From positions 106,343,981-106,407,980 of the forward strand of contig JALMGJ010000002.1 of assembly GCA_023362775.1 (NCBI GenBank): DNA of 64,000 nt. Reading direction: 5' to 3'. Positions 1-64,000 of this stretch are shown here, one piece after another. This stretch comes from Charina bottae (lineage: Eukaryota; Chordata; Lepidosauria; Squamata; Charinaidae). The notes under the pieces were generated by a model. The model worked only from the letters and a program-made list of their open reading frames with translations. It ran no database searches and had not been told where the DNA came from. Position numbers and translations under genes: made by a program. How positions within the stretch are numbered: the first letter of the stretch is position 1; each line of letters opens with the position of its first letter.

Positions 1-245
1 TTCTTTTACATTTAATTAACAAAACAATTTTTAAAGTTAAAGAAAAAATTAATAGAAACTAAAACAAAGGAATTAAAAAAACACTCCAAAAAACTGAGAA
101 ATGGTGGGGGTGGAGGAAAGGGGGGGAAAACTACCTTACATATTATACGTACTTATCAATAGTCACTGGCTTACTAATAAATACACTACTATAATATAAT
201 TAATACAAAATATTATTGTAAAATATCACAAAATTTCTACCATAG

Positions 246-860
246 TTACACATATTGCTGCATCCTTTGATTAGTAGAAAATATTGCCTTTTCCAAAACA
301 GACAGATCACACATTTCCAACAACCATTCCTTAACATCTGGAATAATATTACTTGTCCAATGGCTCAATATGATTCTTTTAGCTTTCCCTCATGCTTTAT
401 ACAACCATAATTCCTGATAAACAGTGAGATTCCAAAGCTTTGGTATATGGTTCCACATTACATTAATATAAGTAATATAAGTAATAAGTATCTTTAACAT
501 ATGAGATTTTCCCATAAATCTTCTTATATACATTAACACACTACAGTATTCCAAAAAGACATCAAATGATCAAATGACTGTATCATGTGGGTCAGCAAAC
601 CCTCATTTTTTTTTACAGCTCCAACATAGAAAATCTGATGTCCATCCTTTCAAATACATTCTTTGAGGAGTCCAATACACCCTAAATACAATTTTTTGAT
701 GAATCAACTTTAATCTTGAATCTGTAAATACCATTTAAACATTTTTAGGACATAAATCCATTGATGGTGCATTATTAGAGATTCCATTTCTTTAGACCAT
801 GTTTGAGATATCCCAGAAATGTCCACTTTAAAAATATTATTGAGCTTTTGATAAAGATAT
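246..860 (-). pseudogene. L1-type LINE, decayed ORF2 C-terminal end
   Basis: Read on the minus strand, this stretch gives broken but recognisable L1 ORF2 C-terminal signature. A segment like HQKIVFRVYWTPQRMYLKGW is followed by a CW-C pair and then a Trp-Lys-Glu-Trp-Leu style ending (IIPDVKEWLLEM), with a stop at 246-248. Several frameshifts and stops separate the pieces, so no protein is made. In intact L1 this region follows the reverse transcriptase and carries the Cys-rich C-terminal domain. The 3' UTR would run left toward position 1, and no clear tail or target duplication is visible because the window edge is close. The L1 call is confident; the exact ends are not. Confidence 0.65.
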
Positions 861-910
861 GTTATAGGTTAATGTGAATGGTTAATCGTAAGTGCAAATA
901 TATGCAATGT

Positions 911-1412
911 CATCTTACTGTATCAGTAAAGATACAGTAAGATGGGAATCTGGGTTCAAATTCCACTTAGTCCCTCTGATATAAGCCAAGATCTGTTTCA
1001 GAATGATTTACTGAATATGCCATAATGGCTAGTTTCATATACCATGTTAAATCTTCAACTGTAGTTTACAAACAGCAACGGCTGGATTCAAACAATAGGC
1101 TAAAACAATACAACCTACATTTTAGCATGTTATATAATTGGAACTGGTACAACAATTAAGTTTTAAAAGTAGTTCTCTACTTTTTTAAAAGTTATTTTAC
1201 TGCATATACATTCTACCATGCACTCAAGAGTCTTTGTGTTTATGTATGTAAGTTTCTGTCTAGTCATCTGTTCAGTTCTTTCTGGCTGAAGCAATGGCTG
1301 AGTTCACTTATAATACTAATTTAGGACATTTAAAATTATGGTTTGTTGAACAAACCATAATGGTCTGACCTGGACTTGATACTAAGTAATAATGGGTGGT
1401 TTCACCCATTAT
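911..1412. repeat. Cluster of three short palindromes (MITE-like relics)
   Basis: Three near-perfect hairpins lie within 500 bases. 911-924 pairs with 931-944 (14-bp arms, 6-base loop). 1335-1347 pairs with 1349-1361 (13-bp arms, 1-base loop). 1389-1398 pairs with 1403-1412 (10-bp arms, 4-base loop). The 1335 palindrome, with core TTTGTTGAACAAA, resembles cores of short palindromic DNA transposons that are common in amniotes. No bounding target duplication was found, so family and ends are open. Confidence 0.45.
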
Positions 1413-2370
1413 GCTAAAGTAAGGCAAGCCACATTATGCCTTTAAGTAGCTTGAACTAGGCCAATGAGTTAATCTTGCAAGTTTGTTTACCAGTTTATAC
1501 AAAATAAGAGGAATCAATCTCTGTGCACCAGGCTGTTGTTCCTGTGACAGTTTCTGAAATCATGATGGCTGGCTTACCATAAGATACGACTCCTGCCAAA
1601 CATAAGTGACTGTACACATGGAAGTACATTTCTGTGAGTTTAATTTTATAGCTACAGAGAAGAAATGTTTCCTGCCCAAATGGACCTGATCAGAAACCAA
1701 AAAAAAAAAAAAAACAGTAAAAGGAGGATTTGTGAGAGGAGATTATAAATTTACATTATCAAGACAACATGCCTTTATTCATTTGTATTGAAATGAAAGG
1801 GATTCCAGAAAAGATTGCAGCCCAGCTATCTCATTGATCATATGCCACTAGTCTTTGTAGCACAAAACATTGAATTGCTTTTCCCTGAGGGCAACTGTGT
1901 CTCCAGGTGTGCTAATAATAAAATTAATAGCTTAAAGAAACTGCTTGCTACTGCTGCAGCAGCAGCAGAGTAAGCCAATCGATTTCAATGTTTAACTGTC
2001 CTAATTCCATAGTGTATATACCCTCCTCAGCCACCAGTGACTTGTATGCAGTCTCACAGGTAATCAATATAATCTTCATTTCAAACAAAGAAACAGGATC
2101 AGGTTTAGAAGACTTTCAAATAAAAGATGTGTGGTAAAACTGTCAAACTCTTTCACTAACTTTTTACCCTGAGAAAAAGTTGTTTAAGCCTTAGTGACAA
2201 ATGTAAAAAATAAGGTGTTTGATGTCCTTTTTTTTTAAAAAAAAATGTATTTTAAAATAATTTTTAACAGTTTTCATTATTAGTATTTTAATAGTGCAAT
2301 CCTATCCGTGTCTAGTTGAAAGTAACCTAGCAGACTGATGTTGCATGTATGGAGGCCTTTTTGCTAAATC
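1413..2370. other. AT-rich stretch without recognised features
   Basis: No coding pattern, RNA gene or mobile element is supported here. There is a 16-base A-run near 1700, and a short CTG/CAG-like run (gctgctactgctgcagcagcagcagag) lies around 1945-1970. Confidence 0.5.
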
Positions 2371-2385
2371 AACATTTCAGTTGCA

Positions 2386-2766
2386 TGGTGGACATGTAAA
2401 ATGGCAAAGAAAATTTGGATTGAGATACACTCACTGATGCAAAATATACTACAAATATGAATACCATTTAAACCAGAATTTTTTTTACTCGGAATTTTGG
2501 ATGTACAAATAGAAAAACATTTTTTTAGAATAATACAATATATGATTACAGCAGCAAGACTTTTATATGCACAAAACTGGAAAAACCTAATTGTACCAAC
2601 AATACAGGAATGGATGTTGAAATTATTGGATATGGCAGAAAATGACAAATTGACATGCTTATTAAAAGAAAATTCAAATCGTTATTTTCTTAAAGAGTGG
2701 AAGCCTTTGATGGACTATTTGCAAAAAGCAGGAGGAGCAAAGCTTGCATGGGGTTTTGATGATTAG
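2386..2766 (+). pseudogene. L1 ORF2 C-terminal fragment
   Basis: The fragment has about 126 codons, including one in-frame TGA at 2458-2460. It matches the very C-terminal domain of L1 ORF2p, with a hydrophobic helix (ITAARLLYAQNWK) and the IVPTIQEWMLKLLDMAENDKLT segment typical of reptile L1. Neither the APE endonuclease nor the reverse transcriptase domain is present, because the element was truncated during insertion. The reading frame begins at the left target-site duplication, so there is no genuine start codon. The first ATG downstream of the TGA (in the frame running 2497-2766) has no functional meaning. Confidence 0.85.
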
Positions 2767-3039
2767 ATTATATATAAATAGAATATATTAGGCAAGAAAT
2801 GTATATGAATGTTATATGAATAGCCAGCATGTAAGAACAAATTACTTTTCTTTACTCCTATGACCATAGATAAATCGGAAGTTATCCAATTTCTATGTTT
2901 GTTTTCTTTCTTTTCTTTTGCTTTACTACACTTTTCTTTTTCTATTTCTTTGATTTGTACTTCTATTTCTGTTTCATTTTCAACTTTTAACTTTGTATAT
3001 TTAAAATCTTAATAAAATCTATATATATATATAAAAAAA
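2386..3039 (+). mobile_element. 5'-truncated L1 insertion with 15-bp target-site duplication
   Basis: This is a 654-base L1 3' end. From the first base it reads in one frame as the ORF2 C-terminal end: a WWTC zinc-like motif, then QNWKNLIVPTIQEW, ending at the stop at 2764-2766. One in-frame TGA lies at 2458-2460. A 3' UTR follows with AATAAA near 3011, a TA run and a short A-tail. Identical 15-base flanks, AACATTTCAGTTGCA, sit at 2371-2385 and 3040-3054, the signature of target-primed reverse transcription. The copy lacks the endonuclease and reverse transcriptase and is dead on arrival. The perfect duplication argues for a relatively recent insertion. Confidence 0.9.
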
Positions 3040-3257
3040 AACATTTCAGTTGCAAAGAGGGAATTTTCTTACATTGCAATACCAGGACCTTCTGGACATG
3101 TCTAAATTGTGAAAACAAATATGAAGGAAAAAGACACAGATATGTTCCCCTTTGCATAACGATGTCCCCCCCCCCCCAAAAAAAAAAGTCTTGGGCATAG
3201 GATTAAGCAAGAACTTCATGCCACTATTATTATTCAGGATAGAGAACAGAAATATAA

Positions 3258-3420
3258 TAAATATAATAATAATATTATAATATAATATAATAATATAATA
3301 TAATAATAATAATATAATATAATATAATATAATATAATATAATATAATATAATAATATAATATAATATAATATAATATAATATAATATAATATAATATAA
3401 TATAATATAATATTTATTAA
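3258..3420. repeat. (TATAA)n pentanucleotide microsatellite
   Basis: This is a run of TATAA/ATAAT units about 160 bases long with small length shifts. It directly abuts the 3' (left) side of the minus-strand SINE at 3440, so it probably grew from that SINE's A/T-rich tail. Confidence 0.85.
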
Positions 3421-3439
3421 TATAATAATGTATTAATAT

Positions 3440-3645
3440 GTTCAATTGTGTCAAATTCTCGTAGACTGCCTGGACAAATCCCTGCAGTTTTCTTCGCAAG
3501 GTTTTTTGGAAGTGGTTTACCACTGCCTTCTTCCTAGGGCTGAGAGAAAGTGAGTGGCCCAAGGTCATCCAGCTGGCTTTGTGCCTGAGGCAGGACTAGA
3601 ACTGATGGTCTCCCGGTTTTTAGCCTGACACCAAACAGGCTCTCT
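3440..3645 (-). mobile_element. MIR-like tRNA-derived SINE
   Basis: The diagnostic core GGCCCAAGGTCATCCAGCTG, followed by a CTAGAACT box and a CTCCCGG...TAGCCTG end, matches the reverse complement of MIR/CORE-type SINEs. There the RNA polymerase III promoter head lies at the right and the LINE-related tail at the left. Two further copies of the same family lie at 42667-42930 and 59154-59330. The copy is diverged, and no target duplication was found. Confidence 0.65.
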
Positions 3646-4960
3646 ATTAGAAGTAATACATGATGTTAATAAGCTTTCTGCTTGGAATGTGGCAGAGTAA
3701 AGAGTAGGGCTATATAAAGTATTTGAATGAAGTGTTTTCCAATCTGCAGAAGCATGCAAGAAACACCTATTTTTTAAATATAAAACAGCTGTGCCTTTTG
3801 CAAGATTTGCATGGCTGTTTCATATATTGCTCCAAGGTGTCTCTGCCTATATGGCTGTGCACATACATCTATTTTGCAAAGTGAAGCAAAATGGCTGTGC
3901 AATACGTATGCATACAAGATAGCTGAGGATAGCTTCTGAAACAGCCATTGAAGCCTTGCAAATGATACAGCTTATTAAATTATTTCAGGGGGGAAAAAGT
4001 ATTGTATACCATCTGTTTTCAGGGCACTGCAAAGTCCTAGTAAATAGGAATAAACAGAGATAGAACTTTAGCCAGATGTGAAGGATTTTTTAAAAAAAAT
4101 AATTTATCAGTCTCACCTTATTTGAGATTGCAATAATAGGGAAGCAGACCTAATTTTTAAGTTACAGTCTGTTGCGGTATATTTTTTATGGATTCTTGTT
4201 GTTGCTGTTGTTGTCATTACTCTTCCCACTTTTTGATCTCAACTACATATGCAAGCATTTAGGACTTTGGGAACCTCTAAATAGAGCTCCAGTATATTGC
4301 AAGACTGTAGAAAGCTTTTGAAAGAAGTGCTTTATAAATTTGGAGTAGGGCTTTGGGAAACTTTCAAATGTTTTCCAAAGACCTACATAGTGAATCTGCT
4401 TTGGCTATATAATGATGTCTAGCTAAATTTGCATGCTGTGCTGGCCTTTGATGCAGATATGCTGGTACAAATATTGGAGAAAGTGATGGAAATGATAATA
4501 CCATAGTGCCTTATTTGTATTCTCTATTATACCATCTACTGGGAGATTACAAGAGATAAATGTAACAGTTATGCCTCTTAATCAGGTGAATTCTTGTGGA
4601 ATAATTGAGACTCAAACTCTATAATAATTGTTATTCTATTATTATTTATTAATATTATTAATTAATTATATTTGACTTTCGGTGTCTTATGAATATTTTA
4701 TTTCAACAATCTTTTTTTTTTCTCAGTAGAGTTTTCTACATTATGAATAATTGTAATTTAGCTACTTGAAACAGCAGTATTTGTTAAAAGATATACACAC
4801 TCAACTGCAATGGTACATAATTTATTTATTTAAAGTATTTTTCATTTGAGCCACTGAGAGTAATTTTTGATTTCACTGGCATACAAATATGTTTTATACA
4901 TAACAAAGTAATAAATAATTTATTATTAATAATTATTATTAATAATAATTAATATTAAAA
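3646..4960. other. AT-rich stretch without recognised features
   Basis: No coding or repeat family is supported. A short GTT run lies near 4195-4215, and ATT-rich low complexity lies around 4620-4680 and 4910-4960. Confidence 0.5.
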
Positions 4961-4996
4961 ACTAAATAGCTACAATTATTATTGTAGCTATTTAGT
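4961..4996. repeat. Perfect 16-bp hairpin
   Basis: ACTAAATAGCTACAAT at 4961-4976 is the exact reverse complement of 4981-4996, with a 4-base TATT loop. It sits at the end of an ATT-rich run. It may be a small foldback or a replication-slippage product; no function is implied. Confidence 0.6.
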
Positions 4997-5300
4997 GGCT
5001 ACATTCCCTATTGTAATCCTATTAGTCATATTGTTTATTTGCTAAGTGGAAGCTTGGTGAATAGAAAAACAATTGATTCTGGATAAGCAAATTTTAGCTT
5101 GTATCCTAGTGATGAAGCTAGGCAAGACCAGGAGAGTAAAATTCTGCCATCTTTGTTTACTAGATGCTACAAGGCAAAATGGCTAGATAGGGAGAGACAG
5201 AATTATAGAGACTTCAAGATTCTGTGTCCTTGACCAGGTGGTTCATGGAAAGTAGGAATAGGTAAGCTGCATCTTCTAGATATCTTTGCAAAATGAATAT

Positions 5301-6425
5301 AATAGAATAGAATAGAATAGAATAGAATAATAACTTTATTGTCACCCCACTATACACTATACAAGTGCACAATAGAATGAAATTTTGTTGCAGTTGGCTC
5401 ACAAATTCACTCAAGCAATAAAATACTAATGATAATAATAAAAAAACATAATTACTATAAAATACCCATTCTTATAAAATATACATTCTTAAAAAATATA
5501 CATTCTTTAACTCACAAAAGAACCTATTTGGCATTCAAGAATCCAATAGCCTGGGGGACAAAGCTGTTTCCCAATCTGGCTGTTCTTCATCGGATACAGC
5601 GGAACCTCTTCCCAGAGGGTAACAAAGAAAACAAACCATGATGAGGATGGGTGGCATCACTGATGATCTTTTGAGCTCTGGACAAACAGCGTGCATGTGC
5701 TAAATCTTGGATGAGGGGCAGAGATATCCCAATTATCTTTTCTGCTGCCCTTACCACTCGCTGCACAAACTTTCTATCTGACGCCCTACAGCCTCCAAAC
5801 CAGATGGAAATACAGCTTGTAAGTACACTCTCTATAGTGCCTCTGTAGAAAGTAAGGAGAATGGAAGATGGGAGATGTACTTTCTTCGTCCGACGCAAAA
5901 AGTGCAAACGTTGCTGTGCTCGCTTTAACAAAAATGTGGTATTAAGGGACCAGGACAGACTGTTTGTTAACTGCACCCCCAGGAATCTAATGCTACTGAC
6001 TGACTCCACAGCTATGTTATTGATAAAAAGTGGAGTGTGACTGCACCGGTTCTTCCTGAAGTCTATAATAATCTCCTTAGTTTTTTCCACATTTAAAACC
6101 AAGCTGTTTTTATTGCACCACTCCACCAAACCCTTTACCTCCTCCCTAGAAGCCCACTCATCCTCACCCCTGATAAGACCCACTACAGTTGTATCGCAAT
6201 GGAATTGGTGGTATACTTGGCGCAACAGTCATGTGTCATCAGGGTGAACAACAATGGGCTCAAGACACAGCCCTGTGGGGAGCCGATGCTTAGGGAGATA
6301 GAGCTAGAAGTATTATATCTGACTTCAGTCAGTAATTTTGAGAAATTCCTATTCATCATTGTGGTGATTAGCCTATGAAAGTTCCAATTTTGTGTACTTA
6401 TGCCTTTTAAGATAGGCATAAGTTG
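5301..6425 (-). mobile_element. Rex1/CR1-type LINE, 5'-truncated, AATAG tail
   Basis: The minus strand encodes the C-terminal half of a Jockey-superfamily reverse transcriptase. Box GSPQGCVLSPLLFTL lies in one frame (6183-6419). The next frame (5587-6225) carries DTTVVGLIRG, LNVEKTKEIIIDF, RFLGVQL, TIESVLTSCISIWFG and a LPSGKRFRCIR ending. The catalytic F-A-D-D motif that should join the two frames is damaged by a small deletion, leaving FHCDTTV. After the frame come a 3' UTR with CAATAAAG and a tail of repeated AATAG (read on plus). Rex1/Babar is the best guess; other L2/CR1 relatives are possible. Confidence 0.75.
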
Positions 6426-7058
6426 AGATATATCATATGGAAGCAGTACATAAATGACACTATTAATAATTTTATATGTTTAATATGATTAAACAACAGA
6501 GCTTTCCATAGTTCTAACCTTTACAAATTTCCCTGTTTATGCTTTAGTGTAATGTGGTCAGTTCAATTTATTCAATTTTTTCCCTTCATTTTTCACTATT
6601 AATTTTTCTCTAGTTCAAAATTATATTTTTCCCTTTTCTGGAGGATAAACATGTTGTACGATATATTTTAGGCAACACAAAAATTAATTAATTTAAGTAA
6701 TTATCATTTAAATATTTAAAAAGGAAGGCAATGATAGCAAAAATGGTGGATAATACAGCTCCATTTTAGTGAATGATCATTAAATATTGCCCTTTTGAGA
6801 TATAAACGTTATCCCCTTAAACCTGTACTGTTGAACTTTTAAAAAAATTCGAATAGGTCTAGCAATCTATGTTTAATTTCATTTGTAAAATATCAAGAAA
6901 AAAAGACTCATGATAAATGCTTATTGTCTGGAGTTTGTTGTATTTGATATTCCTCTCTTTTCCTGTTGGAAAGGAATGAAAACAACTTCACATAGCTCCA
7001 TTTCTATATATAAGAAATTATGCAGAAGCTACAATGGACAGAATACAAAAGTATTACT
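6426..7058. other. AT-rich stretch without recognised features
   Basis: No coding pattern, RNA gene or bounded repeat is seen between the LINE relic and the hAT-like element. Confidence 0.5.
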
Positions 7059-7241
7059 GATTTATGCAGGGCTTTCCAAACTGTGTGTCGGGACACGTTA
7101 GTGTGTCGGCTGCAGTGTCTGGGTGTTTTGCGACTGCTGCTGCCTCCGAGCCCTGCCAGGATTCTACGCAGGTCCTAGTGCCTGCCTTGTGCCTTGCTGC
7201 CTCCAAACCTGCCCTGCCAGGATTCTGTGCAGGTCCTACTG

Positions 7242-7512
7242 CAGGGTTTTCCAAAGTTTTCCCATGGCAACACACCAACCGCCGTTGCTGTGTCACTGTG
7301 GGAAAACCTGGAAGTGCCACCGTTGCGGCAGCACACAAAAACCCGGAAGCGCTGCTGCCGCTTTCGAGTTTTTGCGCGCCGCCATTGGTGTGTCGCTGTG
7401 GGAAAACCCGGAAGTGCTGATGATGATCAGTGCTTCCGGGTTGTGTGGTGACACACCAGACTGTGTGTGGCGACACACTTTTGTGTCGCGACACACAGTT
7501 TGGAAAGCTCTG
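7242..7512. mobile_element. Nested hAT-like element, copy 1
   Basis: This 271-base element starts CAGGGTTTTCCAAAG and ends TTTGGAAAGCTCTG, flanked by TCCTACTG (7234-7241) and TCCTAGTG (7513-7520), an 8-base duplication with one mismatch. It has no coding capacity. It lies within the larger hAT-like element and within a duplicated unit that spans 7173-7512. Confidence 0.75.
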
Positions 7513-7581
7513 TCCTAGTGCCTGCCTTGTGCCTTGCTGTCTCCAAACCTGCCCTGCCAGGATTCCATGCAGGTCCTACTG

Positions 7582-7850
7582 CAGGGCTTTCCAAAGTTTT
7601 CCCATGGCGACACACCAACCGCCGTTGCTGTGTCACCGTGGGAAAACCTGTAAGTGCCGCCGTTGCGGCAGCACGCAAAAACCCGGAAACGCTGCTGCCG
7701 CTTTCGCATTTTTGCACGCCGCCGTTGGTGTGTCGCCGTGGGAAAACCCGGAAGCCCTGATGATGATCAGCACTTCCGGGTTGTGTGGTGACACACCAGA
7801 CTGTGTTTGGCGACACACTTTTGTGTGGTGACACAGTTTGGAAAGCTCTG
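7582..7850. mobile_element. Nested hAT-like element, copy 2
   Basis: This 269-base element is highly similar to copy 1 and has the same ends and the same flanks, TCCTACTG and TCCTAGTG. Because the flanks also match over about 70 bases, it probably arose by tandem duplication of the unit 7173-7512 to 7513-7850 rather than by a second insertion. A partial third unit follows at 7851-7930. Confidence 0.75.
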
Positions 7851-9157
7851 TCCTAGTGCCTGCCTTGTGCCTTCCTGCCTCCAAACCTGCTGTGATTCCG
7901 CGCAGGTCCTAGTGCCTGCCTTGTTCCCTGATGTAAGAGAGTGTTGCGAAATGATGCCCTGCTGTAAGAGTGTGTTGCGAAATGATGCATGTCTAAAAAG
8001 TGTGTCACCAACATGAAAAGTTTGGAAAGCTCTGGATTTGTGCACCTGTAGTCAAAGATTCTACTGTAACAGGATGTCCAAAAAAATAGCGTCTTGCCAT
8101 GGACTAGCTTTGCCAAGCTTTCCACAACTATGGATCACTAAATAAATATTTCTGCATGAATGCCTACGACAGCATGCCCTGCCTGCCTGTGTCAGATACA
8201 AACTTCCAATAAACTGCACAGCTGGATGGAAGATAGCGCAACAAAGTGGGCGAAAAATGATACGGCTAATGATCATGGATGCCCAACTCAGATTAAACAA
8301 ATATCAACACACAATAGACAGCCTCAAGAAACAACTAGAACAGACTATGAATGAATCAACATGCTGACTACTACCATCAAGACCAAATCACTGAGACAAG
8401 CAGAAAAAAGGAAAGCTAAACTCCAAACTAAACTACTAAAGTTAAACCCCAGAAACAAAGAAGTACTGGAACCGGAATGGGTGGTCAACATGTCCAGCCA
8501 TCCATTATCCACTGCAGAATGCAATATCCTACAGAGAGGCGAACAAATTAGAATTCTTTGCAGCTTTAGAAGCAGCATTGAAAACTACAACACTTACTAC
8601 AGAAACCCAAGAGAATGTAAGACAGATAATCATACCACAAACCAGAAGGACATGGAAACAGAACCAACTGAAAGCAGAGGACAGAGCAGCACTCAAAAAC
8701 CTAAAGATGGACCAAATTATTATCATCCTCCCATCAGACAAAGGCCACACCACTGTCATTATGGACAGATCGCAATGTATACAAAAAGCCAAAGACTTAC
8801 TTGAGGACAAAGAAACCTACACCCCAGTAAACACCAATCCCATACAGAAACTGGACAACCAGGTCAAAAGAATCTTCAACGACCTAACCAAGAATGGTCA
8901 AATCACAAAAGGAGAACAGAGGCGGATGAAAAGCAGTGGACCCATCATCCCATGCTTCTATGGATGCCCCAAAATACACAAGCCCGACATATCGCTCCAT
9001 CCAATTCTATCATTACCAGGGACCCCCACATACAACATAGCTAAAAAAACTTACAAGAAAACATGGGCATCTCACAGAGGAAAGTGAATAATCTATCAAC
9101 TCCCCACTACATTGCCTCCAGAAAATCAAAGACCTACAAATAGATGAAGATGAAATT

Positions 9158-9571
9158 ATGGTGTCATTTGATGTCACTGCACTCTTTACATCCATAGACC
9201 CACCACTAGCGATTGAATCCATGGCAGCAGTTCTACTCAACACATCTGACCTAACCATATACACTAAGATCAAAATACCCAGAATCATGGACCTCATCAA
9301 CCTCTGCCTCACCACCTACTTTCAATTTGATGGACAAATATATCAACAAATCAAAGGAACACCTATGGGATCACCACTCTCAGGACTCATAGCAGAGATT
9401 GTAATGAAATGTCTAGAAAGGATAGCACTCCCACGCTTCATCATAATAAAAAAGGAACAACTGGAGGAAACACGTGAAACCATCAACAACATCTTCAAAG
9501 GAATAAAGTTCGCAAGGGAAGAAGAAAACACAAACACACTACGCTTCTTGGACATCCTCATCAGTAGATGA
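9158..9571 (+). pseudogene. PLE family 1 reverse transcriptase core, catalytic box deleted
   Basis: This 137-codon open stretch carries the fingers/palm motifs SFDVTALFTSID (first catalytic Asp) and QIKGTPMGSPLSGLIAEI. It then passes directly from ALPRF to IIIKKEQLEE. In related PLEs, including the intact copy at 14868, a segment with RYVDD stands at this place, so the two adjacent catalytic aspartates are absent. The enzyme could not have copied RNA in this state. The upstream ATG at 9158 is not a real start, because PLE reverse transcriptase is one long frame beginning far upstream. Confidence 0.8.
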
Positions 9572-10511
9572 AACAAAGGCATTCTAGAAACACAAGTCTA
9601 CTGGAAATCTACCCACACCAACCAAGTGCTCCACTACCAAAGCAATAACCCAACCTCCCACAAGAGGAGCTGTGTAAGAACACTATTCAGATGAGCACAA
9701 ATGCACTGTAGCAACCCAGAACACCAGAAAAAGGAAACAGACCACTTATATAACATCTTCCAGCAAAATGGATACCCATGCAACTTTATCAAAAAGTGCC
9801 TAACCACCCAACCCACCACAGAAAAACCAACAGAAGCTATGAATAGGATTACACTGCCATACATCAGAAACATCTCAGAAACTACTAATAGACTGTTACA
9901 ACCACATGGCATCACCATATCACATAAACCAACCAAAACCCTTCAGAACATCGTAAGTAACCCAAAAGACCCAAGAAGAAAAAACAGGAGTTATCTACAA
10001 CATACAGTGTAAGCACTGTAGCAGCCACTATGTAGGACAGGTGGGCAGAAGACTAGCAGAGCGCATCCACGAACACCAACTAGTAGTCAGAAGACATGAT
10101 GAAAACTCCTTAATCTCACAACACATGGACAGACTCAACCATACTTTTAACCCGGAAACTGTGAGCATCTTAAACCAAGCCAAGTCCAAAAATGCTAGAG
10201 AATTCCTGTAAGCTTGGCACTCAGACAAAGCAGCCATCAACAGACACATAGAGATAAACAACATTTACACACCATTCATAAGAGACAATAGAAAAGCCAG
10301 AAGACCAGAACACTTCCTTGCCAGCAATCAACACCCAGATATGTAAAGATTAACACCAGGGTTAGCACCAGAGGAACAATCAAACAGCACAATATACCCT
10401 AATCAAGGAACTATTAACTCAGTCAATCAACCAAGTAGCAAACAACAGCCCAATCAAGGAACTCCTAAGGAGAGAACAACACCTCTACCAACACAAGCAG
10501 GACAAGCCATG

Positions 10512-10585
10512 GTATATAAACAGAGCAAGTCCCACTCCCTTTTCACACTGAAGATGTTGCCTAGTCTGGAAATGAAATGTCTGCA
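10512..10585 (+). promoter_or_regulatory. PLE family 1 TATA-like box and hammerhead-like core
   Basis: TATATAAA at 10512-10519 is followed 28 bases later by CTGAAGA (10548-10554), a short possible stem and GAAATGTC (10574-10581). CTGANGA...GAAA with a following GTC is the conserved core arrangement of hammerhead ribozymes, which PLEs are known to carry in their terminal repeats. Stem pairing here is imperfect, so this is a candidate only. Confidence 0.4.
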
Positions 10586-10635
10586 AGAAAACAACAAGTC
10601 TCAGAGAACACCAAGGACTCGACACTAAATAAATG

Positions 10636-10704
10636 TTGAGTTCCCCGTTGCGGGAGATGGGCGGTTATATAAATTTAATTAAATAAATAAATAAATAAAT
10701 AAAT
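10636..10704 (+). mobile_element. CR1/L2-type 3' tail with (AAAT)n
   Basis: The string GAGTTCCCCGTTGCGGGAGA, then TGGGCGGTTATATAAATTTA and a TAAA/AAAT run, resembles the end of the L2 element at 60582 and a weaker copy at 30575-30640. Only the last about 70 bases are present, as is usual for heavily 5'-truncated LINE copies or SINEs sharing that tail. Confidence 0.5.
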
Positions 10705-11239
10705 GTTCAAAAAACGCAGGGACAAATACCCTCTCCCTACATTTTCATCTTTAAAATCATGGAAATACACTTTTTCAACGAATACATTGATAATTATAGT
10801 TGTGTTTGTGTATGCCTTCTCATCCCTTCTATTTTAAAGGCCTTTTAATCAAATTTTGTACCAACATTTTAAAAATAAGATTACCCATTTAACTATTTGA
10901 ATTTTTTTATGCATACAATGCCATAGTACAACTCTTAGCACAGATTTTGAAATTCCTGAGTGTTAAGGGGCTAGCAGCAAATGAATCTAATGAAATCCCA
11001 TTTTTAGATATTTATCATTGTTGATAAATAATGATTTATTATTCACTATTCATATTTTTTGTTTTGACTGTTTTTGTGAGATCACAGTTCTACTTAGCAC
11101 AAAAACTGAGTTAGTAACTACACCCGAGACCTGTTCACTATCATCATTTTTTCTGAATTTCAGAACTCATGTTGCTTTTTGTGTTAGTAAGCGTCAGTTA
11201 ACTAGCTTTCTACCACTCATACATTTTTACTAATGGCTG
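10705..11239. other. AT-rich stretch without recognised features
   Basis: Nothing is supported here. The 71-codon open frame at 11018-11233 has no recognisable motif. Confidence 0.4.
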
Positions 11240-11604
11240 ATTAGTAAAATCTGTTCACTCAAAGAAGGACTCTAATTTGTATTTGATTAAAAGCGTTACA
11301 AATCCACTATGTGACCAACATTCAGAGGCGCATGCCAAACAACTTTCTCTTTCCCAAGAAGTCCTGGATGAAAGGTATACAAATTGTAATTTTTACTTAC
11401 AGCGAAATCAGATCACTTTACAAATTTTAAATAACAGAGTTAATAAGGGAAAGTGGGGATCCAGAAAAGCAGTTGTTGTTTCCCTCAGCCACCTTCACTG
11501 TGAAAGGCAGCTGGTGGATATACAGAAGGTCGAGTGGCTTCCTTCCAGAAGGGACTCTATATGCATTTTGTTATCTTTTGACCAGCCCTCCATAGTATGC
11601 ATGC
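11240..11604 (+). mobile_element. LINE-A, 5' segment (ORF1-like)
   Basis: The frame starting at 11277 reads ...LQILNNRVNKGKWGSRKAVV... and runs up to ...FDQPSIVCM. There it is interrupted by LINE-B and resumes in the same frame at 12285 (...MLFKMKPFLSRFEIYP...). The continuity across the insertion shows that 11240-11604, 12285-12668 and 17675-21660 were one plus-strand LINE. The product is an ORF1-like protein whose domain I cannot name. The 5' boundary is approximate. Confidence 0.6.
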
Positions 11605-12284
11605 AGTTTAGAATAGAATAACTTTATTACTGTGTTTGACCAGCCTTTACAGAAAAGAAAATAGTTTAGTTCAACAATCCATTGTCAGGAAAAAGGAAAA
11701 TAATAAAACAGTGAAACAATATGTCTAATTAAACATTTTGCATAATTGTATAGCTTGATAAAAAATATTTGGCCACCAGGTTTGTGAGTGTAGAATCAGC
11801 ATCCCTTAAAAAGAAATAAACGTAAAATCTATCAGTATGACCCACAAATTCAGAAATAACTGGGGAAATCAGAGCATGTCTTGGGGCATCATAAAAAGGA
11901 CACTGTATGAGGACATGGGCAAGAGTTTCTAACTCCCTGGATCCACAAGGGCAAAGTCTCTGTGAATAAGCTACCAATCTCACTGGCACCGCACTTGTAC
12001 AAAAGAACTTTGTAGTCTTGGCCTCTCTCCTGAATATTTAGGCCAACTAACTCTGGAGAAGACCAAATCAATAGTAAAAGAAAGAATTAGGGACATTGAT
12101 CACCAAATTGATATTACCAGTGCTCCCGAATTCTATTGCCAAATTCTAGATAGCTGCAAACCCTCTACTGCAGGGTATCTATACAATCTAATCCTAAGCA
12201 AATATAGATGGGCCTTTTCCAGAGCCTGCTTTGATGCCCTTCTTCTAGCACTTCTGGCAGGAAGATTTCATGGGACTCCTTATT
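11605..12284 (-). mobile_element. LINE-B, 3' end with twin-priming inversion
   Basis: On the minus strand, 11990 down to 11729 encodes a LINE C-terminal zinc region (RLCPCGSRELETLAHVLIQC), then a 3' UTR ending in AATAAAGTTATTCTATTCT at 11605. The part that should precede it (ISKYRWAFSR-like, then LLAGRFHGTPY) is present but on the plus strand at about 12045-12284, so the 5' half is inverted. This is the classic twin-priming product. The flanks CATAGTATGCATGC (11591-11604) and CATAGCATGC (12285-12294) are an imperfect target duplication. It lies inside the ORF1-like frame of LINE-A and is related to LINE-A in its C-terminal motif. Confidence 0.75.
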
Positions 12285-12668
12285 CATAGCATGCTATTTA
12301 AAATGAAGCCTTTCCTGAGTAGATTTGAGATTTACCCCATCCATGTGTTTACTAAGGAGGGAGTCAGACCCCTAATAACTTGTTCTGGCAAAAAGAGTGC
12401 TACTTCCTCCAAGCCTAATTGCAGCGACTTTAAAGCTGTTATTTCCAAGGATGTTATCTCCCCTCTGTCCTTGAGAAGTGGCAACCTGAAAAAAAGTCAC
12501 TTTATGCCTCCTACTCATCAGTGCTCGGTAGAACTATTGGAGTCAAGTTTGATTAACTCCTTCCATACTTTGCCAGACTCTGGGCAAGTGGGCATTATTA
12601 ATAGATTAGATGACTTGAAAGATCTTCTAGAAACCATGCGTAAGGCTGCAAAACCCTTAATAGATGTT
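12285..12668 (+). mobile_element. LINE-A, middle segment
   Basis: The open frame continues LINE-A ORF1 (KPFLSRFEIYPIHVF... to ...AKPLIDV). It is cut at the target site TTAATAGATGTT (12657-12668) by the composite PLE insertion and continues in frame at 17675 with TPTADIKMP. The role is unknown; the segment lies just upstream of the endonuclease region. Confidence 0.65.
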
Positions 12669-12749
12669 TGTCTATGAAGGTTCTCAGTCATCCAGGTGGA
12701 ATTGTCTGTAGCTTGAATCATGTCAACTGGATTTCTATTTTCTTAATGG

Positions 12750-15116
12750 AAAGATAATAGATTTAATTTCTAAAACAGAAACAGGAGGCCAAGTGGGAAG
12801 ATTATCCAAAGTTTGCTTATCCGTAAAATCTTGTTTAGATTTTAAAAAGATATTAGAATAAAAATCCCCCCACACTGAGGCAGGAATGGGAATATCAAAA
12901 TAAAATTTACGTTCTTTCAGTATGCCTGAAACAGCATTCCAAAAGAAGGCTGAATTTGACTCTTTTGCCCAAACTTCCAAATCCGACCATAATTTGGCTC
13001 CATAGGAAGCCTTCTTAGAAGCTATCAGTTTCTTATAATCACGCTTAGCTTTCAGCATATTAGGAAGTTTTTCCCGGATGGGACACTCTCCAGCCTGGCG
13101 CATTGCAGTTCTCAAATGTTTTCTACTAATAAAACATACAGAATCAAACCAATTAGCTCTGACTTGTCTATTCCTCAGATGGGATTTAATAATAAGGAAT
13201 TTTCTCAGAGAACGTCTTAAGTTGTCATAGCAAGTCAAAAAAAATTCTGTGCCTAAGGGCAAATAAGAAATTAAATTTCTCCAGGTCTGGGGCTGTACCG
13301 AATCCAGAAAACTGGATAGTGCTTCAGTATCAACTTTAGCCCATTTAAGTTTTCTATCTTGTCTCACTTCCAGATTTTCAAGAAACCTCTTATCACAAGG
13401 TGATTTTTTTTGAATATCAGATCTCCCTCAGAAAGAGACTAAAATTGTTTGTGATCACTGTCTTCTCCCACCAAGACTTGTATATCTTAAAACATCTCAA
13501 GTTTGTCTCTTGAAACACATATATTATCTAAAACACTACTAGAATTACCTGAATAATAAGTAAAAGGATATATAAAACCAGGATCCCTACCACCTAAAAT
13601 GTGTAAATCGCAATTATAAACCATAGAGACCAGTTGTGAACCTGCAGTATTTTTTTTAATCTCTAGAATGCCAAGGAGGAACAGATAATAAGTAATCTTC
13701 AGGTATATCATCCAAGTAGACAAAATTTTGTAGGGAAGGCCCCACCCTGGCATTAAATTCACCTACCAAAACTATAATAGCTTTTGAATATTTTACCTTT
13801 AGCCTTAAAATTGTCACTTCGAAATTTGTCCATATATTCAGTGAATAGTAAGGAGAAGAGTGAGGTAGAAGATAAACATTCAACAGTACCAATTCAAAAT
13901 TCATAGGAAAATTTAACAATTAGGTGAGAAGATGAAATGTCACTGAGAATCTGTTCTTGGGCTTGCCAGCCCAGCTCTGCCTTGGCTAAAATTGCCAGAA
14001 CTCCAGAAGCCCTCCCTTTGGTCTTAAATTTAGTCACAGGAATATACCATGAGCTAAAGCCTGGTAGATGGATCTGCTCTCTATCCAGAGGCAACCAGGT
14101 CTCATGAAGGGCTATGAGATCAAAACTTATAAAAATATCCACCAGGTCCCCATCCAAAACTGACTTTCCATCCAGCAATATTTGAAGACAATAATAGAAA
14201 ATGATCTGCATACTTGACATTTGAGGATATAGGGAAAGAATTCACATTTACTTGGGAAGGGGCATACATATTTTCCAGTCATTCCACATAAGTAATGTTA
14301 TCTAGCGTTCCATCATGATCAAAAAAGACACATTGATTTATGATGTGCCTGCCTTCTCTTTTGCAAGGTTGCCGGTTAGACTCCAAATGATTTTGAGGGC
14401 CATCAGCCTGTGGCAAAGATACATTTGTAGGTTGGCCCATCGAAGTAGTAACGGAAACCAGAGGAGGAATTAACAGACAGGAGGTATCCTCCTTAGAACG
14501 CAGTTCAACTCCTACTCCAGGGCTTTCTTCTATTTGTTGTTCCACACTAATTAGGCAACCACTCATTTCCCCTGGCTTATTTGTCTCTATTATAGTACTA
14601 TCACTCACTGCATCTGTATGAAAAAGAGTTTTATCAGGGTTCTCAAAAAGGGCATTTTTATGTCAGCAGTTGGAGTAACAACATCTATTAACTGTAGCTT
14701 GAATCATGTCAACTAGATTTCTATTTTCTTAATGGAAACGTTTCGCTCCTTATCCAAGGAGCTTCTTCAGTCTGAGCAAAGTTGGTAAGGGAATCCTAAA
14801 TATATTCCTAGGTAGCTGTGTGACCTTACACCTGGGGCTAGGTCATGGTTATATTGAGATGTAATTTTTAAGTCCTTTTATCATCTAATGGAGGGTCGTT
14901 AAAAACACCATGCTGCTGTTGAGCTTCTGAAATGGTCTTAATCTTCCTAGGCACAGAAGACAACACGGGGAGGAAGATGGGGGAGAGTTTGTGCCTGAGG
15001 CCCCCACCTCTATTCAAGGAAGGATTTTCCAAGTTGGCATAAATGGATTCCTTGACCCCTCTCTCAAACCACCTATCTTCTCTGTCTAAAATGTGAACAT
15101 TAATGTCCTCAAATGA
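12750..15116 (-). repeat. Left arm of 2.37-kb inverted repeat
   Basis: This arm is the inverse of 17250-19616. It holds LINE-A endonuclease and N-terminal RT fragments on the minus strand (12750-14691), then the PLE family 2 3' end (14692-15116). Translated fragments in the two arms are identical except for one residue noticed (T versus M in a QDF.DKQ segment) and where the homology ends. The left edge lies in a short shared TTT(C/T)CATTAA stretch that joins LINE-A to a PLE terminus. Confidence 0.9.
14741..14770 (-). ncRNA. Hammerhead-like core in PLE family 2 3' end (minus copy)
   Basis: The minus strand reads CTGAAGA, a 7-bp stem GCTCCTT/AAGGAGC closed by GGAT, then GAAAC. This is the same arrangement as the inverted partner at 17596-17625. 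PLEs are known to encode hammerhead motifs. One extra A before the stem and weak flanking stems keep this at candidate level. Confidence 0.45.
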
Positions 15117-16883
15117 GTGTCCTTTTTCTTTTAGATGAAGATAAACTGCTGACTCTGGTCCTGTGGTGTTATTTCTCCTGTGTTGTGCCATCCTCCTGTA
15201 CATAGGTTGTTTGGTTTCTCCAATGTAGAGTTCAGAGCACTCCTCACTGCACTGGATTGCATAAACTACATTGCTTTTCTTATGTTTTGGAGTTTGATCT
15301 TTGGGGTGTACAAGCCTCTGTCTCAGTGTGTTGGTGGGTTTGAAATATACAGGTATGTGGTGTTTGCCAAATATCCGTTTTATCTTTTCAGACACGCCAG
15401 CCATGTAGGGAATGACCAGGTTCTTTCGTTTACTCTGAGTCTCAGCCCTATCTGTCGCTGTTTTAGGTCTGGTAGATTTAGATTTGGTGAAGGCCCAATT
15501 TGGATATCCACAGGCCTTCAGGGCTGTTCTCAGGTGCTGATTTTCATTCTTTTTGGAATCCATGGAGGTGGGGATGGTTTCTGCTCTGTGTGACAATGTC
15601 CTGATGACTCCTAGTTTGTGCTGCAGTGGATGGTGGGAGTCAAACATCAGATATTGATCTGTGTGTGTGGGTTTCCTGTAGATCCCTATTTCTAGCTTGC
15701 CACCGGTCCCAATGAGGACTTCACAGTCTAGGAATGCCAGTCTGTTGTCCTTGGTGTCTTCTCTGGTGAAGCTAATGTTGGCATCTATAGTGTTTATATG
15801 GTCCGTGAAGGCCTGTACTTCCTGGGCCTTGATTTTGACCCAGGTGTCATCCACATACCTAAACCAGTGGGTGGGCACCGTTCCCTGGAATGTGTTGAGT
15901 GCTTTCTTCTCCACTTCTTCCATGTATAAATTGGCCACAATGGGTGACACAGGAGAACCCATGGCACAGCCGTGTTTTTGTCTGTAAAAGTCACCTCTGT
16001 ATGTGAAATAAGTGGTGATAAGACACAGGTCCAGAAGATGGCAGATCTGGTTTGGGTTGAGATGGCTTCTCCTTTCCAGGGTGCTGTCCTCTTCTAGTCT
16101 CTTCCTGACAGCGGATAGAGCATGAGTGGTGGGGATGCTGGTGAAAAGGGAGGACACATCAAAGGAGACCATAGTTTCATCTGTATCCAGTTTCAGGATC
16201 TTTGCTTTGGAAACAAATTCTTCCGAATTATGGATGTGGTGTTCAGAGTGTCCAACTAGAGGTGCTAGTATGGTAGAGAGGTGTTTGGCAATGTTGTATG
16301 TTACCGAATTGATGCTGCTGACTATGGGTCGGAGGGGTGTTCCTTCCTTGTGGATCTTAGGAAGTCCGTAGATGCAGGGGATGGCTTCTCCAGGATACAG
16401 ACGGTGGTAGGTAATCCTATCGATGGAGCCATCATGTTCCAATTGTTTCAAACTGTCTATTGCCTTTTTCTTGTAATTGTTGGTGGGGTCTCTTTTCAGT
16501 TTTTCATATGTATGGTGATCCTCCAAAAGTGAGGTAATTTTATTGTGGTAGTCTGCAGTGTTTAGAACCACTGTACATCTTCCTTTGTCAGCAGGTAAAA
16601 TGGTGATGGTTTCATCTTTGCTGAGGGCTGTCAGGGCTCTCCTCTCTTGGACGGTAAGGTTGGGGGGAGGAGGTTGAGCACTGGACAGAGCTGCAGATAT
16701 TTTAAGCCGGAGTTGTTCTGCTTCTTCAAAAGGTGGGTGGTTGTTGTGGATGGCAGATTCTGTGGCTGTAATGAGCTCCACAACCGGAACTTGCTTGGGA
16801 GTGATGGCAAAATTAAGACCTTTGGCTAGGACATCTCTCTCTGGTTGGGTAAGTTCTCTGTCTGAGAGATTTTTCACCCACAT
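14868..16883 (-). CDS. PLE family 2 reverse transcriptase with GIY-YIG endonuclease
   Basis: This 671-codon frame is open a further 121 codons upstream, to 17246, without another Met. The protein is the single-protein PLE polyprotein that copies element RNA and nicks the target. Counting from Met 16883, the blocks are ILPADKGRCTVV (about 96), PCIYGLPKIHK (169), SFDVSSLFTSI with the first catalytic Asp at 242, HGCAMGSPVSPIVANLYM (304) and RYVDD with Asp 345/346. The C-terminal GIY-YIG nuclease is VVYAIQC...ELYIGET (539-556) with the following Arg and His, about 570 residues from the start. A Cys-x3-Cys pair lies between the two nuclease halves. All key residues are present. The frame is truncated at its 5' end by the inversion junction at 17249/17250, so the true start is lost. 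It is probably not expressed as a full protein, but it is little decayed. Confidence 0.9.
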   Translation of the reverse strand: MWVKNLSDRELTQPERDVLAKGLNFAITPKQVPVVELITATESAIHNNHPPFEEAEQLRLKISAALSSAQPPPPNLTVQERRALTALSKDETITILPADKGRCTVVLNTADYHNKITSLLEDHHTYEKLKRDPTNNYKKKAIDSLKQLEHDGSIDRITYHRLYPGEAIPCIYGLPKIHKEGTPLRPIVSSINSVTYNIAKHLSTILAPLVGHSEHHIHNSEEFVSKAKILKLDTDETMVSFDVSSLFTSIPTTHALSAVRKRLEEDSTLERRSHLNPNQICHLLDLCLITTYFTYRGDFYRQKHGCAMGSPVSPIVANLYMEEVEKKALNTFQGTVPTHWFRYVDDTWVKIKAQEVQAFTDHINTIDANISFTREDTKDNRLAFLDCEVLIGTGGKLEIGIYRKPTHTDQYLMFDSHHPLQHKLGVIRTLSHRAETIPTSMDSKKNENQHLRTALKACGYPNWAFTKSKSTRPKTATDRAETQSKRKNLVIPYMAGVSEKIKRIFGKHHIPVYFKPTNTLRQRLVHPKDQTPKHKKSNVVYAIQCSEECSELYIGETKQPMYRRMAQHRRNNTTGPESAVYLHLKEKGHSFEDINVHILDREDRWFERGVKESIYANLENPSLNRGGGLRHKLSPIFLPVLSSVPRKIKTISEAQQQHGVFNDPPLDDKRT

Positions 16884-17249
16884 GTTCTTTTTGTCCTCTG
16901 TGGTCCTGTTGTTGTTGTTCCTCCCAGTGGTTTCTCCAGTTCCTTGTTTCTGCTTGCTGCGAGAAAGAAGAATGTCAAATTTTTTAGTTTGCCTCTCCTT
17001 TGTCTTGTGATGCTGGGCCAGCTGTACTTTATTGCCAAGCTGAATAACTCTATCCAGGATTGGGTCAGGAAGGGTGGCTGTGAGTTCCTGGTGAAGGTTT
17101 TCAAAATTGTATTGCAGGGCATCAATGGTGAAGTGGACTTGCCTTATTCTTTCATTTAGAAGATGTCTTTGTGCCTGCTGCAGGATCTGATCTGCTCTGT
17201 GACCCTTAACTGTAGATTGCAGGCGTAGGCTTGTCGGGATGAGTATTTA

Positions 17250-17674
17250 TCATTTGAGGACATTAATGTTCACATTTTAGACAGAGAAGATAGGTGGTTT
17301 GAGAGAGGGGTCAAGGAATCCATTTATGCCAACTTGGAAAATCCTTCCTTGAATAGAGGTGGGGGCCTCAGGCACAAACTCTCCCCCATCTTCCTCCCCG
17401 TGTTGTCTTCTGTGCCTAGGAAGATTAAGACCATTTCAGAAGCTCAACAGCAGCATGGTGTTTTTAACGACCCTCCATTAGATGATAAAAGGACTTAAAA
17501 ATTACATCTCAATATAACCATGACCTAGCCCCAGGTGTAAGGTCACACAGCTACCTAGGAACATATTTAGGATTCCCTTACCAACTTTGCTCAGACTGAA
17601 GAAGCTCCTTGGATAAGGAGCGAAACGTTTCCATTAAGAAAATAGAAATCTAGTTGACATGATTCAAGCTACAG
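17250..17674 (+). mobile_element. PLE family 2 3' end, plus-strand copy
   Basis: This encodes the end of the GIY-YIG protein (from the VHILDREDRWF region to the stop) and the 3' UTR, ending CAAGCTACAG next to the target repeat at 17675. It is the inverse of 14692-15116. Compared with the terminus at 12669, it lacks the last about 37 bases. Confidence 0.85.
17596..17625 (+). ncRNA. Hammerhead-like core in PLE family 2 3' end (plus copy)
   Basis: CTGAAGA at 17596-17602, stem GCTCCTT-GGAT-AAGGAGC, then GAAAC at 17622-17626. This is the CUGANGA/GAAA core of a hammerhead with a strong stem II. A third copy with a weakened stem lies at 52294-52324. Confidence 0.45.
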
Positions 17675-18998
17675 TTAATAGATGTTGTTACTCCAACTGC
17701 TGACATAAAAATGCCCTTTTTGAGAACCCTGATAAAACTCTTTTTCATACAGATGCAGTGAGTGATAGTACTATAATAGAGACAAATAAGCCAGGGGAAA
17801 TGAGTGGTTGCCTAATTAGTGTGGAACAACAAATAGAAGAAAGCCCTGGAGTAGGAGTTGAACTGCGTTCTAAGGAGGATACCTCCTGTCTGTTAATTCC
17901 TCCTCTGGTTTCCGTTACTACTTCGATGGGCCAACCTACAAATGTATCTTTGCCACAGGCTGATGGCCCTCAAAATCATTTGGAGTCTAACCGGCAACCT
18001 TGCAAAAGAGAAGGCAGGCACATCATAAATCAATGTGTCTTTTTTGATCATGATGGAACGCTAGATAACATTACTTATGTGGAATGACTGGAAAATATGT
18101 ATGCCCCTTCCCAAGTAAATGTGAATTCTTTCCCTATATCCTCAAATGTCAAGTATGCAGATCATTTTCTATTATTGTCTTCAAATATTGCTGGATGGAA
18201 AGTCAGTTTTGGATGGGGACCTGGTGGATATTTTTATAAGTTTTGATCTCATAGCCCTTCATGAGACCTGGTTGCCTCTGGATAGAGAGCAGATCCATCT
18301 ACCAGGCTTTAGCTCATGGTATATTCCTGTGACTAAATTTAAGACCAAAGGGAGGGCTTCTGGAGTTCTGGCAATTTTAGCCAAGGCAGAGCTGGGCTGG
18401 CAAGCCCAAGAACAGATTCTCAGTGACATTTCATCTTCTCACCTAATTGTTAAATTTTCCTATGAATTTTGAATTGGTACTGTTGAATGTTTATCTTCTA
18501 CCTCACTCTTCTCCTTACTATTCACTGAATATATGGACAAATTTCGAAGTGACAATTTTAAGGCTAAAGGTAAAATATTCAAAAGCTATTATAGTTTTGG
18601 TAGGTGAATTTAATGCCAGGGTGGGGCCTTCCCTACAAAATTTTGTCTACTTGGATGATATACCTGAAGATTACTTATTATCTGTTCCTCCTTGGCATTC
18701 TAGAGATTAAAAAAAATACTGCAGGTTCACAACTGGTCTCTATGGTTTATAATTGCGATTTACACATTTTAGGTGGTAGGGATCCTGGTTTTATATATCC
18801 TTTTACTTATTATTCAGGTAATTCTAGTAGTGTTTTAGATAATATATGTGTTTCAAGAGACAAACTTGAGATGTTTTAAGATATACAAGTCTTGGTGGGA
18901 GAAGACAGTGATCACAAACAATTTTAGTCTCTTTCTGAGGGAGATCTGATATTCAAAAAAAATCACCTTGTGATAAGAGGTTTCTTGAAAATCTGGAA

Positions 18999-19784
18999 GT
19001 GAGACAAGATAGAAAACTTAAATGGGCTAAAGTTGATACTGAAGCACTATCCAGTTTTCTGGATTCGGTACAGCCCCAGACCTGGAGAAATTTAATTTCT
19101 TATTTGCCCTTAGGCACAGAATTTTTTTTGACTTGCTATGACAACTTAAGACGTTCTCTGAGAAAATTCCTTATTATTAAATCCCATCTGAGGAATAGAC
19201 AAGTCAGAGCTAATTGGTTTGATTCTGTATGTTTTATTAGTAGAAAACATTTGAGAACTGCAATGCGCCAGGCTGGAGAGTGTCCCATCCGGGAAAAACT
19301 TCCTAATATGCTGAAAGCTAAGCGTGATTATAAGAAACTGATAGCTTCTAAGAAGGCTTCCTATGGAGCCAAATTATGGTCGGATTTGGAAGTTTGGGCA
19401 AAAGAGTCAAATTCAGCCTTCTTTTGGAATGCTGTTTCAGGCATACTGAAAGAACGTAAATTTTATTTTGATATTCCCATTCCTGCCTCAGTGTGGGGGG
19501 ATTTTTATTCTAATATCTTTTTAAAATCTAAACAAGATTTTATGGATAAGCAAACTTTGGATAATCTTCCCACTTGGCCTCCTGTTTCTGTTTTAGAAAT
19601 TAAATCTATTATCTTTTCATTAAAATCTAATAAGACACCCGGTGAAGATTTTCTGCCTCCAGAACTATTCAAGACTTACATGGACTGGTGGGTGTTCTTA
19701 CTAGCAGGATTATTTTCTCCTATAAATAATACTGGTTGTATTCCTGCAGGTTGGGAAGTTGCCATTATTGTCCCCGCACATTAA
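18999..19784 (+). pseudogene. LINE-A reverse transcriptase, N-terminal fragment
   Basis: This 261-codon open stretch covers the thumb-proximal linker and first RT box of LINE-A: Trp-rich LSSFLDSVQPQTWRNL at the start, then SNKTPGEDFLPPELFK and GWEVAIIVPAH at the end, where a stop falls just before the expected KKGD...NNYRP box. That box is readable in another frame after 19784. No Met-defined start is meaningful. The first about 206 codons are duplicated in inverted orientation at 12750-13367. Confidence 0.8.
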
Positions 19785-19893
19785 AAAGGGGATAGAGGTA
19801 ATCCAAACAATTACAGACCTAAATGCCTTATTGAAAATGTATGCAAAGCATCTGTTGAACAAAATTGAAGTTTGGGTTTTGTAGAATAACCTC

Positions 19894-20505
19894 TTGGTGG
19901 AGGAACAAGCAGAATTTAGGCTAGAGTGTTGCTTTACCCTATACCATCTTGTATCAAAGCATTTAAAGATGGGTAAGAAATTGCTTACCGCATTTATAGA
20001 CCTAAGTGTGGCCTTTGACTTGATAAATAGAAATGTCTTATGGAAGAAACTGGCAGATCTAAATATGGATCCCAGACTCCTTTTTCTGGTTAAATCTCTT
20101 TATTCTAATACACAGGTGAAAATTCGCACTGGTGTAGATGGAGCCCTGACTAAGAGTATACCTACTAATGTCAGTGTTAGACAGGGTTGTGTATTAGCAC
20201 CTATGCTTTTTAATCTTTATGTTAATGACTTACCAGGTTTTCTGCATGTGGCAAATACACATATGCCCAAAATCTTTAATAGATTTATTAATATTCTATT
20301 ATATGCAGATGATATGGTTTTATTAGCCCATTCTCAAATTAGCCTAAGAAGATTGCTGCAAAAGCTAAGTTCCTATAGCACTCTCAATACTCTAATTATT
20401 AATAAAAGTAAATCTAAAGTGCTGGTATTCAGTAAAAAAAATGTGAAATACAATTGGCAAATAAAGGGAGAATCCATTGAACAAGTGAATTATTATACCT
20501 ATTGA
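19894..20505 (+). pseudogene. LINE-A reverse transcriptase, catalytic fragment
   Basis: These 203 codons contain EEQAEFRLE, the first catalytic block AFIDLSVAFDLINR, VRQGCVLAPMLFNLYVNDL and the active-site block LLYADDMVLL with both aspartates, then LIINKSKSKVLVF. The frame stops at 20505, and the following thumb and C-terminal parts are scattered over other frames to 21599. The catalytic residues are preserved but the protein is broken on both sides. The segment is outside the inverted repeat, so it exists once. Confidence 0.85.
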
Positions 20506-21660
20506 GGGGTGACTTTCACTAACACTGGATCATGAATGAATCATTTTATGAGAGCTGCAGCAAGGGCCGAAGTAAGTACCAAAAGGTTATACAAACTATT
20601 CTACCACAACGAACCATGCACTTTGACACCTATCTTGAAAGTCTTTAGGGCCAAATTAATTCCGATGATGACTTATGGAGCTGAATTATGAAGTTTAAGC
20701 AAAGCTACCCCAGTTGAACAAATTCAAACATGATTCCTGAGGCACATTTTAGGAACTGATAGGAACACGTCTGCCTCAGCAATCAGAGCAGAATTAGGCT
20801 TTTATCCTCTAAACAGTTATCTAATGACCAAAGTTTTTTCATACTGGCTGAAGATTCAATCAATGGACCCCAACAGACTCCCTAGAATCTGCCTAACTGA
20901 ACAGCTAAGCATGACACAGTCTAATACATGGGCTAGTCAACTCTATGACGTTATTTCATGTTGCGGGCTCTCTATGCAGCACTTGCTATCCAGGGCCCCC
21001 CAAGCATGGAAAATTTTTATGCAGAGAGTTATGGACATAAGTGTCCAAACTGATTTGGAGCTTTTAGCCAAAAATAGATATTTAAAGTGGCTAGCTGCTA
21101 ACAAAAACAAATTTTCAATCTGAGGAATACCTCTATAAGTTTGCCCCAACCTTTAAGAAGGGCTTTTTTCCAGAGCATGATTTGAGTTGCTGAATTCAAT
21201 GGCCAAATATGGACGCTTTCATAACATCCCATATTGTGAGAGAACTTGTACTGTATATGCAGTTCACCCAATATTGAAAATATTTCTCATATCCTGTTTA
21301 ACTGTCAACTATATGCATCCATCAGGCTTAAATATTTATCTCCATTATTGGAAAGAACTGTGTACTGGGACCCGAATTTTAGATTGTCTTATTTTCTCCA
21401 GGGCACCAATATATATATGGTACATAGAATTGCTACGTTTATACTGAAGGCTGGGGCTTTAAGATCCCAATATATTGAACAAATTGGGGTAGCCTGTAAA
21501 TCTCATCTGATTATTGTCTCTTTGTACTGTGATCACATATATATGTACCTTATTTTATTACTTTATTTTACTATTGTATCCCTGATTATGTTTTGTTAAT
21601 ATTTTAATCTTATTGTGCTATATTGATATGGTCAATTTGACTAATCAATAAAATGAGTTT

Positions 21661-22245
21661 GTTTGACTGTACTAATGACTGATGGTGAACAGGGAGGTGG
21701 AGGACTGGGGCAGCAAGCAAGCTCAGATGGAATACAATCTATGGTTCTTTTTGTAGCAATTTTTTTTCTTCCTAGTGTTTTCCTGAAGGTGCAGGTCTGT
21801 TTTTCGGATCAACCAAATGTTGATCCATTGGTTGTGACAGGAATTGACTGACTGGCTTGTCACCTGAGTCTGACATCATGGGCTGAACTGAGGACTATAG
21901 GAGTAGTTGATTCTTAGTATTCTTGAATTCTTCTCAGAGTGCCAAAGGGATTGGGAATCATACTTTAAAAATCTGTATTCAGCTGGACATAATTGTAAAA
22001 GCTAAGAGTACAATTGTAATTTGTATTCAGATGAATCCTGAGAAATTTCATCTGTGGCTTGTTAGTATCCTTATACCTTTGCTTCTTCTTTCTCAATTTT
22101 GCACTCTTTTATAATCAGTTTTGGTACTGCCAAGAACATTTCTCCTTTGCATCCATTTCTAAGACTGTATGAAAATATTTGCATATTAATTTAGTTTTCA
22201 GTTAGTTGCTCTGAGTGACATCCATATACCTCTACATGGGGGATA
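21661..22245. other. Stretch without recognised features
   Basis: No motif-bearing frame or bounded repeat is seen. The first bases are the sequence flanking the LINE-A 3' end. Confidence 0.4.
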
Positions 22246-22380
22246 AATGATAAAACTTGCATGACAACATTTCAGTGCAACCACATGACATTTTGCACTT
22301 GCATTCCATCTAATGTTGGAATGCAAGTACAAAATGCCAGAGTTGGTATCATAATATTGTGCTACATGTTTTGTCTTTTT
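22246..22380. mobile_element. Palindromic MITE-like element
   Basis: The centre TGCATTCCA...TGGAATGCA near 22313 is flanked by arms that match over at least 20 bases with one mismatch and stay similar outward to about 22246 and 22380. It has no coding content and no clear target duplication. Near-complete palindromes of 100-200 bases are typical of non-autonomous DNA transposons. Confidence 0.5.
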
Positions 22381-22487
22381 TGTCATTGTGGTTTGTACTA
22401 GGTGCCTCTGGGGGGTCAAGGAGAAGGCAAATGATGAAATGTGTGTGACAATGCACAACTTGCTAGATTTACTTTTGTACTCTCTAT

Positions 22488-22760
22488 TGTGATGGAATGT
22501 CTCTCTGAAGGGGAAGGTAGTGTTATGGAGATCACTGGACAAGAAGGAGGGGGCGCTTTCCGGGGGAGAGGTGCTTCCATAGCACGGAAGACCTTGGGCA
22601 CCCATCCAAGAGAATCAGGCCAGGCCCGCCTTAGTGTGCTTGGGATTTTTTCCCTGTGAACTGTTCTGGTAGCTTAGTTTGGTAAGATTCTGTGTAAGGT
22701 AGAAAATAAAGATCTAGAGCTAATCTCTTGGGGCTCAGCGTCCTTCACCTAGCCACAACA
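22488..22760 (+). mobile_element. Solo LTR with TCTAT target duplication
   Basis: This 273-base unit starts TGTGATGG and ends CCACAACA, flanked by TCTAT at 22483-22487 and 22761-22765. Near its 3' side it has AATAAAG and a GGCTCAGCGTCC-like U5. TG...CA ends, a 5-bp duplication and a poly(A) signal in this order fit an LTR-retrotransposon or retroviral solo LTR left by recombination. The superfamily (Gypsy or ERV) is not decided, and no internal region remains. Confidence 0.75.
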
Positions 22761-22765
22761 TCTAT

Positions 22766-25320
22766 AAAGATATGCATAATAGGCATGAAGTATATGTTTT
22801 AATGTAATGAGCCCTTAAAAAGCATGCACAATGTGATGATGTAACACTATTCTATGTATTCTATGACAGCATTAGGTTTTCTGGTTCATAGTGAAAATTA
22901 CTTATTGTCCTGTCCTGGGCCAAGTCTTAACAGATTAAAAATAATCACAGGCATATAGAAAGTTTTTGGAAATATTCCTACATTCCTTCAAGTGGTTTAT
23001 GATATAAATTCATAAAAGAAAAAAAACATAATGCAGTATTTCCATCCATTCTCACAATTATTTCACATACAAATGTATTACTTTCATTTCACTCTGTCAT
23101 TTCCTAAAGAAAATCATTATTTACTGTATTTATTCCATGTTTTATTTTAGGAATGGTGGTCTTGACTAAACTAATTGATTCTACCAGAATTTTGCCATCA
23201 AAAAATTATAAGGAAATCAAGAAACAGAGATCTAATGTGAAGTTATCAAATGCAAGGGCAAAGGGAAAATAGATGAAGCAAGACATCAGTCAGGTTTGTC
23301 GGTAAAATAAACCAGTCTTAGATTTCAAGGAAATCAGATTACAGGCACCCATTTTAATGCCCTCTAAGCCTCCCTTCTAAAGACTCCTGGCCCTACCCAT
23401 TTTGGAGTGTGTCCCACAATATGACAGGCAAAGTCTGGTGTAGCCCTCAAGAGATGAAAATTGTGCATTTCTGCCAAACAGGCAGTAAAAGAACCACTAA
23501 AACACAATTAACCCCTGACTCCAAACCCCTGACTTCCCTGACTGATTTAATAGGGAATCATGATCCCTTAAAATTTAGAGTTCAAACTGTCCCAAATGCA
23601 ACAAAAGTATAAGAACACCACCATTGTTGTATCTTGAATAGCACAGCACCAGAATAATACTCAGCTGAGCTCCTTGCAAATAGTCCTCCAAACCCTATAT
23701 TAAAAAAGTCTTCACTTATGATTTTATTGTTTGCCATTGATGAAAAGGAGATAGGAAAAATCTATTTTTTATTTAACTGAGGATCAGTTTTAATGCCCGT
23801 GAAAGCAAGGGAATAACTGCTGTGGCTTGATGCTTGAATAGCAATGGTGATATTATGATTCTCTACACAGCTGTTATACCCTGACCTGCAGTAATCCAGT
23901 TGTTCCACAGCCAAGCGAAAGCTGAAGGTCAAATTCTGAACTCTGTAGCTGAGTTAAATCCTACTGCAATCAACTATATTGTTGGAGGAAGGATTTCAGA
24001 AGGATTTCAAAAAGAAAGGAACAAGTATTTGATCATAAAATAATGTAATTATACAAAGTAGAACCAATTTTGCAATAAAAAATTGCATTACGATGCAATA
24101 ATTTTCATATAATTGAAAGTGTAAAAAATGAGGTAAATTATGAAACCAAAGCTCCACTAAATATATATATATATATGACTCCTGCTTGATGTATCTTTTT
24201 TCTTATTTTTTATTGTAGTGTGGTAGGAAGAATATTTAGAATTTATATAGTTAATGCTTTAAAGCATTATCCGTAGTATATTGCTTCAGTAAACCATCTT
24301 CTGATATATAGCCAAACAGGAAGGAGCAAAACCACCATTGTCAGCTTCTTTCAACCAGGACTCAGCAGTAATTCACAGCTCTCATGATATTCATGATTCA
24401 GCTTGACTTTTCTGCTTGACTTGGCAGAGGCCTTGCAAACAAAACTCACCTAGTTTAGAATACTGGAGACAACAATTAAGCCATACATAACAGGTGATTG
24501 CCCACTGACATGCAAAGATTCATGGACCTTATATTCACTGAGGTTTAAATTCAAATATTTTCCCCCCTACCCACCTGAATTAATGGATACTTGGCACAAT
24601 GCTTGGTGTCCTTGAGACCAAGAAGCTGTTGAAAATATACATACAGTAACAGACTGCTTTCATCTACGAATTTTGCTTTAGACAGCAAAATTTCCTGCCT
24701 CAACCTTTACACTCATGGCCAGCTCCTACCTTTACACCCTACATACTATACCTAGACCTATAATAGTTTTATGGCATTGAAAGCCACCCAAAGGTTCAGG
24801 TAAATTAGCAGGAGTACACTCCCCTCAATTCAGTTTCTGGCATTAATAATTCACCAAAGTGGCCAAACTCAGCAAAAATAACCTAGCTGAAATGGGTCCC
24901 AATAATCAGTATAATTCAAGGGACATGTGCTGAAAAATCAACATGGAGAAACTTCAAGAATGTCTCACAGTATGAGTTGGGTATATGTTATAGTATTATC
25001 TGAAGGCTACATGCTCAGGAAATCTGAGGGGGGTCTGTTTTAATCACTGTACAACTTTCCTAAAGTGCTCGCTCTCCTTTAGATTGTGCAGGACTGTGTA
25101 GAGTATCTTGCTCTAGGTTGGAGACATTGCTCTCCACCTACCCCTGAACAGAGAAAATGGATGCTTCTATTTTGGAGTGGATTACCCCTATCCAAAGCTT
25201 TTTGTATTTTCTATCTAATTTGCTAAGTTATATGGGGAACTGAATCTCATCCTCCAGATATGGAGATATGGAGGATTTTTATATGTCCCTGCTAGATGAA
25301 GTGCAACAAAGGAGGGGTCT
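22766..25320. other. Long AT-rich stretch without recognised features
   Basis: No gene or named repeat is supported. A short (AT)n run lies at 24161-24174. The small open frames here (for example 23409-23612) lack motifs. Confidence 0.45.
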
Positions 25321-25325
25321 ACTAG

Positions 25326-25392
25326 AGCGGTGTTATCAATCTCAGCAACTTTAAGATGTGTGCACTTCAACTCCCAGAATTCCCCAGCCAGC
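25326..25392 (+). mobile_element. hAT-like MITE end (fragment)
   Basis: A GGTGTTATCAATCTCAGCAA start is followed by CTTTAAGATGTGTG and ACTTCAACTCCCAGAATTCC. This pattern recurs as an end of palindromic, hAT-like short elements in squamates. Only one end is visible and the opposite end is missing. Confidence 0.4.
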
Positions 25393-26502
25393 ATGCTCAT
25401 GGACTAGAGTATCAGTAATTGTGGAATGCTTTCCACAATTATTAATTACCCATTTATTTATTTTTATAAATAAAAAAAACAAGTGTCTATCTAATTTAGG
25501 AGTTTGTGCTATTTCTTCATACACAACACTAGTATTGTTAACCATTCTTGATTCAAACCATAAATGGTGGAAATGATGGACAATTCTCTTGGCACCTGCC
25601 ATTTCTCTACCCTACTTTGAAAAAGAAATAGATTATTTTGATAATAAATTTTAATTGTTATTTAATAAATTTATTTATTTATTTATTGTTTTTTAAAAAA
25701 AACCCTACATGGGGACATAGGAATCCCCAGCTAGGTTTTCAGAGAGAGGCAAAGTGCAGTGTAGAATATTATTTATAAATTGTTTGTGTACTGCCTGACA
25801 TTACAATAGGCTTGCTATCCTTTGTTGTTAAGTGTTACAGTTCATGACAGAAACACAGTACAGCAGTCTTATGAATGTAGTGGACAGTTTTGGTAGTACC
25901 AACTTTTTAATAAATGTGGTAACACAACTTGTCAGGAAAACATTGCTGTTCTAGAATACAACATGGAAAGCTTCCATTCACAGAGTCAAACCACTGATTC
26001 ATCTGGCTTAGTATTTGAGAATGCAGATGATGAAATTGCTAGCTACCTTAATGCTATTTTGGAGGGTAAGTTAGAATACAAGTCTAATCAATCAATCAGT
26101 CAATCAATCAATATTTTTCTAGCTTTAACTGTGCAAAGCTATGTGGTCTAGTTTTCAGCTCACCCCAGACTCTGCTGTATAAATAACACTTACAAAATTG
26201 AAGTATTTTCATAACATAGTTATTTACAGAGCAGCAATACTACTTCAGCTAAAGGCTTGGTCTAAGGCAGAGTGTCTCCACTCAGAAGTAAGAAGTCATG
26301 CTGGTAACACAGTGTGGCAACTTTGATGGCATGTCACTTCTCTTTGCAGAGCTATTTCAAAGAGGCATTTTCCCAAAGTCTCAATCAAAGCAAAACGCTC
26401 CTTTGAAGTTTGAATGCCTAATAAATATAAAAAGGATGGACATGAGCAGCAAAACAATTGTAGCAAGGACTTCTGCAGCTAGAAGATTAGGCACAAGTAA
26501 TA
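25393..26502. other. AT-rich stretch without recognised features
   Basis: It includes ATTT-rich low complexity near 25670-25690 and a CAAT run near 26090-26110. The frame at 25963-26151 is discussed under rejected items. Confidence 0.45.
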
Positions 26503-26533
26503 AGCTGCTCAAAAAAATAAAGGGAACACTGAA
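26503..26533 (+). repeat. Tc1 left terminal inverted repeat
   Basis: It runs from AGCTGCTCAAAAAAATAAAG into GGAACACTGAA and pairs with 28052-28082 apart from the outer two bases. It is the transposase recognition site. Confidence 0.85.
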
Positions 26534-26759
26534 ATAAGACATCCTAGATCTGAATGAATGAAATATTCGTATTAATTACTTTGTTCATTACATAGTTGAA
26601 TGTGCTGACAACAACATCACACAAAAAGCAATGGAAATCAAATGTAAGCAACCCCTGGAGGTCTGGATGTGGAGTTACACTCAAAAATTAAAGTGGAAAA
26701 GAACACTACAGGCTGATGCAACGTTGATGTAATGTCCTTAAAACAAGTCAAAATGAGGC

Positions 26760-27785
26760 TCAGTAGTGTGTGTGGCCTCCACGTGCCTGTATGACCTCCC
26801 TACAATGCCTGGGCATGCTCCTGATGAGGTGGCGGATGGTCTCCTGAGGGATCTCCTCCCACACCTGGACTAAAGCATCCCCCAACTCCTGGACAGTCTG
26901 TGGTGCAACGTGGCGTTGGTGGATGGAGTGAGACATGATGTCCCAGATGTGCTCAATTGGATTCAGGTCTGGGGAACGAGCGGGCCAGTCCATAGCATCA
27001 ATGCCTTCATCTTGCAGGAACTGCTGGCACACTCCAGCCACATGAGGTCTAGCATTGTCTTGCATTAGGAGGAACCCAGGGCCAACCGCACCAGCATATG
27101 GTCTCACAAGGGGTCTGAGGATCTCATCTCGGTACCTAATGGCAGTCAGGCTACCTCTGGCGAGCACATGGAGGGCTGTGCAGCCCCCTAAAGAAATGCC
27201 ACCCCACACCATTACTGACCCACTGCCAAACCGGTCATGCTGGAGGATGTTGCAGGCAGCAGAACGTTCTCCACGGCGTCTCCAGACCCTGTCACGTCTG
27301 TCACATGTGCTCAGTGGGAACCTGCTTTCATCTGTGAAGAGCACAGGGCACCAGTGGCGAAGTTGCCAATCTTGGTGTTCTCTGGCAAATGCCAAACATC
27401 CTGCACGGTGTTGGGCTGTAAGCACAACCCCCACCTGTGGACGTCGGGCCCTCATACCACCCTCATGGAGTCTGTTTCTGACCGTTTGAGCAGCCACACG
27501 CACATTTGTGGCCCACTGGAGGTCATTGTGCAGGGCTCTGGCAGTGCTCCTCCTGTCCCTCCTTGCACAAAGGTGGAGGTAGCGGTCCTGCTGCTGGGTT
27601 GTTGCCCTCCTACGGCCTCCTCCACGTCTCCTGATGTACTGACCTGTCTCCTGGTAGCGCCTCCATGCTCTGGACACTACGCTGACAGACACAGCAAACC
27701 TTCTTGCCACAGCTCGCATTGATGTGCCATCCTGGATGAGCTGCACTACCTGAGCCACTTGTGTGGGTTGTAGACTCCGTCTCAT
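26760..27785 (-). CDS. Tc1-type DD34E transposase
   Basis: The start chosen is the Met at 27785 (341 residues), which gives the usual Tc1 N-terminus MRRSLQPTQ. An upstream Met at 27830 would add 15 residues of unlikely sequence. The protein cuts the element at its inverted ends and inserts it at TA. The N-terminal half has paired-type helix-turn-helix regions ([20 protein letters not shown], then RRRGGGRRR). The catalytic triad, numbered from the longer start, is Asp167 (LFTDESRF), Asp258 (MQDNARPH) and Glu293 ([10 protein letters not shown]), with exactly 34 residues between the last two. [10 protein letters not shown] is present. No stops or frameshifts occur, so the transposase could be functional. 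Length is normal for Tc1. Confidence 0.93.
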
Positions 27786-28051
27786 GCTACCACTAGAGTG
27801 GAAGCACCGCCAGCATTCAAAAGTGACCAAACCATCAGCCAGAAAGCATAGGAACTGAGAAGTGGTCTGTGGTCACCACATGCAGATCCACTCCTTTATT
27901 GGGGATGTCTTGCTAACTGCCTATGCTTTCCGCCTGTTGTCTATTCCATGTGCACAACAGCATGTGAAATTGATTGTCAATCAGTGTTGCTACCTAAGTG
28001 GACAGTTTGATTTCACAGAAGTGTGATTGACTTGGACTTATATTGTGTTGT

Positions 28052-28082
28052 TTCAGTGTTCCCTTTATTTTTTTGAGCAGTG
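28052..28082 (-). repeat. Tc1 right terminal inverted repeat
   Basis: Read on the minus strand it begins CACTGCTCAAAAAAATAAAG and continues GGAACACTGAA. It is followed on the plus strand by the TA at 28083-28084. Confidence 0.85.
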
Positions 28083-28087
28083 TATTT

Positions 28088-29690
28088 AAGCACAAATAAC
28101 AACAGTAACAATAGCAACAATGATAATTTAAACATTCCTGAAGTAATATTTAAAGTGATATTTAGCCATGACATTGCACTGAAATATAAAAATTCCCTTC
28201 TCACCCCTATGGGTGGTATGCGTCTTCCTAAATCTCGGGTCCTCTACCAGAGGCCTGGGAGTTTGAGGGTTCTGTGCAGTATCTTAGCTGTTCCTAGCAC
28301 TGCACTCTTCTGGACAGAGAGCTCTGATGTTGCTCCTGGGATCTGTTGGAGCCACTCTCCCAGCTTAGGAGTCACAGCCCCAAGTGCTCCTACCACCACT
28401 GGGACCACTTTGGCCTTCACTTCCACATCCTCTCTAGTTCCTCCTTCAGGCCCTGGTACTTCTCCAGCTCCTCATACCCCTTCCTGATGTTGCTAACTTC
28501 TATCACCACTGCTGTCTTCTGGTCCTTGTCTACTACCACGATGTCTGGTTGACTGGCGAGTACCTACCCTTCCATCTGGATCTGAAAGTCCCACAGGGTC
28601 CTTAGTGCCTGTTGACTTTGTATAGTGCCAGCCATTCACAGATCCATGTGTGTGGCATTGAGTTGTAGGCTTTCCTGAGGTCAATCCAGCTCATATCGGT
28701 CTGTCTAGATCTTGAGTCTTGGGTGACTACTCTATCTATGAATATCTATGAGTAACTGGTGTTTTGAACCTCTGGTATTGTTCCCAATGCCCTTCTGAGC
28801 TGTGCTCATGTATTGGCCCATATGGTCCTGTAGCTTGGCGGCTATGATGCCTGATAGGACTTTCCATGTTATGGGGAAACAGGTTATTGGCCAGTAGTTG
28901 GATGGTGCTGTTCCCTTGTGGGGGTCTTTCATGATCAGCACTGTCCTTCCTTGTGTTAGCCAGTCTGGGTGGGAGCCTGCTGGTTCATCTGTGCTGCTGG
29001 GCATTCATGCACTGCTGTTAGTTTCTTTAGCCAGTAGGTGTGGATCATGTCTGGGCCAGGTGTGGTCTAGCTCTTCATGTTCTTGACCTGCTGTTGGATG
29101 TCTGCTTTATTTATTTATTTATTTATTTATATCAATCAATCAATCAATCAATCAATCAATTTATATAGACGCCCATCTCAAACCAATGACTCTGGGTGGC
29201 TAACAGTCATAAATCTAAAGTAATGGTGACTGGTTCCTGTTCTGGGAGATTGCTGTGGTCTGCTCTCAGGTCCTGCAGCCACTTGCACTGGTGTTATGTG
29301 TCTTCTGTTTCTCCCATATGTTCTTCCAGTACTGTTCAGTTTCTGCTGTTGGTGGCTCTGCTGTTACTGTGTTGTGCACTACAGTTGGGAGTACACCTTG
29401 GATGGTTCTTTGGTGAATAGGACATTTATCTTCTTGGCCTCTGCTTCTCTAGGGTATCTCCTTAGCCTGGTAGCCAGTGCTGTGAGCCTTTGTTTAGCAG
29501 TCTCTAGGACTTCAGATAGAGTCAGGCCCTTGTATTTTTTCAGTAGCCAATTCTTATCCTTCATCTCCACACACTTCTGTGGTTCCACCAGCTTACTAAC
29601 TTCTCTGCAAGTTCCTTTGATCTTAGCCTCCAACCTCATTTTCCAGGAGAGAAATGTACTGCTGTTCTTCTTGATTATGTAGGAATGAAC
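28088..29690 (-). mobile_element. R4/Dong-type LINE, internally deleted
   Basis: Minus-strand fragments run from the 5' side: an N-terminal linker (QRLTALATRLRRYPREAEA, 29379-29639), the first RT boxes (KGTAPSNYWPITC, then AQKGIGNNTRGSKHQLL, 28732-29004) and a DLRKAYNSMPHTW-like block near 28660. The next recognisable part is the restriction-like endonuclease (QPDIVVVDKDQKTAVVIEVS) and a C-terminal VVPVVVGALGAVTPKLGEWL (28244-28426). The RT active-site region and the Cys/His linker between them are missing. A CR1-like tail is inserted at about 29104-29215. Stops and shifts make it inactive. R4 elements insert with a sequence-biased endonuclease; the family assignment rests on these motifs. 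Confidence 0.75.
29104..29215 (-). mobile_element. CR1/L2-type 3' tail inside the R4 relic
   Basis: TTTA and ATCA/AATC runs (about 29108-29161) followed by GACGCCCATCTC...GACTCTGGGTGGCTAA match the antisense of the L2 tail at 60590-60650. It interrupts R4-like sequence. Confidence 0.55.
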
Positions 29691-29907
29691 TGTGTGTGTG
29701 TGTGTGTATACAGCTCGATAGTGGGCGAGGCAAGAGGCTCAGAAGAGACCCTCCCTAGTTTATTTCACTGTAAAGGAGACGGGGCCAGGAGTGCAGAGAA
29801 TTGTGCTTTCAGAATTGCAAGATTCTATCAATGTAGCTTTACAATAAAGTAGAATTAGCTCATCTGGTTGTGATTCCTATCTGGCTTACCTTGCGAGGCC
29901 GACAACA
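29691..29907 (+). mobile_element. Probable solo LTR
   Basis: The sequence after a TG run has an AATAAAG signal at about 29844, a short U5 and an end CGAGGCCGACAACA. This fits a roughly 217-base LTR. The left end lies in a GT repeat, so the exact start is uncertain. The following TGACA has no exact partner upstream (TGAAC), so the target duplication is not proven. Confidence 0.45.
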
Positions 29908-32384
29908 TGACACACCAGTTCCTAAAGAAAATAGATTTTAAAAACATTTGTTACCAATTCTATTATTTATATTATATGTGAAGGAGGCATATATTAAATG
30001 GATTTATTTTTTAGAAAAAAAAATAGAAAAATAATGCAATTTTGCCAGTTGTGCTGTCATTTCATTTTTGCATTTTTTTTTCATTTCCATTGAAATTTAT
30101 ATTTTGTTATTTAAGTTTTTATTTGCAGTACACTTTTCATATTTCACCTGTCTTTATCAAACATACATGTGTTAACTACAAGGAACAGTATTGGCAGCAT
30201 ATGCAGTCCTTATCATTTATTTCATTCCATTCTATTTCCACAAGTTCTTGGGAGAGGAAAATGAACTCAATTATGCTAATTATAGTGCTAATTATAATTA
30301 TAATTATTAAAAAAATTCTCCTCCTTGCAGTTCAAAATTTTATAAAAGAAAACCTTGTGTATCAAACATCTACTAAATGGGCCAAGTATCCTGGCTAGTA
30401 GGCCAATGCATCATTTCCAATGCATCATTTACCTGTATCTGGTAGGCTACCAGCATGTTTGTATATGTTTGTCCTGACCACACAGTGGTTTTCACCTGGC
30501 CGTGCTACTTTTCTATAATTGGGTTTTCTGTTACTTTTGATATGGCTTGGTTGCAACAAGATGGATCTGAGAAGCATTCAGAGTTCCCTTGTGGGGAGAT
30601 GGAGCGGTATATAAATTGAAACATAAATAAATAAAAAATAAATTCATGAAATCGTTTCCATCATTTGACTCAGGAAAATAACTATCTTATTTAATCAGGA
30701 CCTCATACAGTAACTTCTTATTTGTCTGTTAGCTATCTAAGTTTGGGCATAGCTTTGGAAGTCAATACATTTGGTAATTGAGTGGTATATAAAAAAAGAA
30801 CAAAATAAATATATGGAGTTAGAACAGTCTTTATTTTTGACTTTGGAAGTCTGCTGAAAGGTATATAGCAAGGCTGTCTTTTCTTAAAAGGGTAAAAGGA
30901 CTTGTTTTCAAACAAAAGAACTATGAATGTTTTCCTTAAATTGAAACAGGCATAATACTTATTTCCTGTGTCTTTGAGATTAAAATGTAACTATTAAAAA
31001 CAACATGATTCTCTACTTCATAACTCTCTCCTATACTTACAGTAATGTTCCCCCCCCCCTTTTTTAAGGGGAAAAAGTCTTTTCATCCTTTTTAAAAATG
31101 TACTCATCTTAGATACTAATGTATATCTCCTGATCTGGTTGTGTAGAGATTGAACTTGCCATAGGCTTAACACAATTGTGGGAAATAGCATGGAAGGGAT
31201 CGATAAAGCAGCATCAGCCTTTGAGATAGTGAATCTCTACAGGACATTTTGGTTTAACTCTGTGTTAATATTCTATATCCCACCCCCATCCTGGAATATG
31301 ACTTTTTAAAAAATAGAAAGGGGGAAGAATAGAAGAAAAATATGATATTTAGGGTTAATGAGAGGGTGCCACCCCCTGCCCATTCTCAACCCTATTCTCA
31401 GGGTTAAAAGAAAAAAAGAGGTTTTTTTTTTCACATTGTCAGGTAGTTTGGAGAAATTCTGAAGAGATGGGGCAGTTGTATTCTTAACAGAGAGCAGCAG
31501 TCAAATACTTCTTTTGTTTTTATAGTCTTTTTTAATTTTAGATTTTTTCTGCCATATCATATATGAAAGAATTCCCATAATTGCTATACTAATTGGATAT
31601 TAGCATTAAAAATTGTCTCCTTTTTGGGGGGAGGGGGGAGGGGAAAAAAGAATTCTACAGAGTTTGAATCTTGAATAGTAAATATTGTGTAACATTTTCT
31701 CCAGTATGAAGGGACAGTTATAGAGGAAACTCTGCTTGTAAAATGAACATTATGCAGATGATGCAGTGATTGAGATTTTTAATTGACCAAATGGTCAGTT
31801 TGGCTTTCTACTATATTCACTATTTTTTTTCAAAAAAAAGCTTTCAAGGTTTTTTTAAAATCCTTTATTGAAAAATTACAAATCTTGGGAAAATGTATAA
31901 AATGAACCCAGTTAAATTCTCACCCATGTCAATAGGAGGAAAAATTGAGAAGCTTAATATGGGAGGTTATGCAGTATAAGCAGTGGGCAGCCATTCTACC
32001 CAGCATATTTACTGTTGTTGTTGTTGTTGTTGTTGTTTTACAGAAGGCTATAGAAAGTATGCATCTCTGGAACATGCTGCTAATTATAATGTTTGTAGAT
32101 TAGTTAACTTTATTCTACCATTCAACCAAAATCTAGTTACAGGAAAGTTGTCTTTGTTTTTAGTTCAGTGGTCTTCAGTTGCCTACCCCCTTGGTCAAGA
32201 ATTGACAAGAAAGTATCAATAGCCAGTTTATCAAGTTTATGGAGGAATTAAGAACTTGAACTAGGCTCTTATTCTTGGCAGACAATAGACTTCTAAATTA
32301 AGAAACATTGCAAAGCAATAGGAGGTTTGGCAACATTTCCTCTAAATACTAGAATGCTTTCAAAATAAAATAATGTACAGTAAT
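29908..32384. other. Long AT-rich stretch, one LINE tail and a (TTG)n run
   Basis: No gene is seen. A short CR1/L2-like tail (TTCCCTTGTGGGGAGATGGA, then GCGGTATATAAATT and TAAA units) lies at about 30575-30640. A TTG repeat lies at 32011-32036. Poly-C and poly-T tracts occur near 31050. Confidence 0.5.
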
Positions 32385-33310
32385 AAAAATGCATCCTGAG
32401 TGTGGGATGATAAAGCTGCAGGCAAAGTGTTAAAAACATGGATGTGGTTTGCATCTCCACCTGATATTTCAAAGAACGTTGCTATTTTTCTCCTCTACAA
32501 AGGAAAAGTATCAAGAGCAAGAATGAATGCAAAAACTATATGGAGATTACTTTGATGTGTACCTGGGAAGATTTTTGACAGAATTTTGATTGAAGGGTAC
32601 AAGACATATGATAGAAAAGCTCCCAAAACATTTATGTTTGCTTTGAAGCTAAAAGGCCCTAAGAAAGCAATTTATTATTTATGTTCAAGGATTTTTCCCA
32701 GGTTGCATTTTGTTGCAGGTGGATCTGTTTTAAATACTAGAGATTTTTTTCCACAGAGGTGACAATGAATAATGTTTGGGAAGAGCAGTGTGACTATGCT
32801 GAGTAGTGGATGTACTGACAAGAGTTTTGCTCTTCAGTAGGTCATTGAGCAATGCATGAATGTGAGAAAGTTGATTTTATGTTTGATGATGTAATGTTCT
32901 GGGTGACTATGGGCTGAAGGTTGGTTGTTGAATGTGATGCAAGCAATTTGTATTGGATCTTGGAAATGTATAAGGAATACATATGGTGAGATAACAGTGT
33001 GTTGGTAAGGGATGTGAATGTGTGTAGTTTTGTACGCAGATGATGCTCTAAAATTAGCTGACAACCTGTATGATTTGTAGCAGATGTTAGAGAGATTGCA
33101 TGATGCAAGAAGGAGTATGCATATTAAAATCAAACACAAAGATACTTGTGTTTCACACAGAATATAAGGCAAATGGTTGCAAACTATATATACATTGTGA
33201 AAAAAGTAAGCAGGTACATGAATTTTTATGCCTTGGTAGAAATTTAGTAAAAATGAGAAAATGGATGGAAAAAAATTTAGATAGATAAATTGTGATATAA
33301 ATGTTAATGG
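32385..33310 (+). pseudogene. Ancient RTE-like LINE reverse transcriptase relic
   Basis: Scattered plus-strand pieces recall RTE-type RT: a MCVPGKIFDRILIEGYK-like block near 32560-32600, an FVLYADDALKLADN-like active-site block near 33025-33055, and a TKILVFHTEYKANGCKLY to VHEFLCLGRN stretch at 33130-33250 followed by degenerate VN repeats. Many stops separate them, so this is old and inactive. RTE, Rex3 or RTE-X cannot be told apart here. The minus-strand frames at 32834-33392 are shadows of this relic. Confidence 0.55.
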
Positions 33311-36239
33311 GTAATGTTGGTGTTTTAAATATTCCAGAAACACTTTGCAATTGAGAGATCAAATAAAGACAAAAGACTTTTTCAGCAAACATTATATATA
33401 TTAATAAAAAAACATAACTACAAAATCCTCTTCACACAGAGAGATAGCCTCAGCATAATTTACAGAGACAAAAAAACAGCAGAGCAGAGAACAAAGAAGA
33501 ATCAAGGCACACTTTGCAACACAAAGAACATGTTAATATATACCTTTTTACATATAGGTCAAAACAATTATTTACCATGGTAACCCACTTATCAGTCCTA
33601 AAACAAACAAAAGATTGAACTCTGAACCTGGCCCATACTTAAAGAAAACAAAAGAATGCCTTGCAATGCCAGACTTGCTGGCACCACAGTCTTGTGATCC
33701 AAATTCTTGTTTCCAAGCTAGCGGAAAATATCTTCTGATTCAAATTCTTTTTAAATCATAAAACCACAATAGGTAATATGTAGCCTACTGTAAGGAATGA
33801 ATGTTTGTCAAAAGAAAATATGGCTGTGTATAAAAGCATGCTTCTGTCCCCTTATTAAATAAAAGTAAGAATCAGGTATATCAGGAGAAATCTAAAAGGA
33901 AGGTACATGCAATGTAAAAGGAAGGCAATATGTTTTAGTAAAATAATTGTTATATTAAAAAATGAATGGGCGCTGAATAAATGTGGATTGAATACAAAAG
34001 TGAATGATTAGTACGAAAGAAGTATGTTGAGATAGTTTGTCATACAGGAAGAATGAATTAAGATTGAATCACATAACAAATACATGAAGGATTGGATTGA
34101 GAAGAGAAAGACCAAGAAAGTTGTGGTCAGATGTCTCTGGTGATTTCTTCAGGATGAAAGAAATAAGAATAAAATATCAATGGTCTATATATGTGGTGGA
34201 ATCCAGGAGATAGGAGGTATAGAAGATACCTGAATAACATTGGTGTAAACTAGATTTAGCTATATTTCCTTTTAAAAATTTCTTACCTCATGTCTTTAAG
34301 TTGAAAATATTTCAAGTTATATTCGTAAATGAAAGATACTGTGATACTTAGAGAAAAAAATAGAGGATTCCAAGGAACCAATGTGGCAGAAAATGAGCAA
34401 GACTTGGAATTCAAAGAAAAAGAAGAAGGAACATTTTTTCTCAAGACAATGGATATAGATACTATTCTGAAGCTTAGCAGGTTTGTGTTTGGTCAGAATC
34501 TGGACTAAAGCCAATCTAAGAACTCCAACTATATGAACTTCATTTAATACAGAATATAAATGTGACAGAATATTTATTTATTTGTTTGTTTGTTTGTTTT
34601 CTTGTCTTTATTAGATAAATATAATCAAATCCAGGTGTGTGTGTGTGTGTATAGACATGCATGCATGGACATGCAAACACGTACACACACATACGTACAT
34701 ATACAAACACACACACACTCATATTCTTCTGGTTTTTATTACATTATATCTATCTGTATCACATCACATAAAGAGATGAGATGAGATGAGAAAATACTAC
34801 AAGAATTTAGATTCATAGGTAAGGCAAGATTGTATGAAGATTTAATTTAGTGAAGACTCAGACATTATACTATGACATAGAAAGATCTCTTTTCAAATAC
34901 TTTCCTATATTGTATCATGTTGCCTGTTCTATTTATATCCCATCCTATTCCTTAGAGTATACAGTAAAACAGGTCCATAGTCAGTACACATTAATTTCCT
35001 AATAAGAAATAAATGCTACACATTTTCCCCAGTGCTTCTCCAACATAAACCTTCATCAGGTTTTGAGATATCCAAACACTATAGAAATGCTCCTTAAATC
35101 AGTTAATGGCATTTTAAGTAATGTTTTCACACAATGGAGCCTTCGTGGATTAAACACAATATGTGCCACTTCAGCACAATATGTGCAACATTTCATCCTG
35201 TATATATTTTTACTGCTAGTTTGGGACAAATATATACAAGCAAAAATGAAGGGCCGTGATTTTATAAGAATTCCAATTTCTTACTCTCTGTTTCACTGAC
35301 ATATTCCCATACTCATTTGGTCATATGGCATCCTGTCATCTGGTGCCGTGATCTCTAATAAGAAAAATAAAAACATAGAGCCATGTGCTTGAGCATGACA
35401 TTCTGAGAGAAACTAATCTTTGCAAGGCTGTGTAATATAACATGGTTGGCAATTCAAGCTGCTGGCCACTTTATCACATTGGCTCCCTGGAGATATAAAG
35501 ACATTATCGTAAATATATAGGCAATAATATTCTTATTTTCCTTAAAATTGTCAACCTTCAGGCTTAGTCTGCAGCTATCTATCAAACAATAAAGGTTATG
35601 GCTTTTGTGCAGACATGTTTGATTTCTTGATGAATATAAATAATTTGTACTAAGGTTAACAGGAGTTTAAACCATGTTGAGAGGTAAAATGACTTATCAA
35701 GTGTTTTATTTCATAACACAAAACATTGTGCTAATCTAGATCCCAGCTCTGTAATCGCAAAGCAAAAATTGGATTCTAATATGAGTACCACATATAGATA
35801 ATCATAAAGAACTATCATTTATTAAAACAAAAATGTTTTCTGTGTAGCTATGTACTCTTAAGGGTTTATTCTATTTTATTTATCATTTATTTTATTATCT
35901 TGTTAAATGAATTTATATACTAATTTTATTTTAAAAATAGAACTGTAGCATTTGTCTTTATCAATCTTTCTTAGAGATGTTAGGAATTGAACAGCATGTC
36001 TTCTAATGTCCTTCATTTGATAAAAAAAAGTTAAGGCACAATATTATAACTAAAATTTAATTGATTTATTATAAATTAACACATAATAAATGATATACAT
36101 ATATAAAAAGGACAGGTCACTCAAAATAGTCAAAAAGTACTTTTTTTGTCTATATTTTGGTATTGAGTGACCATATCTCATCTTGTTTTGCCTTGTGTTT
36201 TTCCTGCTTATTATATTGTGAGCTGCCCAAAGTTGGAGT
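33311..36239. other. Long AT-rich stretch with TG/CA repeats
   Basis: A TG run at 34635-34652 faces a CA-rich stretch at 34676-34721, giving a weak foldback. 33360-33760 has poly(A)-signal-like and TATA-like strings on the minus strand but no bounded LTR could be shown. No gene is supported. Confidence 0.45.
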
Positions 36240-36253
36240 TTGGGCAACATCTA

Positions 36254-36585
36254 AAAAGGTAAAGGTTCCCCCCGCACATTTGTGCAGTCGTGTCCGACTC
36301 TAGGGGCCGGTGCTCATCTCCGTTTGTTAGCCGAAGAGCCAGCGTTGTCCGAAGACGCTTCCACGGTCATGTGGCCACATGACGTGTGTGGAACGCTGTT
36401 ACCTACCCACCGAAGTGGTACCTATTCATCTACTTGCATTTGCATGCTTTCAAATTGCTAGGTTGGCAAGAGCTGGAGCTACTGCAGGAGCTCACTCCGC
36501 ACGCAGGGCTAGGGATTCGAACCTCCGAACTTGCAATCTTCCGATCGACAAGCCTGGCGTCTTACCCGCTGAGCCACCACGCCCC
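36254..36585 (-). mobile_element. Sauria-type tRNA-derived SINE, 14-bp target duplication
   Basis: The minus strand begins with a tRNA-like head: an A-box-like GTGGCTCAGCGGGTAAG and the B box GGTTCGAATCCC (36512-36523 inverted). A long body follows, with a TTTACC-type tail at the left. The flanks TTGGGCAACATCTA are exact duplicates at 36240-36253 and 36586-36599. It is transcribed by RNA polymerase III and mobilised by a BovB-type LINE in known members. A second copy of similar length lies at 53587. Confidence 0.85.
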
Positions 36586-36599
36586 TTGGGCAACATCTA

Positions 36600-36969
36600 C
36601 ATTGACATAAATAATTAAAGACACACATACATTTCAATTCGTCAAACATTAGCTAAGGGAGAAATTCTAAATCTCTAATATGCTGAAATTAGATCAGGAA
36701 AAGAATGAATTGTCCTCTGATCCTGATTTCTTTATGTCTACGTTTTTTTAAAAAAAAATTAAAGGTATCCAGCAACCTTTTTCAGTCTTTTGTATCTCAT
36801 TTCTGGTTTTGAAAACTAACCCCAACTAACCCAAGATCACTGAGAGTTGTTCTCTACCAATTACGATTAGTAACCAATCTTAGATAAGTTGGGTTTTCCA
36901 ATACAAAAAAATGCAAATAGCTATTGAAAATCTGTATGTAAGTCAGCATCTATGTATAGCATTGATCAA
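36600..36969. other. AT-rich stretch without recognised features
   Basis: Nothing is supported between the SINE and the possible CR1 relic. Confidence 0.4.
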
Positions 36970-37340
36970 TATCTTTCTAATATCTTAGACAAAAGAGTAA
37001 TGGAGCTGCTCAAAAATTTGCAGATGGCACAACATTGGGGGCTAGAAAAAAGCATTGTTCAAGATTATGTCTGTAGGACAGAAAAATAAGATCCAACTTA
37101 TGAACCGAATTTTAGTAGATATTAATATAAAGTCCTGTATTGGTTAGAAAAATGACATGAACAAATATAAGTTATTTTATACCTGGAATGATAGTGGTAT
37201 GCTGTAAAAAGCATTTATACTTTTTAGGATATTACAAACTCAACATGAACCTGTGGTATCTTTAATCAACTTTGGGATGCAGGCATTGGGTAGAACAATA
37301 GTACCAGAGTTATGCGATTATAAGCTAACTAATAGTCCTG
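36970..37340 (+). pseudogene. Possible CR1 LINE relic
   Basis: AAAATTTGCAGATGGCACAA followed by CATTGGGGG recalls the CR1 RT active-site region (F-A-D-D-T-K-L-G). Downstream AAAGTCCTGTATTGGTTAGA and a TAAGTTATTTTATACCTGGA motif resemble the segment after it. No frame stays open. Low confidence; could be another old retroelement. Confidence 0.3.
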
Positions 37341-38768
37341 TACTTCAAGACAGCATTCCAGAGTTTTCTCTGCTATTACTAAAACAATAAGATAGTAAGA
37401 TCTTCTAAGTCCTCAGTGAATAGTGTCCTTGTTTGCTAATCCTTTAATGTTAGAACAGCAGAGTCCAGTTATTTTCTTGATGTGTAACAAATAAGACCAT
37501 AGGTAAAAGTAAACACTGTTGAGCTCAGCTCCTGGCGATGACATGAACATCTCTATGTAGTTTTCTAAGCAACAGTATAGAAGTAACTTGCCATTGCCTT
37601 CTCCTAAGATATCTTGCCTACAGTCCTGTTTTTTCTAGTGATCTCCCATTCAAGTCCTACTCAGGTCCCATCTTCTTCATTTTTTTCAAGATCAACCATC
37701 TGCTGAGGCAAAACCATAGCAAAAAACTGTAAGAGTACATTTAATAACAAAGTTACAAGTTTTGCTAGTACTTTTCTTTCCCCTAAAAAACACTATCCTT
37801 GTATCTTGTAAAATGTATGGCAACTAAAGAGTAAAACAAGTGAAATAAGTGTTTCATTTTAAAATGTTTATATTTGTTTTATGATATGGAAATAGAAGTT
37901 TATGAGAAAAAGAAAAAAAAAGAACACTTTTATGCTGTTTCAAAGGAGGATATATCTCCACTTTTATGCTTATGGTTTTTAAGCTTGGGTTTATATATTA
38001 TCTTTCATCACTTGAAGACATCATGATAAAAAAAAACACCTTTTCAGTTTTAAGCCAATACATTTATTAACACATTAACATGATTTCAAGCTAAGTGTTA
38101 AGTTGCAAAGTATATTCACACTTGGCACAGTTAAAAAGCTCTAATAATCTTGTGCAGTAATTCTGAACTCTTGGATTACACTAAAGGAAGTAAGTCCATG
38201 TACAAGTTAATAGAAAGCCAGTAAGAAAAGATTCTCAATCCCTAACCATCTCACTATGCGTAATGGAGCTAATTTAACTCTGAACTTCTGGTTTACTTTA
38301 CATTGAACATAATCAGTCGGATATATAAAAAAAGATGACATGAATGATGGCTAAAATTTACAAGCAGAAAAAGAGAGGCACAATCAGTTTAAGGCAGTAA
38401 ATGTTCCATTAATAAAATATTAAGCTCAATGTTTTGTTCTAAATTAACTATCTACTAATTAATACTTTTTTTTAAAAAAAAATCCTTTTTAAAAAAGGCT
38501 ATGAGTGAAAAAGAATTATCCTGAGAACATGTAATATCAGTTCGAGTTAAAAAAAATTCTATAAATTATAACATCTATAGCAGATAATCTGCTAAAAATG
38601 TCATATTAAATTCCCATTAGTGGTTTGCCTTCCATCCTTGAACATAAAAGAAATCTGTCCATTCATGCCAGTGGATGGATCCCCAGGGGCATGGATCTGG
38701 TGTTACCACCCAGCATATCTGGGTAATTGTCAGGTCCATCAAGCCTGAGGCATACTTGTCTGACCCCC
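37341..38768. other. AT-rich stretch with a possible SINE remnant
   Basis: 37500-37690 contains AACTTGCCATTGCCTTCTCC and a GATCTCCCATTCAAGTCC end, resembling part of a tRNA-derived SINE, too diverged to name. The rest shows no features. Confidence 0.4.
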
Positions 38769-39619
38769 TGTCAGAGCCCAGCTAGACTCTGACTCTGAAG
38801 AGGAAAACGAAACCTGTAAGCGAAGGCAAAACTTTGCTCCTAACAGGAGAAACGAAACCTTTCAGCAAGTTCAAGAGTTCAGATCCCCGGGCAGAACCCG
38901 TGATGCCAAAATGCCAGACAGCCGGATACCAAAGAAACAGGTTCAGCAGAACTCTTCTGGGAACGACTCAGCTGCGCAGGAGAATCCTGGTGCATTGATT
39001 GGTCAAGAACCAGGAACTAGCTTAGAAGCACCAATCAGTGCAAGACAGAGGCGGGATGAAAATGCACTAAACAGAGGGAGAGCCGGTTGGCTCTCGAAGA
39101 GAAAAAACATGCAGAGGGAAAGATAAGAGGAGCTTAGAGCCGGCAAGAGGCTGCCGGTGACAACCAACCTTCAGAGACCCCTGCTAGCAGCCAATCTTCG
39201 GAGCTTTGTCCCAGTGGAGAGCAGCTGACTTTCTACAGCAAATCCCAGCCTGCTTCTTGTGGTGAAGTTTTACGAAGCCTCAATGGAGCCAGCAGCTTCT
39301 ACCATCTCTGAGTTTACCCCAGCTGCAACAGAAGCTCAGATCTCTTCAGCAGTAAGGAGGAATGGAACCTCTGCTTGTCGTCCGTTCAGGTCGCCAGCTT
39401 CGCAGTGTTCAGTGGCTTTGGATCAGCAGTATTTCCAAGCCTCAGCTAAGTACCTTGCCTCTCCCTGCGTTTTGTTTCATACTAAAACCCCGCAGCCTTA
39501 TCCCTTCATTGGGGGTTCCTCCAGAAGCATGCCAGCCTTGCCTTGCTTTAGGCAAGTTGCCTAGTGGTGCCAACTCAGTCTGCCTTGGCAGTTCTAGCCC
39601 TGTAGTGATGCCAACCCAG

Positions 39620-39913
39620 TCTGATTCCAGCAGTTCCAGTTACTCCAGGGATCCAGCCCAGTCTGCTTATAGCAGTTCCAGTTACTCCAGGGATCCAACC
39701 CAGTCTGCTTCCAGCAGTTCCAGTTACTCCAGGGATCCAGCCCAGTCTGCTTCCAGCAGTTCCAGTTACTCCAGGGATCCAGTCCAGTCTGCTTCCAGCA
39801 GTTCCAGTTACTCCAGGGATCCAGCCCAGTCTGCTTATAGCAGTTCCAGTTACTCCAGGGATCCAGCTCAGTCTGCATCCAGCAGTTCCAGTTACTCCAA
39901 GGATCCAGTCCAT
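39620..39913 (+). repeat. 42-bp minisatellite, seven units, Ser-rich reading frame
   Basis: There are seven contiguous 42-base units with few differences. In one frame each reads as SASSSSSYSRDPAQ-like 14-residue units without stops. It lies in an open 203-codon stretch (39362-39973) with no other motif. The length divisible by three may be chance or a sign of former coding in the retroelement. Confidence 0.85.
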
Positions 39914-40244
39914 TCTGCCTATCCAGTTCCAGTTCAGTTCCAATACCGTGTGGTTCCAGTTCCCATGTCTTGAGGAACCAGTCTAGTTGACAAAGAAGTT
40001 CCAGCACCTTGAGGAACCAGTCCAGTTGACCCAGCAGCTCCAGTACCTTGAGGAACCAGTCCAGTCTACCCAGTAGTTCTAGTTGCCCTGTACTTCCATC
40101 CCAGTCTACCTGTAGGTCAGGTGTATCCAGCTCCAGAGTATCCTGCCTAGTGAATCCAGCCCCAGAGAATCCTGCCATTGTGAATCCAGTTCCAGAGGAG
40201 CTTACCTAAAAGGACTCTAGTCAATTGAGCCAACTGTTTCTTAC

Positions 40245-41703
40245 TATCTACCCCATAAGCTATTTAAAATCCTAAAAGATGATGCTGTTAAAGTGCTGCA
40301 CTCAATATGCCAACAAATTTGGAAAACTCATCAGTGGCCACAGGATTGGAAAACGTCAGTTTACGTTCCAATTCCAAAGAAGGGCAATGCCAAAGAATAT
40401 TCAAACTACCGTACAATTGCGCTCATTTCACATGCTAGAAAGGTTATGCTCAAAATCCTACAAGCTAGGCTTCAGCAGTATGTGAACTGAGAACTACCAG
40501 AAGTGCAAGCTGGGTTTTGAGGAGGCAGAGGAACTAGAGATCAGATTGCCAACATTCACTGGATCATGGAAAAAGCAAGAGAGTTCCAGAAAAACATCTA
40601 CTTCTGCTTCATTGACTACGCTAAATCCTTTGATTGTGTGGATCACAACGAACGGTGAAAATTCTTAAAGAGATGGGAGTACCAGACCACCTTACCTGTC
40701 TCCTGAGAAACCTGTATGTGGGTCAAGAAGCAACAGTTAGAACCTGACATGGAACAACCAATTGGTTCAAAATTGGGAAAGGGGTATGACAAGGCTGTAT
40801 ATTATCACCCTGCTTATTTAACTTATATGCAGAGTACATCATGAGAAATGCTGGGCTGGATGAATCACAAGCCGGAGTTAAGATTGCTGGGAGAAATATC
40901 AACAACCTCAGATATGCAGACGATACCACCCTAATGGCAGAAAGTGAAGAGGAACTAAAGATCATCTTGATGAGGGTGAAAGAGGAGAATGCAAAAGCTG
41001 GCTTGAAACTCAACATTAAAAAACTCAGATCATGGCATCTGGTCCCATCACTTCCTGGCAAATAGAAGGGGGAGAAATGGAAGCAGTGACAGATTTTATT
41101 TTCTTGGGCTCCAAGATCACCGCACATGGTGACTGCAGCCATGAAATTAAAAGACACTTGCTCCTTGGGAGGAAAGCTATGGCAAACCTAGACAGCATAT
41201 TAAAAAGCAGAGACATCACCATGCTGACAAAGGTCCATATAATTAAAGCTATGGTTTTCCCAGTAGTAATGTATGGCTGTGAGAGTTGGACCATAAGGAA
41301 GGCTGACCGCCGAAGAATTGATGCTTTTGAGCTGTGGTGCTGGAGAAGACTCTTGAGAGTCCCTTGGACTGCAAGGAGGTCAAATCAGTCAATCCTAAAG
41401 GAAATCAACCCTGACTGCTCATTGGAGGGACAGATACTGAAGCTGAAGCTCAAATACTTTGGCCACCTAATGCGAAGAGAGGACTCACTGGAAAAGACCC
41501 TGATGCTGGGAAAGACTGAAGGCAAAAGGAGAAGGGGACGGCAGAGGATGAGATGGTTAGATAGCATCACCGATGTAATGAACATGAATTTAAGTAAACT
41601 CCGGGAGACAGTGGAGGACAGGAAGGCCTGGCATGCTATGGTCCATGAGGTCACAAAGAGTTGGACATGACTAAACAATTGAACAACAACAACAACAACA
41701 ACA
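40245..41703 (+). mobile_element. BovB/RTE LINE, 5'-truncated
   Basis: Plus-strand fragments in order match BovB ORF2: LFKILKDDAVKVLHSICQQIW, VYVPIPKKGNAKEYSNYR, FIDYAKSFDCVDH, QGCILSPCLFNLYAEYIM, then the active site LRYADDTTLMAESEEEL. A long open stretch (41032-41670) carries FIFLGSKITAHGDCSHEIKR, MYGCESWTIRKADRRRIDAF and the ending VHEVTKSWT. It closes with TTGAA(CAA)n at 41684-41703, the usual BovB tail. It has several stops before 40840, so it is inactive, though the C-terminal 212 codons are open. BovB is widespread in squamates and is thought to have spread horizontally. Confidence 0.93.
41032..41670 (+). pseudogene. BovB ORF2 C-terminal open segment
   Basis: 212 codons remain open at the C-terminal end, covering the region after the RT active site, including the WCWRRLLRVPWTARRSNQS stretch and an RRGRQRMRWLDSITDVM basic segment. 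The upstream RT core lies in another frame and is interrupted. There is no independent start: the ATG at 41032 lies inside what is one polyprotein in intact BovB. Confidence 0.85.
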
Positions 41704-41830
41704 AACCAGTCTTGCTAAACATCCAGCAAGCTGATGGACTAATTCTTGTAAATAATTGTGTTTAATAAAGAAGTTATTCTTTAGAACCTGAGTAGGCTTC
41801 GTAGTCCAAGTGGACCAGCCAAACAGGACA

Positions 41831-42666
41831 CCCACTCTAAGCTACCTTTACCCAGAATTTTTCCACCTTACATAATTAAATTTTGTTAATTTAATTTTTA
41901 ATTAAATACTGCTGCTATGGAGTTACAACTTGTACAGTATGCTGTTAAAGTCATTATAGGAAGATGAGCAGCCTTATCATATAAATAAATGAATAAACAT
42001 TATAATGAGACAAGATTACCTGTAGTAGTGGTTCTGGAATAGGAATGGTTCCTATTAGGAGTAGGAATTTAGGAATAGGAATAGTAGTGGTTCTGGAATA
42101 GGAATCTGGAATCTGTAACATCCAGATTGTTTCAACTGAATGATAGATATACTGTATAAACTGACAACTGCTTGATGCCAATTAGCTATCGGAAACAAGA
42201 TTTGCACTGGGGACTATGGACATTAATGTCTTTGCAGGCACAGAAAACACTCAGCATAATGTTTTACATAAAAATAATTTCACACTGAGTGGAAACCATC
42301 TTTTTAAAAGGTTTTTTCTTTAAAAAAAACACACCTAATTTACATTTTCTTTTGTAGAGAAACAATTCATTGAATAAGAATAATAAATATTCTCAGTCTT
42401 CAGTTGTCCAATTTTTTTAAAGTATGACTGTGGTATACAAATTTCATTTGTTTTAAATGCACTGAATCTTCCTATCAATATAAACTAAGTTTTTAAAGGG
42501 AAAAAAGAACTTTACTTCACATTTGGGTACAAACTAATTTTGTATATTAATCATTATTTGCAACTTTGTATGATGCTATGTTGTTTCATGGAAATCATAT
42601 GAAATTTGTCAAATGAAAAAGAGAACCGTTCAACAACATGGAGGAATGAGTAAGAAGACAAATTGC
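41831..42666. other. AT-rich stretch without recognised features
   Basis: A short internally repeated segment (GGTTCTGGAATAGGAAT at about 42029 and 42090) is the only structure seen. Confidence 0.45.
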
Positions 42667-42669
42667 TAT

Positions 42670-42708
<39 letters not shown>

Positions 42709-42930
42709 TTTTCTATCCCGCCTTTATTATTTTTATAAATAACTCAATGTGGCGAACATACCTAATACTCCTTCCTCCTCGTATTTTCCCCTCAACAACA
42801 ACCCTGTGAGGTGAGTTGGGCTGAGAGAGAGTGACTCGCCCAAGGTCACCCAGCTGGCTTTCATCCCTAAGGCGGGACTAGAACTCTCAGTCTCCTGGTT
42901 TCTAGCCCATTGCCTTAACCACTAGACCAA
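42667..42930 (-). mobile_element. MIR-like SINE with (TTTA)n tail
   Basis: An ATTT run at the left (42667-42711) leads into TCTATCCCGCCTTTATTATT, then the core CCCAAGGTCACCCAGCTGGC and the right end GCCTTAACCACTAGACCAAA, the inverse of a tRNA-like head. This is the best-preserved copy of the family seen at 3440 and 59154. Confidence 0.75.
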
Positions 42931-44536
42931 ACATATAACAAGAGACAGATTATGCAGTGAATAAGTTTCCTAGAAAGGATGGAAAGAGGGCCCTGTAGGC
43001 AGGCACTAGTGTTGCTAAATCCTAAACGTCCAAAGAAATACTATGCACAATAAGAATTCAGAGTAAGAAGTATAGTGGAAGGCCATCCTAAAAATATTTA
43101 ATAGGCAGGATATAAAGGATATGAAGTTTTCCATGCAGGCACTGAAGTACTTTCAAACAGAAGATGCTTTGTACTTTCATAAATTGTTGAAGTTTAATGT
43201 GTGTAACTGTCATGAACTACAGATCTGAGAGCTAAAGCAAGTGCCTCACCAATGAAGTATTCTATGGCCCTGTTTACCCCATACCACCTGAGTAGTCATG
43301 GGCTTTTCCTAGAGCTTTGTATTCTAACTGCTGGTTTATTCTTGTGGGTTCTAGCTTCTTTACTGCCTTCTGATTTCATCTTTCTCTACAGATACATAGC
43401 CTTGCCCTTATTGTGAACTTCTAGATTGCTCTTTGACTCTAGTTCCCATCTTATTCTTGATTTGAGTATTTTATTCCTCCTTGGTTTTTACTGCCTGACT
43501 TTAAATGTCTTGCTCTGCCTTGCAACATTTTGGATATTGGGTTATTTCTCAGCCTTACTTGTATTAGAGTGCAAGTGCAGCTTCTTGTGGAGTGATATAA
43601 CTTTTCAGGAATGTAAGGCTATGCAGAAGGGAAAAAAAGATGAGAAACCTGAGCTACAATTAGAAACACAAAACTATCTCCCATGTGCGGTCATATTAAG
43701 CAAGAAAGATGCCTAAATTTCTAATAATTCTAACTAGCAACAAACCTGCAATTATGTTATGAAATTGTATTATTTCCATGGTTTCTAGTAATTCTTTGTA
43801 CCATGAAACCCAAGTGCATTTCTTTGCCATTTTTTCCCTGCATCAGGTATGAACAGTAGTTTGCTATAATATGACTGCTCATGACCTTCCAGCTGTTGGC
43901 ATTGATTTTTCTTAATATAATAGAAAAAAATGCTGAAATAATTTTTCTAGGAGTTGAATTTTTTTTATAAAAAATAACACAGTCTTTGACAAAAGCTATA
44001 TAAACTAAAGAAGAATTAATCAATTTCTGGACATGCCAAGAACAATTGTGCATTTTTTATATTCACAATATAAATTGCAGCATAAGGAGAAATCCAAAAT
44101 CAAGCTTCCAACTGAAAATAAGAAAATATAAAATCAGAGAATCATAGTTGGGCCAATCCTCTGCTCAGTATAGGAACCCCATTTAAAGCATCACAACATA
44201 GAGCTGTCTTGTTCAGCTTCTCCTTGAATGAAGATATTACATCTTCTCCCCCAGTAATTAATTTCATTATAAACTACTCTTGCTCCTAGTATTATTTTCC
44301 TAAAATTATCTGCTTTCCTGTAATGTAATAGCAATATTCTACACTGAAACCTTTGGACTTTCTGTGTGACCTCCTTGTGGTACCTAAAGAATCTCTCATA
44401 TCTGCTTTCAGTCATCTTTTTCAAACCTAAACATCCCTAGTTCTCTCAATCATGTGTAGTGTGTAGTGTGTATGTGTGTATGTGTATATATATTTCCCTG
44501 TTACCCTTCTTTGCACATGTCCCTATCTTTCTCAAT
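42931..44536. other. AT-rich stretch without recognised features
   Basis: No supported gene or repeat was found. The open frames at 43426-43716 and 43757-44053 carry no recognisable motif. Confidence 0.45.
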
Positions 44537-44541
44537 GCTAT

Positions 44542-44907
44542 TGTCAGAGATCGGCAGATCTCTGCCAAAGACGCTAGACGGGATGCACATTCCAGGAGGC
44601 TGCAAGTGACATGAAAGAGACGCCGGCTTTGAAGTAGACCTAGCTGACAATCGCGAATACACATCTCCGCGAGGGGATGTCTGAGCAGCTTGGAAAGGCA
44701 CGAGTTACACGTGTCAACACCAAAGAACCTTGTGGGGGGGGGGAAGGGAAGATTTAAATGGGCAGACTTTACAGGTTCCAGCCATTCAAGTCTTTGTTCG
44801 TGCTAGCTTCTGTATGCTATAATAAACTCTTCTGCTTCTAAGAACTCATGGGTCTGTGAGTTACTCTAGAGCAGGGAGATTATAGATATCGGATGGAGTG
44901 CCTTACA
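44542..44907 (+). repeat. Gypsy 5' LTR
   Basis: TGTCAGAG...CCTTACA, 366 bases. TTTAAA at 44753-44758 is a TATA-like box, about 26-31 bases before ATTCAAG at 44784, the likely transcript start. AATAAA at 44821-44826 gives the poly(A) signal, so R would be about 44784-44845. An AGAGATC/GATCTCT hairpin sits near the left end. Confidence 0.93.
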
Positions 44908-44908
44908 T

Positions 44909-44920
44909 AAAGACTTGAAT
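44909..44920 (+). promoter_or_regulatory. Self-priming type primer-binding site
   Basis: AAAGACTTGAAT, one base after the LTR, is the exact complement of ATTCAAGTCTTT at 44784-44795 in the LTR, where transcription is expected to begin. This matches the self-priming scheme known for Tf1/sushi elements, in which the RNA 5' end primes minus-strand synthesis. A tRNA-type TGG site is absent. Confidence 0.8.
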
Positions 44921-44996
44921 CCACAAAAAAAAATTTTGACCACACATCCTGAGAACTACTCTGAGAAATCAGCGAGATTCTTGGTGAAAAGTGGCC

Positions 44997-46467
44997 ATGA
45001 ATCCAGACAAAATTTCTGCTTCAGCTTCGTGGAACGGAATGGAGGAAGCAGAGGAAGCAGGAGATTTCGAAGCAGTGCAACAAGAGGAAGGAGAATGCGA
45101 AGACAATGGTGAGGGGGACAGAGCCAGCTTGTTAGATGCCCAGCTGATGGCGAGAGCATCGCAGCAAGCAGGAGAAGACGGATGGGAGAAACAGAAAACA
45201 CAGAAAAAAGAGGTAACCAAAACTCCCCCCTCCCTCGAATCTACAAAGCCTAAGTTGGCAGGATGGTCAGTTGCAGTGGGAGAAGGACTAGAGAAAGTGG
45301 GAGAGGGGAAACGCCTGAAGAAAAGGGTCACACCAACCCAGCGCATTGTGCGGTTGGAAGAGCAGATGTCCAATGTGCAGTTAAATATAGGACTGCTGAT
45401 CAACAAAATGGACTCATTGGGCGCAACCTTTGGGAAATTGATGGACAAATTAGATGAACCCAGAGTGAGGGAACAGAGCCTGGTGCCAATCGAAAGTGAG
45501 GGGGAGGAAGAAGAAGAATTTCACCTCTACAATCGATCACCCATGACCCCATCATACAATCAATACATGACCCCAGGGGGGGGTGCATACACCGTTTGGA
45601 ATAGGTGAATTGAAAACAAAATTTAATGGAGACCCCAAGAATCTAGCATGCTTTTTAACGCATGTACAAGGGTTCATGAGAGAATTTGAATACACCTTCC
45701 GAACGGAGGAGAGCAAAATCAGGTACGTCTCCAGTTTTTTGGAAGGTGAGGCAGGGGACTGGCTTGTAACGCTTCACGACAGGGGGGCAAGGGAACTACT
45801 GGACTTTCAGGAGTTCATGTATGCCCTTCGGAAATGATTTGAAGATACGCTGACTAAAGTCTCAGCCAGGGCACGACTCCGGAACTTAAGGCAGGGAAAC
45901 AGAGCAGTAGCTGAATATGCTATGGACTTTAAAAAGTTCTTATCTTACCTGCCAGAATGGCCGGAATCGATAAAGATTGAACACTTCCAGTATGGATTAA
46001 AACAGGACCTACTGGAAAAGGCATTAGATAGAGATGACCCTGGAACTTTAGAGGGGTGGATCCAATTAGCTGGGAAAATTGAGAGTAACAGACTACAGCT
46101 ACAAAGTATCAGAAACTTACAATTCAGGCAGAGGAATGAGGGGACTTTCATTAACCAGCCCCGCTCGAACGTGAAACAGCGGAATTGGGAAGAGGAGAAG
46201 GATCGCCGGACAAGAGAGGGACTGTGCTTCCGCTGCGGGAAGGAGGGACACTGAATAAGTGCTTGCCCTCAGGGGAAAACGAGCGTTAAGGAAAAACCTC
46301 CGGTGAAAAAGGCAGCTGACAGAAGTACCCTCAAAACAACACACACCAAGGGAAAAGGAGCGGCTGCGGCAACCGTGAACCCATGGCAGAATCCGGACCT
46401 AGAAGAAGACAGCGACGACTCTGACTTCGAAATCCAGACGGCGGGAAACGAGCCAGGTCTGTTCTGA
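44997..46467 (+). pseudogene. Gypsy gag (broken)
   Basis: The first ATG is at 44997; a GTG six bases upstream is in frame but weaker. The N-terminal part is acidic with a coiled-coil-like segment (RIVRLEEQMSNVQLNIGLLI) and is open to 45608. The capsid-like part (KTKFNGDPKNLACFLTHVQ, then EYAMDFKKFLSYLPEW) lies in the next frame after a G-run near 45580. Two in-frame TGA codons at 45835-45837 and 46252-46254 break it. The second lies inside the zinc knuckle CFRCGKEGH.ISACP. Gag would form the particle and bind RNA. Its stop overlaps the pol start as TGATG (46465-46469). Confidence 0.88.
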
Positions 46468-48575
46468 TGAGCGCCACAGGACAGACCTCCACAAAGGGGC
46501 ACAAAGGAAGTAGTCGCAACAACCCGACAATGCACCTAAAGGTACAGTTGAGAACTTTGGGTGGGAGGAAAAAGTATGCGGGGGTTGCAATGCTAGACTC
46601 GGGTTGCTCTAGAAACTTAATGCACCCGAACGTAGCTGAAAAGATGGGACTGGACCTTTTTAAGCTTAAAACGCCCATCACATTTTGCCAATTGGACGGG
46701 TCGGAACTGAAGGGGGGGCCAGTGGAGTTCTACACTGAAGGACTGCAAATGACTTTGGGGACTCATGTAGAGACTTTGCGGTTCCTAGTGGCTCCCAGTG
46801 CAACACGACCCATTGTGTTAGGACTGAAATGGTTGAGGGCAAGAAACCCCAAGGTGGATTGGGTCTCAGGAGATTTGGACTTTACAGATTGGACTTATCA
46901 TGAGATGGACAATGATAGCACACCTAGCTGCATTGAGCTGGGGGCAACAGGGATGGAATTTGAGGAGGGGGAGCAGGACCAAGGGGGTGGCACACTCACA
47001 AGCACAATTCTGGAGAAATACCTCCCGGTAGCAGAGATATTCGACAAGAAGGAATGTGAGCAAGAACCCCCCCATAGGCAGTCAGACGCAACCATTGACC
47101 TCATCCCAAGGGCACTGTTTCCCAAGCCCAAGATGTATGCCATGACGCAAAAAGAACTGCAAGAATTGCGCAAATTCATAGATAAAAATTTGGCACAGGG
47201 GTTCATTGAGCCAGCCAACTCCCCCCTTGCAGCCCCGGTATTGTTCAGGAAGAAAAAAGATGGGTCCCTCCGGCTTTGCACTGACTACAGGGATCTTAAT
47301 GCAATTTCGGTTACAAGACAGTACCCTCTCCCGTTGCTGAAAGACATGTTAGCCCAGCTATCTAAGGGGAAAATTTTCACAAAACTAGATGTTAGGGAAG
47401 CTTACTATCATGTTCGCATAAGGGAGGGGGACGAGTGGAAAACTGCATTCAATTGCCCATTGGGTTCTTTCCAATACAGGGTGCTCCCGTTTGGGTTTGC
47501 GGGGGGACCGGGAATCTTCATGAGGTTCATAAACGAAGTATTGTATGAATTTCTGTACAAAGGGGTAATTGTATATTTGGATGACATACTGATTTTTTCT
47601 GAAAATCTGGAGGAACACATGGAGTTAGTTAAGAGGGTGCTTGAGAAATTACTCGAGGCAAAGCTTTATGTAAAACTTGAGAAATGTGAATTTCACAGGG
47701 AACAACTAGACTTCTTGGGGTATCGCATTTCGCATGAGGGCATCGAGATGGACCCTGAGAAAGTCAAAGCGGTCCTGGGCTGGCAGCCCCCCCGAACGCG
47801 CAGACAGCTGCAAGCGTTCCTCGGGTTCGCGGGGTTCTATAGGCAGTTCATTCAAAATTTTGCGCAGATCGCGTTGCCCTTGACTGACCTATTAAAGACA
47901 AAAAGCAAGGGCACAAAAGCAAAAGCCCCACCACTGAGCATGAAACTCGTGTGGACACAAGAATGCCAGGTAGCGTTTGATAGGCTAAAGGAGATGTTCA
48001 CGAGGGAGCCCATACATAAACATCCAGAAGCTGACAAACCATTTGTGATACACACAGACGCATCAATTAGTGCAATGGGGGCCATACTACTGCAGGAAGA
48101 TGACACTGGGAAACTAAGACCGTGTGCATACATTTCACGGAAATTTAATCAGACGGAGAAACGATGGCATATTTGGGAGAAAGAGGCATTCGCTGTCAAA
48201 CATGCCCTAAGCACATGGAACCACAACTTGGAAGCTCTCAAATCCCCTAGAAAACTAAATCCTAAACACCTCCAGTGGGCAGAGTTTTTTAGTAGGTTCA
48301 ACTTCACGTTGAAGTACTTCCCTGGGGGGAAAAACTACTTGGCAGACGCGCTGTCACGCCTACCGCAGCATGAGGGCAAAATGGAGGAGGTCATTGAATT
48401 GCTCATCCCCTCCCAACCAGCAGAGGCTCAGAGCCCAGCGACAATAGAAGGGAGGGGGGAAGGCAATATGGCAATCACCCACAGCAGCACGCAGCTGAGA
48501 GCGACCAGTGGACAGCCGAACTGCGGGCGGCAACAGCAACAGACACCTGGTGGGGGGAGAACAAACAGACCCTAG
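46467..48575 (+). pseudogene. Gypsy pol: protease, RT and damaged RNase H
   Basis: 702 codons are open. Protease motif LDSG is at residues 43-46. Reverse transcriptase runs from LRLCTDYRDLN (268) through FTKLDVREAYYHVRI (304), VLPFGFAGGP (339), the active site YLDD (370-373) and LGYRISHEGIEMDP. RNase H begins with HTDAS (529-533) and keeps the Glu of WEKEAFAVK (570-578), but passes from LSTW (581-584) straight to NHNLEALKSP. The usual segment of about 18 residues with the third catalytic Asp is missing, so RNase H should be inactive. LADALSR (625-631) is present. The frame is then lost near 48460 in a G-rich run. Confidence 0.92.
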
Positions 48576-49930
48576 TGGAAAAGGATGGAGTGGGGTGGAA
48601 GGACAACAAAGCCTATGTCCCTGAGCCCCTACGGCAAAAGGTTTTGAACATGCATCATGATCACAAAACGGCAGGGCATTTCGGATTCGTAAAAACACTA
48701 CACTTAATCCGACGCAAATTCTGGTGGCCATCCTTGCGCACAGATGTTAAAGCCTATGTGCGCTCATGCCCAGTGTGTGCAACCGCCAAAAGGAAAATGG
48801 GGAAACCCACAGGGAAGCTGCAGGAAGTAGCAAACCCCACACAACCATGGAAGCAAATTGCCATGGATTTTATAGTAGATTTACCGATGAGAAAAAAGAA
48901 CACGGCCATTTGGGTGGTCACAGACTTATTTTCCAAGCAGGCACACTTCATTGCGTGCAAAGGAATACCGATTGCCCAAAAACTAGCTAGACTATTTATC
49001 CAACACATCTATAGAGCCCACGGAACGCCGGAACGCATAATCAGCGATCGCAGCAGCACTTTTACTTGCAAGTTTTGGCGGGCATTTTTGAAGTTAATTG
49101 GATCAGAACAGGGGCTCAGTAGTGCGTTCCATCCGTGCACAGATGGTGCGAGTGAACGTCTGAATGCCACACTGGAGCAGTACCTTAGATGCTACATTAA
49201 TTATCAACAGAACGATTGGGCGGAACTGTTGCCGTTCGCAGAGTTTGCTTACAATAACGCGCTACATCAAAGCATGGGGTTTTCGCCATTCAAAGTCGCT
49301 ACAGGGCAGGGATTTGTAACTATCCCCGAATTGGCCATGGCACACAACACAGAACTACCACAACCCCTAAAAGCGGACGAATGGATAGAAAAAATAACCA
49401 GTAATTGGCCAGTCATGGTGCAAACACTGCAGGAAGCCAAGGCAAGTTACAAAAAACATGCTGATCGCAAGAGGGGGTAAGAATGGGACTTGAGAGTAGG
49501 AGACAAGGTGTACTTGTCAATGAAAAACCTGAGGGCAACACAACCGTCACGGAAATTGGCACCAAAATTCATAGGTCCATTCCCAATCATTGAGGTCATC
49601 AACCCAGTAACGGCAAAATTGCAATTGCCAAAGGCACTAAGAAAGGTGCACCCTGTTTTCCATATCAGCTTGTTGAAACAACACCACAGTTCACAACACT
49701 GGTACCCAGAACCAGAGGAACCCCCCCCCCCCCAATTACTGGTAGACGGAGAACCACACTTTGAGATTGACAGGATTCTGGACTCCAGATGGCACAAGGG
49801 GCAGTTGCAGTACCTAGTGAAGTGGCAGCATCTACCAATTGGAGACAGGGAGTGGGTCAGTGCCAAACACACACGCGCTCCCAAACTCGTAAAAACCTTT
49901 CATAGGGAGTTCCCGGACAAACCGCATTGA
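48575..49930 (+). pseudogene. Gypsy integrase with C-terminal chromodomain (one stop)
   Basis: The listed start is a GTG inside the frame; the frame is open further left to about 48480, joining RNase H after the frameshift. The HHCC zinc region is HHDH..AGHFG..(about 20)..CPVC. Catalytic residues are Asp in MDFIVDLP, Asp in IISDRSSTF and Glu in DGASERLNATLEQYLR. A TAA at 49478-49480 interrupts, and in the same frame RVGDKVYLSMKNL, the GPF/Y motif KFIGPFPI and a chromodomain (IDRILDSRWHKGQLQYLVKW, then REWVS) follow to 49930. Without the stop this is the complete family architecture. Confidence 0.92.
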
Positions 49931-50060
49931 AACAGGCGCTTGAACAATGCAATGTGCTAAAATACTTTTGTGCTCTCTCCCTACAGGAAATGTATGAAAA
50001 TGTGTAGAAATGTATGAAAATGTGTAAATAATTGGTTGGGTTAACAAAACACTCAGCTAA

Positions 50061-50090
50061 GGGAGTGGGGGGAGCATCTTGGGCCAGGAG
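50061..50090 (+). promoter_or_regulatory. Candidate polypurine tract
   Basis: GGGAGTGGGGGGAG at 50061-50074 and CAGGAG at 50085-50090, just before the 3' LTR, are the only purine tracts in position for plus-strand priming. The main tract is 18 bases from the LTR, so the exact primer is uncertain. Confidence 0.45.
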
Positions 50091-50092
50091 CA

Positions 50093-50459
50093 TGTCAGAG
50101 ATCGGCAGATCTCTGCCAAAGACGCTAGACGGGATGCACATTCCAGGAGGCTGCAAGTGACATGAAAGAGACGCCGGCTTTGAAGTAGACCTAGCTGACG
50201 ATCGCGAATACACATCTCCGTGAGGGGATGTCTGAGCAGCTTGGAAAGGCACGAGTTACACGTGTCAACACCAAAGAACCTTGTGGGGGGGGGGGAAGGG
50301 AAGATTTAAATGTGCAGACTTTACAGGTTCCAGCCATTCAAGTCTTTGTTCGTGCTAGCTTCTGTATGCTATAATAAACTCTTCTGCTTCTAAGAACTCA
50401 TGGGTCTGTGAGTTACTCTAGAGCAGGGAGATTATAGATATCGGATGGAGTGCCTTACA
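50093..50459 (+). repeat. Gypsy 3' LTR
   Basis: 367 bases, the same as the 5' LTR apart from three substitutions (within CTGAC(A/G)ATC, CTCCG(C/T)GAG and AAATG(G/T)GCAG) and one extra G. It is followed by the duplicated GCTAT. Confidence 0.95.
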
Positions 50460-50464
50460 GCTAT

Positions 50465-51650
50465 ATATTGTCCTGGTAGACTCTGGCCAATGAAGAGTCT
50501 CATAGAATGATCCAGCTGTGGTTTCACTTAATGGACATGCCATTTAGCCTATATTTAACTAACTTGCTAATCAAACTATCATGGGATACTTAGTCAAAAT
50601 CTTTGCTGAAATAATAATATATTAAGTCTACAGCATGCCCACAATCTACTAAGGAAATTATTATGGAAACTAAGGTAATTTTCATTGATTTAATTGTCAT
50701 TGATTATGTCCCAAATTTCAAGATTCCATTTGATTATACCTATATGATAATTTGTTTTTTACATCCTGTGGAACATGTTCTCCTCATTCTTGCTCCTGTG
50801 CCATCATAGTTCTCCAAAAAAGTTCCTTCTCATATGGGTGCAAATGTGTATATGTGCATGCACAAAAATATGAGAAAGAGGATGAGTGAGCATACTGCTT
50901 GGAGATAAGCAGGTTCAGGAAGAATAGATAAAATTGACATGAGAAGGAGGGAAGTGAAAGGAAAAGTTTTCTGCCATGGGTCAAAATAATTTATCTGATT
51001 TTTCATGTAGGAAAGCCATCTTCAAGATATTTTCAGAAGCAACTATTATTCATTTTATATGCATGTATTATCTGAAGAAGAATTTTTCCCTTATCCCACT
51101 TGCTGGATTTTTTTCCAGAAACTACAGATTGCAGGTGTCTCTTCAGCCAAAGGTAAACAATAGAATCAGCCCCATTTGCCTTTTAGAAAAATGCTGAGAT
51201 ATCCTACTGGACATATGTGATATTTAGTTGCCCTGCTTAACAAATATAATCTGATTTAGTTGACCTGCTTAACAACTGCACCTTCCAAACCACTGTCAAA
51301 GTAAGCATCACAAAGAGTGTATTGTGTTAATACAGACATGAGGTTGATAGGGAATTAATAACTGAAACCAGGCTATCCCAAACTGGGAATCCTTAAAGGT
51401 TCACCAGACAAGTTGAAGATGGTGTAGACATTTCTCATGACTGAAGCCAACAGTGCTTCTACTTACAGCTGTCAAGGAAGACCCATCAGCTACCTATTAT
51501 TTCAAAAGGAATGCACCCATTTACATAGCCTCTCCAAGTTAAGTGGTATGAACAGAAAAACCTAATATTATCTTCATAATTCTGTACTTATCTAAAATTA
51601 TATGAGAATACCTTGTCTTTCAAATTATACCATGTCTCAAATATTTGCTT
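50465..51650. other. AT-rich stretch without recognised features
   Basis: Nothing recognisable was found apart from short open frames without motifs. Confidence 0.45.
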
Positions 51651-51845
51651 ATTTTTATGAATTCTCAAATTCATAATGATATTTTAATGAGAATATTAAT
51701 ATTTAATGAGAAAATTCTCATTCAAATAATTAAATTAAAATTATAAATTAAAAAATATAAAAGTATAATTAATTAAAAATAATTAAATTAAAATTCTCAT
51801 AATGAGAATTCATTTTTATGAATTCTCAAATTCTAATGATATAAA
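51651..51845. repeat. Direct repeat around an AT palindrome
   Basis: ATTTTTATGAATTCTCAAAT begins both 51651-51684 and 51812-51845, which match at most positions. Between them lie AT-rich blocks and AATTCTCATAATGAGAATT, a palindrome at about 51791-51812. Confidence 0.6.
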
Positions 51846-51856
51846 AATGTACAATC

Positions 51857-52375
51857 TCATAGCAGAGATTCTAATGCAGAAGACTAGCAGAACGCATCCT
51901 CAAACACCAACTAGCAGTCAGAAGACATGTTGAAAACTCCTTAATCTCACAACACATGGACAGACTTAACCATACTTTCAACTGGGAAACTGTGAGCATA
52001 TTAAACCAAGCCAAATCCAAAAATGCTAGAGAATTCCTGGAAGCTTGGCACTCAGACAAAGCAGCCATCAGATCACTTCCGGGTGCTGAAAATGTCGGTG
52101 CGCTGAACCGAGCTCTAAGATTAAGACCATTTCACAAGCTCAACAGCAGCATGGTAATCTTAACGATCCTCCTTTGGATGATAAAGGGACTTAGAAATAA
52201 ACATCTCAAATAACCATGACCTAGCCCCAGGTGCAAGGTCACACAGCCACCCTAGAAACATACTTAAGGATTCCCTTACTAACTTTGCTCAGACTGAAGA
52301 AGTTTCTTGGATAAGGAGCGAAACATTTCCACTGAGAAAATAGAAATCCAGTTGACATGATTCAAGCTACAGATT
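51857..52375 (+). mobile_element. Chimeric PLE fragment (family 1 joined to family 2)
   Basis: 51857-52068 matches PLE family 1: CTCATAGCAGAGATT (RT region) jumps directly to the GIY-YIG part at GCAGAAGACTAGCAG, an internal deletion compared with 9390-10050. A 46-49 base CpG-bearing joint (about 52069-52117) follows. 52118-52375 then matches the family 2 3' end, including a hammerhead-like core (52294-52324) and the end GATTCAAGCTACAG. No protein could be made. Confidence 0.75.
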
Positions 52376-53576
52376 TTCAGATGTAGTAAATAAAAAATGG
52401 GATAGTTTGTATGCTACCCATCAAGAGTGAGTATCATAAGGTGTGATGCTGTAAAATAGCAAAGACACATAAGCTGCTGTGCTTATCAATAAACAAACCA
52501 CCATTTTATTTTTACTTATTCCATCTTTGAACCGTTTTCTTTTCTCTTTGTTTGCTTGCTGCACCAGGCCTTTCAAGAGAAATAATAACAGCATCAAGGA
52601 GATTTCAATTTTTTTTTGCTGCATGAAGTAAATAGAGGCAATGCTATTACTATTTAACATTTTTGTAGTATAACAGATTGTCAAATTATCACAGCACCAA
52701 TGGTACAAGAATCTGCAAAACAGTTCCATTAGCACAGAATGCTGGAGTATATGAGTCATCATACTTGCCTGAGTACAAATTATAACATTATATGTTGACC
52801 ACAAGGATGTAAAATGATAACATATTTAAAGGGTTTTAACCAAGAATGTATTAGTCTGAGTGAACTACAAAAAAGTTACAATGAGTTATCAAGATCACCA
52901 CTGTACATGCACATAAACACTTCTTTTGCACTGCTGTACTCTCCTGATATTTTAATTAATATATTACAGCAAGCAAAGAAGCATACTTCAACAGGAAGTG
53001 CACAACGCATAGTCTCTAATACATTCCTTATCTACTGTACGTTCATAATGATGTTTGTCAGAATTTTATTTAGAGTATCAAGCCAGCCACTTATTTCCAT
53101 CCTAATTTCCCCTTCAAATCTCAAATATTTCTACTGCTAGGAGCAAATGTTAACTAATAACAGATATGAAGCTATAAATAATATAGTAACCATATTTCAG
53201 TAAGATTAAATTTGCTCTTATATTTATTCAATTTAATTTTTGCTAAAATAAAATAATATTCCATATATAAATAAATCATGTGACACCTTTCTTCAGTTAT
53301 GGTTTTCACATTTCAACAAGCAACACTTCTTCCACTTGTGTTTTCTCCTTCCCTCCTATTAACTTTGAAGAGTTTACAGTGGAAAACCTAAGTCCAAGTA
53401 GACTTAAGCAGATAGTTAAGAATGCAGTTCAGCAATCAGCATGCACTTATTGAGAAGTTTTCTGGTCTAGAAGGGAAAGAGGAAAGAAAGTGGCACAGAA
53501 GACTCAATTAAATAGAACAAAGAAAGCTGATATTTTCATTTTGTTAGAAAAACCTAAGCACCTTAAAAAAATGCAT
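52376..53576. other. AT-rich stretch without recognised features
   Basis: No supported gene or repeat was found. Open frames at 52421-52804 (minus) and 52814-53140 (plus) lack motifs. Confidence 0.45.
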
Positions 53577-53586
53577 AGCTAGTAGG

Positions 53587-53923
53587 TAAAGGTAAAGGTT
53601 CCCCCTGCATAGTTGTGCAGTCGTGTCTGACTCTAGGGGCCGGTGCTCATCTCCATTTGTTAGCCGAAGAGCCAGCGCTGTCCAAAGACACTTCCGCAGT
53701 CATTTGGCCAGCATGACACGCACGGAACACTGTTATTTACCCACCAAAGTGTTACCTATTAATCTACTTGCATTTGCATGCTTTCGAATTGCTAGGTTGG
53801 CAAGAGCTGGGGCTAGTGCGGGAGCTCACTCCATCACGCGGGACTAGGGATTCGAACCTCCGAACTTGCGACCTTCCGATCGACAAACCTGGTGTCTTAC
53901 CCGCTGAGCCACCACGCCCCTAT
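53587..53923 (-). mobile_element. Sauria-type tRNA-derived SINE, 10-bp target duplication
   Basis: Same family as 36254. The minus strand starts with GTGGCTCAGCGGGTAAGACA and has the B box GGTTCGAATCC (53848-53858 inverted) and a TTTACC tail. The flanks ATAGCTAGTA are exact at 53577-53586 and 53924-53933. Confidence 0.85.
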
Positions 53924-54109
53924 ATAGCTAGTACAGGCAGGAAAATCCAACCCAGACAACATAGGTTTACTATCTTATATTCTAATCCCCTGTTTGGAAT
54001 TTGTTAGTACATATGAAAAACGGAAAGATCCAGTGAGAATGTCTCCAGTCAGTTTTACCTTATGAATATAGTATGTCAGACAGGACAGACAGGTTTCCAG
54101 CTTAGAAAA

Positions 54110-54222
54110 GGAACTCCTTTTTGTGGCCTTTTTAGATTTTAAACATGCCTTTGACTCAATGTCCAGAAATGCCATTTGAGAAAAATTAAAAGACACAATT
54201 ATCAATAGGCACCTTTCAAAAG
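54110..54222 (+). pseudogene. Short LINE reverse transcriptase fragment
   Basis: The plus strand reads LFVAFLDFKHAFDSMSRNAI, a stop, then EKLKDTIINRHL, the first catalytic RT block (F-x-D-x-x-x-A-F-D). The style is like LINE-A (AFIDLSVAFDLINR). Flanks give no further motif, so extent and family are uncertain. Confidence 0.55.
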
Positions 54223-55315
54223 GTACTAATCAAAAGGAAAGGGAAAATTTTAACAACTACAATTTTCTTAAAATCCAATAGAGCAATTATATCTTTCTGT
54301 AAGGGACAGAGTAGAAAGCAGATTTGCTGTTTTGGAGTTAGCAGCCTGCTTAAAATATATTTTTCATATTTTTTATTATGATTTATATTGAAAAAAATTA
54401 TAAACATTTTGTGATTTATTTAGAAATGCTAATTTATTTTTGCATACAAGGACAAGAAAAGAAGTAAAAAGATGTATTTATTCAATGAAAGAACAACCAA
54501 AGAGGTTATGGTATCTGTTTCCTTCAACGTTCACTAAAATATCAAACTGCCCAACATTTAAGAGGCTGCAATAATATTCCATCATTTCAGACTGATGCCC
54601 AGGCTTAAGCATCATTTTATCAGCATGATATAGCAGATTGTGATCATGGTTATATTACAGGAAATTCAAAACAAATGGCGGGCTTAGTGAATCATTTCCT
54701 TAAATTGCTATTTTTTCCCCCAGGCAGAAATATTTTAAAAATGACACCATATTCAAAACTCATATTAACTTAATAATTGAAACAGTGGAGGAAAGTTATA
54801 TTCTACCTGAAATATACTTGTTGTATTTCACTTTCATCTAAACCTGCAGTTCTACCTTTAAAAAAATGATGGAACCCAGCGTCACATTGTTTCTTCTTCA
54901 GATGTCTATAAAATTGACTGGGGCTTTCTACACAGGCTTTTATAACAATGGGGATATATGTTTAGCTATTTACCTTCAAAACTACTAATAGAGATCTGTA
55001 CTGAAATTACACATTATCAGGAATCCTCAGTATTGTAGATATTTTATAAATGAATAACATCAGCTATTCAATAACAGCATATGCACACTTTTGCTGGAAA
55101 AGATTAATTGCCATAATGAACTGTTTAAGTTGCACATGCTGAAATTAAACATTATAATCTTAAGTGAAACTTTATTTTTCAAATTTAAATAAATACATTT
55201 CAGAGCCAGGAGTCACTTAGACCAACCAAATAAATACAAGATGATAAAAAGCTTAATTCATATTTTTCAGTATCTCAAACTGTTCATTGCTCTATCATGG
55301 GACTGCTACTTTTTA
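54223..55315. other. AT-rich stretch without recognised features
   Basis: Nothing is supported. Confidence 0.45.
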
Positions 55316-55359
55316 ATCAGTGCATAAGTTGAAGATCCATGATGCATGTCTTTTCAGTT

Positions 55360-55990
55360 ATTACTAGATAACCCATGACCCGTTCTTTCCACATATAATA
55401 TAGGCTTGCACTGTTTCCCCTCCCCTCGCGACCCTCAGGAGAGTCCCAGTTAAGCTGCCTCCTCCTCCTCCTCCACCTTGGCTGACCCATTGAACTGCCT
55501 GCCCACTTTGCTGGGGAGAAGGGGAACAAAGGGAGCTGTGGACCACAAGGAAAACTGTACCCCCATTCCCCATCCCGGCATGTCCCCAAGGGTCCCCTTC
55601 TTCCAGGGAGGAAGAGCGCTCACCCATTGACCGCTGGTACCCCCCAGCCAGCTCTATCTTCCCAGCAGGCATCCGAGTAGCTCCCTCATCCTTCCCTTGC
55701 TGCCCACCACCATTAAGAGATTTCAAATTTTGGCTTCAGTTCCAAAGCAGCCAATGGCCACTTGCCTGTCAGGCCTTGCCGCCAGCTGATTGGGCTCAGG
55801 GGCCAGAAGGAGATGGGAAAGAGGTTGGGGATATGCCCATGGTGATCACATGACCTTGGCTGACCACGGCAGCATGGTGACACTGAAGCAGCTACAACTT
55901 TGCCAAATTTCAATCCCATTGGAGTAATGGGTCTTGGATTGTGGATGCATTCTGTAAGTTAAACCATTTGAGGTACCTTGGTTCAAAAAT
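55360..55990. repeat. GC-rich, repeat-like block of unknown family
   Basis: Composition rises sharply from about 55400 to 55870 in an AT-rich setting, with CTCCTCCTCCTCC and several CpG. Its left edge reads ACTAGATAACCCATGACCCG; on the minus strand this ends in CTAG, as Helitron 3' ends do, but no convincing hairpin or opposite end was found. The minus-strand frames (to 120 codons) have no known motif. A non-autonomous transposon is the best guess; a CpG-island-like regulatory region is the alternative. Confidence 0.35.
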
Positions 55991-58900
55991 TGTTGCCCTA
56001 TGATGCACTGTTTTGCCCAATTGAAGGTTACAGACAGAGAAATAGACACAAGAGTTTCAGGAGTATATACAGTAGATTACTGATTAAAGAAAGTAAATTT
56101 CTTCCTCTGCCAAGAAAATTGCTTATTATCATTCCCCAAATATCATATCCTAGGATAATTTAGTTACTAAATGATTCCTTTATTAAGATAAGAAGAGATA
56201 TTTGAATCTGAATTACTCAGAGATGGGGCAGGCATTGGGCTAAGGAAAACAAAGTTCAGTTAGAGAATAAAGTTTTGTCATTACCCATAATAGGTACTCT
56301 AGTACAGCTCAGAGATTTGAGAGAGTTCCCTAAAGTGTCCTACTTATTCACAGGATGCACAGTTAGCAGTGTTTGTATTACTCAATAAAAATGTATTTGT
56401 GGTTGTTATGTATGGCACAAGCATCAATCTCTCCTAAACACCAATCTCTTTTTATTGAAATATTGCCACTTTTTTTTTACCATCTCTATGGTAAGTTCAA
56501 AATTAAACAAAATTGCAATAGGGCTGAGCAGTAAATTTATTTATACACACCACACTTGCAGGACTCTTTCTGGAACTAACTCTATATTCAGTTTGCAAAA
56601 GTGTTGTGATTGCCAACATAAAAAGCCACAAGAGATCTACGAAAATCAACAGGATTACCTCATCATGTTTCCATGTCATTCCACCGTGCTATTAAAACAA
56701 AACAAAAACAGAGGGAAAAGAAGTTGAATTTCTTTCAGAAGAGATTCTTTTCACTGAGACAGCTGGGAGCATCTTCCAAAACAATCATGCAAGCCTAGAA
56801 AAAGACATGGCTGCTTTAATAATTTGAAAAGAAGTGTTTTGTACATTCTCTCATGCATTTTAAAGCACCTGTATTGAAAGCTTTATACAGCTCTTTCATT
56901 AGAGTAGCTTTTTCCCCCAAAAAATATTAATGATTGTAACTATTTCAAAATCTGAGTATACAAACTGCTAGAAGTTTAATAGTGAATAGTTTGTATGGTT
57001 CCTTGGATGTTGACTGGATTACAAACTAAGTGGAGTATTGTGTCATTTGAAATCATATAACTTTCTTTCCACTACTTCAATTACTGATTATATCTATCTG
57101 AAAGAACTAAAGACCACAAACATAATAAATTTTTGGCAAACTTTCAAATAGAAAATGTTTTGCTTGTTGTTAGTGAGTAGGGTATCTAGCCTCAATACAT
57201 GTTATCTGACATTAGGATACTGAAGATCTAAGAATGATTATGACATTGAAAATAACCACAACATTTTGAAGTTACATTTTTTGTGCACAATGCTACTCAC
57301 TACAAAGGAAGATGGAAATCAGTTCCACAAGATAAACAGAAATAATAAACAAATGTTTTCAATGGCATAAAATATAGCTGTCTCATGAAGCATTCCTTAA
57401 AAAAAAGAGAAAAAAGAACAGGACAAAAGAAAACTTGCCTTTGTATAAAGAACCCACCAAGAACAGACAGGTAAATGAAGAATGGAGTTTTATGAAGAAA
57501 ATTTAACAACTTCACATACTAGATTAGCACACCTAAAATATTTCACCTTTAAGATGTAACTGAACACATATAATTTAATTACAAAGAGGCACTCTTTAGC
57601 TTTGTAAAAAAACTGCTTCTAAATTGATCAACAGACTCCTGTAGCTATACTAACTGAGGTCTCTAATGGCTCCTAACAGTAGTGCATGTACAAATACCTG
57701 CACATGCACACAGTATGCAAGGTTTCTATAGACAGTGTTTTATTTTCCATCTACTGATGACTATGAACAGTGTTAGAAAGGACCTATATCATTATTCTTG
57801 ATTATCATAATTAACATTTAACGATTATGTTAGCGAGAGTTTATTTCCCAACTTCTGATAACCAAAATAAATTAAAAATAGCACACACAGTTTCAGATTT
57901 GATATTTTGCTTTATTTTCTATGAAATTGTATTTGTGTATACATAGATATACTGTAGATACTTTTTATTTTCAGTAATTTTGAAATAAGAACATAAGAAC
58001 TCTGCTACAGAAATGATAACCCAGAATAAGGATCATCATGAGCAATCATGGGAAATTCATAAGTGGAAATAAGGGCAAAAGACCTCAGCTGCTACTGGTT
58101 TCCAGAATTAGTATATTGTCTCTGATATTAGAAATAATATATTACCCTAATGACTAATAAATGTCAAAGGCCTTTTGTAGTTGTTCAGCTTGGTAGATAT
58201 TAGGAGATTGTATTGTTTTACAGTGTGTTTTGTGAACAGTATACAGTACCTACTGTTCAACATAGTCTGGGGTTTTAATATGTATAGTTTAATATAAGGA
58301 AAGGGGGAAATGCCTACCCAGTTTCTTTGTATGACATATAATTTATGCATCTCCATCATGCTCTCTCTTCAGTCACACTCTTTCATCAATGGGTCCAGTT
58401 TGATTATTTTGCCTTTGTTGCAACTTTTCTGGAGCTACAACCAAAAATCACCCCCCCCCCCATGTTCACAGCAACTATAATAGGTCTTGACAAGGATGTC
58501 ATCACAATCATTTTAAGGTTCTTTCACTCTAAAGGATGTAAATTTATTTCTGCTACTATCAAATTATTTGCAGCCAAGTCTAACTCTAAAGAGCTGAAAG
58601 AGGCCGATCTTCCAGCTATACTTTCTTAGAATCAATTCAAACCATTTTTCTGAGAGCAGTGCTCCAGATACCAAAATGTGTGCCAAATACAACTTTGTGT
58701 CTGAAGTCTGGGCTAACTGGGATGGAGAATTAACCCTAATCAGAGATTTTAGTTTCTGGTTAAAGCTAAGCTTTTGTCGAGTGCTCCTGGCCTCCTTTAA
58801 CAATACATGATAAATATAAGTTGGTCTGGAAAAAGGCTTCATTGGGCAAATTATTGTCACATGGTCTTTCATCAGAACTTTTGTTATCAGTGTACTGTGA

Positions 58901-59153
58901 TCAAGCTAGAGATTAAAACAATGACTTATGGACGTACAAATGTAAAAGGATCTATACTGAGAAGGGAGAATTAATATGAGGCCAGCTTCCTAGATCACTA
59001 TTTTAAAATTGTCTAGATATGACAGAGCTTTCTCCTGAGCCTATTTTAATGTATTGCTTTCTACCTTGTAGGAGGCCCAGTTTAATAAGATTCCTTACGT
59101 CCATACAGATCAGGTGCAGTAGAAAGCTTTTCTCTGTGTGTGCCTTTTTTTGT
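55991..59153. other. Long AT-rich stretch without recognised features
   Basis: No supported gene or repeat family was found. A poly-C tract lies at about 58451-58460. The open frames at 58345-58629 and 58564-58872 overlap on opposite strands and show no recognisable domain. Confidence 0.45.
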
Positions 59154-59330
59154 CCAGTTTTCTTGGCAAAATTTTCAGAAATGGGCTTGCCATTGCCTTC
59201 TTTGTAAGGCTAAGAGAGAGTGACTGGCCCAAAGTCACCCAGATGACTTTGTGCCTAAGGCAGGACTAGAAGTCATGGTCCCCCAGTTTTTACCCTGGTT
59301 CCTTAATCACTATATCAAATCGCTTCTCAG
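59154..59330 (-). mobile_element. MIR-like SINE fragment
   Basis: GGCTTGCCATTGCCTTCTTT is followed by TGGCCCAAAGTCACCCAGAT and CTAGAAGTCATGGTC, the same order as in the copy at 3440. It is diverged and has no visible target duplication. Confidence 0.65.
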
Positions 59331-60581
59331 TAGAAACTGTTGGCCACATCATATTTTGTTACAAGTATTACAAAGATGAATAAACTGACTCACTTTTTTA
59401 AAACAAGATTTCTTGGTTGTCATAGTTTTCTGTGTTTCTGAACTATTATATGGATACTATGCATGACACCAAATTTTACAGATCAGCTTTTGAAGATATT
59501 AAATAACAATGGGCTTCTGTAATGTTTTGTATGTTTCATATATTTTTATATTAGTGAAATTAATTTATTTGTAGTTACTTATGATTTTGATATTGTTACT
59601 GTGTTACTGTGCTAGTATTGGTTTTTGTTTGTTTTATCTGTTCTATATTTAATGTTTCTGGTCTGGGGCCATAACATTTTATTTTTATATGTTCATTTAA
59701 TTTCATTTAATCACATTAACTCTGGCCTTTCCACTTTTCTTGTCATGACCACTTCTGAGAATATAACTTTTGACATGTTTCAGAAGAATGAATTTAGCCT
59801 TCAATCTGGAGGGCAAAAAATACCCACCTTTGTATTATATTGCTATGGAGTTAGGTGTTCTTATAAAAGTAATAAATAAACACATTAATTAAGGATGAGT
59901 AAATCTGGTTTTAACCTATTTTTGTTCTGTATTTATGTCATGTAATTGTATATTTATGTTTAATATAAATATATTTAAAATATGTTTAATAGGTATTTTA
60001 ATCAATACATTCTCTCAATATAAAATATTTAACTGCCTATTTTAGGATACTATTCTCAGAAACTGCATGGTAGACTCAGAGAGAAGCAAAATCAAAGCTA
60101 CATGTTAGTCTGAAGTGTTCAAGTCATTTCATGTAGGAATTTGTAAATAATAAATAAATAAGAGGGAGAGGGAGAGGGAGAGGGAGAAGAATTGGTGTTA
60201 GTTTAAGTGTATAAGTAAAAGCCTTCATTTTTCTAAGGAGGAGATTATGTGACTCTGAGGATCAGCAAAGCTTGATGTAACTTCTGTATAAACTGAGAAT
60301 CAATTGAATTGCATTGGAGGATAGCCATTGGCCAGTTCACTTTGATCCCCTTACCTGAAGTGATTTTAATAGCATTTGATTTTGAATAAATTGCACTGTG
60401 GCCATATTAATAGCATAATCCAAGAATGTTCTTTGAAAACCAAATTCACTCATGTTCTTCAAGAACTTGTTACAGTAACTTTTAAACCAGCTTTCCTAAA
60501 TTTGCTTTTCTTTCCATAACTATACAGCTTTCCATAACTATACAGCTTAAAGCCCTGGGTGTGCAGTCTCTGTTTGAATTA
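59331..60581. other. AT-rich stretch with a (GGGAGA)n run
   Basis: A GGGAGA hexanucleotide run lies at 60162-60187. Nothing else is recognised. Confidence 0.5.
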
Positions 60582-62006
60582 TTTATTATTATTATTATTT
60601 ATTGAATTTATTCCCCGCCCATCTCCCATACAAGGGACTCTGGGCGGGTCACAACAATCAAAGTTAAAAACGATACAATAAAAGTCTAAAAAATACAATA
60701 TAAATAGATAAAATACAAGATGAAGGACGTAGGGAACGTAGCATAGATAGTGTTGCTACGGGGCTAGCCAACCCCAGGAGGCACTACCGCCTCTATTGTC
60801 CCAGGCCAGGTGGCAGAGCCAGGTCTTAAGGGCCTTCCGAAAGGTCAGGAGGGAGGGGGCCAGTCTCACCTCCGGGGGCAAGATATTCCATAGGGCGGGC
60901 GCTATCGCAGAGAAGGCATGCCTTCTGGACCCCACTAGATGGAACTCTCTTGTTGAGGGGGTCCGAAGCATGCCCTCTCTGCATGCACGGGTGGGGCGGG
61001 CCGACGTTATCGGGATGAGACGGTCCCTCAGGTACCCTGGTCCTATGCCATGTAGGGCTTTAAAGGTGATCACCAACACCTTGAATTGGACCCGGAAGCA
61101 AACTGGCAGCCAATGCAGCTCGCGAAGCAGAGGTGTTACATGGGCCGATCTCCTGGCCCCCGTAACTGCTCGCGCCGCCGCATTCTGCACCAGCTGAAGC
61201 TTCCAGATACTCTTCAAGGGTAGCCCCATGTAGAGCGCATTACAATAGTCTATACGGGAGATGACAAGGGCGTGAGTGACTGTTCGGAGGGCCTCCTGAT
61301 CCAGGAAAGGGCGCAACTGGCGCACAACTCGAAGCTGTGCAAAGGCCCTCCTGGCCACGACTGCCACCTGCTCTTCGAGCAGGAGTCGCGAGTCCAGGAG
61401 GACCCCCAGATTCTGCACTGGATCCGAGTGGGGTAGTGCAACTCCACCCAGAACCAAAGATGACAACTTCCCGGATCCAGGGGGGCCGTCAATCCACAGC
61501 CACTCCGTCTTACCAGGGTTCAGTTGAAGCCTGTTGTTCCCCATCCAGGCCCCCACAGCCTCCAGGCACTGAGATAAGGCATTGACCGCATCACTTACTT
61601 CACCCGGGATGGAGATGTATAACTGGGTATCATCGGCATATTGGTGATACCTCATCCCGTGGTGACGGATGATCTCGCCCAGCGGCTTGATGTAGATGTT
61701 GAATAGGAGAGGAGAGAAAACTGACCCCTGAGGCACCCCACAAGTCAGGGGTCTCGGGTCAGCTCTCTCCTCCCCTATCAACACCGACTGGGAACGGCCC
61801 TGGAGGAAGGAGGCGAACCAGCACAAAACCACGCTGCCCGCCCCGAACTCCTCGAGCCGTCCCAAAAGTATACCGTGGTCGACGGTATCAAAAGCCGCTG
61901 AGAGATCTAAGAGAGCAAGGATGGACGCACTCCCTCCATCCCGCTCTCGCCAGAGATCATCCATAAGCGCGACCAATGCGGTCTCTGTCCCATATCCCGG
62001 CCTGAA
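60582..62006 (-). mobile_element. L2-type LINE, recent 5'-truncated insertion
   Basis: The left end has a TTATT run and TTGAATTTATTCCCCGCCCA, the antisense of the element's 3' tail. The right end stops inside an open RT frame at GFRPGYGTETALVALM, so the element was truncated at insertion. The 3' UTR is short. The lack of stops and the GC-rich, CpG-rich state suggest a young copy. Related tails occur at 10636, 29104 and 30575. Confidence 0.85.
60756..61976 (-). CDS. L2 LINE reverse transcriptase, C-terminal two thirds (5'-truncated)
   Basis: 406 codons from the internal Met at 61976, open to the truncation about 10 codons further. Motifs: ALLDLSAAFDTVDH (first catalytic Asp), CGVPQGSVFSPLLFNIYI, active site YHQYADDTQLYI with both Asp, LQLNPGKTEWLW, NLGVLLDSRLLLEEQV, ISRIDYCNALYMGLP, AARAVTGARRSAHVTPLLRE and LHWLPVCFRVQFK. 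The N-terminal fingers, endonuclease and ORF1 are absent. There are no stops, but the protein lacks its endonuclease and is unlikely to function. The start is inside the domain, not a real initiation site. Confidence 0.88.
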   Translation of the reverse strand: MVALMDDLWRERDGGSASILALLDLSAAFDTVDHGILLGRLEEFGAGSVVLCWFASFLQGRSQSVLIGEERADPRPLTCGVPQGSVFSPLLFNIYIKPLGEIIRHHGMRYHQYADDTQLYISIPGEVSDAVNALSQCLEAVGAWMGNNRLQLNPGKTEWLWIDGPPGSGKLSSLVLGGVALPHSDPVQNLGVLLDSRLLLEEQVAVVARRAFAQLRVVRQLRPFLDQEALRTVTHALVISRIDYCNALYMGLPLKSIWKLQLVQNAAARAVTGARRSAHVTPLLRELHWLPVCFRVQFKVLVITFKALHGIGPGYLRDRLIPITSARPTRACREGMLRTPSTREFHLVGSRRHAFSAIAPALWNILPPEVRLAPSLLTFRKALKTWLCHLAWDNRGGSASWGWLAP

Positions 62007-62599
62007 ACCTGAATCAAGTTAATTGGGCCATAGATGGAGAAAGTGGAGGAAAGATGGAGGAAGAAAAAGAAAAAAAGACTGAAGCCTGGGTTGGATTTAC
62101 TTGGGTGTTATTATATCATGCACTTGAGGTAAGAGTTGGGGAGCGCTTATAGGAGTGAGAGTATAGAAATGGGTTAGGGTAGAAAGATATGGTAGGTTTG
62201 GTGGGTCCTATGTAATCTAAGGTTCCTGAAGATACTTTGTAAAAATTGTTAACTTGATAGGCAGATGAATTTGGATAGATTATGGAAGGGAGTGAATTTA
62301 GTTGTAGATTAACCAGCTGGACTAAAAAAGCAGCCACACATATTGGTTAATACCAGAAGAATGTATGTAGAGTGTGAACATGATGAAAATATTAAGGGGG
62401 AGAGGTAATTTATTTTTGGGGTCACTATGAAGTGAGCCCAAATTGAGTCTGTGATGGATAGGAGGAAGTATGGCATGGGATGCTAGGTAGGCCATTGAAG
62501 AAAAAGGAGACCCACACATTAGTGAAGTCCCTTCTTCTAAGCCAGCTGTGCCAGACCTGGGGCCAAATGGCTAAATTATTAATTAAGGCAGAGTCTCTT
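62007..62599. other. Stretch without recognised features
   Basis: Flank of the L2 insertion; nothing is supported. Confidence 0.4.
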
Positions 62600-63150
62600 G
62601 GAAATGTTTTCTTCTCACATTTATCACATATTCAGGCTCTCAAAGCAAAAACTGCATTGGTTGCTCTCAATGATGTAGACCATACCATTCTTCTGAATTG
62701 CCTACGAAGACTGGGAGTGGGAAGCATCATTTTGCAGTAGTTCTTCCTGAGTAAGAGATTCCAGCTAGTGTTGGGGGTAGTGGAGAAGGTTGAGTCCACA
62801 GTCACTCCAATATGGCGTTGTCCCAGGGTTTGTATTCTCTCCCATTCTGTTTAACATCTACATGATGTCACTGGGAGAGCTCATCCATCAGCAGAGAGTG
62901 AGGTATCATTAATATGATGATGATACTCAGATCTCTACCCCAGGATGAATGGGAGATGTTGTGGAAATGTTGACCTCATACCAGGACTGGTGGATCAATT
63001 ATGCTCTTGCCTTGAATCATTGCATCTGACTTAGATATATCTCAGATGGATCATTGTAACATACTCTTTTAAACTTCCTCTGAAGAACAAATGGTCCAGA
63101 ATGGTAACCAGGTTCACCAGCTGTTGATTCATTTTGAAGGACAATTAATA
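62600..63150 (+). pseudogene. Old L2/CR1 LINE reverse transcriptase relic
   Basis: The plus strand gives VALNDVDHTILLNCLRRLGV (the AFDxVDH region in worn form), then in other frames TPIWRCPRVCILSHSV (a G-V-P-Q-G-S-V-L relic), a TATCATTAATATGATGATGA remnant of the YADD region at about 62902-62930, and a MDHCN..F motif near 63050. There are many stops. It is much older than the L2 copy at 60582. Confidence 0.55.
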
Positions 63151-63693
63151 CCTGTAGTGTTATGAACTAATAAAAAGCCCACTGAGTAATCATAAATCTA
63201 ATTTTTTCATTAGTTATATATTTGGATACTTCTTCTGATTTCAGTTTGGAAGCTTAAAACTATACTATTGTTTAAATGAAAATTGGGAACTTGCTTACTA
63301 CATCACTACTTAGCATATCTATCTAGTAGGAGGATGAACATTTTGTCACTGGCATCCAGCAATTAAGCCACATTAATATGAGTTAATGCAATCTCACAGT
63401 CTCATTAAAGTAATTATTCATTAGCAGGCATTTTGAAGTTTGTAGATGAAGAAGTCCTCCACTTGCATAAGTCCATTTCTCTTCTGTCTGTCAAACTATT
63501 CCTTGTAGGTTCATCATGTTAATTTCAAGGTTATGTTTAATGGTTTTATAAATGGCACTTCCATTGCATGGAGACAAATGAATGTACCATGTTTCTCATC
63601 CAAATGATTGCATAATCACCTAGTAAAAGGATACAAAATTACTGACTTAAAAGTACTCCTTATTTCTTATCTCAAAACCATGTTTGTAGAAAC
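63151..63693. other. AT-rich stretch without recognised features
   Basis: Nothing is supported before the PLE palindrome. Confidence 0.4.
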
Positions 63694-64000
63694 AATGTTG
63701 TTTTCTTCTTCCCTTGTGAATTTTATTCCTTTGAAGATGTTGTTGGTGGTTTCATGTGTTTCCTCTAGTTGTTCCTTTTTTATTTATTTTATTATTTATT
63801 TTAATAATAATAAAAAAGGAACAACTAGAGGAAACACAGGAAACCATCAACAACATTTTCAAAGAAATAAAATTCACAAGGGAAGAAGAAAACAACAACA
63901 CACTACCCTTCTTGGACACCCTCATCAGTAGAGGAAATTATGGTATTCTAGAAACACAAGTCTACCGGAAATCTACCCACACTAACCATGTGCTCCACTA
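63694..64000 (+). mobile_element. PLE family 1 fragment in inverted (palindromic) arrangement
   Basis: The plus strand from 63812 reads KKEQLEETQETINNIFKEIK and continues through PLE C-terminal sequence (TLISRGNYGILETQVYRKST) to the window end. 63694-63781 is the inverse of 63812-63899 with a few mismatches, around a 30-base ATTT/TAAT spacer. The plus copy starts just after the place where the YVDD segment would lie. The element continues past the window. Confidence 0.85.

Follow-up and report, generated by a model that had tools for sequence, protein, structure and literature searches.

PLE insertions are described as head-to-head copies with a tail at one end, none at the other and a short target-site duplication (PMC3846280, PMC11167929, in the parts available). 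Among the closest described systems to the locus reported here is PAc, a Poseidon PLE of Anolis carolinensis, which in vitro cuts both DNA strands and extends them from a pair of neighbouring start sites, with no strand difference in start-site use (PMC11167929). In the accessible sections of that account, mutation of the PAc hammerhead leaves in vitro insertion unchanged and no RNA-seq reads begin or end at the hammerhead cut. PLEs with captured host DNA are already known: in the rotifer Adineta vaga, according to the portions of the report at hand, Pen1_Av carries 0.9–1.5 kb of host DNA between the 3'-terminal pLTR and the rest of the element (PMC3846280). Inverted templated copies joined through one inverted-repeat junction and one microhomology junction are described for human DUP-TRP/INV-DUP rearrangements (PMC4352052, in part), and in yeast the fold-back inverted insertions at double-strand breaks form as one end folds back and is extended and the other captures the product (PMC11724301, in part).

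We describe a PLE insertion in a window of 64,000 nt of Charina bottae DNA (contig JALMGJ010000002.1) that carries an inverted copy of its own downstream flank. The element resembles PAc in its RT and GIY-YIG protein, in its tail and no-tail ends, which for PAc derive from two RNA start sites on strands that are both cut and extended, in a candidate hammerhead motif and in the tandem units of its family, and differs in the flank capture, which is absent from the PAc account as far as it was available. It shares with the Adineta Penelope elements inverted terminal units of which one is tailed, a short target-site duplication and, as for Pen1_Av, a spacer of host DNA separating the 3'-terminal piece from the body of the element; in the available text on Pen1_Av the source of the spacer is not identified, whereas here the spacer derives from the flank downstream of the element itself, in inverted orientation and accompanied by the opposite PLE end. 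The junctions likewise match the human pattern, with the 425-nt PLE ends as inverted repeats and TTAATGRAAA as microhomology, but the human events described are of megabase scale between pre-existing repeats, while the repeats at this locus are formed by both ends of a single new insertion. The yeast insertions reported measure 2 to ~150 bp, against 1.94 kb plus 425 nt here, and are not attributed to a retrotransposon. We found no printed precedent in the open-licence literature, as far as it was accessible, for a retrotransposon insertion with its own flank copied in inverted orientation. The locus is an unusual product of a young PLE family, its parts known and their combination with an identified donor undescribed as far as searched.

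Architecture of the composite insertion

The insertion is a composite block of 5006 nt (12669–17674) with a PLE 3' end pointing outward at both sides (Table 1), and a first-pass annotation of the window had given the same block, 12-bp direct flanks and outward termini. Its dominant feature is an inverted repeat of 2374 nt per arm with no indels and three mismatches, far beyond chance, which leaves a spacer of 2.1 kb between the arms and bears out the 2.37-kb, indel-free repeat annotated earlier. The mismatches lie at 12749, 12823 and 14804, the first of them a PLE versus LINE base within the junction match. The LINE arms (12750–14691 and 17675–19616) are equal in length and differ only at 12823. 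The 84-nt tail-side piece is separated from the PLE body by 1.94 kb of the right LINE flank in inverted orientation (12753–14691), and the left arm continues past the inner LINE/PLE junction (14691/14692) for 425 nt into the PLE. The outer junction sits in TTAATG(G/A)AAA, complement of the TTT(C/T)CATTAA match where it had already been placed, with the switch from PLE to LINE between 12749 and 12752. The string spanning it occurs once in the 1.8-Gb assembly.

Table 1. Features of the composite insertion, in window coordinates.
Feature	Position	Strand	Remark
Target-site duplication, left copy, TTAATAGATGTT, 12 bp	12657..12668	+	exact repeat; joined flanks crossed by LINE paralogues
PLE tail, 37 nt, the 3' extension of one insertion end	12669..12705	-	encodes part of PLE protein N-terminus
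Tail-side PLE piece, 84 nt	12669..12752	-	final 2–3 bases common to LINE
Left arm of inverted repeat: LINE copy (12750–14691) and PLE end (14692–15116)	12743..15116	-	
Target-site sequence, inverted copy	14680..14691	-	reverse complement of TTAATAGATGTT
Long PLE copy, without tail, 5'-truncated	14692..17244	-	
PLE open frame, 792 codons stop to stop	14868..17246	-	RT and GIY-YIG domains
Filler at head-to-head junction, 5 nt	17245..17249	.	no match in 39 other listed full-length copies
Inverted PLE piece, 425 nt, without tail	17250..17674	+	
Hammerhead-like motif, predicted cut after 17629	17596..17629	+	identified by eye from the anole PLE description; none in Rfam
Target-site duplication, right copy	17675..17686	+	exact repeat of TTAATAGATGTT
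Right arm of inverted repeat: PLE end and original LINE flank (17675–19616)	17250..19623	+	

The block interrupts an old LINE (14 matches in the LINE clade comparison, 28–55% identity), and one LINE reading frame stays open through the join when the flanks are put together. Eight LINE paralogues (L003–L010) were fetched from the same 1.8-Gb assembly; L008 and L010 end short of the insertion site and the other six (L003, L004, L005, L006, L007 and L009; 86–94% identity) cross the joined flanks without interruption, so the 12-bp repeat is a true target-site duplication. Elsewhere, the flank of another PLE insertion at C1:6.15 Mb (L051, 139–152) exactly matches 14 nt of this locus's LINE target site (E 0.002) at a distance of 10 nt from the PLE end, by chance or through target preference.

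In the open frame of the long copy both RVT_1 (43 bits) and GIY-YIG (24.1 bits) exceed the Pfam cut-offs, and the protein is 57–67% identical to nine aligned vertebrate PLE proteins. Compared by eye with P0004 it is missing ~50 N-terminal residues, part of which are encoded by the 37-nt tail at the left end. A single ORF with RT and GIY-YIG endonuclease, inverted head-to-head copies, a tail at one end and a short target-site duplication are all Penelope/Poseidon characters; tandem units (pseudo-LTRs) occur in the family, as full-length matches spaced 2710 nt in C170, C223, C251 and C201, and not at the locus itself. When the genome was searched with the long copy, the best 40 of 1425 candidates were scored and comprised the locus copy and 39 others. 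At least 39 other full-length copies, some tandem and some head-to-head, are therefore present at 100% identity as rounded by the tool, with ~6–7 differences per copy in 2553 as estimated from bit scores, and the PLE family is accordingly young. The long copy resembles the others only as far as 17244. The 84-nt tail-side piece found no match as a genome query in a search that skips very common words, and two PLE patterns had 0 matches in viral contigs.

Other PLE sequences are also present. An older truncated copy of the same family, 90% identical and with a no-tail end, lies at 52117–52373 of the window and was excluded from the end counts because it has a single recognisable end. Two ORFs of another, diverged PLE-like element were recognised by eye at 8446–9571, the second scoring 28.2 bits for RVT_1, just under the Pfam cut-off of 29.6. 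Of the 39 genome matches to the cDNA-end pattern described below, 12 in C216 and 3 in C247 form clusters that share GGAAAT, perhaps as local arrays of a PLE variant.

Paired end types in other insertions

Ten other insertions were followed through both ends: L011 (a and b), L012, L017, L023, L028, L032 and three more at C79:9.51 Mb (L045, L046), C79:22.20 Mb (L057–L059) and C68:11.64 Mb (L060–L062), the long ones partly by means of the match table of the genome search. L011 and L012 were chosen for visible tails and are a biased sample; L017, L023, L028 and L032 come from 200 kb sampled without preselection. The arrangement is head-to-head in all ten, and nine of them combine a tailed outer end with a tailless one, the exception being L011b, which pairs a tail end with an end 14 nt short. 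Target-site duplications measure ~10–15 bp by eye. The composite locus has the usual pair, with a tail at 12669 and none at 17674, and an insertion seems to draw on both RNA start sites, with each strand using one of them. A separate regularity appears in head-to-head junctions of long copies: in 4/6 of them (L034, L036, L042 and L052) one cDNA ends at unit 2615–2634, which is 25–44 nt beyond the tail and would fit a block to reverse transcription close to the next start site.

An inverted copy of the insertion's own flank was found in 0/12 other traced insertions, namely the ten above with L084 and L085. L011, L012, L084 and L085 were checked by self-comparison, and the remainder are free of non-PLE inserts above 18 nt apart from L028, in which 115 nt of AT-rich repeat (3638–3752) lies between two PLE cDNAs, each with its end near the hammerhead.

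The left cDNA end and the hammerhead-like motif

The left PLE piece halts at 12749–12752, within two bases of the predicted hammerhead cut, which, from the motif as read by eye and the anole description as far as available (PMC11167929), would give a cDNA ending at 12750. The hammerhead core and stem II are recognisable by eye. Rfam returned no match for 12400–20000 at E up to 1, and so no hammerhead, and six weak matches for 17540–17680 at E up to 10, none a hammerhead. Folding of the 105-nt PLE end was no better than that of shuffles (z 0.07), and the 51-nt hammerhead core gave z -0.70 with stem II present in the fold.

Ends at the same point were sought with a pattern consisting of an exact PLE match to 12752 followed by a departure. 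Among 39 genome matches, 26 depart with T, which is probably a CpG change, and were not scored as ends, although one turned out to be the partner end in L078. The other 13, including the composite locus itself, depart with A or G, and in 11 of the 12 from elsewhere (L072–L083) the departure is a real cDNA end or turn-round; the sole non-end, L076, is a point change within a palindrome, and in L073 the exact end base is blurred by a AAACGTTT palindrome. From this recurrence the 84-nt left piece looks like a complete short cDNA rather than the stump of a longer one. The pattern demands a match two bases beyond the predicted cut and thus does not fix the exact cut position; a version ending two bases earlier gave 13 matches, which were counted only. 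Within a 40-nt hammerhead zone lie 8/20 cDNA ends (p 2e-10 with the whole unit as reference and 2e-4 with the last 460 nt), a descriptive statistic only, as the zone was set after viewing the data and L011b was counted on both sides.

Non-PLE DNA follows a comparable cDNA end at two further loci. In L082/L084 the cDNA end runs into 196 nt lying between two cDNAs, and in L074/L085 it is followed by 18 nt of filler resembling the insertion's own target. The L084 insert (1432–1627, at C110:55.09 Mb) is flanked by PLE cDNAs that end near the hammerhead, at unit 2486 and 2507, and has a 20-nt direct repeat near both ends; its donor was not found within the 2.1 kb fetched.

The inner end as a copy of the right end

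The inner PLE end (14692) and the right end both lack the tail, stop at the same terminal base and have T at unit positions 2485 and 2530 (PLE 2490 and 2535). Among 39 other covering stretches, T occurs at 2485 in three (L054–L056) and at 2530 in four (the same three and L053, there at its last aligned base), the rest having C. The shared no-tail stop and the two rare variants thus identify the inner LINE/PLE junction as a copy of the right end. Origin of the T variants between insertion and capture was considered and rejected, since L054–L056, fetched as the closest matches to the right end and differing from it at other sites, carry both variants, which therefore look inherited. The left PLE end has C at unit 2530, so it derives from another template than the inner and right ends.

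Discussion

We prefer a model in which the flank was captured during PLE insertion or its repair, by fold-back or template switching, to one of later rearrangement, and give it a probability of about 0.6. The model builds directly on the observed structure, the duplication, the two end types, the relation of inner to right end and the recurrent end site. A Poseidon-type PLE would have entered the old LINE at TTAATAGATGTT, where both cut strands would have primed reverse transcription at two places on the RNA, the left with the tail and the right without; the two end types are observed here, and priming from two strands is borrowed from the published anole PLE. The left cDNA ends after 84 nt near the hammerhead, which may be the cause of the stop. 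The right PLE end and 1.94 kb of adjoining LINE may then have been copied inverted, either by self-primed fold-back of the long right cDNA or by a growing strand that switched onto the right flank, and the inverted product would have been joined to the short left cDNA at the small TTAATGRAAA match.

These two routes differ in what they require. The long PLE reads into the inner LINE copy, whereas plain fold-back predicts reading into the right flank, so the fold-back version would additionally require the 2.37-kb arms to recombine once afterwards and invert the 2.1-kb spacer. If instead the left strand switched onto the right flank, the orientation seen would arise without a flip, provided that a flank strand lying 1.94 kb from the break was accessible. 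Since recombination between the arms could flip the spacer, its orientation does not decide between them and costs the fold-back version a step. What places the capture within the insertion is that the left piece ends where other cDNAs of the family end, and the inner junction, as a copy of the right junction, supports template switching or fold-back at that stage. The first-pass annotation had proposed such a process with host flank as the captured DNA; the process is favoured on these two grounds, but the captured unit is not host flank alone and comprises the right PLE end with 1.94 kb of LINE. Junction microhomology was considered as proof of mechanism and set aside as weak, with 54/415 PLE 10-mers reaching a 9/10 match in 3 kb of flank. 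The usual pairing of tailed and tailless ends, the non-PLE DNA after comparable ends in L084 and L085 and the two-strand activity of the anole PLE in vitro also speak for capture during insertion. Counting against it, the locus is a single case among the insertions traced, the spacer is not oriented as plain fold-back predicts, Rfam detects no hammerhead, and the inspected ends were chosen by a pattern that runs two bases beyond the predicted cut.

A secondary rearrangement would explain the same structure from a normal insertion with a long tail-side PLE on the left and the 425-nt inverted copy on the right. A replication or repair fork would later have jumped from one inverted PLE end to the other, produced a backward copy of the right end with 1.94 kb of LINE, and rejoined the left PLE end through microhomology, in the manner of human DUP-TRP/INV-DUP events. 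This accounts for the spacer orientation with no flip, a homology junction within inverted repeats paired with a microhomology junction is the signature published for such events (PMC4352052, in the part available), and arms that differ at just two internal sites suggest that the copying was recent. We nevertheless consider it unlikely, because the return point must hit the recurrent cDNA end by chance, and the 40-nt hammerhead zone, picked post hoc, makes up only ~9% of the last 460 nt. Less probable again is an artefact of assembly or library, the main alternative in the first-pass annotation, in which a wrong path or a chimaeric molecule at the inverted PLE ends made the inverted arm. Such ends are a natural spot for a wrong path, and the outer-junction string is unique in the assembly. 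The assembly, however, comprises 1.80 Gb in 278 contigs, with a contig of 249 Mb here, which suggests long-read assembly, and a simple read fold-back would not leave a 2.1-kb single-copy spacer. The arms also differ individually from their relatives: at 14804 the left arm is unlike 18/18 other stretches, and at 12823 the right arm is unlike 4/7 paralogues, the three closest included, and the same as 3/7.

The locus bears on the integration route of PLEs and the purpose of their hammerhead ribozymes. Because the origin of the captured spacer is identified at this locus, it constrains the order in which the strands were copied, and cDNA ends recurring near the hammerhead are a broader lead. A tentative extension, which we regard as doubtful, is that hammerhead-cut PLE RNA templates one of the cDNAs, that the resulting short end provokes flank-copying repair by fold-back or template switch, and that PLE insertion in this way generates long inverted repeats of host DNA. 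If real, the locus shows that PLE-type elements are able to build long inverted repeats; host DNA arranged in a young inverted repeat of this length might, speculatively, be a source of instability or of double-stranded RNA.
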